From: Actinomycetospora lemnae
GTDB taxonomy: Bacteria; Actinomycetota; Actinomycetes; Mycobacteriales; Pseudonocardiaceae
Direction of reading: 5' to 3'
DNA length: 64,000 bases
Assembly (NCBI RefSeq): GCF_028737315.1
Contig: NZ_JAQZAO010000006.1
Location: 1-64,000, forward strand
Part shown: piece by piece, positions 1-64,000 of the stretch
How the letters are laid out: each line of letters starts with the position of its first letter
Numbering within the stretch: position 1 is the first letter of the stretch
The notes under the pieces: generated by a model
The model's input: the letters and a program-made list of their open reading frames with translations, nothing else
Told to the model about the DNA's origin: nothing
Databases searched by the model: none
Translations under genes and position numbers: made by a program

Positions 1-106
1 GGGGCGGGGTGGGGGCGGTGCTCGGCCCGGGGGTGGCGTGGGCGGGCGCGGCGAGGGCCAGGACCAGCAGCGTCGTGAGCACGGCCAGCGGGGCGCGGGA
101 CGTCAC
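1..106 (-). CDS. mycP: Mycosin (MycP) subtilisin-like protease of ESX-4, N-terminal fragment
   Basis: Only the first 35 codons lie in the window; the gene runs off the left edge. The GTG start at 104-106 overlaps the eccD stop in a GTGA junction, so the two genes are translationally coupled. The visible residues form a classical export signal: MTSRAPLAVLTT, a Leu/Ala-rich hydrophobic core, then an AHA cleavage-like site. No catalytic residues are visible. The identification rests on locus order: in ESX systems a membrane-anchored S8 protease follows eccD. Another exported protein in the same place cannot be excluded. Confidence 0.6.
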   Translation of the reverse strand, partial: MTSRAPLAVLTTLLVLALAAPAHATPGPSTAPTPP

Positions 107-1665
107 AGCAGCCGCATCGCCGTGTACAGGTCCATGACCGCGAGCGCGAACGGCAGCACCGCGGCGATCCCGATGGCCTCGGCGATGTCGACGGCTCGGC
201 GCGCGACGGGCGAGAAGCGCCGGCGGGGGACGACGACGCCGAGCACCAGGGCCAGCGCGCCCGCCGCGAGCGCCGCCGCCGGCACCGCGAGCACCGCGAC
301 CAGCGGGGGCGCGACGAGCAACCAGCCGACCAGCAGCCCGGCGCCGGCGAGCAGGGAGCACACGAGCAGCGCGACCGCCTGGACGCCGTTGGCGTAGGTG
401 CGCGAGCGCAGGCCCAGCAGCGCGGTGAGCAGCGCGGCGAGGACCCAGCCGGCCACGCCGCGCCAGCCGCTCGCCGGCGCGAGGGCGATGACCGCGACCG
501 CGCCCGCCGTCACCGCGCCGCACCCCAGGACCAGGCCCGACAGGGCGGCGTGGGCGCGGTCGGCTCGGCGCTCGATGTCGGCGTGCTCGGCGACCCCGGG
601 GTCGTCGGCGAGCTCTTCGGCCGATCCGGGGACCCGCGGCAGCGGGAGGCGGGCGAGCGCGATGCCCGTGCGGGGCAGCAGCGCCGAGGCGACCAGCGCC
701 AACGCGCCCGCCCCGGCCGCGATGCCGGCGGCGTCGCCCGCGTCGACGACGGTGGCGACGCCCGCGGCGAGGACCAGCAGCACGGCGGCGGTGAGGACGC
801 CGAGCAGCGCGGCCACCCCGGTGCGCCCGGCGCTGCCCAGCGCCAGCAGGCACGTCGCGGCCGTGACGGCGGCCAGCGCGGCGCCGAGCAGCAGCTGGGG
901 CGCACCGGACGTCGAGGTCAGCGGCCCCGGCCCGGTCCACGGCACGGCGGCGACACCCGCGACGCCGGCGAGCCCCACCGCACCCACCGCGAGCACCGAG
1001 CCCGCGCCGGGGTCGTCGAGCACCCGTGTGCCGACGATCGCCGCCGCGAACGCCCCCAGTGCCGCGACCCCGGCGACCGCCGCGGTACCGAGCCCGCCCG
1101 CGGTCCCCGGCGCCCTCCCGGCGACGACGAGCGCGAGCGCCGCCACCGCGAGGCCCAGCGCGAGCCCGCACAGCCCGAGCACCCGCGCGAGCCCCGGGCC
1201 CCACGCCCGGTAGCTCGCGGGCGTCGCCTCGGCGACCGCGTCCACGACGTCGTCGAACAGCGGCGGTGGCGCAGCGTCGGCACGGCGACGCAGGACCAGC
1301 TGGTCGCCGTCGAGGACGCCGAGCGCGGCGAGCGTGCGCGACGGGTCGACCGGGCCCTGGCCGAGCGGGGCGAGCGTCCAGCCCCCGCCGCGCACACCGG
1401 TCGCGGACTCGCCGGTCATGTCCAGCAGGACGGGCAGGAGGTCCGCGAGCGGGACGTCGGGCGGGAGCGCCACGTCGACGCGGGTGCGGGGCGCGAGCAC
1501 CGACACCCGGCTCGCCGCGGCGACCGCCCCCGAGCCGGCGGGCAGCGACGTCCGCTCCGCCGGGGGCGCCACGCGCGCCTGCGCGCCGGTCAGGGTCCCG
1601 GGCAGCGCGGCACCCACACCACCGGCACCGCGGTGGTCGCGCCCGTTCCGGGCCGTGCCTGTCAT
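103..1665 (-). CDS. eccD: Type VII secretion integral membrane protein EccD
   Basis: EccD is the polytopic channel component of the ESX core complex. The 520-residue product has an N-terminal ubiquitin-like region (SRVSVLAPRTRVDVALP onward) followed from about residue 165 by some eleven Ala/Leu/Val-rich membrane segments, the usual EccD plan. I chose the ATG at 1665 because GGAGG lies 5-6 nt before it; an upstream in-frame ATG at 1713 has no ribosome site. The gene is divergent from eccC and overlaps mycP by 4 nt. No EccE is seen, as expected of ESX-4. Family assignment is strong. Confidence 0.9.
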   Translation of the reverse strand: MTGTARNGRDHRGAGGVGAALPGTLTGAQARVAPPAERTSLPAGSGAVAAASRVSVLAPRTRVDVALPPDVPLADLLPVLLDMTGESATGVRGGGWTLAPLGQGPVDPSRTLAALGVLDGDQLVLRRRADAAPPPLFDDVVDAVAEATPASYRAWGPGLARVLGLCGLALGLAVAALALVVAGRAPGTAGGLGTAAVAGVAALGAFAAAIVGTRVLDDPGAGSVLAVGAVGLAGVAGVAAVPWTGPGPLTSTSGAPQLLLGAALAAVTAATCLLALGSAGRTGVAALLGVLTAAVLLVLAAGVATVVDAGDAAGIAAGAGALALVASALLPRTGIALARLPLPRVPGSAEELADDPGVAEHADIERRADRAHAALSGLVLGCGAVTAGAVAVIALAPASGWRGVAGWVLAALLTALLGLRSRTYANGVQAVALLVCSLLAGAGLLVGWLLVAPPLVAVLAVPAAALAAGALALVLGVVVPRRRFSPVARRAVDIAEAIGIAAVLPFALAVMDLYTAMRLL

Positions 1666-1803
1666 GCGCTCCTCCCCGCTCGGGGTGCGGGTGTGCCGTT
1701 CGCCGATGTTCACCGAGACGGGCCCGGCGTGGCCCGTGGCTCCTTAGTATGGCCGGACCGAGGGGCTCCGGTGGTGCGAACGGGGGAACGGGGGGGTCGG
1801 GCG
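1666..1803. promoter_or_regulatory. Divergent intergenic region between eccD and eccC
   Basis: This 138-bp gap separates the two arms of the ESX-4 locus. A TAGTAT box at 1745-1750 on the plus strand is a plausible -10 element for eccC. It is preceded by a GC-rich stretch with no clear -35. The G-rich run at 1780-1800 probably serves as the ribosome-binding region for the eccC GTG start. No repeat or palindrome stands out. Confidence 0.4.
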
Positions 1804-4800
1804 GTGGGCACACGGGTCTTCCGGCGCGCCGCGCGCCTGGCGCCCCCCGAGGTGCCCTCGGGAGAGGTGCACCTCGAGGCGCCCCCGGACATCCCCCGCG
1901 CGGTGCCCACCTCGCCGCTGCTGCGCCTGTTGCCGCTGCTCATGGTGGTCGGCTCGCTCGGCTTCATCGTCGTCATCGGCGTCGACAACCCGACGTCGTG
2001 GCTCTTCGGCGGGATGTTCGCGCTCTCGACGCTCGGGATGGTCGCCGGTGGGGTGACGCGCGGCGGTGGTCAGCGCCGCGCCGAGGCCGACGAGGACCGC
2101 AAGGACTACCTGCGCTACCTCGCGCAGATGCGCCGCCGGGCCCGCGACACCGCGGTCGAGCAGCGGCGCGCCCTCGAGTGGACCCACCCCGATCCCTCGA
2201 CGCTCGTCGGGCTCGCCCGGGGCCCGCGGATGTGGGAGCGCCGGCCCGCGGACGCCGACTTCGTGCACGTGCGCGTCGGGCGCGGGTCCCAGCGCCTGGC
2301 GACGGCGCTCGTGCCCCCGCAGACCGGCCCGGTCGACGACCTGGAGCCGGTGTCGACGGTCGCGCTGCGCCGGTTCGTGCGCACCCACTCGATCGTCCCG
2401 GACCTGCCGACCGCGGTGTCGCTGCGCGCCTTCGTGTCGGTGGCGGTGGCCGGCGCCGACGCCGCGACCCGCCGCGGGCTCGTGCGGGCGCTCGTCGCCC
2501 AGCTCGTCACGTTCCACAGCCCGGACGACCTCGTCATCGCGGTCGCCGCCACCGGTCCGGCGCGCGCGGAGTGGGAGTGGGTGAAGTGGCTGCCCCACGT
2601 CGCGCACCCGCGCCTGACCGACGGTGCCGGGCCGGTGCGGATGGTGACGTCGTCGCTGGCGGCGATCGAGTCCTGGCTCGCCCCGGAGCTCGCGGGGCGG
2701 GCCCGGTTCGCCCGCGGCGCCGCGCCCGCCGCGGACACGCGCCACGTCGTCGTGGTGCTGGAGGACGCCGAGGTGACCGGCTCCGAGACACTCCTGCTCG
2801 AGGAGGGCCGCAGCGCGGTCACGGTGATCGACCTGTCGGACTCGCTCGGCACGCTGACCGCGCGGCGCGGGCTCGGGCTCGTCCTCGGGGAGGGCGGGGA
2901 GGACACGGGGGACGGCCGGATCGGCGCGGTGGGCCGGCAGGGCACGGAGTGGTTCGGGCGCCCCGACGTCCTCGGCGCGGCGGAGGCCGAGGCGCTGGCG
3001 CGGCGGCTCGCGCCGTGCCGCACCCCGGTGGTCGCGGGCGGCGAGGAGGAGCCGCTCCTCGCGAGCCCCGGCATCCTCGAGCTGCTCGGCGTCGACGGGG
3101 AGCCCGACACGTTCGACGTCGCCGCCGCGTGGCGCCCGCGCCCGCTGCGCGACCGGCTGCGCGTGCCGTTCGGGGTGTCGGCGGAGGGCGAGCCGGTCGA
3201 GCTCGACATCAAGGAGGCCGCGCAGGAGGGCATGGGCCCGCACGGGCTCTGCGTCGGCGCGACCGGGTCGGGGAAGTCGGAGCTGCTCCGGACCCTCGTC
3301 CTGGGCCTCATCACCACGCACTCGTCCGAGGCCCTCAACCTCGTCCTCGTCGACTTCAAGGGCGGCGCGACGTTCGCCGGGCTCGCGCCGGCCCCGCACG
3401 TCGCCGCCGTCATCACCAACCTCGCCGACGACCTGAGCCTCGTCGACCGCATGCAGGACGCGCTGGCGGGGGAGATGCAGCGCCGCCAGGAGCTGCTGCG
3501 CGCCGCGGGCAACCTCGCCAACGTCACCGAGTACGAGCGCGCCCGGGAGAACGGCGCGCCGCTCGAGCCGTTGCCGACGCTGTTCGTCGTCGTCGACGAG
3601 TTCTCGGAGCTGCTGAGCCAGAAGCCCGACTTCGCCGAGCTGTTCGTCGCCATCGGGCGGCTCGGGCGCTCGCTGCAGATGCACCTGCTGCTCGCCTCGC
3701 AGCGCCTCGAGGAGGGCCGGCTGCGGGGCCTGGACTCGCACCTGTCGTACCGGATCGGGCTCAAGACGTTCTCGGCGTCGGACTCCCGCGCGGTGCTCGG
3801 GGTCCCCGACGCCGCGGAGCTGCCGCCGGTGCCGGGCTCGGGCTACCTCAAGGTCGAGTCGTCGACGATGGTGCGGTTCAAGGCCGGCTACGTCTCCGCG
3901 CCGCACCGCACCGCCGAGCGCGTCGCTCCGGACCCCTCCCCGGTCGCGCGGGAGATGACGCCGCGTCCGTTCTCCGCGCGGTGGGTCGAGCCGGGGGAGA
4001 CGGTGCATCGAGGGGAGCACGCCGATGGGGGAGCTCGACCGTTGACTGCTGCGCCGACCGTGCTGGAGGGCGCGCCCCGGCCCGACGACCGCGCGCCCGC
4101 GGTCATCGGCCCGCACGGCCCGTCGGCCCCGCGGGGCACGGGCGGCGGGACGCCGTCGGTGCTCGACGTCGTCGTCGAACGGCTGCGGGGGCAGGGCCCG
4201 CCGGCGCACGAGGTGTGGCTGCCGCCGCTGGCCGACCCGGCGACGCTCGACGCCCTGCTCCCGCCGCTGACCGAGACCCCCGACCGCGGCCTGACCGCCC
4301 CCGGCTTCCCCGCGAACGGCACGCTGACGGTGCCCGTCGGCATCGTGGACCGCCCCTACGACCAGCGCCGCGACGTGCTGTGGGCCGAGCTCGCGGGGTC
4401 GGCAGGGCACGTCGTCGTCGCCGGCGGGCCGCAGTCGGGGAAGTCGACGCTGCTGCGCACGCTCGTCGCGGGCGCCGCGCTCACGCACACCCCGGCCGAG
4501 GTGCAGTTCTACGCGGTCGACCTGGGCGGCGGGACGCTCGCGGGTCTGGCCGGGCTGCCCCACGTCGGCGCGGTCGCCGGGCGCGGCGAGCCCGACCTCG
4601 TGCGTCGCACCGTGGCCGAGGTGGCCGCGCTGCTCGCGGCGCGGGAGCGGTGGTTCCGCGAGGCCGGGGTGGAGTCGATGGCCGACCTGCGCGCGCGGCG
4701 GAGACGGAGCAATGGGGGGAGCACGCCGACAGGGGAGCTCGACCATCTCCTCCGGCGACGGGGCGAGCTCACGCCCGGCACCGGCGGGAGCGACCTGCTC

Positions 4801-6003
4801 GGCGACGTCTTCCTCGTCGTCGACGGCTGGCACGCGTTCCGCAGCGAGCACGAGCAGCTCGAGCAGACGGTGATCTCGCTGGCGACGGCCGGGCTGTCGT
4901 ACGGCGTGCACGTCGTCATCACCGCCAGCCGGTGGGCCGAGCTGCGCCCGGCGCTGAAGGACCTGCTGGGTACGCGGTTCGAGCTGCGCCTCGGGGACCC
5001 GTCGGAGTCCGAGGTGGACCGCCGGACCGCGGCCGTCGTGCCCGCCGGGCGGCCGGGCCGCGGGCTGTCGCCGGACAAGCTGCACGTGCTCACCGCCCTG
5101 CCCCGCCTCGACGGGATCGCCGACGCGTCCGACCTGGGGCGCGCGACCTCCGAGCTCGTCGCCCGGGTCGCCGCCGCGTGGAGCGGTCCCGGCGCGCCGC
5201 GGGTGCGGCTGCTGCCCGAGCTCGTCGGGGTCGAGGCGCTGCCGGGTGCCGACGACGGGCCGCCGCACCTGCTGCCGCTGGGCCTGTCGGAGGACCGCCT
5301 GGCCCCGGTGCTGCTCGACGTCGCCGCCGACCCGCACTTCGTCTGCTATGCCGACGCCGAGTCCGGCAAGACGGCGCTGCTGCGGGGGCTGGCGCACCAG
5401 ATCGTCACCCGGTACCGCCCCGACCAGGCGCGCCTCATGATCGTCGATTACCGGCGCTCGCTGCTCGGGGCCGTCGCGAGCGACCACCTCATCTCCTACA
5501 CGTCCTCGGCGCCGGCCCTGACCGACGCGATGAGCGAGCTGGTCGGGTCGCTGCAGCGGCGCCTGCCCGGGCCCGACGTCACGCCCGAGCAGCTGCGGGC
5601 GCGCTCGTGGTGGACCGGGCCGGACGTGTTCGTCCTGGTCGACGACTACGACCTGGTCGCCGGCGCCGCCACCAACCCCCTCGCGGCGCTGCTCGACCTC
5701 CTCCCGCAGGCCCGCGACGTCGGGCTGCACCTGGTCGTCGCGCGGCGGACGGGCGGGGCGTCGCGGGCGGTGTTCGAGCCGGTCCTCGCCCGGCTGCGCG
5801 AGCTCTCCTCGCCGGGCATCGTCATGAGCGGCAGCCGCGACGAGGGCGTCCTGCTCGGCTCCGTGCGCCCGGGCCCGCAGCCGCCGGGGCGGGGCTGGCT
5901 CGTGGGCCGTCGTCACGGGGAGCGCCTCGTGCAGGTGGGGTGGCGCGCGCCCGACCCGCCGATCACCGGCCCGGCTCGTCCCGCCGGCCGCCCCGACCCG
6001 TGA
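1804..6003 (+). CDS. eccC: Type VII secretion FtsK/SpoIIIE ATPase EccC (fused EccCa-EccCb)
   Basis: EccC is the motor of the ESX secretion system and binds the C-terminal signals of Esx substrates. The 1,399-residue product starts GTRVFRRAARL, typical of EccC, has two membrane segments at about residues 39-60 and 66-84, then three FtsK-like ATPase domains with P-loops at about 485-492 (GATGSGKS), 874-881 (GGPQSGKS) and 1183-1190 (ADAESGKT). The first domain has a full Walker B (FVVVDEFSELL). GTG 1804 was preferred to upstream GTGs because it restores the family N terminus. Two copies of a 45-bp mini-repeat lie within it (residues about 731-746 and 966-981), the second inside ATPase domain 2. 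The stop overlaps the next gene (GTGA). Confidence 0.93.
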   Translation: MGTRVFRRAARLAPPEVPSGEVHLEAPPDIPRAVPTSPLLRLLPLLMVVGSLGFIVVIGVDNPTSWLFGGMFALSTLGMVAGGVTRGGGQRRAEADEDRKDYLRYLAQMRRRARDTAVEQRRALEWTHPDPSTLVGLARGPRMWERRPADADFVHVRVGRGSQRLATALVPPQTGPVDDLEPVSTVALRRFVRTHSIVPDLPTAVSLRAFVSVAVAGADAATRRGLVRALVAQLVTFHSPDDLVIAVAATGPARAEWEWVKWLPHVAHPRLTDGAGPVRMVTSSLAAIESWLAPELAGRARFARGAAPAADTRHVVVVLEDAEVTGSETLLLEEGRSAVTVIDLSDSLGTLTARRGLGLVLGEGGEDTGDGRIGAVGRQGTEWFGRPDVLGAAEAEALARRLAPCRTPVVAGGEEEPLLASPGILELLGVDGEPDTFDVAAAWRPRPLRDRLRVPFGVSAEGEPVELDIKEAAQEGMGPHGLCVGATGSGKSELLRTLVLGLITTHSSEALNLVLVDFKGGATFAGLAPAPHVAAVITNLADDLSLVDRMQDALAGEMQRRQELLRAAGNLANVTEYERARENGAPLEPLPTLFVVVDEFSELLSQKPDFAELFVAIGRLGRSLQMHLLLASQRLEEGRLRGLDSHLSYRIGLKTFSASDSRAVLGVPDAAELPPVPGSGYLKVESSTMVRFKAGYVSAPHRTAERVAPDPSPVAREMTPRPFSARWVEPGETVHRGEHADGGARPLTAAPTVLEGAPRPDDRAPAVIGPHGPSAPRGTGGGTPSVLDVVVERLRGQGPPAHEVWLPPLADPATLDALLPPLTETPDRGLTAPGFPANGTLTVPVGIVDRPYDQRRDVLWAELAGSAGHVVVAGGPQSGKSTLLRTLVAGAALTHTPAEVQFYAVDLGGGTLAGLAGLPHVGAVAGRGEPDLVRRTVAEVAALLAARERWFREAGVESMADLRARRRRSNGGSTPTGELDHLLRRRGELTPGTGGSDLLGDVFLVVDGWHAFRSEHEQLEQTVISLATAGLSYGVHVVITASRWAELRPALKDLLGTRFELRLGDPSESEVDRRTAAVVPAGRPGRGLSPDKLHVLTALPRLDGIADASDLGRATSELVARVAAAWSGPGAPRVRLLPELVGVEALPGADDGPPHLLPLGLSEDRLAPVLLDVAADPHFVCYADAESGKTALLRGLAHQIVTRYRPDQARLMIVDYRRSLLGAVASDHLISYTSSAPALTDAMSELVGSLQRRLPGPDVTPEQLRARSWWTGPDVFVLVDDYDLVAGAATNPLAALLDLLPQARDVGLHLVVARRTGGASRAVFEPVLARLRELSSPGIVMSGSRDEGVLLGSVRPGPQPPGRGWLVGRRHGERLVQVGWRAPDPPITGPARPAGRPDP
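3996..4040 (+). repeat. 45-bp dispersed mini-repeat, long form, copy in eccC linker
   Basis: The unit begins GGAGACGG and ends GAGCTCGACC, with two internal GGGGAGC boxes separated by ACGCCGATG. It is read here as ...ETVHRGEHADGGARP... and lies between the first and second ATPase domains of EccC, where sequence is not conserved. Other long copies are at 4700, 25431 and 54995 and a degenerate one at 54220; short forms are at 10168, 29809 and 50542. Confidence 0.85.
4700..4744 (+). repeat. 45-bp dispersed mini-repeat, long form, copy in EccC ATPase domain 2
   Basis: Same unit as at 3996 but read in another frame, giving RRRSNGGSTPTGELDH. It sits inside the second ATPase module, between the helix ending MADLRARRR and the strand leading to FLVVDGW. 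Its length keeps the reading frame. The same protein therefore carries one element translated in two different ways. Confidence 0.85.
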
Positions 6004-8099
6004 GCGACGGACCGACGGTTGCGATCGACCTCGGGGTCACGACGGTCGCGGCGGCGGTCGACACCGCGTCGCCGGGCGAGCCCGTCGAGTCCGTCGACCC
6101 CGCCGACGTCCCCGCCGGCGACGGCGCGCCGGTCGAGCTCGCCGCGGTGTTCGCGCCCGCCGACGGCAGCGCGCTCGTGGTCGGCGCCGACGGCCGGCGC
6201 CTGGCGGTCACGGACCCGTCGCGCTACGAGCCGACGCCGCGGCTGCGCGTCGACGAGCCGGACCTGCTGCTCGGCACCCGGGTGGTGGGTGTGTCCGAGG
6301 CGTGGGGCGCGGTGCTCGCCGGGGTGCTCGACCGCGCCGGGCCGCTGCTGCGCGGCGGGCGCCCGCGCCGGCTCGTGCTCACGCACCCGACCGGGTGGGA
6401 CGGCGGGCGCCGCGAGGTGCTGCGCCGGGCCGGGTCGGGGCTCGCCGAGGAGCTGAGCCTGGTCGCGGAGCCGGTCGCGGCGGCCGCGCACGCGACGTGG
6501 ATGCGGCCCCGGGAGACGGCACGACCACGGCCGCTCGCCGTCCTCGACCTCGGCGCGCGCGGGGCGTCGGCGACCGTGCTCGCCCCGGAGCCCGGGCGCT
6601 GCGGCGGCGCGGCCGTGCTCGCCCACCGCGACGACGACCGCTTCGGCGGCGACGACGCCGACGACCTGCTCCTCGGCCACCTGCTCACGACGCTGGGCGG
6701 CGAGCCCGACGCCGACGTCGACCGGGTCCGCGAGGTCGTCGCCGGCACCACGCTCGCCGACCGCCGGCACCGCCAGGTGCTCCTCGACGACGTGCGCGCC
6801 GCGAAGGAGCAGCTCTCCGACGCCGAACAGGCCGCGGTCCCGCTGCCCGGGCGGGTCACGGCGTCGTGGCTGTCGCGGGGCGAGCTGACCGAGGTGCTGC
6901 GCCCGGCGCTGCGCGGGGTCGTCGACCTGCTCGCCGACACCCTCGCCGACGCGGGCACCGGCCCCGAGCACCTCGACGGCGTGTGGCTCACCGGCGGCGG
7001 CGCGCGGATCCCGCTGCTCGCGGCCCTCGTGCACCGCGAGCTGGGCGTGCCGGCGACCGTCGCGCCCGAGCCCCGGCTGGTCGTCGCGCGGGGCGCGCTG
7101 GTGGTGGCCCGCGAGGACGAGGGGGCGCGGTCCGGCGGGGCGGTGGCGTCGCGGGCGGGCGGGCCACGGCCCCGCGACCCGGTCGTCGCGTCGCCGGTGG
7201 GCGCGGCGGTGGGTGCCGCCTCGTCGGGCCTCGCCGCGGCGTGGCCGGCGGCGGGGCCCCTGCTGGACCCGCCGACGGTCGAGCTGCCGCCTGCCGAGCG
7301 GGCATGGGCACCGGCGCCGCGCGGGGGCGAGGTCACCGACGACCTGGGCGACGGGGTGGACGGGACGCCCGACTGGCTCACCCCGACGTCGCCGGGCCGT
7401 CGCGACGCGCTGCTGCCGGTGCGGCGGGTCGACCGCGGGGACGACGACCGCACCGGCCCCGCCGACCCGGTGCCGCCCCTCGAACCCGACGGTGCCGTCC
7501 CGTCGCGTCGGCTCCCCGCGCGCCGGCCGCGGCCCACGGCACCGGCGCGGGGACGGGTGGGCGTCGGCGCGGTGATCGTCGCCCTGCTGGCGGTGGTCGC
7601 CCTCGTCACGGGGGTCGTGCTCGGCGCCCGGGCCCTGCAGGGGCCGACGGGCACGACGACCGTCGTCGGCGGGCAGGCGTTCGTCGCGCCGCTGGGCTGG
7701 GTCACCGCGGGCGGCGACCCGGCGGCGCGCCGGGTGCTGCTGCGTCCCGCCGACGCGCCGCGCGGCACCGACCTGGTCGCGGTGCAGGAGAACCCGCTCG
7801 ACCCGGCCGCGGCGAGCGACCCGGACCGCGCCCGCGCCCAGCTCGCCGCGCAGTACGAGGCCGCGCGGGCGGCGGGCGACCCCGTCGCCGACTACGAGCC
7901 GCGCGCGCAGTTCGGCGGCCGCGACGTCGCGCGCTACCGCCAGGACCCGGCGCCCGGGGTGCGGGTCGACTGGTTCGTCGTGCTGTCGTCGCCCTCGATG
8001 GTCAGCGTCGGCTGCCGTCACGGCACCGACGACGCCGACGCGCGCCGCGTCCTCGCCGCCTGCGAGCAGGTCGTGGAGACCCTCGAACCCAGCGGCTGA
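6000..8099 (+). CDS. Hsp70-like type VII secretion-associated membrane protein (Rv3446c-like)
   Basis: The 699-residue product begins with an actin/Hsp70-type ATPase fold: VAIDLGVTTVAAAV (phosphate 1), LAVLDLGARG (phosphate 2) and VWLTGGGARIPLL (adenosine motif). A long Pro/Arg-rich linker follows, then one membrane segment at about 520-543, then a C-terminal domain (VAPLGWVTAGG to VVETLEP) like that of the Rv3446c family of ESX-4 loci. The GTG start at 6000 overlaps the eccC stop. It lies between eccC and the esx pair, as in M. tuberculosis ESX-4, so a role in assembling or regulating the secretion complex is likely. Its biochemical function is not established by the sequence. Confidence 0.82.
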   Translation: MSDGPTVAIDLGVTTVAAAVDTASPGEPVESVDPADVPAGDGAPVELAAVFAPADGSALVVGADGRRLAVTDPSRYEPTPRLRVDEPDLLLGTRVVGVSEAWGAVLAGVLDRAGPLLRGGRPRRLVLTHPTGWDGGRREVLRRAGSGLAEELSLVAEPVAAAAHATWMRPRETARPRPLAVLDLGARGASATVLAPEPGRCGGAAVLAHRDDDRFGGDDADDLLLGHLLTTLGGEPDADVDRVREVVAGTTLADRRHRQVLLDDVRAAKEQLSDAEQAAVPLPGRVTASWLSRGELTEVLRPALRGVVDLLADTLADAGTGPEHLDGVWLTGGGARIPLLAALVHRELGVPATVAPEPRLVVARGALVVAREDEGARSGGAVASRAGGPRPRDPVVASPVGAAVGAASSGLAAAWPAAGPLLDPPTVELPPAERAWAPAPRGGEVTDDLGDGVDGTPDWLTPTSPGRRDALLPVRRVDRGDDDRTGPADPVPPLEPDGAVPSRRLPARRPRPTAPARGRVGVGAVIVALLAVVALVTGVVLGARALQGPTGTTTVVGGQAFVAPLGWVTAGGDPAARRVLLRPADAPRGTDLVAVQENPLDPAAASDPDRARAQLAAQYEAARAAGDPVADYEPRAQFGGRDVARYRQDPAPGVRVDWFVVLSSPSMVSVGCRHGTDDADARRVLAACEQVVETLEPSG

Positions 8100-8198
8100 C
8101 TTCTCCGAAACGGCCACCACGCCGCCCGCGCGGTCGTCATGCTCGATCCGCAGGCGAGCAGACGGGGCGAGCGCCCCGCGAGGGGAAGGAGGTGCGGC

Positions 8199-8600
8199 GT
8201 GGCTGGAGGATTCGGGACCCAGACCGGCGTCATGACCGAGGTGGCCAACCGGCTGGAGACCATCAACGGGGAGCTGCAGGGCCGGCTCCAGGCGCTGCGC
8301 GGGCGCGTCGAGCCGCTCGTCGCCGAGTGGCAGGGCCGGGGCTCCACCGCGTTCCAGGGGACGATGGCCACCTGGTCCACGGACGCGAAGCGCATCAACG
8401 ACGCGCTCCTGGGCATCGCCGGGCGGGTCCGCGCCGGCGGCGTCCAGTACCAGGCGACGGAGGACGACATGAGCCGGCTGCTGAACGTCCTGGGCGACGG
8501 CGGCGGTGCCGGCGGCGCCGGCGGCGCCGGCGGGGCCGGTGGTGGAGCCCCGGCCGCGTCGTCCCCCGGGGCCATCAGCAGCGCCCTCGACGGCCGCTGA
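8199..8600 (+). CDS. esxU: WXG100 protein, EsxU-like, with Gly-rich tail
   Basis: A small helical ESX substrate of 133 residues. The helix-turn-helix has the motif WQG at 44-46 and the secretion motif YxxxE at 84-88 (YQATE). GTG 8199 follows AAGGAGG by 6-7 nt; a longer reading from 8139 has no ribosome site. Usual WXG100 proteins are about 100 residues; here a Gly/Ala-rich extension of about 35 residues follows the secretion motif, coded by repeats of GGCGGCGCC. It likely forms a heterodimer with the next gene product, as EsxU-EsxT do. Confidence 0.85.
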   Translation: MAGGFGTQTGVMTEVANRLETINGELQGRLQALRGRVEPLVAEWQGRGSTAFQGTMATWSTDAKRINDALLGIAGRVRAGGVQYQATEDDMSRLLNVLGDGGGAGGAGGAGGAGGGAPAASSPGAISSALDGR

Positions 8601-8644
8601 GCCCCCGCGCCCACCCACCCGAGACATCCGGAGACGAGGACGAG

Positions 8645-8941
8645 ATGACCAGCCCCGACAACATCAAGGTGCGCTTCGGCGCCATCGCCCAGGCCGCCCA
8701 GGACATCCGCACCACCCAGGCGCAGATCGAGCAGGAGCTGGCGGACATCCGCACGGCGGTGGGCCGGCTCGCCGTGTGGGACGGCGCGTCGTCGGACTTC
8801 TACCGCACCCAGCAGCACGAGATCGACACGGCGTGGCAGGACCTGAACCTGCTGCTCAACAAGATCGCGACGAACACCCAGCAGGCCGGCGAGGGCTACG
8901 AGGACGCGGAGCGCCGGGTCGGCATGATGTTCCGCGGCTGA
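8645..8941 (+). CDS. esxT: WXG100 protein, EsxT-like
   Basis: A 98-residue four-helix-bundle subunit, partner of the preceding Esx protein. The turn motif is WDG (45-47) and the C-terminal secretion motif YEDAE lies at 85-89. The ATG at 8645 is preceded by a purine-rich GGAGACGAGGACGAG stretch. Length and both motifs fit the family. The pair ends the ESX-4 block and precedes rplM, matching the EsxU-EsxT-RplM order of mycobacteria. Confidence 0.88.
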   Translation: MTSPDNIKVRFGAIAQAAQDIRTTQAQIEQELADIRTAVGRLAVWDGASSDFYRTQQHEIDTAWQDLNLLLNKIATNTQQAGEGYEDAERRVGMMFRG

Positions 8942-8992
8942 GCCGTGATCGGCCCGGCGGGGGGTGGTCGGTGTGCTCGGAGGAGGGACGCG

Positions 8993-8998
8993 TACCCT
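8993..8998 (+). promoter_or_regulatory. Putative -10 box for rplM-rpsI-glmM
   Basis: TACCCT in the 151-bp gap between esxT and rplM fits the actinobacterial TAnnnT -10 pattern. It would give a 5' leader of roughly 85-90 nt. No convincing -35 element was seen. Confidence 0.4.
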
Positions 8999-9092
8999 GG
9001 AGGATCGTTGCGCGGTGTACGTCCCGCGCCCGCTCGACCACACATCGGCCTCCGCGCCGACCCGCCCAGCCGTCCGTGACGAGGTAGCTTCC

Positions 9093-9536
9093 GTGCGCAC
9101 GTTCAGTCCGAAGCCCGGCGACATCGATCGCGCCTGGCACGTCATCGACGCGTCCGACGTCGTCCTGGGGCGCCTGGCCAGCCAGAGCGCCCAGCTGCTG
9201 CGGGGCAAGCACAAGCCCACGTACGCCCCGCACATGGACACCGGTGACTTCGTGATCATCGTGAACGCGGAGAAGATCGCCCTCACGGGCGGCAAGCGCG
9301 ACGACCGCTTCGTCTACCGCCACAGCGGCTTCCCGGGTGGGCTCAAGGCCCGCACCGTGGGCGAGGAGCTCGAGCGCTTCCCGGCGCGGCTGGTCGAGAA
9401 GGCCGTCAAGGGCATGCTCCCGAAGAACCGGCTGGGCCGTGCGATGGCCAGCAAGCTCAAGGTCTACGCGGGCCCCGAGCACCCGCACGCCGCGCAGAAG
9501 CCGGTGCCGTACGAGATTCGACAGGTGAGCCAGTGA
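9093..9536 (+). CDS. rplM: 50S ribosomal protein L13
   Basis: L13 is a component of the large ribosomal subunit. The 147-residue product starts [19 protein letters not shown] and ends with [15 protein letters not shown], the hallmark ends of actinobacterial L13, so GTG 9093 is a secure start. Its stop overlaps the rpsI start in GTGA. The pair is the conserved rplM-rpsI operon. Confidence 0.97.
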
Positions 9537-10162
9537 CCACCCCCGACGACCCGACCGACCTGCCCGAGGTCGCCGACAACGACGCGGCGCAGACGCTCGC
9601 GGAGGCTGCTGACCTCCCCGAGGGCGCCGAGGCCGCCGTCGGTGGCACGCCGACCTCGGCCACCGACGAGCCGGGCGACGACGAGGTCCTCGCCGACGTC
9701 GTGAGCTCGGACGCCGACGAGGACGCCGAGACCGACGTCTTCGGCGAGACCTCCGCTCCGGTGTTCGCCGGCATCGACCGGCCCGTCCAGACGGTGGGCC
9801 GTCGCAAGAAGGCCATCGTCCGCGTGCGCCTCGTGTCCGGCAGCGGGCGCATCGTGTGCAACGGGAAGGCCTTCGAGGAGTACTTCCCGAACAAGGTGCA
9901 CCAGCAGCTCATCCGCGAGCCGCTGGTGGTCACCGAGCGCACCGAGCAGTTCGACGTCTTCGCGACCCTGCACGGTGGCGGCACCTCCGGCCAGGCGGGC
10001 GCCCTGCGCCTCGGCCTCGCCCGCGCGCTCACCGAGGTCGACCCCGACGACCGTCCGGGCCTCAAGAAGGCCGGGTTCCTCACCCGCGACCCGCGGGCCA
10101 CGGAGCGCAAGAAGTACGGCCTGAAGAAGGCCCGGAAGGCCCCTCAGTACTCGAAGCGCTGA
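9533..10162 (+). CDS. rpsI: 30S ribosomal protein S9 with long acidic N-terminal extension
   Basis: S9 binds the small-subunit head and its C-terminal tail reaches the P-site tRNA. The last 130 residues are canonical ([16 protein letters not shown], and the invariant end KAPQYSKR). Before them lie about 80 residues rich in Asp, Glu and Ala. Such extensions occur in actinobacterial S9 but this one is long; the core family is about 130 residues. The start GTG overlaps the rplM stop, supporting the full length. The stop forms TGATG with glmM. Confidence 0.95.
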
Positions 10163-11589
10163 TGGTGGGAGACGCAGCGGAGCGGAGCTCGACCCGGCAG
10201 GGGAGCGACGCTCCTCGTCTCTTCGGCACCGACGGTGTCCGGGGCCTGGCCAACGGCGACCTCTCGCCCGAGCTGGCGACCGCCCTCGCGGCGGCGGCGG
10301 CGGGCGTGCTCGCGGAGCACGCCCGCGCCGACGGTCGTCGTGGCGAGGCCTCCCGACCGGTGGCGGTCGTGGGTCGTGACCCGCGGGCCAGCGGTGAGAT
10401 GCTCGAGGCCGCGGTCACCGCGGGCCTGAGCGCCGCGGGGGCCGACGTGCTGCGCGTCGGCGTGCTGCCGACGCCGGCGGTCGCGTTCCTGACCGGCGCG
10501 CTCGACGCCGATCTCGGCGTCATGATCTCGGCGTCGCACAACCCGATGCCCGACAACGGCATCAAGCTCTTCGCGGCCGGCGGGCACAAGCTGCCCGACG
10601 TCGTCGAGGACGAGATCGAGGCGCGCGTCCGCGAGGCCGACGGCTGCCCTCCCAGCGGCGCCGCCGCGCGGCCGACCGGGCGCGACATCGGCCGCGTCAC
10701 CGACGTGCCGAACGCACTCGACCGGTACGTCGAGCACCTGGCGGGCGCGACGCCGACCGCGCTGGACGGCCTGCACGTCGTCGTCGACTGCGCGCACGGC
10801 GCGGCGTCGGCCGCGGCGCCCCGGGCCTACGCGGCCGCGGGTGCCCGGGTGACGGCGCTGCACGCCGAGCCCGACGGCTGGAACATCAACGAGGGCGTGG
10901 GCTCCACGCACATCGACGCGCTCGCCCGCGCCGTGGTGGCCGAGGGCGCGGACCTCGGCATCGCGCACGACGGCGACGCCGACCGGTGCCTCGCGGTGGC
11001 CGCCGACGGCAGCGTCGTCGACGGCGACCAGATCCTCGCGGTGCTCGCCCTCGACATGCTCGAGCGCGGCGAGCTCGCCGACGCCACGCTGGTCGTCACG
11101 GTGATGAGCAACCTCGGCCTGCACCTCGCGATGGCCGACGCCGGGGTCGCCCTGCGCACCACGGCGGTCGGCGACCGCTACGTCCTCGAGGAGCTGCGGG
11201 CCGGCGGGTTCTCGCTCGGCGGCGAGCAGTCGGGGCACGTGGTGCTCCCCGCGCACGCCACCACCGGCGACGGGCTGCTCACGGCGCTGCGGCTCATGGC
11301 GCGCATGACGCAGACCGGGCGCGCGCTCGGCGACCTGGCGTCGGTGATGACGCGGCTGCCCCAGGTGCTGGTCAACGTGCCGGTCGCGGACAAGGCCGCG
11401 GTGGGCTCGTCGCCCGAGGTCGCCGACGCCGTCGCCGCCGCGGAGGCCGAGCTCGGCGGCAAGGGCCGGGTGCTGCTGCGCCCGTCGGGCACCGAGCAGC
11501 TCGTGCGGGTCATGGTCGAGGCGCCGACGCAGGTCGTGGCCGGCGAGGTCGCCGACCGCCTGGCGGGCCTCGTCTCCACCGTGCGCTGA
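10162..11589 (+). CDS. glmM: Phosphoglucosamine mutase
   Basis: Converts glucosamine-6-phosphate to glucosamine-1-phosphate for UDP-GlcNAc and peptidoglycan. The 475-residue enzyme shows [14 protein letters not shown], the phosphoserine loop [13 protein letters not shown], the metal loop DGDADR and the phosphate-binding [15 protein letters not shown] 10162 overlaps the rpsI stop (TGATG). Relatives begin only a few residues before [10 protein letters not shown]; here about 18 extra residues precede it, and residues 3-11 are coded by the 27-bp mini-repeat. The first step of the pathway, glmS, lies downstream. Confidence 0.96.
10168..10194 (+). repeat. 27-bp short form of the dispersed mini-repeat at the glmM 5' end
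   Basis: Begins GGAGACGCAGC and ends GCGGAGCTCGACC. It codes GDAAERSST at the very start of GlmM, ahead of the conserved domain. It differs from the long form by loss of 18 bp between the two GGGGAGC-like boxes. Confidence 0.8.
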
Positions 11590-11616
11590 GGCCGGCGCCG
11601 GCGGATCGGTCCGCGC

Positions 11617-11649
11617 ACGGCGACCGCACGGCGACCGCACGGCGACCGG
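11617..11649. repeat. Tandem 11-bp repeat (three units)
   Basis: Three consecutive copies of ACGGCGACCGC (the last ends in G) lie just after glmM, immediately before the hairpin at 11651. The unit length is not a multiple of three, in keeping with a non-coding position. Confidence 0.8.
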
Positions 11650-11650
11650 A

Positions 11651-11669
11651 CGGGCACGCACGGTGCCCG
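11651..11669 (+). terminator. Possible terminator hairpin after glmM
   Basis: CGGGCAC and GTGCCCG form a perfect 7-bp stem around a 5-nt loop. There is no U tract, so this is either an actinobacterial-type intrinsic terminator or a simple mRNA 3' structure. The remaining gap up to 11843 shows nothing else clear. Confidence 0.4.
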
Positions 11670-11843
11670 TGCGGGCCGGGTCCGATGCCGCGTGTCACCC
11701 ACGTGGTCCCGCCGGTCCCGGGTTCCCGCCCACCGGTGTGCCGCCACGCGTTAACCTGGCGGTGGTCCCGCGGACCCGGGCGCCCGGGACGCGGACGTCG
11801 GCACACCCCCCGCGGCAGCGCGGGCCGGACGCGGAGGACGCGG

Positions 11844-12260
11844 ATGGACTCGGTCCCGCCCGTTCACGGCCCGGCACGCGGCCTCGACGACGTCCTCGCC
11901 GAGCTCGGCGGCACCGGCGGTGCCGACGACACCGCCCCGGACGACGGCCCGCCCCCGGACCTGCCCGAGGTCGTGGAGGCGGTCAGCGGGCGCGCCCGCG
12001 ACCTCCACCGCCTCGCCGACCGGCTGGGTGGGGACGACCCCACGACGGGCGGGCTCTCCGCAGTGGCGCTGCTCCGCGCGCACGCGGGCGCGGTGGGCGA
12101 CCTCGCCGAGCACCTCCTCGCCGCCGGTGGCGAGCACGGCCGGGACGCCGCGGACGCCTCCACCCCCACGGGCGCGGACGCCGACGGGCCCGAGGGCGCC
12201 GACCCCGCGCCGGGCGCGCGTCCCGCGGTGCCGCGCGGTGTGCCGCGCAGCGTCGGGTGA
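11844..12260 (+). CDS. Unknown acidic protein downstream of glmM
   Basis: A 138-residue product not recognised. It is acidic and rich in Ala, Asp, Gly and Pro. Its central part (LPEVVEAVSGRARDLHRLADRL to HAGAVGDLAEHLL) is predicted helical, and the ends are low-complexity. ATG 11844 has GGAGG 6 nt upstream. Its stop overlaps the next start (GTGA), so the two products probably act together. The position between glmM and glmS recalls the Rv3440c-Rv3439c pair of M. tuberculosis, an inference from order only. Confidence 0.6.
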   Translation: MDSVPPVHGPARGLDDVLAELGGTGGADDTAPDDGPPPDLPEVVEAVSGRARDLHRLADRLGGDDPTTGGLSAVALLRAHAGAVGDLAEHLLAAGGEHGRDAADASTPTGADADGPEGADPAPGARPAVPRGVPRSVG

Positions 12261-13012
12261 ACCGCCCCGACCGCCCGCTCCGGCTCGCTCCCGCCGCCGG
12301 CCCGGTCGACCTCGCGGGGCCGGACCGTCCTGCGCTCCTGGCCGCCGTCGACGCCGCGGTCGGCGTGCTGACCACCCACCTCGCGCGCTGGTCGGCGCTG
12401 CCCCCGCGCTGGCGGGGCGTCCCGGCCGGCCCGGACACCGACCCCGCGACGATCCGCCGCGCCGGCGCCGAGGCCCGCGAGCTGCCGGACCCGGCGGCGC
12501 TCGCCGCCCAGGCCGACGTGCTGCGCGAGGCCGTGACCCTGGTGCGCCGCCAGCACGTCGACACCGCCGAGGACCTCGGGCCGCTGTGGGACACGTGGGC
12601 GGGCCCGTCGGCCGACGCGGTGCAGCGGCGCGTCTCGGCGCTGGCGCGCTCCGCGCACGGTCTGGTCACCGAGCTCGGCGACACCGCCGACGTCTTCGAG
12701 GCCGCGGCGGCGCGCGTGGCGGCCGGGGTGCGCGACCTCGCCGCGGGCGCGGCCGCCGTCCGTCCCGCCGACCCCGTCGGCGGCCTGCTGCCCGCGCAGG
12801 TCGACGCCCTGCTCGCCCGCGTGCGCAGCGACCCGGCCGTCGAGGCCCCGCTGCGCGCCTGGGCCGCCGACCTCGAGGAACGGGCGAGCGCCTTCCTCGC
12901 GGCGGCGGCGCGCAGCCGCGCCGTCGGCCGGGAGGCCGGGGCCCGGGTCCGCGAGCGCCTGGCCGCGGGCGGGGGCGATCCGCTCAGGCCGAGCGGACCT
13001 CCGTCCCCTTGA
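12257..13012 (+). CDS. Unknown helical protein with a WXG-like turn
   Basis: A 251-residue, almost wholly helical Ala/Arg-rich protein. Around residues 110-125 it reads LWDTWAGPSADAVQRRV, resembling the WXG turn of WXG100/ESAT-6 folds, with long helices on both sides. No signal peptide or membrane segment is seen. GTG 12257 overlaps the previous stop. Its end overlaps the convergent hydrolase gene by 29 nt. Its closeness to the ESX-4 locus makes a T7SS link thinkable, but the motif is short and this is inference. Confidence 0.6.
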   Translation: MNRPDRPLRLAPAAGPVDLAGPDRPALLAAVDAAVGVLTTHLARWSALPPRWRGVPAGPDTDPATIRRAGAEARELPDPAALAAQADVLREAVTLVRRQHVDTAEDLGPLWDTWAGPSADAVQRRVSALARSAHGLVTELGDTADVFEAAAARVAAGVRDLAAGAAAVRPADPVGGLLPAQVDALLARVRSDPAVEAPLRAWAADLEERASAFLAAAARSRAVGREAGARVRERLAAGGGDPLRPSGPPSP

Positions 13013-13865
13013 CCGCGCCGTCGAACGCCGCCGCGTAGCGGTCGTCGCCGCCGAGGCGGTGGAGCAGGAACCCGGTCAGCAGCGCGCGGGTCAGGGTGCG
13101 CGTCGCGGCCTCGCCCTTGCCGTCGAGCAGGACGTCGCTCCAGTGCTTGCCCTCGAGCAGGCCGAGGTGCGTGGCCTTCTTCAGCGTGCGCAGCGAGGAG
13201 TCGCCGGCCCAGGCGTCGTCGAGGAGCTCGGCGCCGGCGGCGGGCGGGGAGACGAGGTCGCGGCCGAACGCCAGGTGCATGCCGGGCAGGTGCACAGCGC
13301 GGGCGGCCTCGATCGCCGACGGACGGGTGTCGGTGAGCGCGATCGTGGCCACCGCCTGGATCGCGACGCCGTGCCCGACCTCCCAGTAGGGCTCGCCGAC
13401 GGCCTGCACCCGGGTGTCCGCGGCGGGCACCGCGGCGGCGAGCACCGCCGAGCCCGCGCCCATCCCGTGGCCGGCGACGCCGAGCTTGTGCGGGTCGACG
13501 CTCACGGCGGCGCCGCGGGCGTTGCCGCCGAGGCGCACGCCGGCGCAGACGCCGAGCGCGGTGCGCAGGTCGTGGGCGAGGCCGCGGTGGGAGCCGACGG
13601 GCCCGCGCTGGGTGTCGGGCGCCGCGGCGACGATGCCCCACGAGGCGAGGTGGCGCAGGAGGCCGAGGTAGCGGGCGGCGGGCTGCAGCCAGTCGTGGCC
13701 GAACGCCACCGCGGGCAGCGCCGTGCCCGTGGCGGGCGTGAACACCACCCCCGGCAGGCCGACGAGCGCCAGCTCACCGCGCAGCACCGGGTAGGGGCCG
13801 GGCCGGGAGAGCTCGGCCACCAGCGCCTTGGGCGCGAGGGCCTTGCCTCCGATCACGCTCGCCAT
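12984..13865 (-). CDS. Alpha/beta-hydrolase fold protein lacking the nucleophile serine
   Basis: The 293-residue product has a dienelactone-hydrolase/lipase-like layout: LPAVAFGHDWLQPA near residue 55, a nucleophile-elbow segment KLGVAGHGMGAGSAV at about 128-141, and a C-terminal LLTGFLLHRLGGDDRY. The elbow normally reads GxSxG; here it is G132-H-G134-M-G136, with Gly in place of Ser. It may therefore not be a classical hydrolase. ATG 13865 was chosen at the family-like start MASVIGGKAL. It is divergent from glmS and convergent with the WXG-like gene. Confidence 0.75.
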   Translation of the reverse strand: MASVIGGKALAPKALVAELSRPGPYPVLRGELALVGLPGVVFTPATGTALPAVAFGHDWLQPAARYLGLLRHLASWGIVAAAPDTQRGPVGSHRGLAHDLRTALGVCAGVRLGGNARGAAVSVDPHKLGVAGHGMGAGSAVLAAAVPAADTRVQAVGEPYWEVGHGVAIQAVATIALTDTRPSAIEAARAVHLPGMHLAFGRDLVSPPAAGAELLDDAWAGDSSLRTLKKATHLGLLEGKHWSDVLLDGKGEAATRTLTRALLTGFLLHRLGGDDRYAAAFDGAVKGTEVRSA

Positions 13866-13997
13866 GGCCCGGGAACCTAGCGGAGCGGGCCGGTGACGGC
13901 CCGTCGTGACCCGCCCGGCGCCCCTGTCCGACGGTCCTCCGACCGCCGCCGCACGGCCGCCGGACCACGGGCGGGCAGGGCGCCGCGACGCCGTCGT

Positions 13998-14003
13998 TAC
14001 CCT
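13998..14003 (+). promoter_or_regulatory. Putative leaderless promoter of glmS
   Basis: TACCCT ends 7 nt before the glmS GTG at 14011, the spacing expected when transcription starts at the start codon itself. No Shine-Dalgarno sequence is present, which agrees with a leaderless mRNA. Confidence 0.5.
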
Positions 14004-14010
14004 GAGGCGC

Positions 14011-15897
14011 GTGTGCGGGATCGTGGGATACGTCGGCTGGCGCGGTGCCCAGGAGGTCCTCGTCAACGGGTTGCGGCGTCTGGAGTACCGCGGATACGAC
14101 TCCGCGGGGGTCGCCGTCGTCGACGGCAAGGGCGGGCTCGAGGTGCACCGGGCGGCGGGTCCGCTCGACAACCTCGTCGCGGTCCTGCCCGAGGACGGCG
14201 CCGTCGGCTCGGTGTCCGGCAGCTCCGCTGCGCTGCGTGCCACCACCGGCATGGGGCACACCCGCTGGGCCACGCACGGCCCGCCGACCGACCGCAACGC
14301 CCACCCGCACCGCGACGCGACGGGCAAGGTCGCGGTCGTCCACAACGGCATCATCGAGAACTTCGCCGCGCTGCGCGCCGAGCTCGAGGCCGAGGGCGTG
14401 GAGCTCGCCAGCGACACCGACACCGAGGTCGCGGCCCACCTGGTGGCGCGGGCGTTCAGCGCGGACCCCGACGGCGGCCTGACCGCCGCCGTGCGCGCGA
14501 CGGTGGCGCGACTCGAGGGCGCGTTCACGCTGGTGTTCACGCACGCCGACCGGCCCGACGAGATCGTCGCCGCGCGCCGGTCGTCGCCGCTGGTGGTGGG
14601 CGTGGGCCAGGGCGAGATGTTCGTGGCGTCGGACGTCGCGGCCTTCATCGACCACACGCGCGACGCCGTCGAGCTCGGCCAGGACCAGGTCGTCACCCTC
14701 ACCGCCGACGGCGCGGTCGTCACCGACTTCCACGGCGAGACCGCCCGCACCCGCCCGTTCCACGTCGACTGGGACATCGCGGCCGCCGAGAAGGGCGGCC
14801 ACGACTTCTTCATGCTCAAGGAGATCGAGGAGCAGCCGGCGTCGCTGGCCGACACGCTGCGTGGGCACCTCGTCGACGGCCGGGTGGTGCTCGACGAGCA
14901 GCGCCTGTCCGACCAGGAGCTGCGCGACATCGACAAGGTGTTCGTCGTCGCCTGCGGCACCGCGTACCACGCGGGCCTGCTCGCGAAGTACGCGATCGAG
15001 CACTGGTGCCGCATCCCGGTCGAGGTCGAGGTCGCGAGCGAGTTCCGCTACCGCGACCCGGTGCTGGACCGCTCCACGCTCGTCGTCGCCATCTCCCAGT
15101 CCGGCGAGACCGCGGACACCCTCGAGGCCGTGCGCCACGCCCGCGAGCAGAAGGCGCGGGTGCTGGCGATCTGCAACACCAACGGCGCGCAGATCCCGCG
15201 CGAGTCCGACGCGGTGCTCTACACCCACGCCGGCCCGGAGGTCGGCGTCGCGGCGACGAAGACGTTCACCGCGCAGGTGATCGCCTGCTACCTCGTGGGC
15301 CTGGCACTGGCGCAGACGTTCGGCACGAAGTACGCCGACGAGGTCGCCCGCGAGTACGCGGAGCTGGAGTCGAGCGCCGACGCCGTGGCCCGGGTGCTCG
15401 AGGCGGTCGTCGAGCCGACCCGCGCGCTGGCCCGCGACCTCGCGCCGTCGAAGGCGGTGCTGTTCCTCGGGCGCCACGTCGGGTTCCCGGTGGCACTGGA
15501 GGGTGCGCTCAAGCTCAAGGAGCTCGCGTACATGCACGCCGAGGGCTTCGCGGCGGGCGAGCTCAAGCACGGGCCGATCGCGCTGATCGAGCAGGACCTG
15601 CCAGTGGTGGTCGTCATGCCCTCGCCCAAGGGCCGCGCGATCCTGCACCAGAAGCTGCTCTCGAACATCCGCGAGATCCAGGCCCGCGGCGCCCGGACGA
15701 TCGTGGTGGCCGAGGAGGGCGACGAGACGGTGCGCCCGTTCGCCGAGCACCTCATCGAGGTGCCGGCCGTGTCGACGCTGCTCCAGCCCCTGGTCGCGAG
15801 CATCCCGTTGCAGGTCTTCGCCGCCGAGGTCGCCCGCGCCCGCGGCTACGACGTCGACAAGCCCCGCAACCTCGCGAAGTCGGTCACCGTCGAGTAG
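14011..15897 (+). CDS. glmS: Glutamine--fructose-6-phosphate aminotransferase (isomerizing)
   Basis: Makes glucosamine-6-phosphate from fructose-6-phosphate and glutamine, the entry to UDP-GlcNAc synthesis. The 628-residue protein starts V-CGIVGYVG, so Cys2 becomes the N-terminal nucleophile; this fixes the start. The glutaminase half shows LRRLEYRGYDSAG, GHTRWATHG and HNGIIEN. Two SIS domains follow (VACGTAYHAG, ISQSGETADT), ending in DKPRNLAKSVTVE. It lies about 2.4 kb from glmM, whose product acts next. A palindrome follows the stop. Confidence 0.97.
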   Translation: MCGIVGYVGWRGAQEVLVNGLRRLEYRGYDSAGVAVVDGKGGLEVHRAAGPLDNLVAVLPEDGAVGSVSGSSAALRATTGMGHTRWATHGPPTDRNAHPHRDATGKVAVVHNGIIENFAALRAELEAEGVELASDTDTEVAAHLVARAFSADPDGGLTAAVRATVARLEGAFTLVFTHADRPDEIVAARRSSPLVVGVGQGEMFVASDVAAFIDHTRDAVELGQDQVVTLTADGAVVTDFHGETARTRPFHVDWDIAAAEKGGHDFFMLKEIEEQPASLADTLRGHLVDGRVVLDEQRLSDQELRDIDKVFVVACGTAYHAGLLAKYAIEHWCRIPVEVEVASEFRYRDPVLDRSTLVVAISQSGETADTLEAVRHAREQKARVLAICNTNGAQIPRESDAVLYTHAGPEVGVAATKTFTAQVIACYLVGLALAQTFGTKYADEVAREYAELESSADAVARVLEAVVEPTRALARDLAPSKAVLFLGRHVGFPVALEGALKLKELAYMHAEGFAAGELKHGPIALIEQDLPVVVVMPSPKGRAILHQKLLSNIREIQARGARTIVVAEEGDETVRPFAEHLIEVPAVSTLLQPLVASIPLQVFAAEVARARGYDVDKPRNLAKSVTVE

Positions 15898-15905
15898 CGG
15901 GGTAC

Positions 15906-15945
15906 GTGAGCAGTTACCACGCCCATAGGCGTGGCAACTGCTCAC
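15906..15945. terminator. Long inverted repeat after glmS
   Basis: GTGAGCAGTTACCACGCC and GGCGTGGCAACTGCTCAC pair as an 18-bp stem with one mismatch around a CATA loop. It fills the gap between glmS and nnr and probably ends glmS transcription. Its outer GTGAGCA/TGCTCAC arms recur in the palindrome at 53537. Confidence 0.6.
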
Positions 15946-15968
15946 AGAGGCCGGAGGAGGCAGCCGGG

Positions 15969-17429
15969 GTGTACGGCGTCTGGACGCCCGAGCAGGTGCG
16001 CGCGGCCGAGGAACCGGTGCTGGCGCGCACCCCCGAGGGCGCGCTCATGCGCCGGGCGGCCCGGGGCGTCGCGCAGGTGGCGCTCGCCGAGCTCGGGCGC
16101 CGGACGGGCGGGGTGGCCGGGCGCCGGGTCGTCGTCCTCGTCGGCGCGGGCAACAACGGCGGCGACGGCCTCTGGGCGGGCTACGAGCTGCGCCGCCGCG
16201 GGGTCGCGGTCACCGCAGTCCTGCTCAGCCCGGACAAGGCGCACCCCGCGGGCCTCGCGGCGCTCCGGGCGCAGAGGGGCCGGGTCGTCACCGCCGTCGA
16301 GCACGGCGTCGCGGCCGTGGACCGCGCCGACCTCGTCCTCGACGCCATCGTCGGCACCGGCGCCCGCGGCGGCCTGCGGCCGGGGGCGGCCACGCTCGCC
16401 GACGCGGCGGCCACCGCCGGCGTCCCCGTCCTCGCCGTCGACACCCCCAGCGGCGTGGACCCGCTCACCGGGGTCGCCGCCGACGAGGCGGTCACGGCGG
16501 CCCTGACCGTCACCTTCGGCGCCCGCAAGCCCATCCACGTGCTCGCTGCGCCCCGCTGCGGCCCCGTGACGCTGGTCGACATCGGCCTGGGCCCCGAGCT
16601 GCCGCCCGCACCGATCACGGTGCTGCAGGACGCCGACGTCGCCGCGCGCTGGCCGGTGCCCGGACCCTTCGACGACAAGTACACCCAGGGCGTGGTCGGC
16701 GTCGCCGCCGGCTCGCGGACCTACCCCGGCGCCGCGGTGCTCGCCTCCGGCGCGGCCGCCCTGGCCACCAGCGGCATGGTCCGCTACGCCGGGAGCGCCG
16801 CCGACGAGGTGCGCGCCGCGTGGCCCGAGATCGTCGCCACCGACACCGTCGGCGAGGCCGGGCGCGTGCAGGCGTGGGTCGTCGGCCCGGGGCTGGGCAC
16901 CGACGACGCCGGCGCGCAGACCCTCGCCGACGTCCTCGACGCGGGCCTGCCGGTGCTCGCCGACGCCGACGCGGTGACCCTGCTCGGGCAGCACGCGGAG
17001 CTGCGGGCCCGCGCGCGGGACACCCCGGTGCTCGTCACCCCGCACGCGGGCGAGTTCGGGCGGATCGCCACCCTCGGCGAGGACCGGGTGGCGTCCGCCC
17101 GGGATGCCGCCGCCGACCTCGGCGTCACCGTCCTGCTCAAGGGCAACGCCACGGTCGTCGCCGCCCCCGACGGCCGCGTGCTCGTCCACCCGGCCGGCAG
17201 CGCGTGGCTCGCCACCGCCGGCTCGGGCGACGTCCTGTCCGGCGTCGCCGGCGCCCTGCTCGCGGCGGGCCTCGACCCGTGGTGGGCGGGCGGCTGCGCG
17301 GCGTTCGTGCACGCCCGGGCAGCGGAGATCGGCGCCGGCGCGCAGGACGGTCCCGGCTCGCCCGTGCCCGCCTCGCACGTCCAGCGCGCCCTGCCGGCCG
17401 CGATCCGTCAGGTCAGGGAGGCCACGTGA
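15969..17429 (+). CDS. nnr: Bifunctional NAD(P)H-hydrate epimerase / ADP-dependent dehydratase
   Basis: Repairs hydrated NAD(P)H. The 486-residue product joins a YjeF N-terminal epimerase domain (residues about 1-210, with VLVGAGNNGGDGLWAG) to a ribokinase-like dehydratase domain (from about 225: DKYTQGVVGVAAGS, VVGPGLGTDD, LVTPHAGEFGRI, TAGSGDVLSGVAGALLAAG). The GTG start at 15969 follows a GGAGGAGG site. Its end overlaps alr by a GTGA junction; the nnr-alr-hydrolase-tsaE run is close-packed and likely one operon. Confidence 0.93.
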   Translation: MYGVWTPEQVRAAEEPVLARTPEGALMRRAARGVAQVALAELGRRTGGVAGRRVVVLVGAGNNGGDGLWAGYELRRRGVAVTAVLLSPDKAHPAGLAALRAQRGRVVTAVEHGVAAVDRADLVLDAIVGTGARGGLRPGAATLADAAATAGVPVLAVDTPSGVDPLTGVAADEAVTAALTVTFGARKPIHVLAAPRCGPVTLVDIGLGPELPPAPITVLQDADVAARWPVPGPFDDKYTQGVVGVAAGSRTYPGAAVLASGAAALATSGMVRYAGSAADEVRAAWPEIVATDTVGEAGRVQAWVVGPGLGTDDAGAQTLADVLDAGLPVLADADAVTLLGQHAELRARARDTPVLVTPHAGEFGRIATLGEDRVASARDAAADLGVTVLLKGNATVVAAPDGRVLVHPAGSAWLATAGSGDVLSGVAGALLAAGLDPWWAGGCAAFVHARAAEIGAGAQDGPGSPVPASHVQRALPAAIRQVREAT

Positions 17430-18601
17430 GCGTCAGCACCGGTACGCGGACCCGCCCCCGCGTCGAGGCCCGCATCGACCACGACGCCGTGGCCCACAAC
17501 ATCCGGCTCCTCGCCGGCCTGGCGCGCGACTCGGGCGCCGCGACGATGGCCGTCGTCAAGGCCGACGGCTACGGGCACGGCGCGCCCGAGATCGCCCGCA
17601 CCGCGCTGGCGAGCGGCGCCACCTGGCTCGGCGTCTGCACCCTCGAGGAGGCCGCCGAGCTGCGCGCGGCGGGCATCCGCGCGCCGGTGCTGTCGTGGCT
17701 GCACCTGCCCGACGAGGACTTCGCCCCCGCCGTCGCCGACGCCGTCGACCTCGGGGTCTCCTCCCGCGCCGAGCTCGACGGCGTCGTCGCCGGCGCGGGC
17801 CGGGCCGGGCGTCCTGCGCGCATCCACCTCAAGATCGACACGGGGCTGAGCCGCAACGGCTGCCCGCCCGGGGCGTGGGGCGACCTGCTCGCCGCGACCG
17901 AGGCGGCGCGCGCCGCGGGTGACGTCGAGGTGGCCGCCGTGTGGTCGCACCTCGCGCACGCCGACGCCCCCGACCACCCGACGATCGACGTCCAGGCGAA
18001 GCGCCTCGACGACGCCTGGCGCGCCGCGGGGGAGCTGCTCGGCGGCCCGCGCCCCTGGCGGCACCTCGCGAACTCCGCGGCCACCCTGACCCGCCCCGAC
18101 CTGCACCTCGACCTCGTCCGGCCCGGGATCGCGGTCTACGGGCTCGACCCGCTCGAGGCTCCCGACCATCACGGTCTGCGCCCGGCCATGACGTTCCGCA
18201 CCCGCGTGGCACTGGTCAAACGCATCGCGGCCGGGGAGGGTGTGTCCTACGGCCACGAGTGGATCGCGCCCGACGACCGGGTGCTGGCACTGGTGCCGAC
18301 GGGGTACGCGGACGGCGTGCCGCGACGGCTCGGAGGAACGATGACGGTGCAGCTCGCCGGTCGGCGCCGACCGGTCGTGGGCCGCGTGTGCATGGACCAG
18401 GTCGTGGTCGACCTCGGCCCGGCGGAGGGTGACGTGCCCCCGGTCGCCCCCGGTGACGAGGTCGTGCTGTTCGGGCCCGGCGACGCCGGCGAGCCCACCG
18501 CGCTCGAGTGGGCGCGCTGGCTCGACACGATCCACTACGAGGTGGTCACGGGCGTGGGCTGCCGGCCGCGCGTGACCCGTACCCACGGGACGCCCTCGTG
18601 A
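17426..18601 (+). CDS. alr: Alanine racemase
   Basis: PLP enzyme making D-alanine for peptidoglycan. The 391-residue protein carries the PLP lysine K45 in AVVKADGYGHG, the opposing catalytic tyrosine in GEGVSYGHEW, the substrate-binding RVCMDQ, and the end LDTIHYEVVTGVGCRPR. The start GTG overlaps the nnr stop and its own stop overlaps the next gene. Length and motifs are normal. Confidence 0.96.
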   Translation: MSVSTGTRTRPRVEARIDHDAVAHNIRLLAGLARDSGAATMAVVKADGYGHGAPEIARTALASGATWLGVCTLEEAAELRAAGIRAPVLSWLHLPDEDFAPAVADAVDLGVSSRAELDGVVAGAGRAGRPARIHLKIDTGLSRNGCPPGAWGDLLAATEAARAAGDVEVAAVWSHLAHADAPDHPTIDVQAKRLDDAWRAAGELLGGPRPWRHLANSAATLTRPDLHLDLVRPGIAVYGLDPLEAPDHHGLRPAMTFRTRVALVKRIAAGEGVSYGHEWIAPDDRVLALVPTGYADGVPRRLGGTMTVQLAGRRRPVVGRVCMDQVVVDLGPAEGDVPPVAPGDEVVLFGPGDAGEPTALEWARWLDTIHYEVVTGVGCRPRVTRTHGTPS

Positions 18602-19782
18602 GTGAGGACCACCGCATCTCGCCCGGCGGGGTCGCGGGTGCCGTCGCCGGCGCGGTGCTGGGCGGCGCGGCCGCGGCCGGTGCCGTCGGGGCCGGACGGG
18701 CCCGCTCGCGCATCCTGCGTCAGCGCGCGGCGCTGTCCGAGGAGGAGAAGGCCCATCCCTCGCAGCTCGGGCTGGTGCCGCCCGGGCGCGAGTCGTCGGT
18801 GGCCGCGGACGACGGCGTGCGGCTCTCGGTCGAGGAGGTCGACCCGGTCACCGAGGGCGCCCGCCCCGAGCTGACCGTGGTACTCGTCCACGGCTTCGCC
18901 CTGGACCGCAAGTGCTGGCACTTCCAGCGCCGCATGCTCTCGGAGCTCACCGAGCCGGCGGTGCGCACCGTGCTCTACGACCAGCGCCGCCACGGGCGAT
19001 CCGGACAGGCGAGCGCGCGGTCGTGCACGATCGCCCAGCTCGGCGCCGACCTCGATGCGGTCCTGCGCGCGGTCGTGCCGGAGGGCCCGATCGTGCTCGC
19101 CGGGCACTCCATGGGCGGCATGACGATCATGGCGCTCGCCGAGCGCAACCCGAAGCTCTTCCGCGAGCGCATCGTCGGCGTCTCCCTGCTGTGCACCTCG
19201 GCCGGTGACGTCATGGCGGGGGGCCTCAAGCAAGCCGTGCTCTCGCACCGCAATCCCACGGTCAACGTGCTGGGCCGCATCGCGCACGCGCAGCCGGCGT
19301 TCGCCGACCGCGTGCGCCGCGTGGCCGGCAACGTCATCTGGGCGTTCGTGCAGGCCCTCTCGTTCGGCGACCGGAGCACCGACCCGGCGCTGGTCGACCT
19401 CGTCGACCGCACGATCGCCGCCACCCCGCTGGACGCGCTGACCTCGTTCGCCAACACCCTGTCCACGCACGACCGCCGCGCCGCGCTGGCGGGCCTGTCG
19501 CAGTGCGAGGTGCTGGTCGCGGGCGGCACGCGGGACCGGATGATCCCCTACGAGCACTCCGAGCTCATCGCCGCGGAGATGCCGCACGCCGAGCTCCTGC
19601 CCCTCGAGGGCGCGGGGCACATGGCGATGCTCGAGCAGCCCGGGGAGTTCGACGCCGCGCTGCTCGAGCTGCTGCGCCGCTGCACCCACCGCAGCCAGGT
19701 CCTGCGCCGGCTGCGCCCGGGCCGGACCGCGACCACCGACCGCCCGCGCCGCGGGCTGCGCCGGCCGCGGCGGCGGGCCTGA
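18598..19782 (+). CDS. Alpha/beta hydrolase with N-terminal membrane-like segment
   Basis: A 394-residue hydrolase of the epoxide-hydrolase/lipase type between alr and tsaE, a position common in actinobacteria. The first 30 residues include a Gly/Ala-rich hydrophobic stretch (GGVAGAVAGAVLGGAAAAGAV) that could be a membrane anchor. The catalytic part has LVHGFALDRKCW (oxyanion), LAGHSMGGMTIMAL (nucleophile Ser), AGGTRDRMIP (acid) and EGAGHMAMLE (His). The C terminus is Arg-rich. GTG 18598 overlaps the alr stop. Substrate unknown. Confidence 0.85.
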   Translation: MSEDHRISPGGVAGAVAGAVLGGAAAAGAVGAGRARSRILRQRAALSEEEKAHPSQLGLVPPGRESSVAADDGVRLSVEEVDPVTEGARPELTVVLVHGFALDRKCWHFQRRMLSELTEPAVRTVLYDQRRHGRSGQASARSCTIAQLGADLDAVLRAVVPEGPIVLAGHSMGGMTIMALAERNPKLFRERIVGVSLLCTSAGDVMAGGLKQAVLSHRNPTVNVLGRIAHAQPAFADRVRRVAGNVIWAFVQALSFGDRSTDPALVDLVDRTIAATPLDALTSFANTLSTHDRRAALAGLSQCEVLVAGGTRDRMIPYEHSELIAAEMPHAELLPLEGAGHMAMLEQPGEFDAALLELLRRCTHRSQVLRRLRPGRTATTDRPRRGLRRPRRRA

Positions 19783-20291
19783 TGGCGGCCGACGTCGTCA
19801 CCGAGCGGCGCGTGCTCCTGCCCACCGCCGCGGACACCACCGAGCTCGGGCGCGCCATCGGCGCGCGGCTCGCGCCCGGCGACCTCGTCGTCCTCGCCGG
19901 CCCGCTGGGGGCCGGCAAGACCTGCCTCGCGGCGGGCATCGGCGAGGGGCTCGGCGTCGAGGGGCCGATCACGTCGCCGACGTTCGTCATCGCCCGCGAG
20001 CACCCGCCGCTGCCCGACGCCCTCGGCGGGCGCGGGGTCGTGCTCGTGCACGTCGACGCCTACCGGCTCGGCGTCGGGACCGGCGACCCGGACCCGCGCG
20101 AGGTCGCCGCCCAGCTCGACGACCTCGACCTCGACACCGACCTCACCCGCGCCGCCGTCGTGGTCGAGTGGGGCGAGGGCGTCGCCGAGCACCTCGCGAG
20201 CGAGCACCTCCTCGTCCGTCTCGACCGGTCCGAGGCCGACGAGACCCGCGAGGCGCACCTGCACGGACCCGCACGGTTGGTCGCTCCGTAG
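19782..20291 (+). CDS. tsaE: tRNA t6A biosynthesis ATPase TsaE
   Basis: TsaE is the small ATPase that works with TsaB and TsaD to place threonylcarbamoyl on A37 of tRNAs. The 169-residue product has the P-loop AGPLGAGKT, the ITSPTFVIAREH motif, HVDAYRL and VVVEWGEGVAE. ATG 19782 overlaps the preceding stop (TGATG). Its own stop codon TAG forms part of a -10-like box for tsaB. Confidence 0.95.
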   Translation: MAADVVTERRVLLPTAADTTELGRAIGARLAPGDLVVLAGPLGAGKTCLAAGIGEGLGVEGPITSPTFVIAREHPPLPDALGGRGVVLVHVDAYRLGVGTGDPDPREVAAQLDDLDLDTDLTRAAVVVEWGEGVAEHLASEHLLVRLDRSEADETREAHLHGPARLVAP

Positions 20292-20294
20292 GGT
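20289..20294 (+). promoter_or_regulatory. Putative leaderless promoter of tsaB
   Basis: TAGGGT overlaps the tsaE stop codon and ends 7 nt before the tsaB GTG. No ribosome site precedes that GTG, so a second, leaderless transcript starting at tsaB is plausible. Confidence 0.4.
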
Positions 20295-20301
20295 CGGGCC
20301 C

Positions 20302-21093
20302 GTGCTCGTCCTGGCCCTCGACACCGCCACCGCCCGGATCACCGCCGGCGTGGTCGAGCTCGACCCGAGCGAGGGCCCCCCGACGACCCTCGCCGCCCGC
20401 GACGCCGAGGGCGCCCGCGCGCACGCCGAGCTGCTGGCGCCCGCCGTCGCCGAGGCCCTGGCGGAGGCCGGGCGCACGCGCGCCGACCTCGACGCGGTGG
20501 TCGCCGGGCTCGGTCCCGGACCGTTCACCGGGCTGCGGGTCGGGCTCGTCACCGCCGCGGCCGTGGGCGACGCGCTGGGCATCCCGGTGCACGGCGTGCC
20601 GACCCACGACGCGCTGGCCGCCGGCTCCGCTCCGCTCCGCGTCCCGGACGACGGGTCCGGCTCCGCTCCGCTCCGCGTCCCGGACGACGGGTCCGGCTCC
20701 GCTCCGCTCCGCGTCCCGGACGACGGGTCCGGCTCCGCTCCGCTCCGCGTCCTGGTGGTGACCGACGCCCGCCGCCGCGAGGTCTACTGGAGCCTGCTGG
20801 TCGACGGCGTGCGCACGCACGGCCCCGACGTGGTCGCGCCCGCCGAGCTCGCCGCGCGCCTCGCTCCGGACGGCGACCTGGGCCCCGTCGACCGGGTCCT
20901 CGGTGACGCCGCCGCCCAGGTGGGCGCCGGAACGGCGGAGACAACGGCGCTCGGCCCCACCCCTGAGGGCCTGGTCGCCGTCGCAGCGCCGGCCCTGCGG
21001 GCAGGCACCGACCCGGGCCCGCTCGTGCCGCTCTACCTGCGCCGCCCCGACGCCGTCCCGCCCGGGGCGCCGAAGGCCGTGACACGCGGATGA
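20302..21093 (+). CDS. tsaB: tRNA t6A biosynthesis protein TsaB with internal tandem repeat
   Basis: TsaB is the dimerisation partner of TsaD in t6A synthesis. The 263-residue protein begins LVLALDTATARITAGVVEL and has the family motif VVAGLGPGPFTGLRVGLVTA. Between THDALAAGSA and VVTDARRREVYWSL lie three identical 12-residue units (GSAPLRVPDDGS) plus a partial fourth, residues about 108-150. TsaB proteins normally run straight through here. Whether the insert disturbs the TsaB-TsaD interface cannot be told from sequence; the frame is intact. Confidence 0.93.
   Translation: MLVLALDTATARITAGVVELDPSEGPPTTLAARDAEGARAHAELLAPAVAEALAEAGRTRADLDAVVAGLGPGPFTGLRVGLVTAAAVGDALGIPVHGVPTHDALAAGSAPLRVPDDGSGSAPLRVPDDGSGSAPLRVPDDGSGSAPLRVLVVTDARRREVYWSLLVDGVRTHGPDVVAPAELAARLAPDGDLGPVDRVLGDAAAQVGAGTAETTALGPTPEGLVAVAAPALRAGTDPGPLVPLYLRRPDAVPPGAPKAVTRG
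20623..20752 (+). repeat. Perfect 36-bp tandem repeat inside tsaB (3.6 units)
   Basis: Units start at 20623, 20659 and 20695, with a 22-bp partial unit from 20731; the copies are identical. Each begins GGCTCCGCTCCGCTCCGCG. The reverse complement contains the GGAGCGGAGCGGAGC core of the dispersed 27-bp mini-repeat, followed by CGGACC, so this array probably arose from a copy inserted in the opposite direction. Confidence 0.9.
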
Positions 21094-21118
21094 CCACGCG
21101 GATGACCACGCGGATGAC
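21083..21118 (+). repeat. Tandem 12-bp repeat at the tsaB-rimI junction
   Basis: Three copies of CACGCGGATGAC span the end of tsaB and the gap before rimI. The first supplies the tsaB stop codon; each copy repeats an ATGA that looks like a stop/start overlap. Confidence 0.75.
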
Positions 21119-21124
21119 ACGGCC

Positions 21125-21601
21125 GTGAGCGCCGTCGTCCTCGACGCGCTGACCCCGGACGACGCCGACCGCTGCGCCGAGCTCGAGGCGATCCTCTTCC
21201 CCGGTGACGACCCCTGGAGCGCCCGGGCGTTCCGCACCGAGCTGCGCGCCGGTCACCACTACCTCGCCGCGCGGGACGCGGGCGAGCTCGTCGGCTACGG
21301 CGGCATCGCCCTCATGCCCGGGCGGCTCGGCCAGCAGGCGGAGGCGGAGATCCACACGATCGGCGTCGACCCCGCCCACCAGGGCCGGGGGATCGGGCGC
21401 GCGCTGCTCGCCGGCCTGCTCGCCGCGGCCGACGCGATCGGGGCGACGACGTTCCTCGAGGTCCGCGTCGACAACGAGGCCGCGCTGGGCCTCTACCGCG
21501 GCACCGGCTTCGCCGTCCTCGGCACGCGGCGGCGCTACTACGCCTCGGGCGCGGACGCGTTCACCATGCGCCGCGACCCGCCTGCTCGCGACCCTCGTTG
21601 A
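21125..21601 (+). CDS. rimI: Ribosomal-protein S18-alanine N-acetyltransferase (GNAT)
   Basis: RimI acetylates the N-terminal alanine of S18. The 158-residue GNAT protein has ELVGYGGIAL, the acetyl-CoA motif IGVDPAHQGRGIGRALL and the NEAALGLYRGTGF region. The GTG start at 21125 has no strong ribosome site and follows the 12-bp tandem repeats. It belongs to the tsaE-tsaB-rimI group; tsaD, which usually follows, is absent. Confidence 0.9.
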   Translation: MSAVVLDALTPDDADRCAELEAILFPGDDPWSARAFRTELRAGHHYLAARDAGELVGYGGIALMPGRLGQQAEAEIHTIGVDPAHQGRGIGRALLAGLLAAADAIGATTFLEVRVDNEAALGLYRGTGFAVLGTRRRYYASGADAFTMRRDPPARDPR

Positions 21602-21632
21602 TGGCTTGGCACTCTCGGCGCTAGAGTGCCAA
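21598..21632 (+). promoter_or_regulatory. groESL promoter with CIRCE operator
   Basis: TTGGCACTC (21606-21614), a 9-nt spacer and GAGTGCCAA (21624-21632) form a perfect CIRCE inverted repeat, the binding site of HrcA. It overlaps a promoter: -35 TTGATG (21598-21603, including the rimI stop), 18-bp spacer, -10 TAGAGT (21622-21627). HrcA bound here would block RNA polymerase until heat shock. Confidence 0.92.
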
Positions 21633-21741
21633 TCAGCACGGCGTCGGAGCCGTTCCGGCACCCGCGACGGCGGGACGGCACCCCGGCGTCGTGATGGCAG
21701 AGGAAGCCATCCCGACCCCAGGACAGGTGGAGGTCACCGCT

Positions 21742-22038
21742 GTGGCCAGCGTGAACATCAAGCCGCTCGAGGACAAGCTCGTGGTGCAGGCCAGCGAGGC
21801 CGAGACCACGACCGCCTCCGGCATCGTCATCCCCGACACGGCCAAGGAGAAGCCCCAGGAGGGCAAGGTCCTGGCCGTCGGCCCGGGCCGCGTCGACGAC
21901 AACGGGAACCGCATCCCGCTCGACGTCGCCGTCGGTGACGTCGTCATCTTCTCGAAGTACGGCGGCACCGAGGTCAAGTACAACGGCGAGGACTACCTGA
22001 TCCTCTCCTCGCGTGACGTGCTGGCGGTCGTCAACTAG
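21742..22038 (+). CDS. groES: Co-chaperonin GroES
   Basis: GroES caps the GroEL chamber. The 98-residue product starts [16 protein letters not shown] and contains [26 protein letters not shown], the mobile loop, and ends [15 protein letters not shown] 21742 follows GGAGG by 8 nt and gives the family length; an upstream in-frame ATG would add unrelated residues. It is under CIRCE control. Confidence 0.96.
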
Positions 22039-22061
22039 GACCCGCGCGCACCCACGTCGAT

Positions 22062-22098
22062 CGCCGCCCCGGTGGCCCCACGGGGCACCGGGGCGGCG
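22062..22098 (+). promoter_or_regulatory. Strong intercistronic hairpin between groES and groEL
   Basis: CGCCGCCCCGGTG and CACCGGGGCGGCG pair over 13 bp, extended by CCCC/GGGG around an AC loop with one bulged G. The stem lies 30 nt before the groEL start. It could stabilise the groES message, cause partial termination, or be an RNA processing site. Confidence 0.6.
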
Positions 22099-22127
22099 TC
22101 GTCTCCGCGGGACAAGGAAGGATCTCA

Positions 22128-23756
22128 GTGCCCAAGCAGATCACGTTCGACGAGACGGCCCGGCGCGCGCTCGAGCGCGGCGTCGACCAGCTCGCCGGGG
22201 CGGTGACGGTGACCCTCGGACCCCGCGGTCGCCACGTCGTCCTGGAGAAGAAGTTCGGTGGTCCCACGATCACCAACGACGGCGTCACCATCGCCCGCGA
22301 GATCGAGCTCGACGACCCGTTCGAGAACCTCGGCGCGCAGCTGGCCAAGAACGTCGCCACCAAGACCAACGACGTCGCCGGTGACGGCACGACGACGGCG
22401 ACGGTGCTCGCCCAGGCGCTCGTGCGCGAGGGCCTGCGCAACCTCGCCGCCGGGGCCAACCCGGCCGCGCTCGGCGCCGGCATGGTCGCCGCGACCGAGA
22501 AGGTCACCGAGGTCCTGCGCTCTCGGGCGACCCCGGTGAACGGGCGTCAGGGGATCGCCGCCGTCGGCGCGGTCGCGAGCCGCGACCAGACGATCGGCGA
22601 CCTCATCGGCGAGGCCATGGAGAAGGTCGGCGAGGACGGCGTCATCACCGTCGAGGAGGCCTCGACGCTCGCCACCGAGCTGGAGATCACCGAGGGTCTC
22701 CAGTTCGACAAGGGCTACATCTCGCCCTACTTCGTCACCGACAACGACTCGATGGAGGCGGTGCTCGAGGACGTCCAGGTCCTGCTGCACCGCGAGAAGA
22801 TCAGTGCCATCTCGGACCTCCTCCCGCTCCTGGAGAAGGTCGTCGAGGGCGGCAAGCCGCTGCTGATCATCGCCGAGGACGTCGAGGCCGAGGCGCTCTC
22901 GACGCTCGTCGTCAACTCCATCCGCAAGACCGTCCGGGTCGCCGCGGTCAAGGCGCCGTTCTTCGGCGACCGCCGCAAGGCGTTCCTCGACGACCTCGCG
23001 GCCGCCCTGGGTGCGACCGTCGTCAACCCCGAGGTCGGCATCAAGCTGTCCGAGGTCGGCCCCGAGGTGCTCGGCACCGCGCGGCGCGCGGTCATCACCA
23101 AGGACACGACCACCCTCGTCGAGGGCGGCGGGCAGCGGGCCGACGTGGACGCCCGCGTCTCCCAGATCCGCCGTGAGATCGAGGAGACCGACTCCGACTG
23201 GGACCGCGAGAAGCTGCAGGAGCGGCTGGCGAAGCTCGCCGGCGGCGTCGCGGTCATCAAGGTCGGCGCGGCCACCGAGACCGAGATGAAGGAGCGCAAG
23301 CACCGCATCGAGGACGCCATCGCCGCCACCCGCGCCGCGGTGGAGGAGGGCATCGTCCCCGGTGGCGGCAGCGCGCTGCTGCACGCCGCGGCCGAGCTCG
23401 ACGGCGGCCTCGGACGCACGGGTGACGAGGCCACCGGCGTGGCGCTCGTGCGCCGGGCGCTCTCGGCGCCGCTCAAGGCCATCGCCCACAACGCGGGCCT
23501 CGAGGGCTCGGTCGTCGCGGCCAAGGTGGCGGACGGGAGCTGGGAGACCGGTTACGACGCCGCGAGCGAGACCTACGGCGACCTCATGGCCGCCGGGATC
23601 ATCGACCCGGTCAAGGTCACCCGCTCCGCCCTGGAGAACGCCACCTCCATCGCCCGCATGGTGCTCACCACGGAGAGCGCCGTCGTGGACAAGCCCGAGG
23701 AGGAGGAGCCGGCGGCCGCCGGCGGTCACGGGCACGGCCACGGGCACGGCCACTAG
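22128..23756 (+). CDS. groEL: Chaperonin GroEL (GroEL1-type, His-rich tail)
   Basis: The 542-residue chaperonin shows the ATP-site motifs [17 protein letters not shown] and [15 protein letters not shown], and [12 protein letters not shown]. The C terminus ends [11 protein letters not shown] instead of Gly-Met repeats; this His-rich tail marks actinobacterial GroEL1, the copy next to groES. GTG 22128 follows AAGGAAGG. A second GroEL, typical in actinobacteria, would be elsewhere. Confidence 0.96.
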
Positions 23757-23780
23757 CCGGCCGTCACCCGGGCAGGGACG

Positions 23781-23822
23781 ACGACGGGCCCCCATCGCCG
23801 CGAGGCGGTGGGGGCCCGTCGT
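23781..23822. terminator. Bidirectional terminator between groEL and whiB3
   Basis: Two 19-nt arms from ACGACGGGCCCCC to GGGGGCCCGTCGT pair with one G-T position around a GCGA loop. It sits in the 85-bp gap between convergent groEL and whiB3. No U tract is present, as is usual for high-GC actinobacteria. Confidence 0.8.
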
Positions 23823-23841
23823 GTCTCCGGTGCCCGGGGGC

Positions 23842-24132
23842 TCAGTTCAGGCGGCGGGGGCGGCCGGTCGCGGCCGCGACGCGCTCGGACTCCGACATGC
23901 CGCCCCAGATGCCGTACGGCTCGCCCGCGGCGATGGCGTGGCGGCGGCACGGCTCGAGGACGGGGCAGCTGCGGCACACGGCCTTGGCGCGGCGCTCGCG
24001 GTGGGCGCGGGCGGGTCCGCGCTCGCCGTCGGGGTGGAAGAAGAACGCGCTGTCCATCCCCCGGCACGCCCCGAGGCGCTGCCAGTCCCAGATGTCGGCG
24101 TTGGGTCCGGGAAGCCGGCGGACGTCGGCCAT
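23842..24132 (-). CDS. whiB3: WhiB3-like iron-sulfur redox regulator
   Basis: WhiB proteins hold a [4Fe-4S] cluster and act with the primary sigma factor. The 96-residue product starts MADVRRLPGPNADIWDWQ and has the four cysteines (one in GACRGMDS, three in CRSCPVLEPC), the FFHPDGERG segment, the GIWGGMSESER turn, and a basic end. It closely resembles M. tuberculosis WhiB3 and has its location near groEL1. ATG 24132 has GGAGG 6 nt upstream. A TAGGGT box (24277-24282, minus strand) suggests a leader of about 140 nt. Confidence 0.92.
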   Translation of the reverse strand: MADVRRLPGPNADIWDWQRLGACRGMDSAFFFHPDGERGPARAHRERRAKAVCRSCPVLEPCRRHAIAAGEPYGIWGGMSESERVAAATGRPRRLN

Positions 24133-24766
24133 GCGCCACCTCCACGTCTGCAGGACCCGAGGGTCCGGCTGGGTCCGACGGGGCACGGCCGTCGCGGTGC
24201 CGGGGCTCCACACCGTGCCGTGCCTGGCGATCACGCTGCGTGCGCTCCTCGGCGCGCACCGCGATCGTCGGGGTGGACCCTATGGCGGTTGCGCACGACC
24301 CGTCCAGGGCATGCGACGTGCGCCATTCCCCGATCCATGCATCGGTGAGCGGTCGCCTACATGTCGGGGTGCTTGCCGAACCGGCTCCGATCCGTGATCA
24401 TTCCCCGCACGCGGAGTACACGACGGTGTCGCCCGACGGTCGTATCCGGTGGATCTCCGGTCGTCACCGTAGGGTCGCCCGCACGTTGAACAGGGGGAGG
24501 GCCACCACACCGGCCGGTCGACGCAGCGGCCGGCGCCGATCAGCCGTGGAGGCCCTCGGCCCCATCGAGGCGTGGACCGTCCTGCGCCCGTCGAACGAGG
24601 AGAGCGCATGGACCGGCAGGCCGAGCGGGGACCCGACCGCGCACGCGAACCGGCCGGACGGCGGACCGAATTCGCTCCGGTCGGCGGGTCAAGCTCGGCG
24701 GCCGGTACGCCGATGGGGGAGAGTGCTCGCTCATCGGCTGCAGGGTCGCTGCAGAAAGGAGCTCCC
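24133..24766. promoter_or_regulatory. 634-bp intergenic region between whiB3 and the BldM-like gene
   Basis: The longest gene-free stretch, with lower GC than its surroundings around 24300-24500. Likely -10 boxes are TAGGGT on the minus strand (24277-24282) for whiB3 and TAGGGT on the plus strand (24470-24475) for the regulator, giving long leaders on both sides. A 15-nt exact match to the mini-repeat (ACGCCGATGGGGGAG, 24707-24721) lies near the right end. No convincing gene is seen. Long leaders would suit developmental or redox control. Confidence 0.5.
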
Positions 24767-25363
24767 GTGACCACGGTGCTGATCTGCGACGACCGTCGCA
24801 GCGTCCGTGAAGGCCTCACCAGGGTGATGTCCGCGGTCCCGGGTGTCCACCGCATCGACTGCGTCGCCCACGGCGACGAGCTGCTCACCCGCTTCTCGCG
24901 GCAGACGGTCGACGTCGTGCTCGTCGGCACCCAGCGCGCGGTGCCCACCGGCGTGGAGGCCACCCGCCGTCTCGTGGCCGCCCACCCGCAGGCCAACGTC
25001 ATCGTCTTCGGCGCGCCCGACGACTCCGGCAGCATCGCCGCGGCCATCGCCGGCGGCGCCCGGGGCTACCTGCGCTGGGACGCCTCGCGGCCCGAGCTCG
25101 TCGCCGCCCTCGCCCACACGCTCGCCAGCACGTCGGTGCCCGCTCCCCGCACCCCGGCCGACACCGGCGTCCAGCTCACCGAGCGCGAGCTCCAGGTCCT
25201 GCGCGGCATGGCCCAGGGCAAGAGCAACGGCCAGATCGGGCGTGAGCTCTACCTCTCCGAGGACACGGTCAAGACCCACGCGCGACGCCTGTTCCGCAAG
25301 CTCGGCGTGCGCGACCGTGCGCAGGCCGTGGCGCACGGCTTCCGACGGGGCCTGGTCTCCTGA
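24767..25363 (+). CDS. bldM: BldM-like orphan response regulator without phospho-acceptor Asp
   Basis: A 198-residue regulator with an N-terminal receiver domain and a C-terminal LuxR-type helix-turn-helix (LTERELQVLRGMAQGKSNGQIG, EDTVKTHARRLFRKLG), ending GFRRGLVS much like Streptomyces BldM. In the receiver, the acid pair D8-D9 is kept, but residue 54, the phosphorylated Asp in typical regulators, is Gly (DVVLVGTQ), and the usual KD switch lysine is replaced (GYLRWD). It should act without phosphorylation. GTG 24767 follows AAAGGAG by 6 nt. The gene lies between whiB and a sigma factor as in Streptomyces. Confidence 0.85.
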   Translation: MTTVLICDDRRSVREGLTRVMSAVPGVHRIDCVAHGDELLTRFSRQTVDVVLVGTQRAVPTGVEATRRLVAAHPQANVIVFGAPDDSGSIAAAIAGGARGYLRWDASRPELVAALAHTLASTSVPAPRTPADTGVQLTERELQVLRGMAQGKSNGQIGRELYLSEDTVKTHARRLFRKLGVRDRAQAVAHGFRRGLVS

Positions 25364-25430
25364 CCGCGTCCCGGAACGACGGTCGCTCGGGAGGTCCGGC
25401 CGCCGTGACACGCGGGGTGCACGCCGGGTG

Positions 25431-25475
25431 GGAGACGGGGTATCAGGGGGAGCACGCCGACGGGGGAGCTCGACC
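25431..25475 (+). repeat. 45-bp mini-repeat, long form, intergenic copy
   Basis: A full-length copy (GGAGACGG ... GAGCTCGACC) in the 266-bp gap between the BldM-like gene and the sigma factor gene. It lies upstream of the sigma factor's likely start, so here it is probably untranslated. The rest of the gap shows only the promoter at 25615. Confidence 0.8.
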
Positions 25476-25614
25476 CGTCGCCGACGACGTCCCGACGCCG
25501 GTCATCGGCATCCCGCGGGCGGTCCACCGCGCCGCGGACCGGTGGCGCGTTCCGGATCGGGGGAACGCCGCCCCGCCCCCGTCCTGGCCCGCGTCGGGTC
25601 CGCAGACGGCCCGC

Positions 25615-25620
25615 TACGCT
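25615..25620 (+). promoter_or_regulatory. Putative promoter of the sigma factor gene
   Basis: TACGCT ends 9 nt before the ATG at 25630, close to leaderless spacing. It supports that ATG over the later one at 25756. Confidence 0.4.
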
Positions 25621-25629
25621 GAGCCGACC

Positions 25630-26334
25630 ATGTCGGCACCCGGCCCGCTCACCTCGGCCGGGGCGCCGGACCGTCCGGCGGTGGCCCCCGCGTCGATGGC
25701 AGTGCCGATGCGGCCGGAGTCGCCGCCCCGCGTAACACCGGGGCCACGTGCAGCGATGACTGACGCAGGGAACGATCTCGAGGGACTGGTGGCCGCCGCC
25801 AACGACGGCGACCGCTCGGCCCTCAACCGCGTTCTCGCGATCATCCGGCCGTTGGTCGTGCGGTACTGCCGTGCGCGCATCGGCCGGCAGGAACGATCGG
25901 CGGTCTCCGCCGACGACGTGGCCCAGGAGGTGTGTCTCGCCGTGCTCACCGCGCTGCCGGGATACCGCGACCAGGGCCGCCCGTTCCTCGCCTTCGTCTA
26001 CGGCATCGCGGCCCACAAGGTCGTCGACGCCCACCGGTCGGTCGCGCGCAGCCGCTCCGAGCCCGTGGAGGAGCTCCCGGAGGAGCTCGATCCCCGGGAC
26101 GGCCCCGAGCAGCGTGCACTGAACGGAGCGTTGTCCGTCCAGATGGGTCAACTGCTCGACACGCTGCCGCCCAAACAGAGGGAAATCCTCGTGCTGCGTG
26201 TCGTCGTTGGACTGTCGGCGGAGGAAACCGCGGAAGCGGTCGAGTCCACCCCCGGGGCGGTGCGGGTGGCCCAGCACCGGGCGTTGTCGAAGCTGCGGAC
26301 CGCGGTGTCCGCGATCTCGGAAGAGGTGAGTTGA
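25630..26334 (+). CDS. sigD: RNA polymerase ECF sigma factor, SigD/ShbA type
   Basis: The 234-residue product has an unconserved N-terminal part of about 45 residues, then region 2 (VRYCRARIGRQ, SADDVAQEVCLAVLTALP, FLAFVYGIAAHKVVDAHR) and region 4 (LLDTLPPKQREILVLRVVVGLSAEETAEAV). It matches SigD of M. tuberculosis and ShbA of Streptomyces; ShbA drives transcription of the principal sigma factor gene hrdB. The next gene is its anti-sigma factor. The start is uncertain: ATG 25756, nearer the conserved part, is an alternative, but neither has a ribosome site. Confidence 0.88.
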   Translation: MSAPGPLTSAGAPDRPAVAPASMAVPMRPESPPRVTPGPRAAMTDAGNDLEGLVAAANDGDRSALNRVLAIIRPLVVRYCRARIGRQERSAVSADDVAQEVCLAVLTALPGYRDQGRPFLAFVYGIAAHKVVDAHRSVARSRSEPVEELPEELDPRDGPEQRALNGALSVQMGQLLDTLPPKQREILVLRVVVGLSAEETAEAVESTPGAVRVAQHRALSKLRTAVSAISEEVS

Positions 26335-27210
26335 GTGGGCGGCCACCGGGCGTCGGGCGGGTCCGAGGGTGACCTCGTCGACGGCCCCGTCGACCTCGCG
26401 GCGGTCCGGGCGGACGACGCCCTGATCGACGCGCTCGCCGGCGGTGCCGGCGGGGCAGGTGACAGCGCGGCCTACGGCTTCGGCGGTACCGACGACGACC
26501 GTCTCGCGGCGATCCTCGCCGCGTGGCGGGCCGACATCGAGGCCGATCCGATGCCGGAGCTCGTGACGCTGGACGAGGCGGCCGAGGCCGTCGCCGCCGG
26601 CCACGAGAGCCGCGACCGGTTGCGCTCCCGCGGGCGGCGGCGCATGCCGTTCGCCATCGCGGCGGTCGCCGCTGCCGTGGCCTGCGCGGGCCTGACCGTC
26701 GCCGTCCACGGCGCCATGCCCGGCGACACGCTGTGGGGCGTCTCCAAGGTCTTCTTCTCCGAGCGTGCGCAGAGCGTCGAGCGCGTCGAGGAGGTCCGCA
26801 CGCGGATCGAGGCCGCCAACGGCGCCCTCGCCCGCGGCGACACGCAGGCGGCCCGCAACGAGCTCGCCCAGGTCAACATCGTCATCCCGCAGGTCGCGCC
26901 CGAGGAGCGCGCCCCGCTGGTGGCCGAGCGCGACCGGGTGCAGAGCTCGATCGAGGCCGACCCGTCGCCGTCCACCCGCGAGCCCTCGTCGGGTTCGACG
27001 GAGCCGTCGCCGGAGGCCCCGGCGGCGGGTGCGGGCCAGACCCCGGAGGACACGGCCCCGCCGAGCCAGGAGGAGCCCGCGGCTCCCGCGCCCGAGGACC
27101 CGTCCTCGCCGGCGGCGGAGGACCCGGCGACGCCGGACACCCGCGACTCCGAGGAGCCCGGTACGAGCGACTCCACGCCCCCGGACACCACGTCCTCGAC
27201 GCCGAACTGA
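26335..27210 (+). CDS. rsdA: Anti-sigma-D factor RsdA-like membrane protein
   Basis: A 291-residue single-pass protein. The cytoplasmic part has the RsdA motif PVDLAAVRADDALIDALAGG and LAAILAAWRADIEADPMPEL, which binds the sigma factor. One membrane segment follows RRRMPF (about residues 102-122), then a helical extracytoplasmic part and a long Pro/Glu/Ser/Thr-rich tail. It starts directly after the sigma factor stop. Release of the sigma factor by proteolysis is known for M. tuberculosis RsdA. A terminator follows. Confidence 0.88.
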   Translation: MGGHRASGGSEGDLVDGPVDLAAVRADDALIDALAGGAGGAGDSAAYGFGGTDDDRLAAILAAWRADIEADPMPELVTLDEAAEAVAAGHESRDRLRSRGRRRMPFAIAAVAAAVACAGLTVAVHGAMPGDTLWGVSKVFFSERAQSVERVEEVRTRIEAANGALARGDTQAARNELAQVNIVIPQVAPEERAPLVAERDRVQSSIEADPSPSTREPSSGSTEPSPEAPAAGAGQTPEDTAPPSQEEPAAPAPEDPSSPAAEDPATPDTRDSEEPGTSDSTPPDTTSSTPN

Positions 27211-29265
<2,055 letters not shown>

Positions 29266-29283
29266 CACAGGGGAGGCCTCCGC

Positions 29284-30456
29284 GTGCGCGAGCAGGTCGA
29301 GATCGGGCGGGGCCGCAGCGCCCAGCGCAGCTACGTCTTCGACGACCTCGACATCGTCCCGTCGCGGCGGACCCGGTCGTCGTCGGCGGTGTCGACGGCC
29401 TGGCAGCTCGACGCCTACCGCTTCGAGCTGCCGCTGCTGACCCACCCGACCGACGCCGTCGTCAGCCCGACCACGGCGGCGCGGGTCGGCGAGCTCGGAG
29501 GCCTCGGGGTGCTCAACGCCGAGGGCCTCTGGGCGCGGCACGCCGAGGCCGAGAAGGCGCTGGCCGAGGTCGCGGCGCGCGCCGCGGTCGACCCGGCCGA
29601 GGCCGTCGCGGAGCTGCAGCGCCTGCACGCCGCGCCCGTCCAGGCGTCGCTGGTCACCGAGGCGCTCGAGCGCGTCCGCGCGGCCGGGGCCACCGTCGCC
29701 GCCCGCGTCAGCCCCCAGCACGCCCGGGAGCTGACGCCGACCCTGCTCGCCGCCGGCGTCGAGGTGCTGGTGGTGCAGGGGACGATCATCTCGGCGGAGC
29801 ACGTGTCGGGAGACGGAGCGGAGCGGAGCTCGACCCCGGGCGTGGGCGGCGAGGCGGAGGCCGAGGGCCCGCTGGACCTCGAGGACTTCATCGAGTCGCT
29901 CGACATCCCCGTCGTCGCCGGCGGGGTGGGCGACTACCGCACGGCGATGCACCTCATGCGCACCGGCGCGGCCGGCGTCATCGTCGGCTACGGGCAGTCC
30001 ACGGCGACGTCCACCGACTCGGTGCTGGGCATCGGGGTACCGATGGCCACCGCGCTCGTCGACGCCGCCGCCGCGCGCCGCGACTACCTCGACGAGACCG
30101 GCGGGCGCTACGTCCACGTCATCGCCGACGGTGCGATGAGCACGTCGGGCGACATCGCCAAGGCCATCGCCTGCGGGGCCGACGCGGTGATGCTCGGCGA
30201 GCAGCTCGCGGCGGCCGAGGAGGCCCCGGGCGGCGGCTGGTACTGGACGCCGGCCGCGGCCCACCCGTCGCTGCCCCGCAGCGGCATCAGCCGCGTGCCG
30301 ACGGTGGCGCCGGACCTCGCCACCGTGCTCACCGGCCCCGCCCGCTCCGGTGCCGGCACGATGAACCTGTTCGGCGCGCTGCGCCGCGCGATGGCCAAGA
30401 CCGGCTACTCGGACCTCAAGGAGTTCCAGCGGGTGGGGCTGTCCGTCCGGCGCTGA
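29284..30456 (+). CDS. guaB3: GuaB3 family IMP dehydrogenase-like protein
   Basis: A 390-residue IMPDH/GMPR-type TIM barrel without CBS domains, regularly found after guaB in actinobacteria (Rv3410c). It starts VEIGRGRSAQRSYVFDDLDIVPSRR and contains VIADGAMSTSGDIAKAIACGADAVMLG. The IMPDH catalytic GSICTTR loop is absent; the equivalent stretch reads VIVGYGQSTATSTDSVLG. Residues about 176-195 hold a low-complexity insert whose first nine residues come from the 27-bp mini-repeat. Catalytic role is uncertain. Confidence 0.9.
   Translation: MREQVEIGRGRSAQRSYVFDDLDIVPSRRTRSSSAVSTAWQLDAYRFELPLLTHPTDAVVSPTTAARVGELGGLGVLNAEGLWARHAEAEKALAEVAARAAVDPAEAVAELQRLHAAPVQASLVTEALERVRAAGATVAARVSPQHARELTPTLLAAGVEVLVVQGTIISAEHVSGDGAERSSTPGVGGEAEAEGPLDLEDFIESLDIPVVAGGVGDYRTAMHLMRTGAAGVIVGYGQSTATSTDSVLGIGVPMATALVDAAAARRDYLDETGGRYVHVIADGAMSTSGDIAKAIACGADAVMLGEQLAAAEEAPGGGWYWTPAAAHPSLPRSGISRVPTVAPDLATVLTGPARSGAGTMNLFGALRRAMAKTGYSDLKEFQRVGLSVRR
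29809..29835 (+). repeat. 27-bp short form of the mini-repeat inside guaB3
   Basis: Reads GDGAERSST in the same frame as the copy in glmM. It lies in a loop between EHVS and EGPLDLEDFIESL, where relatives have only a few residues. Confidence 0.85.
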
Positions 30457-30563
30457 CGGGTTCGTTGCGGGGCTGCTGACAGGCCGCTGACCGGCTGCGA
30501 TCGGTCGGTCTCCCACGGAAGTGGTCCTGGACAGGGCGCGAACGGTGCGCTTCGTTCTGGACC

Positions 30564-33359
30564 GTGAGGACGCGCGCGGAGCCCGGCGGGCCGCGGCGTG
30601 TCGCCCTCGGCCCGGTCTTCGTCGGACGCCGGGACGCGCTCGCCGTGGTCGACGCGGCGTACGAGGACGCGCGGGCTGGACGACCGGGCGTCGTGTGGGT
30701 CGAGGGCGAGGCGGGCGCCGGCAAGACAGCGTTCCTCGCGCGCGCCACGGCGGGGCGCCGGGCGGCCGCCGTCCTCACCGCCACCGGCGACGCGGACGAG
30801 AGCGGGCTCGCGCACGGGCTGCTCGACCAGGTGGTCGCGGGACTGCCCCCGGAGCTCGTCGAGCGCTTCCCGCTGCTGCGCGGTGACCGGGCGCCCCGCG
30901 CCGACCCGCTCGCCGTCGGTGCGGAGCTGCTCGGGGCGCTGGGCGCCCTGCCGAACGACGAGCCGGGCGACGACCCGGTGCTCGTCGTGCTCGACGACGT
31001 GCAGTGGGCCGATCCGGCGTCGGTGCGCGCGCTGGTGTTCGCGCTGCGGCGGCTGCGCCACGACCGGGTCCTCGTGCTCGCGGGCCTGCGCCGGCCCGCG
31101 GGCGGGCCCGGGGAGGTCGACGCCCGCCCTCCCCCGGACGCCTGGTGGGAGCGGCTGCCCGCGACCGGGCAGTCGGTGCACCGGGTGCGCCTCGAGGGAC
31201 TCGACCCCGGCGAGCTCTCGGAGCTGGCCGCGGCCCTCGGCCGGCCGCTGGGCTCGATCGGCGCCGCCGACCGGCTGTGGCGGCACACGCGCGGGCACCC
31301 CCTGCACGCGCGGACGCTGCTCGAGGAGCTGCCGTCCGAGGTCCTGGCGGGCACGGCCGACGTGCTGCCGGCCCCACGGAGCCTGCCCTCGGTGCTGCTC
31401 GTGCGCCTCGCCCGCGCCGCGCCCGCCACCGCGGCCCTCGTGGTCGCGACGGCCGTGCTCGGCGAGAGCGCCCCGCTCGCCCTCGCCGCCGCCGTCGCGG
31501 ACCTCGACGACCCGGGCGACGCGCTCGACGAGGCGGTCGGCCTCGGGCTGCTCGAGGAGCTCCCCGGCGGGCCGCCGGTACGCGTCGGCTTCGTCCACCC
31601 CCTCGTGCGCGCCGCGGTCCGCGGCGACCTGCCACCCGCGCGCCGCCGGGCCCTGCACGCCGCCGCGGCCCGCCGGCTCACGGGGCGCGCCGCGCTCGTG
31701 CACCGGGTCGCCGCGGCCGCCGGCCCGGACCCGGCGCTGGCCGCGGAGATCGAGGAGCTGGTCACCGGGCCCGGGCCCGGGGCCGCCCTCGCCGGCGCCG
31801 AGGCCGCGGACCTCCTGCGGGCCGCCGCCGACCTGAGCACCGAGCCCGCCGACCGCGAGCGCCGCCTGCTCGCGGCGACGTCCCGACTCGTCGCCGACGG
31901 CGAGATCGCCCGGGCGGTGGCGCTCGAGGAAGCAGTGACCGGGTGCGGGCCGAGCCCGTGGCGCGCGGCGGTGCTCGGGCAGCTGGCGCTGTTCACCGGC
32001 CGGTTCGGGGTGGCGCGGGAGTGGTTCGCCGCGGCGGCCGCGACCGAGCCCGGCGAGCCGGGGGAGGAGCGCCCGGGCGACCGGGCGCGGGCGGGCGCGG
32101 CGGCCCACCTCGCGGTGCTCCAGCTCCTGCAGGGCGACCCCGAGCGGGCGGTGACGATCGCGGCGAGCGCGCTCGCGCACGACGCCCGCGGCGACGACGT
32201 GCGCCTGCCCGCGGGCTTCGCGCTCGTCGTCGGGCTCGCGGTCGCGGGCCGCGGGGCGGACGCGCGCGCGGTGCTCGACCGCGCGCCGGGACCCGACGGT
32301 GGCCCGCCGCCGGTGGACGCGCTGCTGGTCCGGGGCGTGCTCGCGACCCTCGCCGGCGACGACGCCGCGGCGGCCGCCGACCTCGACGAGGCCGTCCGGC
32401 GGGCCCGCGCCGGTGAGCCCGTGCGGGGGCTGGCGCTCGCGCTGGCGTTCCGGCCCGCCGTGCTGGACCGCGTCGGCGTGCCCGACGGCGTCGTCGAGGG
32501 CTTCGAGCTCGCGGTCACCCTCGCCCGCGACGGCGGCACCGCGCTGCCCGGGGGGCTCGCCCACACCTTCGCCGCCGAGGCCCTGGCGCTGCGGGGACGC
32601 GCCGACGAGGCCCGCGCGCACCTCGCGGCCGCGGCGTCGTCGGGACCGCGGTGGTGGGGCCTGGACCTCTACAGCGCGATCGCCGCGGCCCGGCTCGCCG
32701 AGGTCGCGGACGACCCCGCCGCCGTGCTCGCGGCGCTCGCACCGACGCGCGATCCGGCGGTCCGGGCGCTCGCCGACGGGCTGGGGCTGCTCGCGCCCCG
32801 GGTCCTCGAGACCGAGGCGCTGCACGCGCTGGGCCGCGCCGACGAGGCGGCCGCGGCGCTCGCGACGCTGTCGGAGCGGGCTGCCGGGCGCTACCGCGTC
32901 GACGTCGCCCGATTGCGCCTGCTCCTGGACCCCGGTGGCCCGGTGCCGCGCTCGGTGTCCGAGGCCGGCGTCGACGGGATCGTCGCCCCGCACGGGCTCG
33001 CCCGGCTGGAGACCGAGGTCGGCCGCCGCCTGCTCGCCGCCGGCGAGCGACGCGCCGGCGTCGACCTCCTGCGCAGCGCCCGCGACACCCTCGCCCGGCT
33101 CGGGGCGGCGCCGTGGCGGGCGCGGTGCGAGGACCTCCTGCACGGCGCCGGGCTCACCCCGTCCGGCGCCGACGACTCGCTGGGCCTCACCCCGCACGAG
33201 GAGGCCGTCGTCGCACTCGTCGCCCGGGGCCTGACCAACCGCGAGATCGGGCGCGACCTCTACATCACCCCGCGCACCGTCGCGTACCACCTGTCCAACG
33301 TCTACGCGAAGCTCGGCATCACCTCCCGACGCGAGCTGGTCCGCCTCCGACAGCGCTGA
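30564..33359 (+). CDS. Large ATP-binding LuxR-family (LAL/MalT-type) regulator
   Basis: A 931-residue STAND-type regulator. The N-terminal ATPase has FVGRRDALAVVDAAYEDA and a P-loop EGEAGAGKTAFLA at about 51-63, with Walker B VLVVLDDVQWADP. A long Ala-rich helical (TPR-like) region follows, then a LuxR helix-turn-helix in the last 60 residues (LTPHEEAVVALVARGLTNREIG, YHLSNVYAKLGITSRREL). The GTG at 30564 lacks a good ribosome site. It precedes and probably regulates the small-protein/membrane-protein/CYP102 genes. The ligand is unknown. Confidence 0.87.
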   Translation: MRTRAEPGGPRRVALGPVFVGRRDALAVVDAAYEDARAGRPGVVWVEGEAGAGKTAFLARATAGRRAAAVLTATGDADESGLAHGLLDQVVAGLPPELVERFPLLRGDRAPRADPLAVGAELLGALGALPNDEPGDDPVLVVLDDVQWADPASVRALVFALRRLRHDRVLVLAGLRRPAGGPGEVDARPPPDAWWERLPATGQSVHRVRLEGLDPGELSELAAALGRPLGSIGAADRLWRHTRGHPLHARTLLEELPSEVLAGTADVLPAPRSLPSVLLVRLARAAPATAALVVATAVLGESAPLALAAAVADLDDPGDALDEAVGLGLLEELPGGPPVRVGFVHPLVRAAVRGDLPPARRRALHAAAARRLTGRAALVHRVAAAAGPDPALAAEIEELVTGPGPGAALAGAEAADLLRAAADLSTEPADRERRLLAATSRLVADGEIARAVALEEAVTGCGPSPWRAAVLGQLALFTGRFGVAREWFAAAAATEPGEPGEERPGDRARAGAAAHLAVLQLLQGDPERAVTIAASALAHDARGDDVRLPAGFALVVGLAVAGRGADARAVLDRAPGPDGGPPPVDALLVRGVLATLAGDDAAAAADLDEAVRRARAGEPVRGLALALAFRPAVLDRVGVPDGVVEGFELAVTLARDGGTALPGGLAHTFAAEALALRGRADEARAHLAAAASSGPRWWGLDLYSAIAAARLAEVADDPAAVLAALAPTRDPAVRALADGLGLLAPRVLETEALHALGRADEAAAALATLSERAAGRYRVDVARLRLLLDPGGPVPRSVSEAGVDGIVAPHGLARLETEVGRRLLAAGERRAGVDLLRSARDTLARLGAAPWRARCEDLLHGAGLTPSGADDSLGLTPHEEAVVALVARGLTNREIGRDLYITPRTVAYHLSNVYAKLGITSRRELVRLRQR

Positions 33360-33442
33360 CTGGAACCCGGACTGGAAGGTCCGGACGGGGTGCCCGGCCC
33401 CTCCCGCGGCGCACGCTCGGCGGCGTCGCGGAGGAGGACGCC

Positions 33443-33607
33443 ATGCACCTGACGGTCGATCTCCTCCGCACGGCCGACGGGCGTCTGGAGGGCACCGTGA
33501 TCACCGAGACCGGTCGGGAGCAGCCGTTCTCCGGCACGCTCGACCTGCTGCGCATCCTCGAGGACCTGGAGCCCGCGCCGCCCGATGCCGACCGGTGGCC
33601 GCGGTGA
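33443..33607 (+). CDS. Small unknown protein upstream of the CYP102 operon
   Basis: A 54-residue product (MHLTVDLLRTADGRLEG ... LRILEDLEPAP). The ATG follows GGAGGAGG by 6 nt and the stop overlaps the next gene (GTGA), so it is very probably translated. It has no Cys, membrane segment or signal. The pattern of beta-like segments resembles short proteins of unknown function found beside regulators. Confidence 0.65.
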   Translation: MHLTVDLLRTADGRLEGTVITETGREQPFSGTLDLLRILEDLEPAPPDADRWPR

Positions 33608-34329
33608 AGCCGGCGACGCCGCGCTCCGCGGCGGTCCTGGGTCTCGTCTTCGCCGCCCTGTTCGTCGCGGCGCTCGTGACGGTCAACGGGGTCCCGCACC
33701 TCGACGCGCCGGTGTCGGCCTACGGCGCGTTCTACGACGGCGCCGGCGACACGGTCGTCACCGCCGTCGCCATCTACCTCGTGCCGCTGGCCGGGATCGC
33801 GTTCCTGTGGTTCGCCGTGGCGCTGCGCTCGGTCCTCGACGGGCCGGCGAGGACGCCGTCGGCGATGGCCGACGGGCTGAACCTGCTCTCGGGCGTGCTG
33901 TTCGTCGGGCTGCTGTTCGCCGGCACGGCCGCCCTCGCGACGCCGGTGCTGCTGACGACGATCGGCGGTGGCGCCCCCCTCGACCCGGAGATCGCCCGCG
34001 GGCTGTCGGCGTTCGGCTACGGCCTGGTCTTCCTGTTCTCCGTGCGCGGCGCGGGCATGTTCGCGCTGACGACGACCACCCTGCTGCGCGGCGCCGGTGT
34101 GATGCCCCGCGGCGTCGCGGTCCTCGGCTACCTCCTCGCGGCCTGGCTCCTCCTGACCGCGACCGACCACCCCGCGAGCCTGCTCGTCCTGCCGGCCTGG
34201 GTGGTGCTCGTCGCCGTCGCCCTGCTGCGCCACGACCGTCGGGCCCATCGCGCACCCGTCGACGCGAGCACCGACCCGAGCCCCACCACCCCGGACCCCG
34301 CCGTCCTGACCCCGAGGAGCGAGCCATGA
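33604..34329 (+). CDS. Unknown six-helix membrane protein
   Basis: A 241-residue integral membrane protein with about six hydrophobic segments, beginning SAAVLGLVFAALFVAALVTV and including FLWFAVALRSVL and GYLLAAWLLLTATDH, and a hydrophilic Pro/Thr/Asp-rich C terminus of about 30 residues. GTG 33604 overlaps the small gene's stop; another in-frame GTG at 33595 is possible. The stop overlaps the CYP102 start (ATGA), so co-expression with the P450 is likely. No family was recognised. Confidence 0.75.
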   Translation: MKPATPRSAAVLGLVFAALFVAALVTVNGVPHLDAPVSAYGAFYDGAGDTVVTAVAIYLVPLAGIAFLWFAVALRSVLDGPARTPSAMADGLNLLSGVLFVGLLFAGTAALATPVLLTTIGGGAPLDPEIARGLSAFGYGLVFLFSVRGAGMFALTTTTLLRGAGVMPRGVAVLGYLLAAWLLLTATDHPASLLVLPAWVVLVAVALLRHDRRAHRAPVDASTDPSPTTPDPAVLTPRSEP

Positions 34330-37300
34330 CCACCACCGCCGACGCGCCGGCTCGGCCCCTCGCCGCCATCCCGGGGCCGAAGCCGCTGCCGATCATCGGC
34401 AACGCGCGCGACATCGACACCCACCGGCTGGTCCAGAGCATCATGGCGCTGGCGGACCGGTACGGACCGATCTTCCAGCTGCACACCCCCGGCGGGACGA
34501 CCTACGTCGTCTCCGGGCTGGAGATGGTCCAGGACCTCTGCGACGACAGCCGCTTCGACAAGCTCGTCGGCCGGGGCCAGCGGGAGATCCGCAAGACGCA
34601 CACGAGCGCCGGTCTGTTCACCGCCGACACCGCCGACCCGCTGTGGAAGTCGGCGCACGACATCCTGCTGCCGAGCTTCTCGACCTGGGCGATGAAGGGC
34701 TACGTCGACCCGATGGTCGACATCGCCCAGCAGCTGATGCTCAAGTGGGAGCGGCTCAACCCCGACGAGCCGATCGACGTCGCGGGGGACATGACCCGGC
34801 TGACGCTCGACACCATCGCGCTGTGCGGCTTCGGGTACCGCTTCAACTCCTTCTACCGCGACACCCAGCACCCCTTCGTCGAGGCGATGATGGCGTCGCT
34901 CTCGGAGAGCCTCAAGCGCCAGCAGATGCTCCCGATCCAGATCAAGCTCCGCCGGGGCGCCCAGCGGCGCTTCCTCGCGAACGCGAAGTTCATGGACGAC
35001 ACGATCGACGAGATCGTCAAGGAGCGGCGTGCGTCCGGCGACCCCGGCACCGACCTGCTCGGGCACATGCTCGTCGGCACCGACAAGCAGGGGAACACGC
35101 TGCCCGACCACAACATCGTCGCGCAGTGCGGCACCTTCCTCATCGCCGGTCACGAGACGACGAGCGGGCTCCTGTCGTTCGCCGTGTACTACCTGCTCAA
35201 GCACCCCGAGGTGGTCGCCCGCGCCCAGGAGGAGGTCGACCGCGTGCTCGGCACCGACCCGGGCGTCGCGCCGACCGTGGCGCAGATCGGGCAGCTCGGC
35301 TACGTGCGTCAGATCCTCGACGAGACGCTGCGGCTCTGGCCCACCGCGCCCGCGTTCACGCGCCAGGCCCGGAAGCCGGGGGAGACGGTCGGTGGGTACG
35401 GCCCGTTCGACCCGGGGACGGGGATCGTCGCCCTGACCCCGATGCTGCACCGGCTCCCCGAGGTCTGGGGACCCGACGCCCGGGAGTTCGACCCCGACCA
35501 CGTGGCGCCGGAGCGCCTCGACGCGCTGCCCCCGAACGCCTACCGGCCCTTCGGCTCCGGGCAGCGGGCGTGCATCGGGCGGCAGTTCGCACTGCAGGAG
35601 GCGGTCCTGGTGCTCGGGATGGTCCTGCAGCGCTTCGAGCTGGTGGACCACGCGGACTACCAGCTGAAGATCAAGGAGTCGCTGACGATCAAGCCCGAGG
35701 GGCTCACGATCACCGTGCGGCCCCGGGAGGGGCGCACGTGGGGGTCGGCGCCGCGGTCCGCGGCCGTGGCCGCCGCCGAGCCGCGGCCCGCGACCCTGCC
35801 CGTCACGCCGTCGGACCGGCACGGCACGCCGCTGCTCGTGCTCTTCGGGTCCAACCTCGGCGCGGCCGAGGACCTCGCCACCCGCATCGCCCGCGACGCA
35901 GGAGACCGCGGCTACACCTCGCGCACCGCCGCGCTCGACGAGGCCGTCGGGGAGCTGCCGACCGAGGGTGCCGTGGTCGTCGTGACCTCGTCGTACAACG
36001 GGGAGCCGCCGGACAACGCCGCGAAGTTCTGCGCGTGGCTCGACTCCGACGCGGCGTCGGCGGCGGGCGTGCGGTTCACCGTCTTCGGCTGCGGCAACCG
36101 CGACTGGGCCGCGACCTACCAGGCCGTGCCGACCCGCGTCGACGCCGGACTCGAGGCGAAGGGCGGCACGCGCGTGCACCCGCGCGGCGAGGGCGACGCG
36201 CGCGGCGACTTCGACGGGCAGTTCGACGACTGGTACCGCGGGCTGTGGGACGCCCTGGGCGTCGCGCTCGGGCTCGACGCGACGGCCACGGCGACCGCGG
36301 GGAGCGGTCCGCGGCTGGCGGTGGCGCTCGAGCAGCGTCGCACCGCGAGCCCGGTGCTGCAGTCGTACCGGGGGCAGGCGGCGACGGTGCGGGTCAACCG
36401 CGAGCTCACCGCGCGCGCCGGCAGCCCGGGCGGTCGCTCGGTGCGCCACCTCGAGATCGCGATGCCCGCCGGGGTCACGTACGGCACCGGCGACCACCTC
36501 GGCGTCCTGCCCCGCAACCCGATGGGGCTGGTCAACCGCGTCATCAGGCGGTTCGGGCTCGACGGCGGCCAGTTCGCGACGCTCACGGTTGTCGGTTCCC
36601 CCGCCCTCCCTGCCCCGACCCACCTGCCCGTCGGCGAGCCCTACCCGCTGCTCGCGATCCTCGCCGGCTGCGTCGAGCTGCAGGACGTGGCGAGCCGCGC
36701 CGGGATCGCGGCGATGGTGGCGGCGATGCCGGAGGGACCGGCGCGTGACGAGCTCGCGGCGACGGTCGGCGACGACGACGCCGCGAAGGAGCGCTACCGG
36801 GAGACGATCGCGAAGCCCCGCCGCACGCTGCTCGAGCTGCTCGAGGCCCACCCGGACTGCGAGCTCGAGTTCGCGGCGTTCCTCGACCTGCTGCCGCCGC
36901 TGCGCCCGCGCTTCTACTCGATCTCGTCGTCGCCGCAGATGTCGTCGGAGGTGGCGCTGACGGTCGGGGTGCTCGAGGGCCCGGCGCGCTCCGGCGACGG
37001 CACCTACCGCGGCGTGTGCTCGGGGCACCTCGACGAGGTGCCCGAGGGCGGCACGGTGTTCACGTTCGTCCGCTCGCCGAGCATCGCGTTCCGCCCGCCG
37101 GCGAACCCGCACGTCCCGATGATCATGGTGGGTGCGGGCACCGGTATGGCGCCGTTCCGGGGGTTCCTGCAGGAGCGCGAGGCGCAGCGGGCGAAGGGTG
37201 TGCCGATCGCGCGCTCGCTGCTGTTCCTCGGCTGCCGCGACCCCGAGGACGACCTGCTCTACGCCGACGAGCTCGCCGCGTTCGAGAAGGCGGGCGTCGC

Positions 37301-37586
37301 CACGCTGTTCCCGGCGTACTCGCGGGTGCCCGGCTACCCGTATCGCTACGTCCAGCACGCGCTCGAGGGCGCCGCGGACGAGGTGTGGGCGGCGATGCAG
37401 GACGACGCCGTGGTCTACGTGTGCGGCAACGCCTCGACGATGGCGCCCGGGGTGCGCGCGGCGTTGGTGGCGGTGTTCCGGGCGAAGACCGGTGCGGGCG
37501 AGGCGGACGGTGCGGCGTGGCTCGCGGGTCTGCGCTCGTCGGAGCGCTACCTCGAGGACATCTGGGGCGAGACCGCGGTGGTGTAG
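34326..37586 (+). CDS. Self-sufficient cytochrome P450-reductase fusion, CYP102 (P450 BM3) type
   Basis: A 1,086-residue fusion that hydroxylates fatty acids or related substrates using NADPH. P450 domain: PGPKPLPIIGN, I-helix AGHETTSG (274-281), ExxR in ILDETLRLWP, and heme ligand Cys416 in PFGSGQRACIGR. FMN domain from about 498 (LLVLFGSNLGAAEDLA, TSSYNGEPPDNA). FAD/NADPH domain from about 690, with RFYSISSSPQ near 861, VGAGTGMAPFRGF and YVCGNASTMAPGV, ending RYLEDIWGE. The domain order and size match CYP102A. ATG 34326 overlaps the membrane-protein stop. A perfect hairpin follows the stop. Confidence 0.95.
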   Translation: MTTTADAPARPLAAIPGPKPLPIIGNARDIDTHRLVQSIMALADRYGPIFQLHTPGGTTYVVSGLEMVQDLCDDSRFDKLVGRGQREIRKTHTSAGLFTADTADPLWKSAHDILLPSFSTWAMKGYVDPMVDIAQQLMLKWERLNPDEPIDVAGDMTRLTLDTIALCGFGYRFNSFYRDTQHPFVEAMMASLSESLKRQQMLPIQIKLRRGAQRRFLANAKFMDDTIDEIVKERRASGDPGTDLLGHMLVGTDKQGNTLPDHNIVAQCGTFLIAGHETTSGLLSFAVYYLLKHPEVVARAQEEVDRVLGTDPGVAPTVAQIGQLGYVRQILDETLRLWPTAPAFTRQARKPGETVGGYGPFDPGTGIVALTPMLHRLPEVWGPDAREFDPDHVAPERLDALPPNAYRPFGSGQRACIGRQFALQEAVLVLGMVLQRFELVDHADYQLKIKESLTIKPEGLTITVRPREGRTWGSAPRSAAVAAAEPRPATLPVTPSDRHGTPLLVLFGSNLGAAEDLATRIARDAGDRGYTSRTAALDEAVGELPTEGAVVVVTSSYNGEPPDNAAKFCAWLDSDAASAAGVRFTVFGCGNRDWAATYQAVPTRVDAGLEAKGGTRVHPRGEGDARGDFDGQFDDWYRGLWDALGVALGLDATATATAGSGPRLAVALEQRRTASPVLQSYRGQAATVRVNRELTARAGSPGGRSVRHLEIAMPAGVTYGTGDHLGVLPRNPMGLVNRVIRRFGLDGGQFATLTVVGSPALPAPTHLPVGEPYPLLAILAGCVELQDVASRAGIAAMVAAMPEGPARDELAATVGDDDAAKERYRETIAKPRRTLLELLEAHPDCELEFAAFLDLLPPLRPRFYSISSSPQMSSEVALTVGVLEGPARSGDGTYRGVCSGHLDEVPEGGTVFTFVRSPSIAFRPPANPHVPMIMVGAGTGMAPFRGFLQEREAQRAKGVPIARSLLFLGCRDPEDDLLYADELAAFEKAGVATLFPAYSRVPGYPYRYVQHALEGAADEVWAAMQDDAVVYVCGNASTMAPGVRAALVAVFRAKTGAGEADGAAWLAGLRSSERYLEDIWGETAVV

Positions 37587-37626
37587 GCGCGGGGCACCAC
37601 CGCGGCTCGGCTCGGCGGGTGACGTG

Positions 37627-37662
37627 CGAAGGGCCCCTCCGGTCGACCGGAGGGGCCCTTCG
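37627..37662. terminator. Perfect bidirectional terminator between CYP102 and the fru operon
   Basis: CGAAGGGCCCCTCCGG pairs with its exact complement (16 bp) around a TCGA loop. It lies between two converging genes. Confidence 0.88.
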
Positions 37663-37679
37663 CTCGGTCAGGGTCAGGG

Positions 37680-37952
37680 TCAGGCGTCGAGGTCCGTGGC
37701 GAGGAGCTCGGCGAGGGCGTCGACGCTGGCCTGGGCGCCGTGCTCGCCGGTGTCCGCGCTGAGGGTGATCTCCTGGCCGCCCCGGACACCGAGCCCGAGC
37801 ACCGAGAGCATGCTGCGGGCGTCGGCGGTGGAGCCCTCCGCGGTCCCGATGGTGACCTTGGCGGGCTGCGCGGCGGCGGCCTTGCAGAACACCATCGCGG
37901 GGCGGGCGTGCAGCCCGATCGGGGTGGCGACGACGACCTGGCGCGTGATCAT
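37680..37952 (-). CDS. ptsH: Phosphocarrier protein HPr
   Basis: HPr passes phosphate from EI to the sugar-specific EIIs. In the 90-residue product the phosphorylated His falls exactly at residue 15 (ATPIGLHARPA), which fixes the ATG at 37952; AGGAG lies 7 nt upstream. Ser47 in ARSMLSVLGLG corresponds to the regulatory Ser46. An ATG at 37994 overlapping the fruA stop would add 14 residues. It is the last gene of the fru operon. Confidence 0.94.
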   Translation of the reverse strand: MITRQVVVATPIGLHARPAMVFCKAAAAQPAKVTIGTAEGSTADARSMLSVLGLGVRGGQEITLSADTGEHGAQASVDALAELLATDLDA

Positions 37953-37990
37953 GACGGTCTCCTGGGCCAAGGGGGTGCTCTGCGGGGCGC

Positions 37991-39541
37991 TCATGCGGTG
38001 GCCCCGGCGGGGGTGGTCGAGGACGGGCTGGACGACGCGCCGGCCGGGGCGGCCTCGGTCGGCGCCTCCCCGACCGGGACCGGTGTGCCGTCGTCGCGGC
38101 GGCGGGCGACGGTCTTGAGCAGCAGGACCAGGGCGGTCGCGACGAGCGTCCCGGCGACGACCGCGACGAGGAAGCCCAACGGGTTGCCCATCAGCGGCAC
38201 CACGAAGACGCCGCCGTGCGGGGCGCGCAGGGTCGCGCCGAAGGCCATGGACAGGGCGCCGGTCACCGCGCCGCCGGCCATGATCGAGGGGATGACGCGG
38301 AACGGGTCGGCCGCCGCGAACGGGATCGCGCCCTCGGAGATGAACGAGGCGCCGAGCAGCCAGGCGGCCCGGCCGTTCTCGCGCTCGGCCTCCGTGAACA
38401 GCGACCCGCGCACCACCGTGGCCAGCGCCATCGCGAGCGGGGGCACCATGCCGGCGGCCATGACCGCGGCCATGATCGTCAGCGCGGTGGGCGAGGGCGT
38501 CGTGAGGCCGGCGACGGCGAACGTGTACGCCGCCTTGTTGACCGGGCCGCCCATGTCGAAGCACATCATCAGCCCGAGCAGCAGGCCGAGCAGGATCGCG
38601 TTGGTGCCCGAGAGGCCGTTGAGCCAGTTCGTCAGGCCCTCGGTGGCCGCCGCGATGGGGCGCCCGACGACGACGAACATCAGCAGGCCGACCACCGCGC
38701 TCGACAGCAGCGGGATGACGACGACGGGCATGATCCCCGCCAGCGCCCGGGGGACGCGCCAGGTCTTGATCCACATGACCAGGCCGCCGGCGGCGAAGCC
38801 GGAGACGAGGCCGCCGAGGAAGCCGGCGCCGGTGGTCACCGCGATGGCGCCGCCGACGAAGCCGGGCACGAGCGCGGGCCGGTCGGCCATGGCGTAGGCG
38901 ATGTAGCCGGAGAGCACCGGGACGAGGAAGTTGAACGCCGCCGACCCGATGCCGAACGCCAGCGCACCCCACGCGGTGAGCGAGCCGGCGTCGAAGCCGC
39001 CGGAGAGGATCGTCTCGTACAGCGGCGCGTCCTCGGGCAGGTTGATCTGGTAGCCGCCGAGGGCGAAGCCCAGGGCGATCAGCAGGCCACCGGCGGCGAC
39101 GAACGGGATGACGAAGCTGACGCCGGTCATGAGCCAGGCCCGGACCTTCGACGCGGCGCCGGGGCCCGCAGGGGCCTTGGCTCCGGCGGGGGCGCCGGCC
39201 GCCGCCGGGGCGCCCGCCGTCGCGCGTGCCGGCGCGTTCGCGGCGGCGTCCTCGGCCTGCGTGATGAGCCCCGGGGCGCCGGAGATGGCCTTCTTGACCC
39301 CGACCGCCACGAGCGGCAGGTGGGCGAAGCGGTCCTTGTCGCGCACCTCGACGTCGGCGGCGAAGATCGCGGCGTCGGCCTCGGCGAGCTGGGTCGCGGT
39401 CAGGGGCGTCGAGCCGGCCGAGCCCTGGGTCTCGACGACGATCGAGTGCCCGGCCTCCTCCGCGGCGGCCTCGAGGGCCTCGGCGGCCATGTACGTGTGG
39501 GCGATGCCCGTCGGGCACGCGGTGACGGCGACGATCTTCAC
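37991..39541 (-). CDS. fruA: Fructose-specific PTS enzyme IIBC
   Basis: Imports fructose as fructose-1-phosphate. The 516-residue protein has a IIB domain with the active Cys in VTACPTGIAHTYMA (residues 1-100), an Ala/Gly/Pro linker of about 35 residues, and a polytopic IIC domain (VSFVIPFVAAGGLLIALGFA, GFLGGLVSGFAAGGLV, MCFDMGGPVNKAAY). The GTG start at 39541 overlaps the EIIA stop (GTGA). EIIA is a separate gene just upstream. Confidence 0.94.
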   Translation of the reverse strand: MKIVAVTACPTGIAHTYMAAEALEAAAEEAGHSIVVETQGSAGSTPLTATQLAEADAAIFAADVEVRDKDRFAHLPLVAVGVKKAISGAPGLITQAEDAAANAPARATAGAPAAAGAPAGAKAPAGPGAASKVRAWLMTGVSFVIPFVAAGGLLIALGFALGGYQINLPEDAPLYETILSGGFDAGSLTAWGALAFGIGSAAFNFLVPVLSGYIAYAMADRPALVPGFVGGAIAVTTGAGFLGGLVSGFAAGGLVMWIKTWRVPRALAGIMPVVVIPLLSSAVVGLLMFVVVGRPIAAATEGLTNWLNGLSGTNAILLGLLLGLMMCFDMGGPVNKAAYTFAVAGLTTPSPTALTIMAAVMAAGMVPPLAMALATVVRGSLFTEAERENGRAAWLLGASFISEGAIPFAAADPFRVIPSIMAGGAVTGALSMAFGATLRAPHGGVFVVPLMGNPLGFLVAVVAGTLVATALVLLLKTVARRRDDGTPVPVGEAPTEAAPAGASSSPSSTTPAGATA

Positions 39542-39996
39542 GCCGACACCTCCTTCGCGATGAAGTCGGCGGCCTCGGCCGCGTCGGTGGCGGACCGCAG
39601 GGTGTCCTTGAACGACGACCGCACGAGGCGGCGGGCGAGTGCGGCCAGCACGGTCATGTGGGCGTCGCCGCCGCCGGCGGGCGCGGCGATGAGGAAGACG
39701 AGGTCGGCGGGGCCGTCCTCGGCGCCGAAGTCGACGCCGGCGGCGCTGCGGCCGAAGCCGAGGGTGGGCGCGGTGACGGCGGCGGAGCGGCAGTGCGGGA
39801 TGCCGATGCCGCCCTCGAGCCCGGTCGGCATCTGGGCCTCGCGGGCCTCGATGTCGGCGAGGAACTGGTCGAGGTCGGTGACGCGGCCGGCGGCGACGAG
39901 GCGCTCGGCGAGCGAGCGCACGACGGCGGCGCGGTCGCCGGCGGGAAGGTCGAGGTCGACGAGGTCGGCGGTGATGAGGGCGGTGCTGGTGGTCAT
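39538..39996 (-). CDS. PTS fructose-family enzyme IIA
   Basis: A 152-residue EIIA of the fructose/mannitol family. The phosphorylated His lies in GGIGIPHCRSAAV; LVFLIAAPAGGGDAHM is typical. ATG 39996 has GGAGAGG upstream and overlaps the fruK end. It relays phosphate from HPr to the IIB domain of the next gene product. Confidence 0.92.
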   Translation of the reverse strand: MTTSTALITADLVDLDLPAGDRAAVVRSLAERLVAAGRVTDLDQFLADIEAREAQMPTGLEGGIGIPHCRSAAVTAPTLGFGRSAAGVDFGAEDGPADLVFLIAAPAGGGDAHMTVLAALARRLVRSSFKDTLRSATDAAEAADFIAKEVSA

Positions 39997-40988
39997 GCTG
40001 CCTCTCCGGTGAGGTCGAGGGACTCGGGCGGCGCGGACGCCGGTTTGACGGACGTGACGTCGACGTCGGCGGGACCGGGCACGGCGGTGCCGGGCAGTCC
40101 GACGGCGGCGGCCCCGCAGGCCACCGCGTGCACCAGGGCGTCGGCCGGGGACGCGCCGGAGGTGCGGGCGAGCAGGTAGCCGGCCAGGGTCGAGTCGCCG
40201 GCCCCGACGGTGCTGCGCACCGCGGTGACGGGCTCGGCGGCGCAGTGCCACGTGCCCTCAGGGGCGGCGACCAGGGCACCCGCGGCGCCCATGCTCACGA
40301 GGACGGTCCCGACGCCGCCGGCGCGGAGCTCGTCGGTGGCGGCGAGGACGTCGGCGAGGCGGGGCAGCGGGTGGCCGACGAGCTCGGCGAGCTCGGCGAC
40401 GTTGGGCTTGACCAGGTCGGGCCCGGCGGCGACTGCGGCCGCGAGTGCGGGCCCGCTGGTGTCGACGGCGACCCGGGTGGCGGGGCCGCCGCCGCGACGG
40501 GCGGCGGTGACGATCCGGGCGTGCAGGTCGTCGGGCGCCCCGCGGGGCACGCTGCCCGCGGTGACCACCCAGGCCGCCGGGGCGGCGTGGACGGCGACGG
40601 TGTCGACGAGGACGTCGACCTCGGCCGCGGCGAGCTCGACGCCCGGCTCGTTGACCTTCGTCGTGGTCCCGTCGGGCTCCACGAGCGCGGTGTTCACCCG
40701 GGTGACGCCGCGCGCCGGCGTGCTGACCGGCTGGATGCCCGCGGCGCGCAGCAGCTCGGCGAGCTCGCCGGTGCCGCCGGGCATGACCGCGAGCGTCGGG
40801 TGCCCGAAGCGGGCCAGGACGCGCGAGACGTTGACGCCCTTGCCGCCGGGGTCGACGCGGTGGGCGGTGGCACGCAGGACGGCGCCCCGGGTCAGCGCGG
40901 GGACCTCGACGGTGCGGTCGAGGCTGGGGTTCGGGGTGACGGTGACGACGATGCCGCCCGCCGTGCCCGCAGTGCCTGCCCCGCTCAC
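39993..40988 (-). CDS. fruK: 1-Phosphofructokinase
   Basis: Phosphorylates fructose-1-phosphate to fructose-1,6-bisphosphate. The 331-residue PfkB-family kinase has VTVTPNPSLDRTVEVP, DPGGKGVNVSRVLARFG and the catalytic RSTVGAGDSTLAGYL. The GTG start at 40988 overlaps the fruR stop; the end overlaps the EIIA start. Standard fruRK-EIIA-fruA-ptsH layout. Confidence 0.94.
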   Translation of the reverse strand: MSGAGTAGTAGGIVVTVTPNPSLDRTVEVPALTRGAVLRATAHRVDPGGKGVNVSRVLARFGHPTLAVMPGGTGELAELLRAAGIQPVSTPARGVTRVNTALVEPDGTTTKVNEPGVELAAAEVDVLVDTVAVHAAPAAWVVTAGSVPRGAPDDLHARIVTAARRGGGPATRVAVDTSGPALAAAVAAGPDLVKPNVAELAELVGHPLPRLADVLAATDELRAGGVGTVLVSMGAAGALVAAPEGTWHCAAEPVTAVRSTVGAGDSTLAGYLLARTSGASPADALVHAVACGAAAVGLPGTAVPGPADVDVTSVKPASAPPESLDLTGEAA

Positions 40989-41755
40989 GCGATCACCAGC
41001 TCGGGACCGGCCGCGCGCAGCGCCTCGGGGGCCTCGGGATGGGCGGCGGCGAGGCGGCCGTCGGTGACGAGCGTGTCGACCATCTCGAGGGTCGCGAAGC
41101 GCGAGAACGAGTCGGCGCCGTACTTGCTGGCGTCGGCGACCACGATCGTCCGGGCGCCGGCGCGCACCATGGCGCCCTTGACGGCGGCCTCGGCGACGTC
41201 CGGCGTCGTGAGGCCCCGGTCGACCGAGAAGCCGTTGGTGCCGAGCACCGCGACGTCGACGTTGACGCTCTCGAGCGTCTGCAGCGCCCAGCGGTCGACC
41301 GCGGAGAGCGTGGTGCCCCGGACCCGACCGCCGATCATGTGCACCGTGATGCGGTGCCGGCCGGCCAGCAGGGACGCGATCGGCAGCGCGTTGGTGACCA
41401 CGGTGAGCTCGACGTCGTCGGGCAGCAGCGCCGCGATCCGGGCGGTCGTGGTGCCCGCGTCGAGCAGGATCGTCGAGGCCTGGCCGAGCTCGGCCACCGC
41501 GGCCTTGGCGATCCGGTCCTTCTCCTCCTGGTGCGTGACGTCGCGCGTGGCGACGCCCGGCTCGACCTCGAGGCGACCCGCGGCGATGGCCCCGCCGTGC
41601 ACCCGGTGCAGGAGGCCCTGGCGTTCGAGGGCGGTGAGGTCACGGCGGATGGTCTCGGTGGTGACCCCGAGCTCCGCGGCGATGGCGGTGACCTCGAGGC
41701 GCCCGAGCTCCTGGGCCCGGCGGACCAGGACCTGGTGACGCTCGGCGGCGTACAT
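40985..41755 (-). CDS. fruR: DeoR-family fructose operon regulator
   Basis: A 256-residue DeoR-type repressor: helix-turn-helix at residues about 6-55 (VTAIAAELGVTTETIRRDLTALERQGLLHRVHGGA) and a sugar-phosphate sensor domain with LLDAGTTTARIA and VVTNALPIA. The ATG follows the strong site GGAGGTGAT. As first gene of the operon it likely controls itself, the fru genes and divergent ptsI, probably sensing fructose-1-phosphate, as inferred from family and context. Confidence 0.9.
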   Translation of the reverse strand: MYAAERHQVLVRRAQELGRLEVTAIAAELGVTTETIRRDLTALERQGLLHRVHGGAIAAGRLEVEPGVATRDVTHQEEKDRIAKAAVAELGQASTILLDAGTTTARIAALLPDDVELTVVTNALPIASLLAGRHRITVHMIGGRVRGTTLSAVDRWALQTLESVNVDVAVLGTNGFSVDRGLTTPDVAEAAVKGAMVRAGARTIVVADASKYGADSFSRFATLEMVDTLVTDGRLAAAHPEAPEALRAAGPELVIA

Positions 41756-41964
41756 GCCCGATCACCTCCGTTCCTTTGTTGGTCTGGTTGGAAGTTTGTG
41801 GTTTTACCTGTGGACTGTCAAGGGGTTCGTCTCGTAGCGTTTCCGGCGGTGACACGGGGACGACACACATCCGCACCCCGGTGGTCGCCACACCGACACC
41901 ACGAAGAACCACACATCCGGACACGACCGGGCGCAGCCGGGGGACACGGGAACGGGAGCCGACG
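41756..41964. promoter_or_regulatory. fruR-ptsI divergent control region
   Basis: A conspicuously AT-richer stretch at about 41773-41822 holds the minus-strand promoter: -35 TTGACA (41816-41821) followed by an A/C-rich spacer. Repeated CCACAAAC/CCAACAAAG/CCAACCAGA words on the minus strand are candidate FruR half-sites. The right part up to ptsI is GC-rich, with no clear -10. Confidence 0.55.
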
Positions 41965-43704
41965 ATGAGCACGACCGAGACGCGCGAGCAGCAGGCCGGG
42001 ACGCAGGCCGGGACGCAGGGAGGGGACGGACCCCTGCACGGGACCCCGGCGAGCCGGGGTGCGGCGGTGGGCCCCGTGGTGCGCGTCCCGGAACCGCTGG
42101 GCGAGCCGGCCGCCGGACCGGAGGTGCCCGCCGAGCGCCGCGAGGCCGAGGCCGCGCGGATCGCGCCGGCGGCGGCGGAGGTCGGCGCGCGCCTCGTGGC
42201 GCTGGGCAGCAGGCCCGGCCTCGCGCCGGACGTGGCGAACGTGCTGTTCGCGACGTCGATGATGGCCGAGGACCCGGCCCTGCTCGACGCCGCGACCGCC
42301 CAGGTCCGCGAGCACGGCACCCCGCCCGCCCGGGCCGTGTACGAGGCCGCCGCCGGGTTCGTCGCCGCCCTGCAGGCCGCGGGCGGCTACATGGCCGAGC
42401 GGGCCGGCGACGTCGCCGACGTCCGCGACCGGATCGTGGCCGAGCTGCTCGGCGTCCCGGCCCCGGGCGTGCCGCCGCTGGACGGTCCGTCGGTGCTCGT
42501 CGCCCGCGATCTGGCCCCCGCCGACACCGCGACGCTCGAGCCGGCCACCGCCCTCGCCCTGGTCACCGAGGAGGGCGGCCCGACCAGCCACACCGCGATC
42601 CTCGCCCGCTCCCTGGGCGTGCCCGCGGTCGTCGGCTGCCGCGGTGCCGCCGGGCTCGACGAGGGCACGCTCGTGCGCGTCGACGGCACCGCCGGGACCG
42701 TGGCCGTCGTCCCGGCGGACACCCCCGTCGGCGCCGACCTCGCCGCGGCCGGCCCCAGCACGGTGGCCGGCCCGGTCACCACCACCGACGGGCACCGCGT
42801 CGCGGTCGTCGCCAACATCGCCGAGGCGAAGGACGCCGAGCGCGCCGCCGCGGTGGGCGCCGAGGGCGTGGGCCTGCTGCGCACCGAGCTGACCTTCCTC
42901 TCGGCGGCGACCGAGCCCACGCCGGAGGACCAGCGCGCCGGCTACGCGGCGACGATGGCGCCGCTGGCGGGCCCCGCGGGGTCCCGTGTCCTCGTCACCG
43001 CGCGCACCCTCGACGCGGGCGCCGACAAGCCCGTCCCGTTCCTGCACATGCCGCCCGAGCCCAACCCGGCGCTCGGGGTGCGGGGCCAGCGGGTGTTCGA
43101 CCAGGACGTCGCCGACCGCGACGGCGTGCTCGACCGCCAGCTCGCCGCCCTCGTCGGGGGCGCGGCGGACGCCGGGGTCCGGCTCAAGGTGATGGCGCCG
43201 ATGATCGCCACGGCCGGCGAGGCCGCGCGGTTCGTCGCGCGCGCCCGCGCGGCCGGGGTCGAGGAGGTCGGCGTGATGATCGAGGTGCCGGCCGCGGTGC
43301 TCGGCGCGCGCGAGCTGCTCGCCGAGGTCGACTTCGTCTCGGTCGGCACGAACGACCTCACCCAGTACCTCTTCGCCGCCGACCGCCAGTCGGGCGCGCT
43401 CGCCGGGCTCAACGACCCGTGGCAGCCGGCCCTGCTGCGCCTGCTCGACCAGCTCTGCCGCGAGGCGGCGGTGTCGGCCACCCCGGTGGGCGTGTGCGGC
43501 GAGGCGGCCGCGGACCCCGACCTCGCGGTCGTGCTCGTCGGGCTCGGCGTGACGTCGCTGTCGGCCTCGCCGGCGGCACTGCCCGCGGTGGCGGCCCGGA
43601 TCGCGGCGCTGGACCTCGACACGTGCCGCGGTGCCGCGAGCACCGCCCTCGCCGCGCCCGACGCGGACGCGGCGCGGGCGGCCGTGCGCGCTGCGGCGAC
43701 CTGA
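41965..43704 (+). CDS. ptsI: Phosphoenolpyruvate--protein phosphotransferase (PTS enzyme I)
   Basis: Enzyme I starts the PTS by taking phosphate from PEP. The 579-residue protein shows the phosphohistidine loop EEGGPTSHTAILARSLGVPAVVG, the PEP site RTLDAGADKP and VSVGTNDLTQYLFAADR. The first 20 residues are low-complexity and include a QAGTQAGT duplication (41992-42015, a 12-bp tandem). It is divergent from fruR, and ends 15 bp before convergent rtcB. Confidence 0.95.
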   Translation: MSTTETREQQAGTQAGTQGGDGPLHGTPASRGAAVGPVVRVPEPLGEPAAGPEVPAERREAEAARIAPAAAEVGARLVALGSRPGLAPDVANVLFATSMMAEDPALLDAATAQVREHGTPPARAVYEAAAGFVAALQAAGGYMAERAGDVADVRDRIVAELLGVPAPGVPPLDGPSVLVARDLAPADTATLEPATALALVTEEGGPTSHTAILARSLGVPAVVGCRGAAGLDEGTLVRVDGTAGTVAVVPADTPVGADLAAAGPSTVAGPVTTTDGHRVAVVANIAEAKDAERAAAVGAEGVGLLRTELTFLSAATEPTPEDQRAGYAATMAPLAGPAGSRVLVTARTLDAGADKPVPFLHMPPEPNPALGVRGQRVFDQDVADRDGVLDRQLAALVGGAADAGVRLKVMAPMIATAGEAARFVARARAAGVEEVGVMIEVPAAVLGARELLAEVDFVSVGTNDLTQYLFAADRQSGALAGLNDPWQPALLRLLDQLCREAAVSATPVGVCGEAAADPDLAVVLVGLGVTSLSASPAALPAVAARIAALDLDTCRGAASTALAAPDADAARAAVRAAAT

Positions 43705-43719
43705 GCGCCGGGCGCGCCC

Positions 43720-44886
43720 TCAGGTGCCCTTGACGTTCACGATCTGCCGCAGGGTGTGCCGGACCTCGACGAGGTCGGCCGCGTCGGCCATGACCACGTC
43801 GACGTCCTTGTAGGCCGCCGGGATCTCGTCCAGGAACGCGTCGGTGTCCCGGAACTCGATGCCCGCCATGGCCTCCCGCAGCTGCTCGTGGGTGAAGGTC
43901 CTGCGGGCCGCCGTCCGCGAGTACGCCCGGCCCGCCCCGTGGGGCGAGCTGCGCAGCGACTGCGGCTCGCCCTTGCCGGTCACCACGTACGACGCCGTGC
44001 CCATCGAGCCCGGGATGAGGCCGGCCCGGCCCTCCGTGGCGTCGATGGCGCCCTTGCGCGAGACCCAGACCTCCTCACCGGCGTGGGTCTCCTGCGTCGT
44101 GTAGTTGTGGTGACAGTTGACCCGCTCCTGCTCGAGCACCTCGGCGCCGAGGAACTCCGCGGTCTGCCGGACCACCCGGTCCATCATCTCCTCGCGGTTG
44201 AGCAGCGCGTAGTGCTGCGCCCACCGCAGCTCCCGGATGTAGGTCCAGAACTCGTCGGTGTCCTCGGTGAGGTACGCGAGGTCCTGGTCGGGGAGGTCGA
44301 CGCGGGCGCACGCCTCGCGGGCCACCGCCGTGTGCCGCTGCGCGATCCTGTTGCCGACGCCCCGCGAGCCGGAGTGCAGGAACAGCCACACCCGGTCGGT
44401 CTCGTCGACGGTGACCTCGATGAAGTGGTTGCCGCTGCCCAGGGTGCCGAGCTGCGCCTCCCACCCCTTCTTGTCCCGCGACGGGTCGAACCCGGCCTCC
44501 TCGGCGAGCGTCGTCAGCTCCTCCACCCGCGGCACGGAGGTCGCCGCGACCTTGCGGTTGTGGTGCCCGGCGCCGAGCGGGATCGCCCGCTCGATCGCCT
44601 CCCGCAGCGGGGCGAGCGAGCCCTTCTCGCGGAGTTCATCGAGGTGGAACTGCGTCCGCACCGCGGCCATGCCGCAGCCGATGTCGACGCCCACGGCCGC
44701 CGGCATGATCGCCCGCAGCGTCGGGATCACCGACCCGACGGTGGCGCCCCGGCCCAGGTGCGCGTCGGGCATCAGCGCGACGTGCGGGTGGATGAAGGGC
44801 ATCGCCGCGGTCCGCTCGGCCTGCGCCAACGTGCCGTCGTCGAGGATGGACGCCCAGTTGAGCAGTCGGTCGTTGATCTTCTCCAT
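43720..44886 (-). CDS. rtcB: RNA-splicing ligase RtcB
   Basis: A GTP- and Mn-dependent ligase joining 2',3'-cyclic-phosphate/3'-phosphate and 5'-OH RNA ends. The 388-residue product carries the metal Cys71 in VGVDIGCGM, GSGNHFIEV, LHSGSRGVGN and the guanylylated His in SSPHGAGRAYSR. Length fits the shorter bacterial form. No rtcA or rtcR is next to it, so its RNA substrate is unknown. A possible -10 (TACCGT, 44932-44937 minus strand) precedes it. Confidence 0.94.
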   Translation of the reverse strand: MEKINDRLLNWASILDDGTLAQAERTAAMPFIHPHVALMPDAHLGRGATVGSVIPTLRAIMPAAVGVDIGCGMAAVRTQFHLDELREKGSLAPLREAIERAIPLGAGHHNRKVAATSVPRVEELTTLAEEAGFDPSRDKKGWEAQLGTLGSGNHFIEVTVDETDRVWLFLHSGSRGVGNRIAQRHTAVAREACARVDLPDQDLAYLTEDTDEFWTYIRELRWAQHYALLNREEMMDRVVRQTAEFLGAEVLEQERVNCHHNYTTQETHAGEEVWVSRKGAIDATEGRAGLIPGSMGTASYVVTGKGEPQSLRSSPHGAGRAYSRTAARRTFTHEQLREAMAGIEFRDTDAFLDEIPAAYKDVDVVMADAADLVEVRHTLRQIVNVKGT

Positions 44887-44966
44887 GGTCGTTCGTCTCC
44901 CCTCCGCGGCTCGGTGCCGACGGACGGGGGAACGGTAGCCACCGGGGGCGGGCCGGCACCTCAGGA

Positions 44967-45800
44967 TTACGCGACCCCGAGCTCGGCCGACATCGCCGAC
45001 GTCGCCTCGAGGAGCGCCGTCGTGACGTCCTCGAGGACCTCCGGGGACGCGGCCCGCTCGGGCAGGGCCAGCGCCACGACGAGCGGCAGCGAGTCGCCCG
45101 TGGTGAGCACCGGCGCGGCGACCGAGGCGATGCCGGGGATGACCCCGCCCGAGGTCAGCGCACAGCCGCGTCGGCGGACCTCCTCGGTGATCCGGTCGAT
45201 CTCCGCGGGCGCCGGCTCCGCGCCCTGCGCCCGCAGGACGGGCTCGGTCAGGGTCCGGGGGAGGTGCGCGAGGTACACCCGTCCGACCGACGACGTCAGC
45301 AGCGGCATCGTGGCGCCGACCCGCACGGTGATGGGCAGCGCGTAGGCGCCGTAGTCCCAGCGGACGATCACGGGGCCGTGGTCGCCCCAGACCGCGAGGT
45401 TGACCGCGTGCCCGGTCCGGTCGCGCAGCCCGGGGATGTACTGCGAGACCAGGCCGACCTCGTCCATGCGCCGCAGCGACTCGGCGCCGAGCCGCCGCAG
45501 GGCCGGCCCCATGTCGTAGAGCCCCGAGCTGGGCGACTGCGCCACCATCCCCGCCCGGCCGAGGCTCACGAGGTAGCGGTGGGCCTTGCTCGCCCCCATC
45601 CCGCTGGCGTGCGCGATCTGCGTGAGGCTCATCGGTCCACCGCCCCGCTCGAGGGCGTCGAGGACGGTCATCGCGATCTCGACCGACTGGATGCCCTGGC
45701 GGGCGGTGCCCGACGGGCCGGGCGGGTCGGCGTCGTCGTCCGTGCCGGCGGGGGCCACGACGTCGACCCTAGTCGTGACGACGTGGCCCCCCGTGCTCAT
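44967..45800 (-). CDS. IclR-family regulator of the resorcylate cluster (TsdR-like)
   Basis: A 277-residue regulator: a flexible N-terminal 35 residues, a winged helix-turn-helix (about 38-95: QSVEIAMTVLDALERGGGPMSLTQIAHASGM) and an effector domain with DRTGHAVNLAVWG. The ATG at 45800 overlaps the transporter stop, so it is cotranscribed with transporter and hydroxylase. In Rhodococcus jostii RHA1 an IclR-type protein controls the gamma-resorcylate genes; the same role is inferred here. Confidence 0.85.
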   Translation of the reverse strand: MSTGGHVVTTRVDVVAPAGTDDDADPPGPSGTARQGIQSVEIAMTVLDALERGGGPMSLTQIAHASGMGASKAHRYLVSLGRAGMVAQSPSSGLYDMGPALRRLGAESLRRMDEVGLVSQYIPGLRDRTGHAVNLAVWGDHGPVIVRWDYGAYALPITVRVGATMPLLTSSVGRVYLAHLPRTLTEPVLRAQGAEPAPAEIDRITEEVRRRGCALTSGGVIPGIASVAAPVLTTGDSLPLVVALALPERAASPEVLEDVTTALLEATSAMSAELGVA

Positions 45801-47056
45801 GCGCTGACCCGCGGGGTGTCCCGGTCGGCGGTGCGGGACCGGATCGCGGGCACGGCGGCGGCCAGGAGCGCGCCGAGGACGCCGGGGACCGCGAACAGGT
45901 AGAAGTTCCACGCCACGCCGAGCCCGGAGGACAGGATCGCCGCGCCCAGCAGCGGCCCGGCGATCGCGCCCAGGCGCCCGATCGACAGCGCCCAGCCGAT
46001 CGCGCGCCCCCGCAGCTCGGGCGGGTGGTGGCCGACGATGTAGGCGTTGGTGAGCACCTGCGAGCCGATGAGGCCGAGGCCGCTGACGAACATCAGCAGG
46101 AAGAGCAGGCCCAGGGCCGGGCGGGCGCTCATGACCAGCAGGCTCGCGGCACCCGCGAGGAACGCGACGGCGACGACGGGCTTGATGCCGACGCGGTCGG
46201 CGACCTTCCCGCCCAGCACCATGCCCACGCCCGCGCCGACCCACATGGCCGCGGTCTGCAGCAGCGACGAGCCGAGCGAGTAGCCCGCGGTCTGCATGAT
46301 CGTCGGGAGCCACGTGCTGATGCCGAACACGAGCAGGAGACCGCAGAACGACATCGCCCAGAACAGCAGCGTCGCGCCGCGCACGCCGGGGGCGAGCAGG
46401 GGACGCAGGCCGAGCAGGTCGCCGCGGCCGGTGCCCGCCGCAGAGCCGCCGGACTCCTCGTGCACCGGGCTCTCGGGGAGCAGCCGGATCGCCAGCGGGA
46501 GCAGCACGAGGGCGGGAGCCGCGCCGATGACGTAGATCCAGCGCCAGCTCCCGCCGGTGAGCAGTGCGGCGCCGAGCAGCGGCGCGAGCAGGGCCCCGGC
46601 GGCGTAGCCGGACATCATGATCCCGACGTTGCGGGCCCGGCGTCCCGGCGCGGAGAGGTCGGCGACGTAGGCGGTCACCGTCGGGAGCACGATGCCCAGC
46701 CCGACGCCGACGCCGAACCGCGCGGCGCCGAACAGCGCGAAGCCCGGGGCGATCGCGCACACGAACATGCCCAGGGAGAACAGGGCCGCGCCGCCGATCA
46801 GCAGGCGCCGGCTGCCGAGGCGCCGGATGGTGGCCGCGCAGATCGCGGCGCCGACCAGCATGCCGATGGCCACCAGCGAGCCCACGGTGCCGGCGGACGC
46901 CTTGTCCGCGTCGATGCCGGGGTCGGCGAGCAGCGAGGGGACGGTCACGCCGTAGCAGGCGAGGTCGTAGCCCTCGAGGGCGGCGAAGCCCGCGGACAGG
47001 ACCAGGACGAGGCGCTCGGAGGCGCGGGTGGGTGGTGCGGTCGGGGGTGTCGACAC
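45797..47056 (-). CDS. MFS transporter, aromatic acid:H+ symporter type
   Basis: A 419-residue permease with 12 predicted membrane helices in two halves around a loop at about 205-225. LEGYDLACYGVTVPSL at the first helix carries the conserved Asp of PcaK/BenK-like aromatic acid uptake proteins, and RRLGSRRLLIGGA is an MFS loop 2-3 motif. Context suggests uptake of gamma-resorcylate (2,6-dihydroxybenzoate) or a similar hydroxybenzoate. Starts with GTG 47056. Confidence 0.87.
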   Translation of the reverse strand: MSTPPTAPPTRASERLVLVLSAGFAALEGYDLACYGVTVPSLLADPGIDADKASAGTVGSLVAIGMLVGAAICAATIRRLGSRRLLIGGAALFSLGMFVCAIAPGFALFGAARFGVGVGLGIVLPTVTAYVADLSAPGRRARNVGIMMSGYAAGALLAPLLGAALLTGGSWRWIYVIGAAPALVLLPLAIRLLPESPVHEESGGSAAGTGRGDLLGLRPLLAPGVRGATLLFWAMSFCGLLLVFGISTWLPTIMQTAGYSLGSSLLQTAAMWVGAGVGMVLGGKVADRVGIKPVVAVAFLAGAASLLVMSARPALGLLFLLMFVSGLGLIGSQVLTNAYIVGHHPPELRGRAIGWALSIGRLGAIAGPLLGAAILSSGLGVAWNFYLFAVPGVLGALLAAAVPAIRSRTADRDTPRVSA

Positions 47057-47086
47057 GGTGGCTCCAGGCGGCGTCGGCGGGAACGG

Positions 47087-48685
47087 TCAGTGGGTGACGA
47101 GTGCGGGCGCGCCCAGGGCGGCCGCGAACGCGCGGGCGAGGGCGCCGACGGCGGCCGGGTCGGCGGCGGTGCCGTAGACGTAGAAGTCGGGCCGGACCGC
47201 GACGGCGAGCGCGTCGTGGGCCGCGAGCCAGCCCCGGTGCGTGTCCTCGACGTCGACCACGTGGCCGGGCGCGAGGCCGGTCGTCGGGGTGCCGGGGCCG
47301 TGCAGCGGCACGACGCGGACACCGGCCCCGGCGAGGGCGCTGACCGCGGCGTCGTCGAGGGACACCCGCCCGGCGTCGAGCAGCAGGTGCGCGCCGGGCC
47401 CGACCACCTGGTCGAGGCGGTCGCGCCGGGCGCCGTCGTCGACGACGCCCTGGACCATCAGCGCGCCGCGCCCGGCACCCGGCTCGTCGGCGAGCAGGCC
47501 GTCGACCAGGCCCGGGAACCGGATCTTCTCCGGGTGCTGGTCCGCCGCCCGGCGCCCGAGCAGGACGCGGTCGCGCTCGGCGGCCCGCACCGGGTCGCGC
47601 ACCGTCTGCTGGCGGCCCAGCTCGATGCCCTTCTCGATCACCGCGCGGACGTGGGGCTCGCGCTCCTGCTGGTAGGTGTCGAGCACCTCCTCGCCGAGGC
47701 GCCCGCGAAGGACGGCGTCGAGCTTGAAGGCGATGTTCTGGGCGTCGCGGATGCCCGAGCACATGCCCTGCCCCAGGAACGGCGGCATCTGGTGGGCGGC
47801 GTCGCCCGCGAGCAGCGTGCGCCCGACCCGCCACCGGTCGGTCACCAGGGAGCGGAACGTGTAGGTGGCGACGCGGATGAGCTCGGCGTCGTCGGGGGAG
47901 AGCCAGCGCCGGGTGCGGGCCCAGACCTTCTCGGGATCGCGCTCGGTCGCGAAGTCGTCGACCGAGTCGAGCATGTAGCTGAAGCGGTGGTGCGCCGGTC
48001 CCAGCGAGATGATCGAGGTCGGGCCGGCCGGGTCGCCGACCTGCCGGGCCGTCGGCACCGACGGGGGCGCGGCGGGGTCGCGGAAGCGGAAGTCGCAGAC
48101 CATCCACGGCTCGGAGAACCCGTAGTCGTCCATGGTGCGCCCGAGCGCGGCGCGCACGAAGCTGTTGCCGCCGTCGCAGGCGACGACCCAGCGGGCCCGG
48201 ACGGTCTGGTCGCCGCCGACCCGCAGCTCGACGTGGTCGGCGTGCTGGACCAGACCCGTCACCGGGCTGGAGAGCCGGACCTCGACGCCGGCGGCGCGCA
48301 CGCGCTCATCCAGCGCCGCCTCGAGATCGGGCTGGTACATCATGTACCACTCCGCCCACCCGCTGCGGCCGCTCGCGGCGAAGTGGTGCTCGATCAGCAG
48401 CTCGCCCGCCGCGTTGCGCCACTCGTAGTTGCGCTGCACGTGGATCCTCGGCAGCAGCTCCTCGGCGATCCCGACGCGCGCGAAGGTCCGCATCGTCTCG
48501 TCGTCGAAGATCGCCGCCCGCGGCAGGTTGTAGAGCCCGGCGTAACGCTCCAGCACCACGACGCGGTGCCCGGCGGCGCCGAGCAGCGCGGCGGTGACCA
48601 TCCCGACCGGCCCGTAGCCCACGACGGCCACGTCGACCGCGTCGACCGCGTCGTCGAGGTCGTCGGTCTCGACCGTGTCGATCAT
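47087..48685 (-). CDS. tsdB: FAD-dependent aromatic monooxygenase, probable resorcinol hydroxylase
   Basis: A 532-residue flavoprotein hydroxylase of the MhpA/phenol hydroxylase group: dinucleotide fold VVGYGPVGMVTAALLG (21-36), VVACDGGNSFVR, the second FAD motif LLAGDAAHQMPPFLGQGM and a C-terminal thioredoxin-like domain (HLLLDAGRVS onward). ATG 48685 follows GGGGGAG. Beside a gamma-resorcylate decarboxylase, hydroxyquinol dioxygenase and maleylacetate reductase, the missing step is resorcinol to hydroxyquinol, which this enzyme should catalyse. Direct action on another phenol is possible. Confidence 0.82.
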   Translation of the reverse strand: MIDTVETDDLDDAVDAVDVAVVGYGPVGMVTAALLGAAGHRVVVLERYAGLYNLPRAAIFDDETMRTFARVGIAEELLPRIHVQRNYEWRNAAGELLIEHHFAASGRSGWAEWYMMYQPDLEAALDERVRAAGVEVRLSSPVTGLVQHADHVELRVGGDQTVRARWVVACDGGNSFVRAALGRTMDDYGFSEPWMVCDFRFRDPAAPPSVPTARQVGDPAGPTSIISLGPAHHRFSYMLDSVDDFATERDPEKVWARTRRWLSPDDAELIRVATYTFRSLVTDRWRVGRTLLAGDAAHQMPPFLGQGMCSGIRDAQNIAFKLDAVLRGRLGEEVLDTYQQEREPHVRAVIEKGIELGRQQTVRDPVRAAERDRVLLGRRAADQHPEKIRFPGLVDGLLADEPGAGRGALMVQGVVDDGARRDRLDQVVGPGAHLLLDAGRVSLDDAAVSALAGAGVRVVPLHGPGTPTTGLAPGHVVDVEDTHRGWLAAHDALAVAVRPDFYVYGTAADPAAVGALARAFAAALGAPALVTH

Positions 48686-48705
48686 GCGCTCTCCCCCTGT
48701 GAGGT

Positions 48706-48747
48706 TTGACACCGCCGAACCGTAGGATTCATCATTACGCAAGTCAA
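48706..48747. promoter_or_regulatory. Overlapping divergent promoters of the resorcylate genes
   Basis: On the minus strand TTGACT (48742-48747), a 17-bp spacer and TACGGT (48719-48724) make a good promoter for the hydroxylase-transporter-regulator operon. On the plus strand TTGACA (48706-48711) is a likely -35 for the decarboxylase operon. The AT-rich core between them is the natural place for an IclR-type operator. Confidence 0.6.
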
Positions 48748-48778
48748 TGCACGATGGTGAAACGGGATCGAGGGCAGG

Positions 48779-49738
48779 ATGCGGACGATCGGCCTGGAAG
48801 AGCACTTCGTGACCCCGGAGCTCGCCCCGTACGGCAAGGGAACGGCGACGATCGCGGAGCCCCACGTGTGGGAGGAGATGTCGCGCCGGCTCCTCGACCT
48901 CACGGGCGCTCGCCTCGAGCGCATGGACGCCGCCGGGCTCGACGTCCAGGTGCTCTCGCTGAACTCGCCGGGGCTGCAGGCCGAGCCGGACGCCGCGCTC
49001 GCCGTCTCCCGCGCCGCCGCGGTCAACGACCTGCTCGCCGCGACGATCGAGGCGCACCCGATCCGCTTCGCCGGGTTCGCCGCGCTGCCGCTGCAGGACC
49101 CGCAGGCCGCGGCCAAGGAGCTCGAGCGCTCGGTGACCCAGCTCGGGCTGCGCGGGGCGCTGGTCAACGCGCACACCCACGGCCGCTACCTCGACGACCC
49201 CGAGCTGCGGGTGGTCTGGGAGTACGCGCAGGGCCTCGACGTGCCGCTCTACCTGCACCCGGCGAACGGGGTCGACACCGCCCACGTGCTCTCGGGCCAC
49301 CCCGAGCTGATCGGGCCGATGTGGAGCTGGGGCACGGACACCGCGTCCCACGCCCTGCGGCTGGTCTTCGCCGGCGTGTTCGACGACTTCCCCGAGGCGA
49401 AGCTGCTGCTCGGGCACATGGGCGAGGCGTTGCCGTTCGTGCTGTGGCGCCTCGACTCGCGCTGGGACTTCCACGCCCACCACGGCATCGAGCTCGCCCG
49501 CGGCCGGCCGTCGGAGTACCTGCGGCACAACCTCTACATCACGACCAGCGGCGTCTGCTCGGCCGCGCCGCTGCTGTGCTCGCTGCTCGCGCTGGGGTCC
49601 GACCACATCCTCTTCGGCACCGACTACCCCTTCGAGGAGATGGACGTCGCCACCGAGTTCCTGCGTACCGCCCCGATCAGCGAGGCCGACCGGGAGAAGA
49701 TCGCGCACGGCAACGCCGAGCGGCTGCTGCGCCTGTGA
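48779..49738 (+). CDS. tsdA: Gamma-resorcylate (2,6-dihydroxybenzoate) decarboxylase
   Basis: A non-oxidative decarboxylase of the amidohydrolase superfamily that turns gamma-resorcylate into resorcinol. The 319-residue product starts MRTIGLEEHFVTPEL; E7 and H9, H160 (LYLHPANG), H213 (LLLGHMGEALPF) and D282 (LFGTDYPFE) correspond to metal ligands and catalytic residues of known decarboxylases. It begins the plus-strand operon and its stop overlaps the dioxygenase start (GTGA). A closely related dihydroxybenzoate could be the true substrate. Confidence 0.87.
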   Translation: MRTIGLEEHFVTPELAPYGKGTATIAEPHVWEEMSRRLLDLTGARLERMDAAGLDVQVLSLNSPGLQAEPDAALAVSRAAAVNDLLAATIEAHPIRFAGFAALPLQDPQAAAKELERSVTQLGLRGALVNAHTHGRYLDDPELRVVWEYAQGLDVPLYLHPANGVDTAHVLSGHPELIGPMWSWGTDTASHALRLVFAGVFDDFPEAKLLLGHMGEALPFVLWRLDSRWDFHAHHGIELARGRPSEYLRHNLYITTSGVCSAAPLLCSLLALGSDHILFGTDYPFEEMDVATEFLRTAPISEADREKIAHGNAERLLRL

Positions 49739-50643
49739 GCCCCGCCGACTCACTGACCGACTCGCTGACCGACTCGCTGACCGACGAGGTGCTGGCGAGC
49801 TTCGCGACGACCCCCGACGCGCGGCTGCGCACGGTCCTCGAGCGCGTCGTCGTGCACCTGCACGAGCTGGTCCGCGAGGTGGAGCCGACCGTCGCGGAGT
49901 GGGAGGCCGCGATCGGGTTCCTCACCGCCGTCGGCGCCACCTGCGACGACACCCGCCAGGAGTTCATCCTCCTGTCGGACGTGCTCGGGGTGTCGTCGCT
50001 GGTGGAGACGGTGAACGGCTCGGGGGAGGGCACCGAGAGCACCGTCCTCGGCCCGTTCCACATGACCGCGTCCCCGCCGCGCGAGCTCGGCGACAGCATC
50101 GACGACCTGGGCGGCGGCCGGCGGGCGCTCGTCACCGGCCGGGTCGTCGACCCCGCCGGGGACCCGGTGCCGGGCGCGGCGATCGACGTCTGGCAGTGCA
50201 CCGAGGACGGCTTCTACGACGTCCAGCAGCCGGAGCGGCAGCCCGCGGGCAACGGGCGCGGGCTCTTCCGCGCCGACGAGCGCGGCCGGTTCCGCTTCCG
50301 GACCGTCGTGCCGGGCCACTACCCGATCCCGACCGACGGACCGGTGGGCGCGCTGCTGGGGGTCACCCGACGGCACCCCTACCGTCCCGCCCACGTGCAC
50401 CTCCTCGTCAGCGCCCCCGGGTTCGCGACGCTGACGACGCACCTGTTCGTCCGGGGCAGCCCCTACCTCGACGAGGACGCGGTGTTCGCGGTGAAGGAGG
50501 GGCTGGTGGTCGACTTCGCGGAGGTGGACGCCGCGGTGGGCGGAGACGGAGCGCAGGGGAGCTCGACCACGGAGGACGGCATGGACCGGCCGTACCGGCA
50601 CGCCGACGTCGAGATCGTCCTCGTCCCCGCGGTCGTACCGTGA
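49735..50643 (+). CDS. tsdC: Hydroxyquinol 1,2-dioxygenase (intradiol)
   Basis: Cleaves hydroxyquinol (1,2,4-trihydroxybenzene) to maleylacetate. The 302-residue intradiol enzyme has the N-terminal dimerisation domain (RLRTVLERVVVHLHELV) and the Fe(III) ligands Y161 (EDGFYDVQ), Y196 (PGHYPIPTDGP), H220 and H222 (RPAHVHLLV), numbered almost as in known hydroxyquinol dioxygenases. The start has three DSLT repeats, and residues about 270-278 come from the 27-bp mini-repeat. GTG 49735 overlaps tsdA; the stop overlaps the reductase. Confidence 0.88.
   Translation: MSPADSLTDSLTDSLTDEVLASFATTPDARLRTVLERVVVHLHELVREVEPTVAEWEAAIGFLTAVGATCDDTRQEFILLSDVLGVSSLVETVNGSGEGTESTVLGPFHMTASPPRELGDSIDDLGGGRRALVTGRVVDPAGDPVPGAAIDVWQCTEDGFYDVQQPERQPAGNGRGLFRADERGRFRFRTVVPGHYPIPTDGPVGALLGVTRRHPYRPAHVHLLVSAPGFATLTTHLFVRGSPYLDEDAVFAVKEGLVVDFAEVDAAVGGDGAQGSSTTEDGMDRPYRHADVEIVLVPAVVP
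49747..49782 (+). repeat. Tandem 12-bp repeat at the dioxygenase 5' end
   Basis: Three units of GACTCGCTGACC (the first has one silent change) code DSLTDSLTDSLT before the conserved domain. Confidence 0.85.
50542..50568 (+). repeat. 27-bp short form of the mini-repeat inside the dioxygenase gene
   Basis: Codes GDGAQGSST in the same frame as the copies in glmM and guaB3. It lies in a loop before the last strand (RPYRHADVEIVLVP), just ahead of the C terminus. Confidence 0.85.
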
Positions 50644-51704
50644 CCGGCGTGAGCCTCTCCTTCGTCCACGACGCCCTGCCCATGCGCGTGGTCTTCGGTG
50701 CCGGTCGTCTCGCGGAGCTGGGCGCGGAGGTGGACCGCCTCGAGCTGCGGCGGGTGCTCGTGCTGGGGACCCCCGAGCAGGAGGCGACGCTGCGGGCGAC
50801 CGCCGACGGGCTCGAGGGGCGCGCGGCCGGGGTGTTCCCGGAGGCGCGCCAGCACGTGCCGGCGGCGGTCGCGGCCGCGGCGGCGGACCGGGCCCGCGAG
50901 CTCGGGGCCGACGGGTGCGTCGCGGTCGGCGGCGGGTCGTCGGTCGGACTGGGCAAGGCCGTCGCCCTGCGCCACGGCCTGCCGGTGGTCGCCGTCCCGA
51001 CGACCTATGCCGGCTCGGAGATGACCCCGATCTGGGGCCTGACCGAGGACGGGGAGAAGCGCACCGGCCGCGACCGTGCCGTGCTGCCGCGCACCGTCGT
51101 CTACGACCCCGAGCTGACGCGGACGCTGCCCGCCGGGCTGTCGGTGACCAGCGGGCTCAACGCCGTCGCGCACGCCGTCGAGGGGCTGTGGGCGCCGGAC
51201 GGCACGCCGATCACCGCGCTGATGGCCGAGGAGGGCACGCGCTCGCTGCTCGCGGCGCTGCCGACGATCGTCGAGCGCCCCGGCGACCTCGACGCGCGCG
51301 CCGGCGCGCTGCAGGGCGCGTGGCTGTGCGGGGCGGTGCTCGGGATGACGACGATGTCGCTGCACCACAAGCTCTGCCACGTGCTCGGCGGGTCGTTCGA
51401 CCTGCCGCACGCCGAGACCCACGCGGTCGTCCTGCCCCACGTCGTCGCCCACAACGGGCCGGCCGCGCCCGCCGCCGTCGCCGCGCTGGGCCGGGCGCTG
51501 GGCGTGGCCGCCGACCCGGGGACGGTCGCGACGGCGCTGGCCGACCGGGCCCGCGAGCTCGGTGCGCCGACCTCGCTGGCGGCGATCGGGATGCCCCGCG
51601 ACGGGCTGGCGCAGGTCGTCGACCGGGTGCTCGCCCAGCCCTACGCGAACCCCGCCCCGGTGACCCGCGAGAGCCTCACCGCGCTGCTCGAGGCGGCGTA
51701 CTAG
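50640..51704 (+). CDS. tsdD: Maleylacetate reductase
   Basis: Reduces maleylacetate to 3-oxoadipate. The 354-residue iron-type alcohol dehydrogenase family protein shows VAVGGGSSVGLGKAVAL (NAD(P)H site), VPTTYAGSEMTPIWG and TMSLHHKLCHVLGGSFDLPHAETHAVVLPHVV with the family histidines. GTG 50640 overlaps the dioxygenase stop. The last 29 nt overlap the convergent TetR gene. Enzymes for 3-oxoadipate onward are not in the window. Confidence 0.92.
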   Translation: MTGVSLSFVHDALPMRVVFGAGRLAELGAEVDRLELRRVLVLGTPEQEATLRATADGLEGRAAGVFPEARQHVPAAVAAAAADRARELGADGCVAVGGGSSVGLGKAVALRHGLPVVAVPTTYAGSEMTPIWGLTEDGEKRTGRDRAVLPRTVVYDPELTRTLPAGLSVTSGLNAVAHAVEGLWAPDGTPITALMAEEGTRSLLAALPTIVERPGDLDARAGALQGAWLCGAVLGMTTMSLHHKLCHVLGGSFDLPHAETHAVVLPHVVAHNGPAAPAAVAALGRALGVAADPGTVATALADRARELGAPTSLAAIGMPRDGLAQVVDRVLAQPYANPAPVTRESLTALLEAAY

Positions 51705-52278
51705 CCGCCCCGAACGCCACGGCGAGGTGCGCGTCCAGCGTCGCGAGGGCGTCGGCGGGGGCGAGGTGCCCGCCCAGGACGTGCACCGCGAGGCCCTCGA
51801 CCAGCGCGAGCAGCCCCGTCGCCGCGACCTCGGGGTCGAGCACGCCGGGCGCGGCGCGGATCTGGGCGGCCACCGCGGCCCGCATGCCCCGCGTGTCCTC
51901 CCGCAGGCGGGCCGCGACGTCGGGGCGCGAGGCGGCGTAGGCGTGGTAGGCGACGGCGACCCGGCCCTCGAGCTCGCGGTCGGCGTCGAGGGGCAGGAGC
52001 TGGACGAGCAGGGCACGGACGAGACGGCGCGGGTCCCCGGCCGCGACGTCGGGGTCGCTGGCGAGCCGGGCCTGGACGCGCGCGGCGACGACGTCCAGCG
52101 CGAAGATCATCATCTCGTCCTTGGTGCGGAAGTAGTGCTGCACCATCCCCGCGGTCACGCCCGCCTCGGCCGCGACGTGGCGCAGGCTCACGTCCATCAG
52201 TCCCCGCTGGGCGGCCACGCGCACCAGCGCGTCGGCGAGCAGCGTCCGGCGCTCGTGGTGGTCGACCTGCTTCGGCAC
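51676..52278 (-). CDS. TetR-family repressor beside a P450
   Basis: A 200-residue TetR protein: helix-turn-helix at about 12-55 (RTLLADALVRVAAQRG, LRHVAAEAGVTAGMVQHYFRTKDEM) and a ligand domain. GTG 52278 follows AGGGTGGG; an ATG at 52314 would place the first operator inside the gene. It is divergent from the P450 gene, with two matching palindromes between them, so it very likely represses both. Its 3' end overlaps the maleylacetate reductase gene. Confidence 0.87.
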   Translation of the reverse strand: MPKQVDHHERRTLLADALVRVAAQRGLMDVSLRHVAAEAGVTAGMVQHYFRTKDEMMIFALDVVAARVQARLASDPDVAAGDPRRLVRALLVQLLPLDADRELEGRVAVAYHAYAASRPDVAARLREDTRGMRAAVAAQIRAAPGVLDPEVAATGLLALVEGLAVHVLGGHLAPADALATLDAHLAVAFGAASTPPRAAR

Positions 52279-52294
52279 GGCGCCCACCCTGTCA

Positions 52295-52338
52295 CATTGC
52301 ACTCGCAACGCCACCTCCGATACGTTGCACCTGCAACG
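52295..52338. promoter_or_regulatory. Two TetR operator candidates
   Basis: CATTGCACTCGCAACG (52295-52310) and CGTTGCACCTGCAACG (52323-52338) are related 16-mers. The second is a perfect palindrome (GTTGCA-CC-TGCAAC core); the first has two mismatches. Centres are 28 bp apart in the 74-bp gap between the TetR gene and the P450 gene. Confidence 0.75.
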
Positions 52339-52352
52339 CGAAGGAGGGCCCC

Positions 52353-53540
52353 GTGACGACGCTGCCGCTCGACCGTCCCGACCCGACCGCCCCGCCCGCG
52401 GCCTACCGGCGGCTGCAGGAGCACGAGCCGGTCGCGCGCGTCACCGGCCACGACGGCGCGCCGGCGTGGCTCGTCACCTCCCACGACCTGGTCGCGGCCG
52501 GGCTCGCCGACCCGCGCCTGGGGCTCACGCCGCCCGGGGTGCCGGTCGACGAGCGCGCCTCGCTGTTCCAGGACGGCCCGGCGCACGCCCGCCTGCGGCG
52601 CCTCGTCGCCCGCGCGTTCACGCCGCGGCGGATCGCCGAGCTCGCGCCGCGGGTCGAGGCCCTCGCCGAGTCGCACGTCGCCGCGCTGGTCACCGCGTCC
52701 GCGGACGGGCCGGCGGACCTCGTCGACCTGGTCGCCGCGCCGCTCGCCGTCGGCTCGCTGGGCCTGCTGCTCGGCGTGGACCTGGACGACCACCCCCGCT
52801 TCCGCGTGCTCGTCGACGAGGCCCTGCGCGCCGATCCGGTGGCGGCCGCCGACGACCCCCCCGCGCTGCTCGCCGAGGCCGAGCGGGCGTGGGGCGCGCT
52901 GATGGGGTTCACCGCGGAGCTGGTCGCCGGAGCCCGGGACGCGCCGGGCGACGACCTGCTCGGGACGCTGGTGGCGGTGCGCGACGCCGACGACGGGCGG
53001 CTGGACGACGGTGAGCTGATCGCGCTGGTCACGGCCCTGCTCGCGGCGGGCGTCATCACGGTGCGGGGCGGCCTGGCCGTCGCCGTACTCCACCTGCTGC
53101 GCGACGACGCCCTGGCCGGGCTCGCCGAGCGTCCCGGGGCCGAGGTCGCGGGGCTCGTCGACGAGCTCGTGCGGCGGATGGGCGTCGAGGTGTTCCCGCG
53201 CTGGGCTCAGGAGGACCTCGTGCTCGGCGGCGTGGCCGTCGCCGCCGGGGACCGGGTGCTGCTGCGCCTCGAGGCGGCCAACCACGACCCGGCGCGTTTC
53301 GCCGAGCCCGAGGCGCTGCGCCCCGGGCGGGTGGGACCGCACCTCGGCTTCGGACGCGGGCCGCACCACTGCCTCGGCGCCGCCCTGGCCCGCCTCGAGC
53401 TGACCTCGGCCCTGACGGCCCTGTCCCGCCGGGCGCCGGGCCTGCGCCTGGCGGTGCCGCTCGCCGAGGTCCCGTGGCGCCGCGGCGAGGTGGACTCGGG
53501 CCCGCTGGCCCTGCCCGTCCGGTGCGCTCCGCGCTCGTGA
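52353..53540 (+). CDS. Cytochrome P450 with unusual I-helix
   Basis: A 395-residue soluble bacterial P450. Heme loop LGFGRGPHHCLGAALARLEL with its Cys ligand; K-helix ExxR in LVDELVRRMG; arginine in FPRWAQEDLVLGGV. The I-helix reads LLAAGVITVRGGLA where most P450s have AGxET/DT, so the acid is missing and only one Thr remains. GTG 52353 follows AAGGAGGG. No ferredoxin or reductase is adjacent. It is probably induced by release of the neighbouring TetR; the substrate is unknown. Confidence 0.9.
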   Translation: MTTLPLDRPDPTAPPAAYRRLQEHEPVARVTGHDGAPAWLVTSHDLVAAGLADPRLGLTPPGVPVDERASLFQDGPAHARLRRLVARAFTPRRIAELAPRVEALAESHVAALVTASADGPADLVDLVAAPLAVGSLGLLLGVDLDDHPRFRVLVDEALRADPVAAADDPPALLAEAERAWGALMGFTAELVAGARDAPGDDLLGTLVAVRDADDGRLDDGELIALVTALLAAGVITVRGGLAVAVLHLLRDDALAGLAERPGAEVAGLVDELVRRMGVEVFPRWAQEDLVLGGVAVAAGDRVLLRLEAANHDPARFAEPEALRPGRVGPHLGFGRGPHHCLGAALARLELTSALTALSRRAPGLRLAVPLAEVPWRRGEVDSGPLALPVRCAPRS

Positions 53541-53576
53541 GCACTTTCAGGTGCTACAGCACGCGATGGTGCTCAC
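53537..53576. terminator. Inverted repeat between the P450 and flavin monooxygenase genes
   Basis: GTGAGCAC (53537-53544) pairs with GTGCTCAC (53569-53576); inside, GTGCT pairs with AGCAC around two bases. It overlaps the P450 stop codon and lies between convergent genes. The outer arms resemble those of the palindrome at 15906. Confidence 0.6.
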
Positions 53577-53587
53577 CTGAGCGGAGC

Positions 53588-54973
53588 TCACACCAGCTCG
53601 GAGTCCCGCACCTTCTGCATCCCGCGGGCCATGCGGCGCTTGGCCGGCGGGATGCGGTCGACGACCCGCATGCCCGTGCGCTGCGCCATCACCGACAGCG
53701 GCCCGATCACCGGACGGCGCGCGGTGCCGTTGTCGTTCATGAACTCCAGGGACTCGCGCACGGCGAGGGCCGCGTAGCGGCGCATGAGCTCCTCGTACTC
53801 GCCGACGCCCTCGAGCAGCGAGAGCTCGCCGTCGCGCACGCGGACGAGCCGGTCGCGCAGCTCGCGGGCGTCGCGCAGCGCGGTGTTCGCGCCGGCCCCG
53901 CGCCCCGGGGTCATGGTGTGGATCGCGTCGCCGACCATCGTCACCGTGCTCGGCGTCCACGCCGGCACGGGGTCGGAGGTGCGGATGCTCAGCGCGACCG
54001 TCGAGCCCGGGTCGGCCGTCGCGACGAGGTCGAGCCAGCGGGGGTCCCAGCCCTCGCTCAGGTCGCCCGCCAGGGCGAGGGCGTCGCTGCCGGTGCGCTC
54101 GAGGAGATCGGGCGGCGCGATCGTGCGCGACGTGGTGATGGCCCAGGAGATGTAGTCGGTGGTGTTGTCGAAGCGCAGGCCCGGGTGGCGGGCGACGAGC
54201 TCCTCGTCGCTCGTCGAAGGGTCCGGCTCCCCTGTCGGCGTGCTCCTCTGAACGCCTCGTGCCCCGGCGCTGCCCCACGGCATCCGCATCACGTGCGTGA
54301 TCCCGAACTGGCCGCGGCGGTCGAAGTACATCCCGAAGCCGTGACGCACCTGCTCGGGCAGGAGGCGCTCGGACCGCTCGGTGAGCAGCGTCTTGCCGCC
54401 GATGGCGACGAGCCCGGTCTCGGTGTGCGTCGCGTGCGGCAGGTACTGCTGCCGCACGCGGGAGCTCGCCCCGTCCGCGCCGACGAGCAGGTCGCCGGTG
54501 TCGCTGCTGCCGTCCTCGAAGTACGCGGTCACCCGCCCGTCGGGGTGCTGCTCGTAGTGCGTGAACCGGCGGTCGAACGTGATCACGTCCTCCATGCCCG
54601 TGAACAGCACCTGGCGCAGCGTCATGCGGCTGACGTTGTGCTCCCTGTCCTCGGCGGCACGGCCCTCGGGGTCGCCGCTCGCGTGGGGGAGGTCGGCGAA
54701 GTCGATGCTGATCAGCGGGCGGTACCGCTCGGTGAGCATCGCGAGCTTCGTGTACGGCGCCGCGGTGGTCGCGACGAACGTCGCGAAGAGCTCCGGGTCC
54801 AGGCAGGCCTTGAGCGCCCGGGCGCCGTTGGGCGAGATGCCGACGCGATAGCCGTGCAGGCCGCTCGTGCGGGTGCGGTCGCGCTCGTGGACGGCGACGT
54901 CGATGCCGGCGCGGCGCAGGCCGTGCGCGAGACACATCCCGCCGGTGCCGGCGCCGATGATGATCACCTTCAT
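53588..54973 (-). CDS. FAD-dependent monooxygenase of the PHBH fold
   Basis: A 461-residue flavoprotein: KVIIIGAGTGGMCLAHGLRRAG at the start (GxGxxG), LLVGADGASSRVRQQYLP (DG motif) and VTMVGDAIHTMTPGRGAGANTALRDA (GD motif). ATG 54973 overlaps the PadR stop (ATGA), so the two form an operon under PadR control. Residues about 237-251 (RGVQRSTPTGEPDPS) are coded by a degenerate mini-repeat. Such PadR-linked hydroxylases often act on antibiotics or phenols; no substrate can be named. Confidence 0.87.
   Translation of the reverse strand: MKVIIIGAGTGGMCLAHGLRRAGIDVAVHERDRTRTSGLHGYRVGISPNGARALKACLDPELFATFVATTAAPYTKLAMLTERYRPLISIDFADLPHASGDPEGRAAEDREHNVSRMTLRQVLFTGMEDVITFDRRFTHYEQHPDGRVTAYFEDGSSDTGDLLVGADGASSRVRQQYLPHATHTETGLVAIGGKTLLTERSERLLPEQVRHGFGMYFDRRGQFGITHVMRMPWGSAGARGVQRSTPTGEPDPSTSDEELVARHPGLRFDNTTDYISWAITTSRTIAPPDLLERTGSDALALAGDLSEGWDPRWLDLVATADPGSTVALSIRTSDPVPAWTPSTVTMVGDAIHTMTPGRGAGANTALRDARELRDRLVRVRDGELSLLEGVGEYEELMRRYAALAVRESLEFMNDNGTARRPVIGPLSVMAQRTGMRVVDRIPPAKRRMARGMQKVRDSELV
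54220..54264 (-). repeat. Mini-repeat, degenerate long copy in the flavin monooxygenase gene
   Basis: On the minus strand the part AGGAGCACGCCGACAGGGGAGC is well kept at its core and is followed by CGGACC; the 5' third has diverged. Read RSTPTGEPDP, in the same frame as the second copy in eccC. Confidence 0.7.
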
Positions 54974-55635
54974 GGTGGGTCCTCTCCCTCGACGGGTCGA
55001 GCTCCCCTGTCGGCGTGCTCCCCCCATCGCTGTGTCTCCCCGCGGGCGGTGCGCCGCGCGATGTCGAGCAGGTGGTCCTGGTTCCAGGTCAGGGCGCCGG
55101 AGCGGAGGTCGTCGAGGAGCGCGCCGATCCAGGCGACGTCGGTCTCGAGGTGCGCGAGCGCGTACTCCGCCTCGACGAGCACGATCCGCGGGAGCGTGCC
55201 GCCGACGTGCTGGAGCTCGCGGCGCAGCCGGTCGCGCTCGCCGCGGCGGTCCGACAGGCGCAGGGCCAGCGCGTCGGCGGCGACCTCGGGCTCGAGCAGC
55301 GGGAGGTAGGCGAGCGCGGCGGTGAACTCGGCGAACTCGTGGCGGGGCGCGGTGAGCATGTCGAGGGTCCAGGTGACCGCGAGCTCGCGCCCGGCGTCGG
55401 TGACCGCGTAGACCGTGCGCTCCGGGCGCGCGGACTCCCGCTCGGTGCCCTGCGCGACCAGCAGCCCGTCGCGCACGAGGCGGTCGATCGTCTTGTAGAG
55501 CTGCGAGCGCTGGCCGACGTTGACCACCTGGTCCTTGCCGCGCTCCCGGATGAGCTGCTGCATCCGGTACGGGTGCATGGGCTCCTCCGCGGCGAGGGCG
55601 AGGACGGCGAGGGCGAGGCCGGAGCGCTGAGTCAT
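54970..55635 (-). CDS. PadR-family transcriptional regulator
   Basis: A 221-residue PadR protein: N-terminal winged helix (ALAVLALAAEEPMHPYRMQQLIRERG, GQRSQLYKTIDRLVRDGLL) and a C-terminal helical dimer domain. ATG 55635 is chosen because the family starts here and because an upstream in-frame reading would run through the operator and promoter. The last residues, WGEHADRGARP, are coded by a 45-bp mini-repeat, so the natural C terminus has been replaced or extended. The stop overlaps the monooxygenase start. Confidence 0.88.
   Translation of the reverse strand: MTQRSGLALAVLALAAEEPMHPYRMQQLIRERGKDQVVNVGQRSQLYKTIDRLVRDGLLVAQGTERESARPERTVYAVTDAGRELAVTWTLDMLTAPRHEFAEFTAALAYLPLLEPEVAADALALRLSDRRGERDRLRRELQHVGGTLPRIVLVEAEYALAHLETDVAWIGALLDDLRSGALTWNQDHLLDIARRTARGETQRWGEHADRGARPVEGEDPP
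54995..55039 (-). repeat. 45-bp mini-repeat, long form, at the PadR 3' end
   Basis: Complete copy in the coding direction of the PadR gene, translated ETQRWGEHADRGARP in the same frame as the first eccC copy. It lies 7 codons before the stop. Confidence 0.85.
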
Positions 55636-55645
55636 GGTGTCGGCG

Positions 55646-55675
55646 AGATTAGTGTCATCGACACTATGACGGCAA
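55646..55675 (-). promoter_or_regulatory. PadR promoter with embedded operator
   Basis: Minus-strand -35 TTGCCG (55670-55675), an 18-bp spacer and -10 TAATCT (55646-55651). The perfect palindrome TAGTGTC-ATC-GACACTA (55650-55666) fills the spacer. PadR binding here would repress its own operon. Confidence 0.75.
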
Positions 55676-55703
55676 GGGTCCGCGCCTGGCGGGGATCTGG
55701 ACA

Positions 55704-57275
55704 ATGGAGGGCGTGACCGCCAGCGGTGATCGCCCCGTCCTCGTCGTCGACTACGGCGCGCAGTACGCGCAGCTCATCGCCCGGCGGGTGCGGGAGGCGC
55801 AGGTCTACTCCGAGGTCGTGCCGCACACGACGCCGGTGGACGACATGCTCGCCAAGGACCCGGCCGCGATCGTGCTCTCGGGCGGCCCCGCGAGCGTGTA
55901 CGAGGAGGGCGCCCCGAGCATCGACCCGGCGCTGTTCGACGCCGGGGTGCCGGTGTTCGGCATCTGCTACGGGTTCCAGCTCATGGCCGGCGCGCTCGGC
56001 GGCACCGTCGCGCACACCGGCGATCGCGAGTACGGGCGCACCGAGCTGTCGGTCGCCGGCGACGCCGGGCGGCTGCACGACGACCTGCCCGACGCCCACC
56101 CGGTCTGGATGAGCCACGGCGACGGCGTGACGAAGGCACCCGAGGGCTTCACGGTCACCGCGTCCTCGCCCGGCGCGCCGGTCGCCGCGTTCGAGGACGT
56201 CGCGCGGCGCTTCGCCGGCGTGCAGTACCACCCGGAGGTCGGGCACTCGCCGCACGGGCAGGAGGTGCTGCGCCGCTTCCTGCGCGACGTCGCCGGCGTC
56301 GACGCCGACTGGAACACCGCCAACATCATCGACGAGACGGTGGCGGCGATCCGGGAGCAGGTCGGCCCCGAGGGCCGCGCGATCTGCGGCCTCTCGGGCG
56401 GCGTGGACTCCGCGGTGGCCGCGGCGCTCGTCCAGCGGGCCATCGGCGACCGTCTGACGTGCGTGTTCGTCGACCACGGCCTGCTGCGCGAGGGCGAGCG
56501 CGGCCAGGTCGAGCGCGACTTCGTCGCCGCCACCGGCGTCGACCTCGTCACCGTCGACGCCGCCGGGACCTTCCTGCGCGAGCTCGACGGCGTCGTCGAC
56601 CCGGAGGAGAAGCGCAAGATCATCGGACGCGAGTTCATCCGCGCGTTCGAGGGTGCCGCCGGCGAGATCGCGAAGGGCGAGGGTGCGGACTTCCTCGTCC
56701 AGGGCACGCTCTACCCCGACGTCGTCGAGTCCGGTGGCGGGTCCGGGGCCGCGACCATCAAGTCGCACCACAACGTCGGCGGGCTGCCCGACGACCTGCA
56801 GTTCTCGCTGGTCGAGCCGCTGCGGGCGCTGTTCAAGGACGAGGTGCGCCGCGTCGGCGCCGAGCTCGGGCTGCCCGAGACGATCGTGCGCCGCCAGCCG
56901 TTCCCGGGCCCCGGGCTCGCGATCCGCATCATCGGGGCGGTCGACGCCGACCGTCTCGCGACCCTGCGCCGCGCGGACGCCATCGCGCGCGAGGAGCTGA
57001 CGTCGGCCGGGCTGGACGAGGTGATCTGGCAGTGCCCGGTGGTGCTGCTCGCCGACGTGCGGTCGGTCGGCGTGCAGGGCGACGGGCGCACCTACGGCCA
57101 CCCGGTGGTGCTGCGCCCGGTCTCCAGCGAGGATGCGATGACCGCGGACTGGACGCGCCTGCCCTACGACGTGCTCGAACGCATCTCCACCCGGATCACC
57201 AACGAGTGCGCCGAGATCAACCGCGTCGTCCTGGACGTGACGAGCAAGCCGCCGGGGACGATCGAGTGGGAGTAG
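55704..57275 (+). CDS. guaA: GMP synthase (glutamine-hydrolysing)
   Basis: Aminates XMP to GMP. The 523-residue protein has a class I amidotransferase domain ([20 protein letters not shown]; catalytic Cys in [10 protein letters not shown]; His/Glu in [11 protein letters not shown]), the ATP-pyrophosphatase P-loop [14 protein letters not shown], and the C-terminal dimerisation domain ending [14 protein letters not shown] 55704 is used; GTG 55713 is an alternative, with an AT-richer GACAAT box 7 nt before it. It completes the guaB-guaA pathway. Confidence 0.95.
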
Positions 57276-57282
57276 CTGTCTG

Positions 57283-58404
57283 ATGGCTGAGACGATCTTC
57301 AGCGAGATGTCCCGGCTGGCGGCCGAGCACGACGCGATCAACCTCGGTCAGGGCTTCCCGGACACCCCGGGGCCCCGCGAGGTCGTCGACGTCGCCGTGG
57401 CCGCGATGCACAAGGGCTGGAACCAGTACCCGCCGGCCGTCGGCATCCCCTCGCTGCGCACGGCGATCGCGGACCACCAGCGGCGCTGGTACGGCCTGGA
57501 CGTCGCCGCGGACGGCGGGGTCGTCGTGTGCTCGGGCGCGTCGGAGGCGCTGTCGTCGGCGATGACCGCGCTGCTCTCCCCGGGCGACGAGGTGATCGCG
57601 CTCGAGCCGTACTACGACCTCTACGCGGCGACCGCGGCGCTGCTCGGCGCGCGCCTGGTACCGGTGCGCATCCACGCGCCGGACTACGCGCTGGACGCCG
57701 AGGCGCTGCGGGCGGCGGTCACCGAGCGGACCAAGATGATCGTCCTCAACACCCCGCACAACCCGACGGGCGCGGTGCTGTCGACGGCGGAGCTCGAGGC
57801 GGTGGCCCAGGTCGCCCGGGACCACGACCTGGTCGTCCTGTCCGACGAGGTCTACGAGCACCTGGTCTTCGACGACAACCGCCACGTCCCGATCGCGACG
57901 CTGCCCGGGATGTTCGAGCGCACGATCACCGTCGGGTCGGGCGGGAAGACGTTCTCGGTCACCGGTTGGAAGATCGGGTGGGCGACGGGGCCGCCGGACC
58001 TGGTGGGCCGGGTGCTCGGCGTCAAGCAGTGGTTCTCGTTCGCCGCCGGCACGCCCCTGCAGCACGGGATCGCGGCGGGGCTCGAGCTCCCCGACGAGCG
58101 GCTCGCGCACCTCGGCGACGACCTCGCCCGCAAGCGCGACCTGCTCACCGACGGGCTGCGCGAGCTGGGCCTCGAGGTGTTCCACTCCAAGGCGACCTAC
58201 TTCGTCACCGCCGACGTCGCGCCGCTGGGCGTCACCGACTCGCTGGAGTTCTGCCGCTCCCTGCCCGAGCGCGTGGGCGTGGCCGCCGTGCCCAACCAGG
58301 TGTTCCACGCCTCGCCCCGGGGCGTCGAGACCCAGGTCCGCTTCGCGTGCTGCAAGCGCGACGAGATCCTCGCCGACGCCCTGCTGCGGCTGCGCAAGCT
58401 CTGA
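57283..58404 (+). CDS. PLP-dependent aminotransferase, class I/II
   Basis: A 373-residue fold-type I aminotransferase similar to YbdL/kynurenine aminotransferase-like enzymes. It has INLGQGFPDTPGP at the start, the NTPHNPTGAVLS loop with the PLP Asn, VLSDEVYEHLVFD with the Asp, the Schiff-base Lys in VGSGGKTFSVTGWKIGWATG, and the Arg in VRFACCKRD. It starts 7 nt after guaA, probably co-transcribed. Relatives have about ten more residues before the first motif. Substrate likely methionine, glutamine or aromatic amino acids. Confidence 0.88.
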   Translation: MAETIFSEMSRLAAEHDAINLGQGFPDTPGPREVVDVAVAAMHKGWNQYPPAVGIPSLRTAIADHQRRWYGLDVAADGGVVVCSGASEALSSAMTALLSPGDEVIALEPYYDLYAATAALLGARLVPVRIHAPDYALDAEALRAAVTERTKMIVLNTPHNPTGAVLSTAELEAVAQVARDHDLVVLSDEVYEHLVFDDNRHVPIATLPGMFERTITVGSGGKTFSVTGWKIGWATGPPDLVGRVLGVKQWFSFAAGTPLQHGIAAGLELPDERLAHLGDDLARKRDLLTDGLRELGLEVFHSKATYFVTADVAPLGVTDSLEFCRSLPERVGVAAVPNQVFHASPRGVETQVRFACCKRDEILADALLRLRKL

Positions 58405-58409
58405 GCGCC

Positions 58410-58466
58410 CGTGTCAGCGAAGTGCCGTCGCTGACACTGAACGTCCGTATCGGTACTTCGATCACG
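58410..58466 (+). repeat. 57-bp direct repeat, left copy, flanking the urease-like operon
   Basis: Starts CGTGTCAGCGAAGTGCCGTC and ends TACTTCGATCACG. GTGTCAGCGA and TCGCTGACAC form a perfect 10-bp hairpin; an alternative stem pairs CGAAGTGCCG with CGGTACTTCG through one G-U. The last bases include the stop codon of the permease gene. It also separates the convergent aminotransferase and permease and may act as terminator. The right copy is at 63838. Confidence 0.85.
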
Positions 58467-59808
58467 CTCCGGCGCGCGGTGCCGCCACGCCCTCGGTGGT
58501 CATCTCCGCGTCCGGGACGTAGAGCCGCGGCGCGAGGAGGCCGCTGACCACGGTGACCAGGGCGATGCCGACCAGCAGCAGCCCCGGCGCCCACGACCTC
58601 CCGCCCGCCGCCGCGAGCACGGCGGTGGCGACGAGCGGCACGAAGCCCGACACGATCCCGGCGAGGTTCGCCGCGAGCGCGATGCCGCTGTAGCGCAGGC
58701 GCGCCGGGAAGAGCCGCGCGAGCAGGTCCCCGGACACCGCGTAGGGGATCGAGAGCATGGCGACCCCGAGCGTCACGCCGAGCACGACCGCGACGCCGTT
58801 GCGGGCGTCGAGCAGCCAGAACATCGGCAGCGCCACCAGTGCGGAGGCGATCCCGCCGGCGACGGTGACGCGCGCGGCCCCGAAGCGTTCCGCGAGCCGC
58901 CCGCCGAGCACGAGCACGCCGATCTCCACGACGGCGGCGACGAGCGTCGCGCCCAGGACGAGCGGGCGCGGCAGGTCGAGGTCGCCGGTGGCGTAGCTGA
59001 TGACGAACGTCGTGGCGAGGTAGAAGCCGCCGACCCCGAGCAGCGCCGACCCGGCCCCGACCAGCAGCCCCGGCCAGGCCCGCACCACGACGTCGCGCAC
59101 GGGTGCGGAGGCGCGCGCGTCCTCGGCGAGCAGGCGGTCGAACAGCGGTGACTCCTCGACGCGCCGGCGCAGCCACAGGGCCACCCCGAGCAGCGGGAAC
59201 GCCACGAGGAACGGGATGCGCCAGCCCCAGGCGTCGAAGTCCTCGGGCGGCAGCAGCGCGACCAGCAGGAACGCCCCGGACGACAGCAGCGTCCCGACCG
59301 GCGACCCGATCTGCGGCATGGCCGCGTAGCGCCCGCGCTTCTCCGGCGGGGCGTGCTCGACGGCGAGGGTGATCGCGCCGCCCCACTCGCCGCCGACCGC
59401 GACGCCCTGCAGCAGGCGCAGCAGCGTCAGCAGGACCGGGGCCGCGACGCCGATGTCGGCGAACCCCGGGAGCACCCCGATGAGGCCGGTGACGGCGCCG
59501 ATCATCACCACGGTGATCAGCAGGCACGCACGCCGGCCGATCCGGTCGCCGAGGTGGCCGAAGATGACCCCGCCGAGCGGCCGGGCCACGAAGCCGACGG
59601 CGAACGACGCGAACGCGGCGAGCGTCGCGACGACGGCGTCGTCGGTGGCGAAGAACAGACGGTTGAACACCAGCGACGCGGCGGTGCCGTAGAGGAAGAA
59701 GTCGTACCACTCGAGCGCGGTGCCGACGAAGGCGCCGACGGCGACGCGGCGGGCGTCCGCGGAGGTGGGGGCCGGGCTGGACGCAGGGGTGGGCGTGCGA
59801 TCGCTCAT
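58462..59808 (-). CDS. MFS transporter of the metabolite:H+ symporter (MHS) family
   Basis: A 448-residue permease with 12 predicted helices. The first helix region ALEWYDFFLYGTAASLVFN, PLGGVIFGHLGDRIGRR and LLRLLQGVAVGGEWGGAITL are hallmarks of the ProP/KgtP/ShiA MHS family, which import organic acids, betaines and similar compounds with protons. ATG 59808 follows GGAGG and overlaps the amidohydrolase stop. It likely imports the substrate of the hydrolases upstream. Confidence 0.9.
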   Translation of the reverse strand: MSDRTPTPASSPAPTSADARRVAVGAFVGTALEWYDFFLYGTAASLVFNRLFFATDDAVVATLAAFASFAVGFVARPLGGVIFGHLGDRIGRRACLLITVVMIGAVTGLIGVLPGFADIGVAAPVLLTLLRLLQGVAVGGEWGGAITLAVEHAPPEKRGRYAAMPQIGSPVGTLLSSGAFLLVALLPPEDFDAWGWRIPFLVAFPLLGVALWLRRRVEESPLFDRLLAEDARASAPVRDVVVRAWPGLLVGAGSALLGVGGFYLATTFVISYATGDLDLPRPLVLGATLVAAVVEIGVLVLGGRLAERFGAARVTVAGGIASALVALPMFWLLDARNGVAVVLGVTLGVAMLSIPYAVSGDLLARLFPARLRYSGIALAANLAGIVSGFVPLVATAVLAAAGGRSWAPGLLLVGIALVTVVSGLLAPRLYVPDAEMTTEGVAAPRAGA

Positions 59809-61466
59809 GGGGGTCCTCCGTCGGGCGGCAGGTCCAGGACGTCGGCGCCGTGGGTGGCGCCCCCGCCCCGCAGGGTGGCGACGACCTCGACCTCGCCGAG
59901 GCGGTCGGGATCGACGCGGGTGGGGTCGTCGCCGAGGAGCACGAGGTCGGCGACGAAGCCGGGCGCGAGCCGCCCGCGGACCTCCTCGTCCCCGGCGAGC
60001 CACGCGGCGTCGACGGTGTAGGCGCGCAGGGCGGTGTCGACGTCGACGGCCTCGTCGGGGCCCAGCGTCCGTCCCGCGGCCGTGCGCCGCTGCACCATCG
60101 ACTGGATCCCGCGCAGGGGGTGGCCGTCGGCGACGCACGGGCGGTCGGAGCTGGCGGGCACCCGCAGCCCCGCCCGCAGGAAGGACGCGTGGCGGTAGAG
60201 CAGGTCGGCGCGGTGCTCGCCGACGGCGGCGGCCATCGAGTCCCCGATCTCGTACAGGAACCGGGCCTGGGGGACCGGGGTGACGCCGAGGGCGGCGAGC
60301 CGGGCCAGGGCGGTGTCGTTGACGACACCGGCGTGTTCGAGGCGGTGCCGGGGCGGGCGCACCCCGGGCCAGGGGGTCCGCGCCGCGTCGGCGAAGGCGT
60401 CGAGCGCGGCGTCGACGGCGCGGTCGCCGATGGCGTGCGCGGCGACGGTCCACCCGCCCGCGACGGCCTCGACGACGGCGGCGTGCAGGACCTCCGGGTC
60501 GTCGCCGAGGTAGCCCGCGTGGTCGCGGTCGGCGTAGGGCTCGCGCATCGCGGCGGTGCGGGAGCTCAGCGCGCCGTCGAAGAAGATCTTCATGGGGCCG
60601 ATGCGCAGGTCGAGGTCGCCGAGGCCGGGGCGCAGGCCCAGGTCGAGGCCCCGGCCCGGCTCGCCGGGCGTCGCGCGCAGGACCGAGGTCTCGGGCATGA
60701 GGTCGACGCGCACCGCGAGGTCGCCCAGCTCGCGCGCGAGCTGGTAGGCGGCGAGCTCGCGGGGGGAGCGCCCGATCCACCCGCCGCCGATGCCGGCCTC
60801 GGTGACGTGCGTGAGGCCCTGGCGGGCGAACACCGCGGTCGCCGCGCCGATCGCGTCCGCCAGCTCCGGTACCGGGTAGGGCCGCAGCAGGTCGCCGGCC
60901 AGCGCCTGGGCGGCCTCGAGCAGGACGCCGGTCGGGTCGCCGGCCTCGTCGCGGACCACGACGCCGCCGGCGGGCACCACGGCGGTCCCGTCGAGGACCC
61001 CGGCCCGCCGCAGCACCTCGCTGGACACCGCGCACACGTGAGCCGAGCGGTGCTTGAGCCACACCGGCCGCCCGCCCCCGACGCGGTCGAGCGCGTGCCG
61101 GTCGGGCGAGCCGCCGAGGGCGACGTCGTCGTAGCCGCTGCCGATGACGAACGCGTCCTCCGGCAGCTCCGCGGCGCGGGCGGCGACGGCGTCGTACAGG
61201 GCGTCGAGATCGGTCAGCCCGGCGAGCGGGACCTCGGCGAGCGACTGCCCGAACCAGGCCGCGTGCTGGTGGGCGTCGTCGAAGCCGGGCACCACCGTGG
61301 CGCCGCCGGCGTCGACGGTGCGGCGCGCCCGCACGCCGGCCGGCAGCGCGTCGTCGTCGAGCACGGCGAGCACGCGCCCGTGGTGCACGGCCAGCGCCCG
61401 GGCCCGCGGGTGCGCGTCGTCGAGGGTGAGGACGTCGGCGCCGGTCAGCAGCAGGTCGATCTCCAC
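59805..61466 (-). CDS. YtcJ-type metal-dependent amidohydrolase
   Basis: A 553-residue member of the amidohydrolase_3 group. It shows VVPGFDDAHQHAAWFG (the usual HxH reads H-Q-H), GPMKIFFDGALSSRTAAM with the metal-bridging Lys, VAAHAIGDRAVDAAL, RLEHAGVVND, and a C-terminal VPASSDRPCVADGHPLRGIQSM. The GTG start follows AGGAG, 13 nt after the urease alpha-like stop. Substrates of YtcJ proteins are mostly unknown; an amide or ureido compound is suggested by its neighbours. Confidence 0.87.
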   Translation of the reverse strand: MEIDLLLTGADVLTLDDAHPRARALAVHHGRVLAVLDDDALPAGVRARRTVDAGGATVVPGFDDAHQHAAWFGQSLAEVPLAGLTDLDALYDAVAARAAELPEDAFVIGSGYDDVALGGSPDRHALDRVGGGRPVWLKHRSAHVCAVSSEVLRRAGVLDGTAVVPAGGVVVRDEAGDPTGVLLEAAQALAGDLLRPYPVPELADAIGAATAVFARQGLTHVTEAGIGGGWIGRSPRELAAYQLARELGDLAVRVDLMPETSVLRATPGEPGRGLDLGLRPGLGDLDLRIGPMKIFFDGALSSRTAAMREPYADRDHAGYLGDDPEVLHAAVVEAVAGGWTVAAHAIGDRAVDAALDAFADAARTPWPGVRPPRHRLEHAGVVNDTALARLAALGVTPVPQARFLYEIGDSMAAAVGEHRADLLYRHASFLRAGLRVPASSDRPCVADGHPLRGIQSMVQRRTAAGRTLGPDEAVDVDTALRAYTVDAAWLAGDEEVRGRLAPGFVADLVLLGDDPTRVDPDRLGEVEVVATLRGGGATHGADVLDLPPDGGPP

Positions 61467-61479
61467 GAGGTGCGGCTCC

Positions 61480-63168
61480 TCACGCCAGGTGGTGCAGGCG
61501 GGTCAGGGGCAGGGAGACGGCGTGGTGCAGCGGCACCTCGCGGCCGTCGACCCGCACCGGGGACGGCTCGCCGGGGATGTCCACCCGCGGCGTCGCGGTG
61601 TTGTGGAGCATGTCGGCGGCACCGAGCCCCCGGCTCCCGGCGACGGGCAGGTAGCGCGGCCCGGTCGGCAGGGCCGCGCGGGCGGTGGGGTCGTCGAGGC
61701 AGGCCGCGGCGACGAACTGGTGGGCGAGGCGGGCCGGCGCGCCGCCGCGGGCGCCGTGGAAGCCGCGCATCCGCCGGGGCTGGGTGAGCCGCGTCGACCC
61801 CGATCCCGAGCCGGCGGCGCCCCACGCGACGAACCCCGACTTGATCACCAGCTCGGGCGTCGCCCCGAACCACGCCGGCGACCACAGCAGGATGTCGGCG
61901 AGCCGGCCCGCCCGCAGCGAGCCCACGTGCCCGGCGAGCCCGTGGGCGACCGCCGGGTTGTGCGTGAGCTTGGCGAGGTAGCGCAGCACCCGGGCGTTGT
62001 TCGCGACGTGCGGGCCGACCTCTCCGGCGAGGTGGGCCTGCACGTGGGCGAGCTGCCAGGTGCGTCGCACGGTCTCGCCGATCCGGCCCATGCCGAGCGC
62101 GTCGGAATTGACGATCGCGATCGCGCCCTCGTCGTGCAGGTGGTTCTCCGCGGCGATGGCGTGCTCGCGGATGCGGCTGGCGGCGATGCTCCGGTCGCTG
62201 GGGAGGTCGGGGTGCCCGCGGTGCACGGTCATCGTCATCGGGCCCAGCTCGCGGACGGTCGCCGGCGTCAGGGGCAGCGTCGGCGTCGTCGAGGACGTCA
62301 GGACCGCCGGGTCGCCGACGATGCGCAGCAGGTCGGGGTGCCCGCCGCCGCCCTCCACGTGGTACGCGTGCACGGTCCGCCCGCCGATCGCGTCCAGGGT
62401 GTCGTCGAGGAAGCCCGACTCGTTGAGGGTGTCGGTGTGCAGGGCGACGGGGAGGTCGGCCTGCTCGGCGACGCGCAGGCAGGTGTCGACGGCGTCGGGC
62501 CCCGCGCCCCAGTCCTCGTGGACCTTGAACCCGCCGGCGCCGGCGAGGACCGCCCGTTCGAGCAGGTCCGCCGAGCCCGAGGAGCCGCGGGCGAGGAACG
62601 CGGCGTTGACGGGGGCGCCGGTCCACGACGCCATGAGGGTGTGCAGGTTGGGCGCGGGGTTGGCGCCGACGTCCCACACCCCGCCGATCCCCATCCCGAC
62701 GATCGTCGTCACGCCGGTGGCGAGCGCGGCCGGAGCGAGGTCGGCGTTGGAGAGGTGGACGTGCGAGTCGACGACGCCGGGGGTCGCGATGAGTCCCTCG
62801 CCGGGCACCATCGCCGTGTGCGCGTCGACGACGAGCTCGACGCCGTCCTGGACGTCCGGGTTGCCGGCCCGGCCCACCCCGACGACGCGCCCGTCCTTGA
62901 CCCCGATCGAGGTCTTCCGGATCCCGAGCACGGGGTCGAGCAGCAGGACCCCGAGGACGACGAGGTCGAGGGCGCTGTCGCGCGGGGCCCGGTCGGCGAC
63001 CAGCGCGCCCTGGCGGGCGGTCTTCCCGCAGCCGCCGAGCATCTCCTCGCCCGGTTCGGCGTCGTCGTGCTCCACCTCGACCCACAGGTCGGTGTCACCG
63101 AGGCGGACACGGTCGCCGGTGGTCGGCCCGTAGACCCGCGCGTAGGCGCCCCGGTCGAGGGCGCTCAC
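61480..63168 (-). CDS. ureC: Divergent urease alpha subunit-like amidohydrolase
   Basis: A 562-residue homologue of urease alpha. Nickel ligands are all present: H136 and H138 (DSHVHL), carbamylated K215 (GFKVHEDWG), H244 (ALHTDTLNESGF), H270 (HAYHVEGGGG) and D356 (NSDALGMGR). H217 and the flap His (H316) are also kept. But the flap motif CHH reads V315-H-R, and the stretch before it (about 286-315) bears little likeness to normal ureases. A working nickel site with altered substrate access is likely. GTG 63168 overlaps the gamma/beta gene. No ureEFGD genes are in view. Confidence 0.87.
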   Translation of the reverse strand: MSALDRGAYARVYGPTTGDRVRLGDTDLWVEVEHDDAEPGEEMLGGCGKTARQGALVADRAPRDSALDLVVLGVLLLDPVLGIRKTSIGVKDGRVVGVGRAGNPDVQDGVELVVDAHTAMVPGEGLIATPGVVDSHVHLSNADLAPAALATGVTTIVGMGIGGVWDVGANPAPNLHTLMASWTGAPVNAAFLARGSSGSADLLERAVLAGAGGFKVHEDWGAGPDAVDTCLRVAEQADLPVALHTDTLNESGFLDDTLDAIGGRTVHAYHVEGGGGHPDLLRIVGDPAVLTSSTTPTLPLTPATVRELGPMTMTVHRGHPDLPSDRSIAASRIREHAIAAENHLHDEGAIAIVNSDALGMGRIGETVRRTWQLAHVQAHLAGEVGPHVANNARVLRYLAKLTHNPAVAHGLAGHVGSLRAGRLADILLWSPAWFGATPELVIKSGFVAWGAAGSGSGSTRLTQPRRMRGFHGARGGAPARLAHQFVAAACLDDPTARAALPTGPRYLPVAGSRGLGAADMLHNTATPRVDIPGEPSPVRVDGREVPLHHAVSLPLTRLHHLA

Positions 63169-63752
63169 CGGACACCGCCGAGGTGCACGGCCGTCGCGGC
63201 GCGCGTCCCGCCGGCCTCGACGCGCAGCGCGGTGCCGGCGGGGAGGTCGAGGCGCAGGTGGGCGGGGTCGGTGCCGTCGTCGACGTCGACCCGTAGCCGG
63301 CGGTTGAGTCGGTCGAGGGGGACGTGCGAGGTCACCCAGACCGCCTGCTCCCCGTCGTTGCGCAGGACGACGCCGGAGCGCGCCCGGCCGGGGGCGAGCT
63401 CGACCTCTCCGGGCGCCGGGCGGACCGCGCCGGGGCCGTCGGGCTCGGGCGGCCCGAACGGCCGGTCGACGTGGACCAGGGTCGTGCCGTGCGGGAAGAG
63501 CGCCTCGACCTGCAGGGACGGCACGGCTGCGGCGGTGCCGTCGAGCAGCTGCTCGGGGCCGACGATCTCCCGGGCGCGGCGCACGACGTCGTCGAGGTCG
63601 TGCCCGTCCCAGGCGAGCTCGCAGATCTCGTCGCAGACCAGCGCGATCGCCTCGGTCGCCCCGAGCCGCGCGCCGCGGGCGAGGCGCCGGCGCGCCAGCT
63701 CCGCCGCGCCGTGCAGCAGGACCCTCTCCTCCTCGCGCGGGGTGAGGTGCAC
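63165..63752 (-). CDS. ureAB: Urease gamma/beta subunit fusion, divergent
   Basis: A 195-residue fusion. Residues 1-100 match the gamma subunit (MHLTPREEERVLLHGAAELARRR, ATEAIALVCDEICE, LQVEALFPHGTTLVHVDRPF). From about 112 a beta-like domain follows (GEVELAPGRARSGVVLRNDGE, VTSHVPLDRLNRRLRVD, RLDLPAGTALRVEAGGTR), ending HLGGVR without the usual YGF tail. The beta SHxHF motif is replaced by SHVPL. GTG 63752 has GGGAGG upstream. Fused gamma-beta subunits occur in some ureases. First gene of a four-gene operon. Confidence 0.85.
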   Translation of the reverse strand: MHLTPREEERVLLHGAAELARRRLARGARLGATEAIALVCDEICELAWDGHDLDDVVRRAREIVGPEQLLDGTAAAVPSLQVEALFPHGTTLVHVDRPFGPPEPDGPGAVRPAPGEVELAPGRARSGVVLRNDGEQAVWVTSHVPLDRLNRRLRVDVDDGTDPAHLRLDLPAGTALRVEAGGTRAATAVHLGGVR

Positions 63753-63837
63753 CGGCGGTCCTCCCGGGGCGGCGGTAGCGGTGGGTGAGCAGCCCAGCGT
63801 GCCGCGTGACGAGGCCGGGGGGAAGGTGCGTCTCCTC

Positions 63838-63894
63838 CGTGTCAGCGAAGTGCCGTCACGGACACTCAACGTCCGTATCGGTACTTCGATCACG
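63838..63894 (+). repeat. 57-bp direct repeat, right copy, flanking the urease-like operon
   Basis: Same orientation as the copy at 58410 and differs at only about four positions; two of these break base pairs of the hairpin. It lies 86 bp upstream of the first gene of the operon. The two copies bracket exactly the four-gene unit. Confidence 0.85.
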
Positions 63895-63908
63895 ACGGAT
63901 GATCACGA

Positions 63909-63937
63909 ATCACCACCGATCACCACCGATCACCACG
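63909..63937. repeat. Tandem 10-bp repeat
   Basis: Almost three copies of ATCACCACCG follow the right 57-bp repeat. The last overlaps the stop codon of a possible minus-strand gene. Confidence 0.75.
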
Positions 63938-64000
63938 CCGGCCGCAGCGGCCCCGGGGTGACGACGCGCCGCAGCATCGCGTGCAGCGCCCCCAACGACG
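63930..64000 (-). CDS. Possible C-terminal end of a gene entering from the right edge
   Basis: One minus-strand frame is open from the window edge to a TGA at 63930-63932 and ends LHAMLRRVVTPGPLRPAW, which has the composition of a real protein end. Only 22 codons are visible, so neither family nor reality can be settled. Confidence 0.35.
   Translation of the reverse strand, partial: SLGALHAMLRRVVTPGPLRPAW

Follow-up and report, generated by a model that had tools for sequence, protein, structure and literature searches.

REP and REPIN elements are short non-autonomous repeats that occur in hundreds of copies, together with RAYT transposases. Mycobacterial interspersed repetitive units (MIRUs), reportedly described by Supply et al. 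in 1997, have a unit size of roughly 46 to 101 bp. To our knowledge, how MIRU-type repeats spread is an open question, and we know of no enzyme that mobilizes either the MIRU or the element of Actinomycetospora considered here. MIRUs are short dispersed units of stop-start junctions that are oriented with the genes, occur in tandem and have a Shine-Dalgarno-like 3' end ahead of the next start. A 2025 review describes them as seemingly mobile, with insertion at start codons (PMC12548453). Rickettsia palindromic elements, in the extract of a second source, are selfish repeats of about 150 bp that contain an open reading frame for a conserved peptide and lie in frame in many unrelated genes (PMC10969869).

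The window analyzed in this study is a stretch of 64,000 nucleotides from Actinomycetospora lemnae, in which a preliminary description had reported a 45-bp unit, in two copies in eccC and in one each in an intergenic site, in a flavin monooxygenase gene and where a padR-like gene ends, as well as a 27-bp form in glmM, guaB3 and a dioxygenase gene. All of these copies are present (Table 1), and the identities of EccC, GlmM and GuaB3 are confirmed by NCBIfam matches above the cut-offs. The array in tsaB is a sister variant that was absent from that description. The four clear long copies carry GGAGAC close to one terminus, with GGGGAGCTCGACC at the opposite one; the fifth, at 54220, is degenerate. 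The genes, which cover 94% of the window, were taken from our own codon-based caller, and their start positions are therefore approximate.

Table 1. Copies of the element in the window
Feature	Position	Strand	Remark
Long copy in eccC (1804-6003)	3996-4040	+	reads GETVHRGEHADGGARP
Long copy in eccC	4700-4744	+	reads RRRSNGGSTPTGELD; net insert 54 nt
Short copy, rpsI-glmM junction	10168-10194	+	supplies N-terminus of GlmM (13 residues)
Tandem array, period 36, short form of CG/CG end type, in tsaB (20302-21093)	20621-20752	-	antisense to tsaB; 27-mers at 20654, 20690 and 20726
Long copy between two co-directional genes	25431-25475	+	67 nt past upstream stop
Short copy in guaB3 (29284-30456)	29809-29835	+	reads GDGAERSST
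Short copy near 3' end of intradiol dioxygenase gene (49735-50643)	50542-50568	+	
Degenerate long copy in flavin monooxygenase gene (53588-54973)	54220-54264	-	
Long copy, 3' end of padR-like gene (54970-55635)	54995-55039	-	reads GETQRWGEHADRGARP

The unit had been held to be open in all six frames; this applies to six of the eight window copies checked, and the sense frames are open in all eight. A TGA interrupts one reverse frame in the intergenic copy and in the flavin monooxygenase copy, and a TAG occurs in one sense frame of the genus-wide long consensus, CCGATAGGGG, and of those short copies in which position 8 is T. All three sense frames are indeed used, since GEHADGGARP, STPTGELD and GDGAERSST are readings of like DNA in different frames.

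The 27-bp form, GGAGACGNAGCGNNGNGGAGCTCGACC, is the main family, and the 45-bp unit is its rarer long form. With up to 3 mismatches, the genome of origin (6,064,868 bases) carries 184 copies of the 27-bp form (control 0) and 18 copies of the long core (reversed-pattern control 0), and 100 dinucleotide shuffles of the window contained no long-form match at the same threshold. An excess over chance, which had been set beforehand as a test of the repeat, was thus found, with copy numbers far above the zero controls. Both forms share the 5' end GGAGACGNAGC and the 3' end GGAGCTCGACC and differ in their middles, where the long form has 18 bp extra. Within the 27-mer, only positions 4, 5, 8, 13, 14, 22 and 23 vary appreciably. 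Among the matches listed, which are not a random draw, we counted 229 loci, with identical flanks and arrays each counted once; 198 of these are single copies with a near-identical 27-mer or long core, and the other 31 are tandem arrays of 2 to 5 copies with a period of 33 to 39, mostly 36, and array-specific spacers. No Rfam RNA family matched the window above its gathering score, no exact match of the element was found in viral contigs, and one 131-base array had no match in plasmids. Six 13-mers of the element were not found in the text of 5.39 million papers, a collection outside which a printed mention may exist, and the literature on repeats or insertions in Actinomycetospora, judged by title, held nothing related.

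The element is genus-wide in Actinomycetospora, is also present in Williamsia and is rare in Mycobacterium. The long form was found in 18 of 18 Actinomycetospora genomes and in none of 43 others (up to 3 mismatches; one control match, in G011), with a single copy each in G005 and G006, and a pattern scan found the short form in all 18 genomes of the genus. Copy numbers obtained with one and the same short-form pattern were 154 in the genome of origin, 118 in G011 and 2 in G005, despite 93% identity over 2.5 kb between G005 and the genome of origin. G014, G003 and G010 also count among the element-rich genomes of the genus, as opposed to G005, G017, G002 and G006. At least 108 stretches contain the exact 27-mer, and the 80 of them that were listed come from Actinomycetospora, Williamsia and a single Mycobacterium, M. 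pinniadriaticum. When one mismatch was allowed, the 27-mer was found in 4 of 397 genomes of the order, namely two of Actinomycetospora and two of another genus with a single copy each (G123 and G165), and an order-wide search with 3 mismatches gave 19 further genomes with matches against 17 control matches.

Syntenic stretches of 17 genomes of the genus were aligned at the sites of the window, and the orthologous sites in related species were mostly empty. The site of the copy at 4700 in eccC is empty in 12 of the 14 other species aligned: the anchors are 131 nt apart in the genome of origin and in G011 (long form, +54) and 113 nt apart in G006 (short form, +36), compared with 77 nt in five empty species and 62 to 98 nt in seven more distant ones. 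The site at 3996 is empty in eight of the nine other species aligned and holds a short form in G006; its surroundings vary, and of the total difference of 63 nt from G005, 54 were assigned to the element by eye. At the rpsI-glmM junction, 11 of the 15 other species aligned have a plain spacing of 53 nt and three have elements, the lengths relative to the plain junction being +48 in the genome of origin, +39 in G010, +54 in G011, +36 in G012 and +12 in G005; the 12-nt stretch of G005 may be the leftover of a deleted copy. In tsaB, the site near 20377 is enlarged by 36 nt in G011 and by 57 nt in G012 over an empty length of 48 nt, and that at 20621 by 111 nt in the genome of origin and by 54 nt in G017 over an empty length of 90 nt, with six of the seven other species aligned being element-free. 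At these five sites in eccC, glmM and tsaB, all insert lengths are multiples of three. The gene upstream of tsaB has a short copy in two species (+42 in G010 and +59 in G008); the latter length is not a multiple of three, the stretch compared there crosses the gene end, and the gene stays open in both species.

The cleanest inserts are 36 or 54 nt long and consist of a conserved part of 27 or 45 bases and of 9 further bases that differ from site to site. Recurring 9-nt linkers, which would fit an origin from the donor, are few (ATCGAGACC in three loci and TCGACACCG in four). The copies in the intradiol dioxygenase and flavin monooxygenase genes are absent from the related locus L188, and the best solved relatives of GuaB3 and EccC, 2qr6 and 4nh0, are without inserts, with gaps at the guaB3 copy and at the copy at 4700 in eccC. 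A comparison with orthologues had been suggested for the host proteins; within the scope of most of the genus species aligned and of 2qr6 and 4nh0, the peptide is missing at the same place. Pairwise comparison of other loci gave more empty sites, including one between M. pinniadriaticum and Williamsia; some pairs had a copy in common, and some alignments were too diverged to be read. No target duplication stands out among 156 solo copies, of which one has exact flanking 4-mers and one exact flanking 6-mers. The flanks show increased identity at 9 and 12 nt (z of 4.1 and 3.6; 156 solo copies), which we read as codon rhythm, and because the identity climbs only in this three-base rhythm, the idea of a target duplication was dropped.

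Long and short forms were found to occupy the same site in different species. At 4700 in eccC, ATCTCCTCCG follows the element in all three species that have it, long in the genome of origin and in G011 and short in G006. Near 20377 in tsaB, G011 has a short and G012 a long copy, both antisense and with similar flanks. At 20621 in tsaB an array of short copies in the genome of origin corresponds to a long copy in G017, and at 3996 in eccC the genome of origin has the long and G006 the short form, with different linkers. Since the linker is common at two of these four sites, a single insertion whose middle was later exchanged between the long and short versions is suggested.

Of the 229 loci, 132 lie in genes, 94 are intergenic and 3 have no gene on one side. 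The repeat is thus found inside genes, as in the preliminary description, but the 45-bp unit emphasized there is not the main form, and the intergenic loci are numerous. That description had also noted that the element runs in the coding direction; this holds for 112 of the 132 in-gene loci, the other 20 being antisense (p of about 1e-16 if the loci are independent). The intergenic loci comprise 61 sense and 15 antisense copies between co-directional genes, 17 between divergent genes and 1 between convergent genes. Among the 61 junction copies in sense, 34 begin 0 to 9 nt after the stop codon. The in-gene sense loci are likewise concentrated near gene ends: of 112, 33 lie no more than 60 nt from the stop and 15 no more than 60 nt from the start, compared with about 7 each if placement were uniform; the 64 interior ones are distributed over the three frames as 36, 14 and 14. 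Considering that 35 of the 208 orientable loci are antisense, we suggest that selection is more likely than a strand-specific insertion step to have produced the orientation bias. On the complete chromosome of G003, no replication polarity was found with array neighbors left out, the best two-arc agreement being 65% (84 positions), which was matched by 17% of shuffles, and the GC skew is too weak for placing the origin.

An ATG lies immediately 3' of the element in 13 of the 229 loci, compared with no more than 4 for each of the remaining offsets up to 19, and in this arrangement a GGAG is placed 7 nt ahead of the start. GTG shows no such peak (7 of 229 loci right after the element, but 13 at offset 1 and 16 at offset 9), and the start of the downstream sense gene is 0 to 4 nt away in only 15 of the 78 intergenic loci that have such a gene. 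A role as a ribosome-binding site could therefore hold for a minority of the loci.

The outer bases of the 27-mer covary. Positions 4-5 and 22-23 read GA/TC in 259, CG/CG in 24, CA/TG in 15 and GG/CC in 3 of 329 copies with up to 3 mismatches and are non-complementary in 28, in counts that include subfamilies and array members and are not independent events. Ends other than GA/TC without any further mismatch occur in 34 short copies, of which 31 are complementary, whereas shuffles averaged 16.0 and reached 25 at most; these 34 copies represent 17 distinct sequences, 15 of them complementary. When the match was relaxed by one or two mismatches, the non-GA/TC short copies with complementary ends numbered 35 of 44 and 36 of 60. 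A genus scan with C fixed at position 4 and positions 22-23 left free gave 18 complementary copies out of 23 perfect matches (counted by eye among the matches listed, from 4 of 18 genomes), and 8 of 13 non-GA/TC long copies with at most 1 mismatch are complementary (by eye; one out of register). Compared as terminal inverted repeats, the ends match imperfectly, GGA-XX-CG against GGTC-XX-GC, with XX as the covarying dinucleotide. The covariation leads us to infer that the two ends are read together, either as a single folded strand or as an inverted protein site offset by one base.

A stable hairpin by standard energy rules was considered and dropped, as the 27-mer folds no better than its shuffles under standard DNA or RNA parameters (z-scores of -1.3 to 1.1 for the 27-mer and the long form); folding of the long form is slightly better, with 19 and 31 of 200 shuffles equally good. 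Position 10 is mutated in 10 copies of the genus, with a matching change at position 16 in only 3. GC-GNA-GC is a DNA mini-hairpin motif of extraordinary stability, and as a model, the single-stranded 27-mer can be drawn by hand with a GC-GNA-GC tip and sheared G-A pairs, leaving the two free N positions unpaired. Because standard folding is unremarkable, the folded-strand reading rests on the covariation and on these hand-drawn non-standard pairs.

For the observed copy excess, empty sites, use of three frames, orientation, enrichment near stops and starts, covariation and arrays, the explanation that we favor, and consider fairly probable, is one small dispersed element that is likely MIRU-like, non-autonomous and mobile and that is moved by a putative enzyme reading both ends together. 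Mobility itself, as opposed to inheritance followed by loss, is part of what this explanation proposes. The putative enzyme would act in trans, and the covarying ends would either base-pair within one strand or make up an inverted site for a protein. Selection acting once the element is inserted would be the main influence on its orientation and place. The 3' end GGAGCTCGACC could serve as a ribosome-binding site at a junction, with its GGAG 7 nt ahead of a directly adjoining ATG; inside a gene, the nearly stop-free sense strand would encode a hydrophilic loop peptide, and only inserts in multiples of three would survive. The exchange of long and short forms next to a common linker is not accounted for by this mobile-element model.

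We also weighed a MITE-like origin of the short and long forms from an ordinary insertion sequence, in which both would be deletion products that keep the termini of a longer, autonomous transposon. The ends common to both forms, with different middles between them, and the inverted, covarying dinucleotide near these ends agree with such an origin, but the scarcity of exact flanking repeats of 4 or 6 bases (1 of 156 solo copies each) does not, nor does the spacing of the ends in 2.2 Mb of partly overlapping loci representing part of the genomes, where 247 pairs of ends are separated by 22 to 63 bp and the 2 widely separated pairs look like chance. A search for longer autonomous copies with the same ends gave none that was convincing in those 2.2 Mb, and we regard the MITE-like origin as unlikely. 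It is very improbable that the copies are REP- or REPIN-type elements mobilized by a RAYT (Y1) transposase: their high number, shortness and lack of genes would suit this type, and a hairpin of the GCGNAGC type could form on the single strand, whereas Y1_Tnp (PF01797) was found in 0 of 18 genus genomes against 5 of 14 control genomes, a stable palindrome is missing, and more than half of the loci (132 of 229) are inside genes. As far as Pfam reaches, a RAYT is disfavored.

A functional DNA motif for replication polarity, recombination or chromosome organization could also have spread under selection, its insertion being incidental. The near-invariance of the 27-mer and its presence in all 18 genomes of the genus would be expected of such a motif, but the lack of replication polarity on G003 and the 2 copies in G005 against 154 in a genome that is 93% identical over 2.5 kb make us consider this quite improbable. 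Slippage that expands minisatellites locally, without any mobility, is hardly credible as a general explanation. The arrays of 2 to 5 copies, with a period of 33 to 39, mostly 36, and array-specific spacers, are in its favor; however, since 198 of the 229 loci hold one copy each, with an almost identical 27-mer or long core, and the orthologous sites are mostly empty, slippage accounts for the arrays only.

Actinomycetospora offers soil actinomycetes, not known to be pathogens, in which near relatives have from few to hundreds of copies, with clean empty sites and measurable inserts. The spread in copy number, the empty sites, the insert lengths, the covarying ends and the two forms per site therefore make the insertion chemistry, the ends and the enzyme directly testable. 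The peptide inserts in the conserved proteins GlmM, GuaB3, TsaB and EccC form a natural set that shows the tolerance of such proteins.

The mycobacterial repeat used for comparison, GACGATGCAGAGCGAAGCGATG, is presumably part of the MIRU, and the mycobacterial loci compared here are taken to be MIRUs by their position rather than by annotation. With up to 2 mismatches, the repeat occurs in 19 of 40 genomes of one genus, which we took as Mycobacterium from this repeat. Among the matches listed, all four bases occur at the N of GCGNAGC, and both matched changes (AACGAAGT, GTGAAAC and ATCGCGAAGCGAT) and unmatched changes (GAGGGAAGC and GAACGAAGC) were seen, uncounted. Of 28 mycobacterial loci, 21 are co-directional, intergenic and in sense, 4 are in genes and in sense, 2 are divergent and 1 is antisense, and most copies among the matches listed run into AGGAGGAGCGGCGC ahead of the next start. 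A published table gives rep-PCR primer 3 of M. intracellulare, a repeat-derived typing primer, as CGACGATGCAGAGCGAAGCGATG (PMC10117815). This primer contains GACGATGCAGAGCGAAGCGATG, the core of the mycobacterial repeat used here.

The comparison with Rickettsia palindromic elements made in the preliminary description is apt for the in-frame life inside genes, but not for size or structure, as the Actinomycetospora element measures 27 or 45 bp and folds about as its shuffles do. Moreover, Rickettsia palindromic elements carry a conserved peptide, whereas the Actinomycetospora element yields different peptides from three frames. REP and REPIN elements resemble it in the high number of short non-autonomous copies and differ from it in that it has no Y1 match, no stable palindrome and a mostly intragenic location. 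The likeness to the MIRU extends to the core AGCGNAGCG with its free N, the direction relative to genes, the arrays, the ribosome-site-like 3' end and, for part of the loci, the junction habit. Only this core is common in sequence, and the outer bases differ; the Actinomycetospora element is 27 or 45 bp long (36 or 54 inserted), compared with a mycobacterial tandem period of about 51 to 54 bp, has 132 of 229 loci inside genes and in any frame, and on its side shows end-covarying subfamilies and the long/short exchange. We raise tentatively, as possible rather than probable, that MIRUs and the units of Actinomycetospora and Williamsia form one superfamily of minimal mobile elements in Mycobacteriales, which would share the GCGNAGC mini-hairpin, jointly read ends and one enzyme class, and in which life inside genes in any frame and the in-place exchange of the middle (27 versus 45 bp) would have been gained in Actinomycetospora. 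Because the core, direction, arrays, 3' end and, in part, the junction habit are common to both but the length, outer sequence and in-gene life differ, the Actinomycetospora element works like a MIRU and is not classed as one, and the MIRU is a closer relative in design than the Rickettsia palindromic elements.

The stretch of window 20200-21150, which covers tsaB together with the last part of the gene upstream of it, is an insertion hot spot for the element. In this region, six of the aligned Actinomycetospora genomes (A. lemnae, G008, G010, G011, G012, and G017) hold copies, some long and some short, some in sense and some in antisense orientation. Elements lie there at four different places within about 1 kb. 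The tsaB stop of A. lemnae carries perfect copies of a 12-mer, and in G008 and G012 this junction is occupied by elements instead. Within the dioxygenase gene, another 12-bp repeat at its start translates to LTDSLTDSLTD.

Repeats and element copies at the loci compared.
Feature	Position	Location or host
12-mer CACGCGGATGAC, three perfect copies	window 21083-21118	at tsaB stop
12-bp repeat, 3.4 copies	window 49745-49785	start of dioxygenase gene
Exact 27-mer	L102:1417-1443 and L138:5735-5761	M. pinniadriaticum and a Williamsia
Mycobacterial repeat, variant CATCGCGAAGCGATG, three tandem copies	G240:C1:4332496-4332625	among matches listed

The closest relative of A. lemnae at glmM, G005 (locus L252, 93% identity), is nearly devoid of the element, with two copies in the 27-mer pattern scan, and its glmM holds a 12-nt remainder; it looks as if this genome had lost its copies.

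Beyond the genus, pairwise locus comparison placed the 27-mer of M. pinniadriaticum and Williamsia at different positions in a related gene, each copy being absent from the other genome. This patchy host range hints that the 27-mer has spread laterally. As for the mycobacterial repeat, the variant in G240, a genome taken for Mycobacterium, converts the tip to a stem in which all six pairs are perfect, a hint of selection for the hairpin in these tandem copies.
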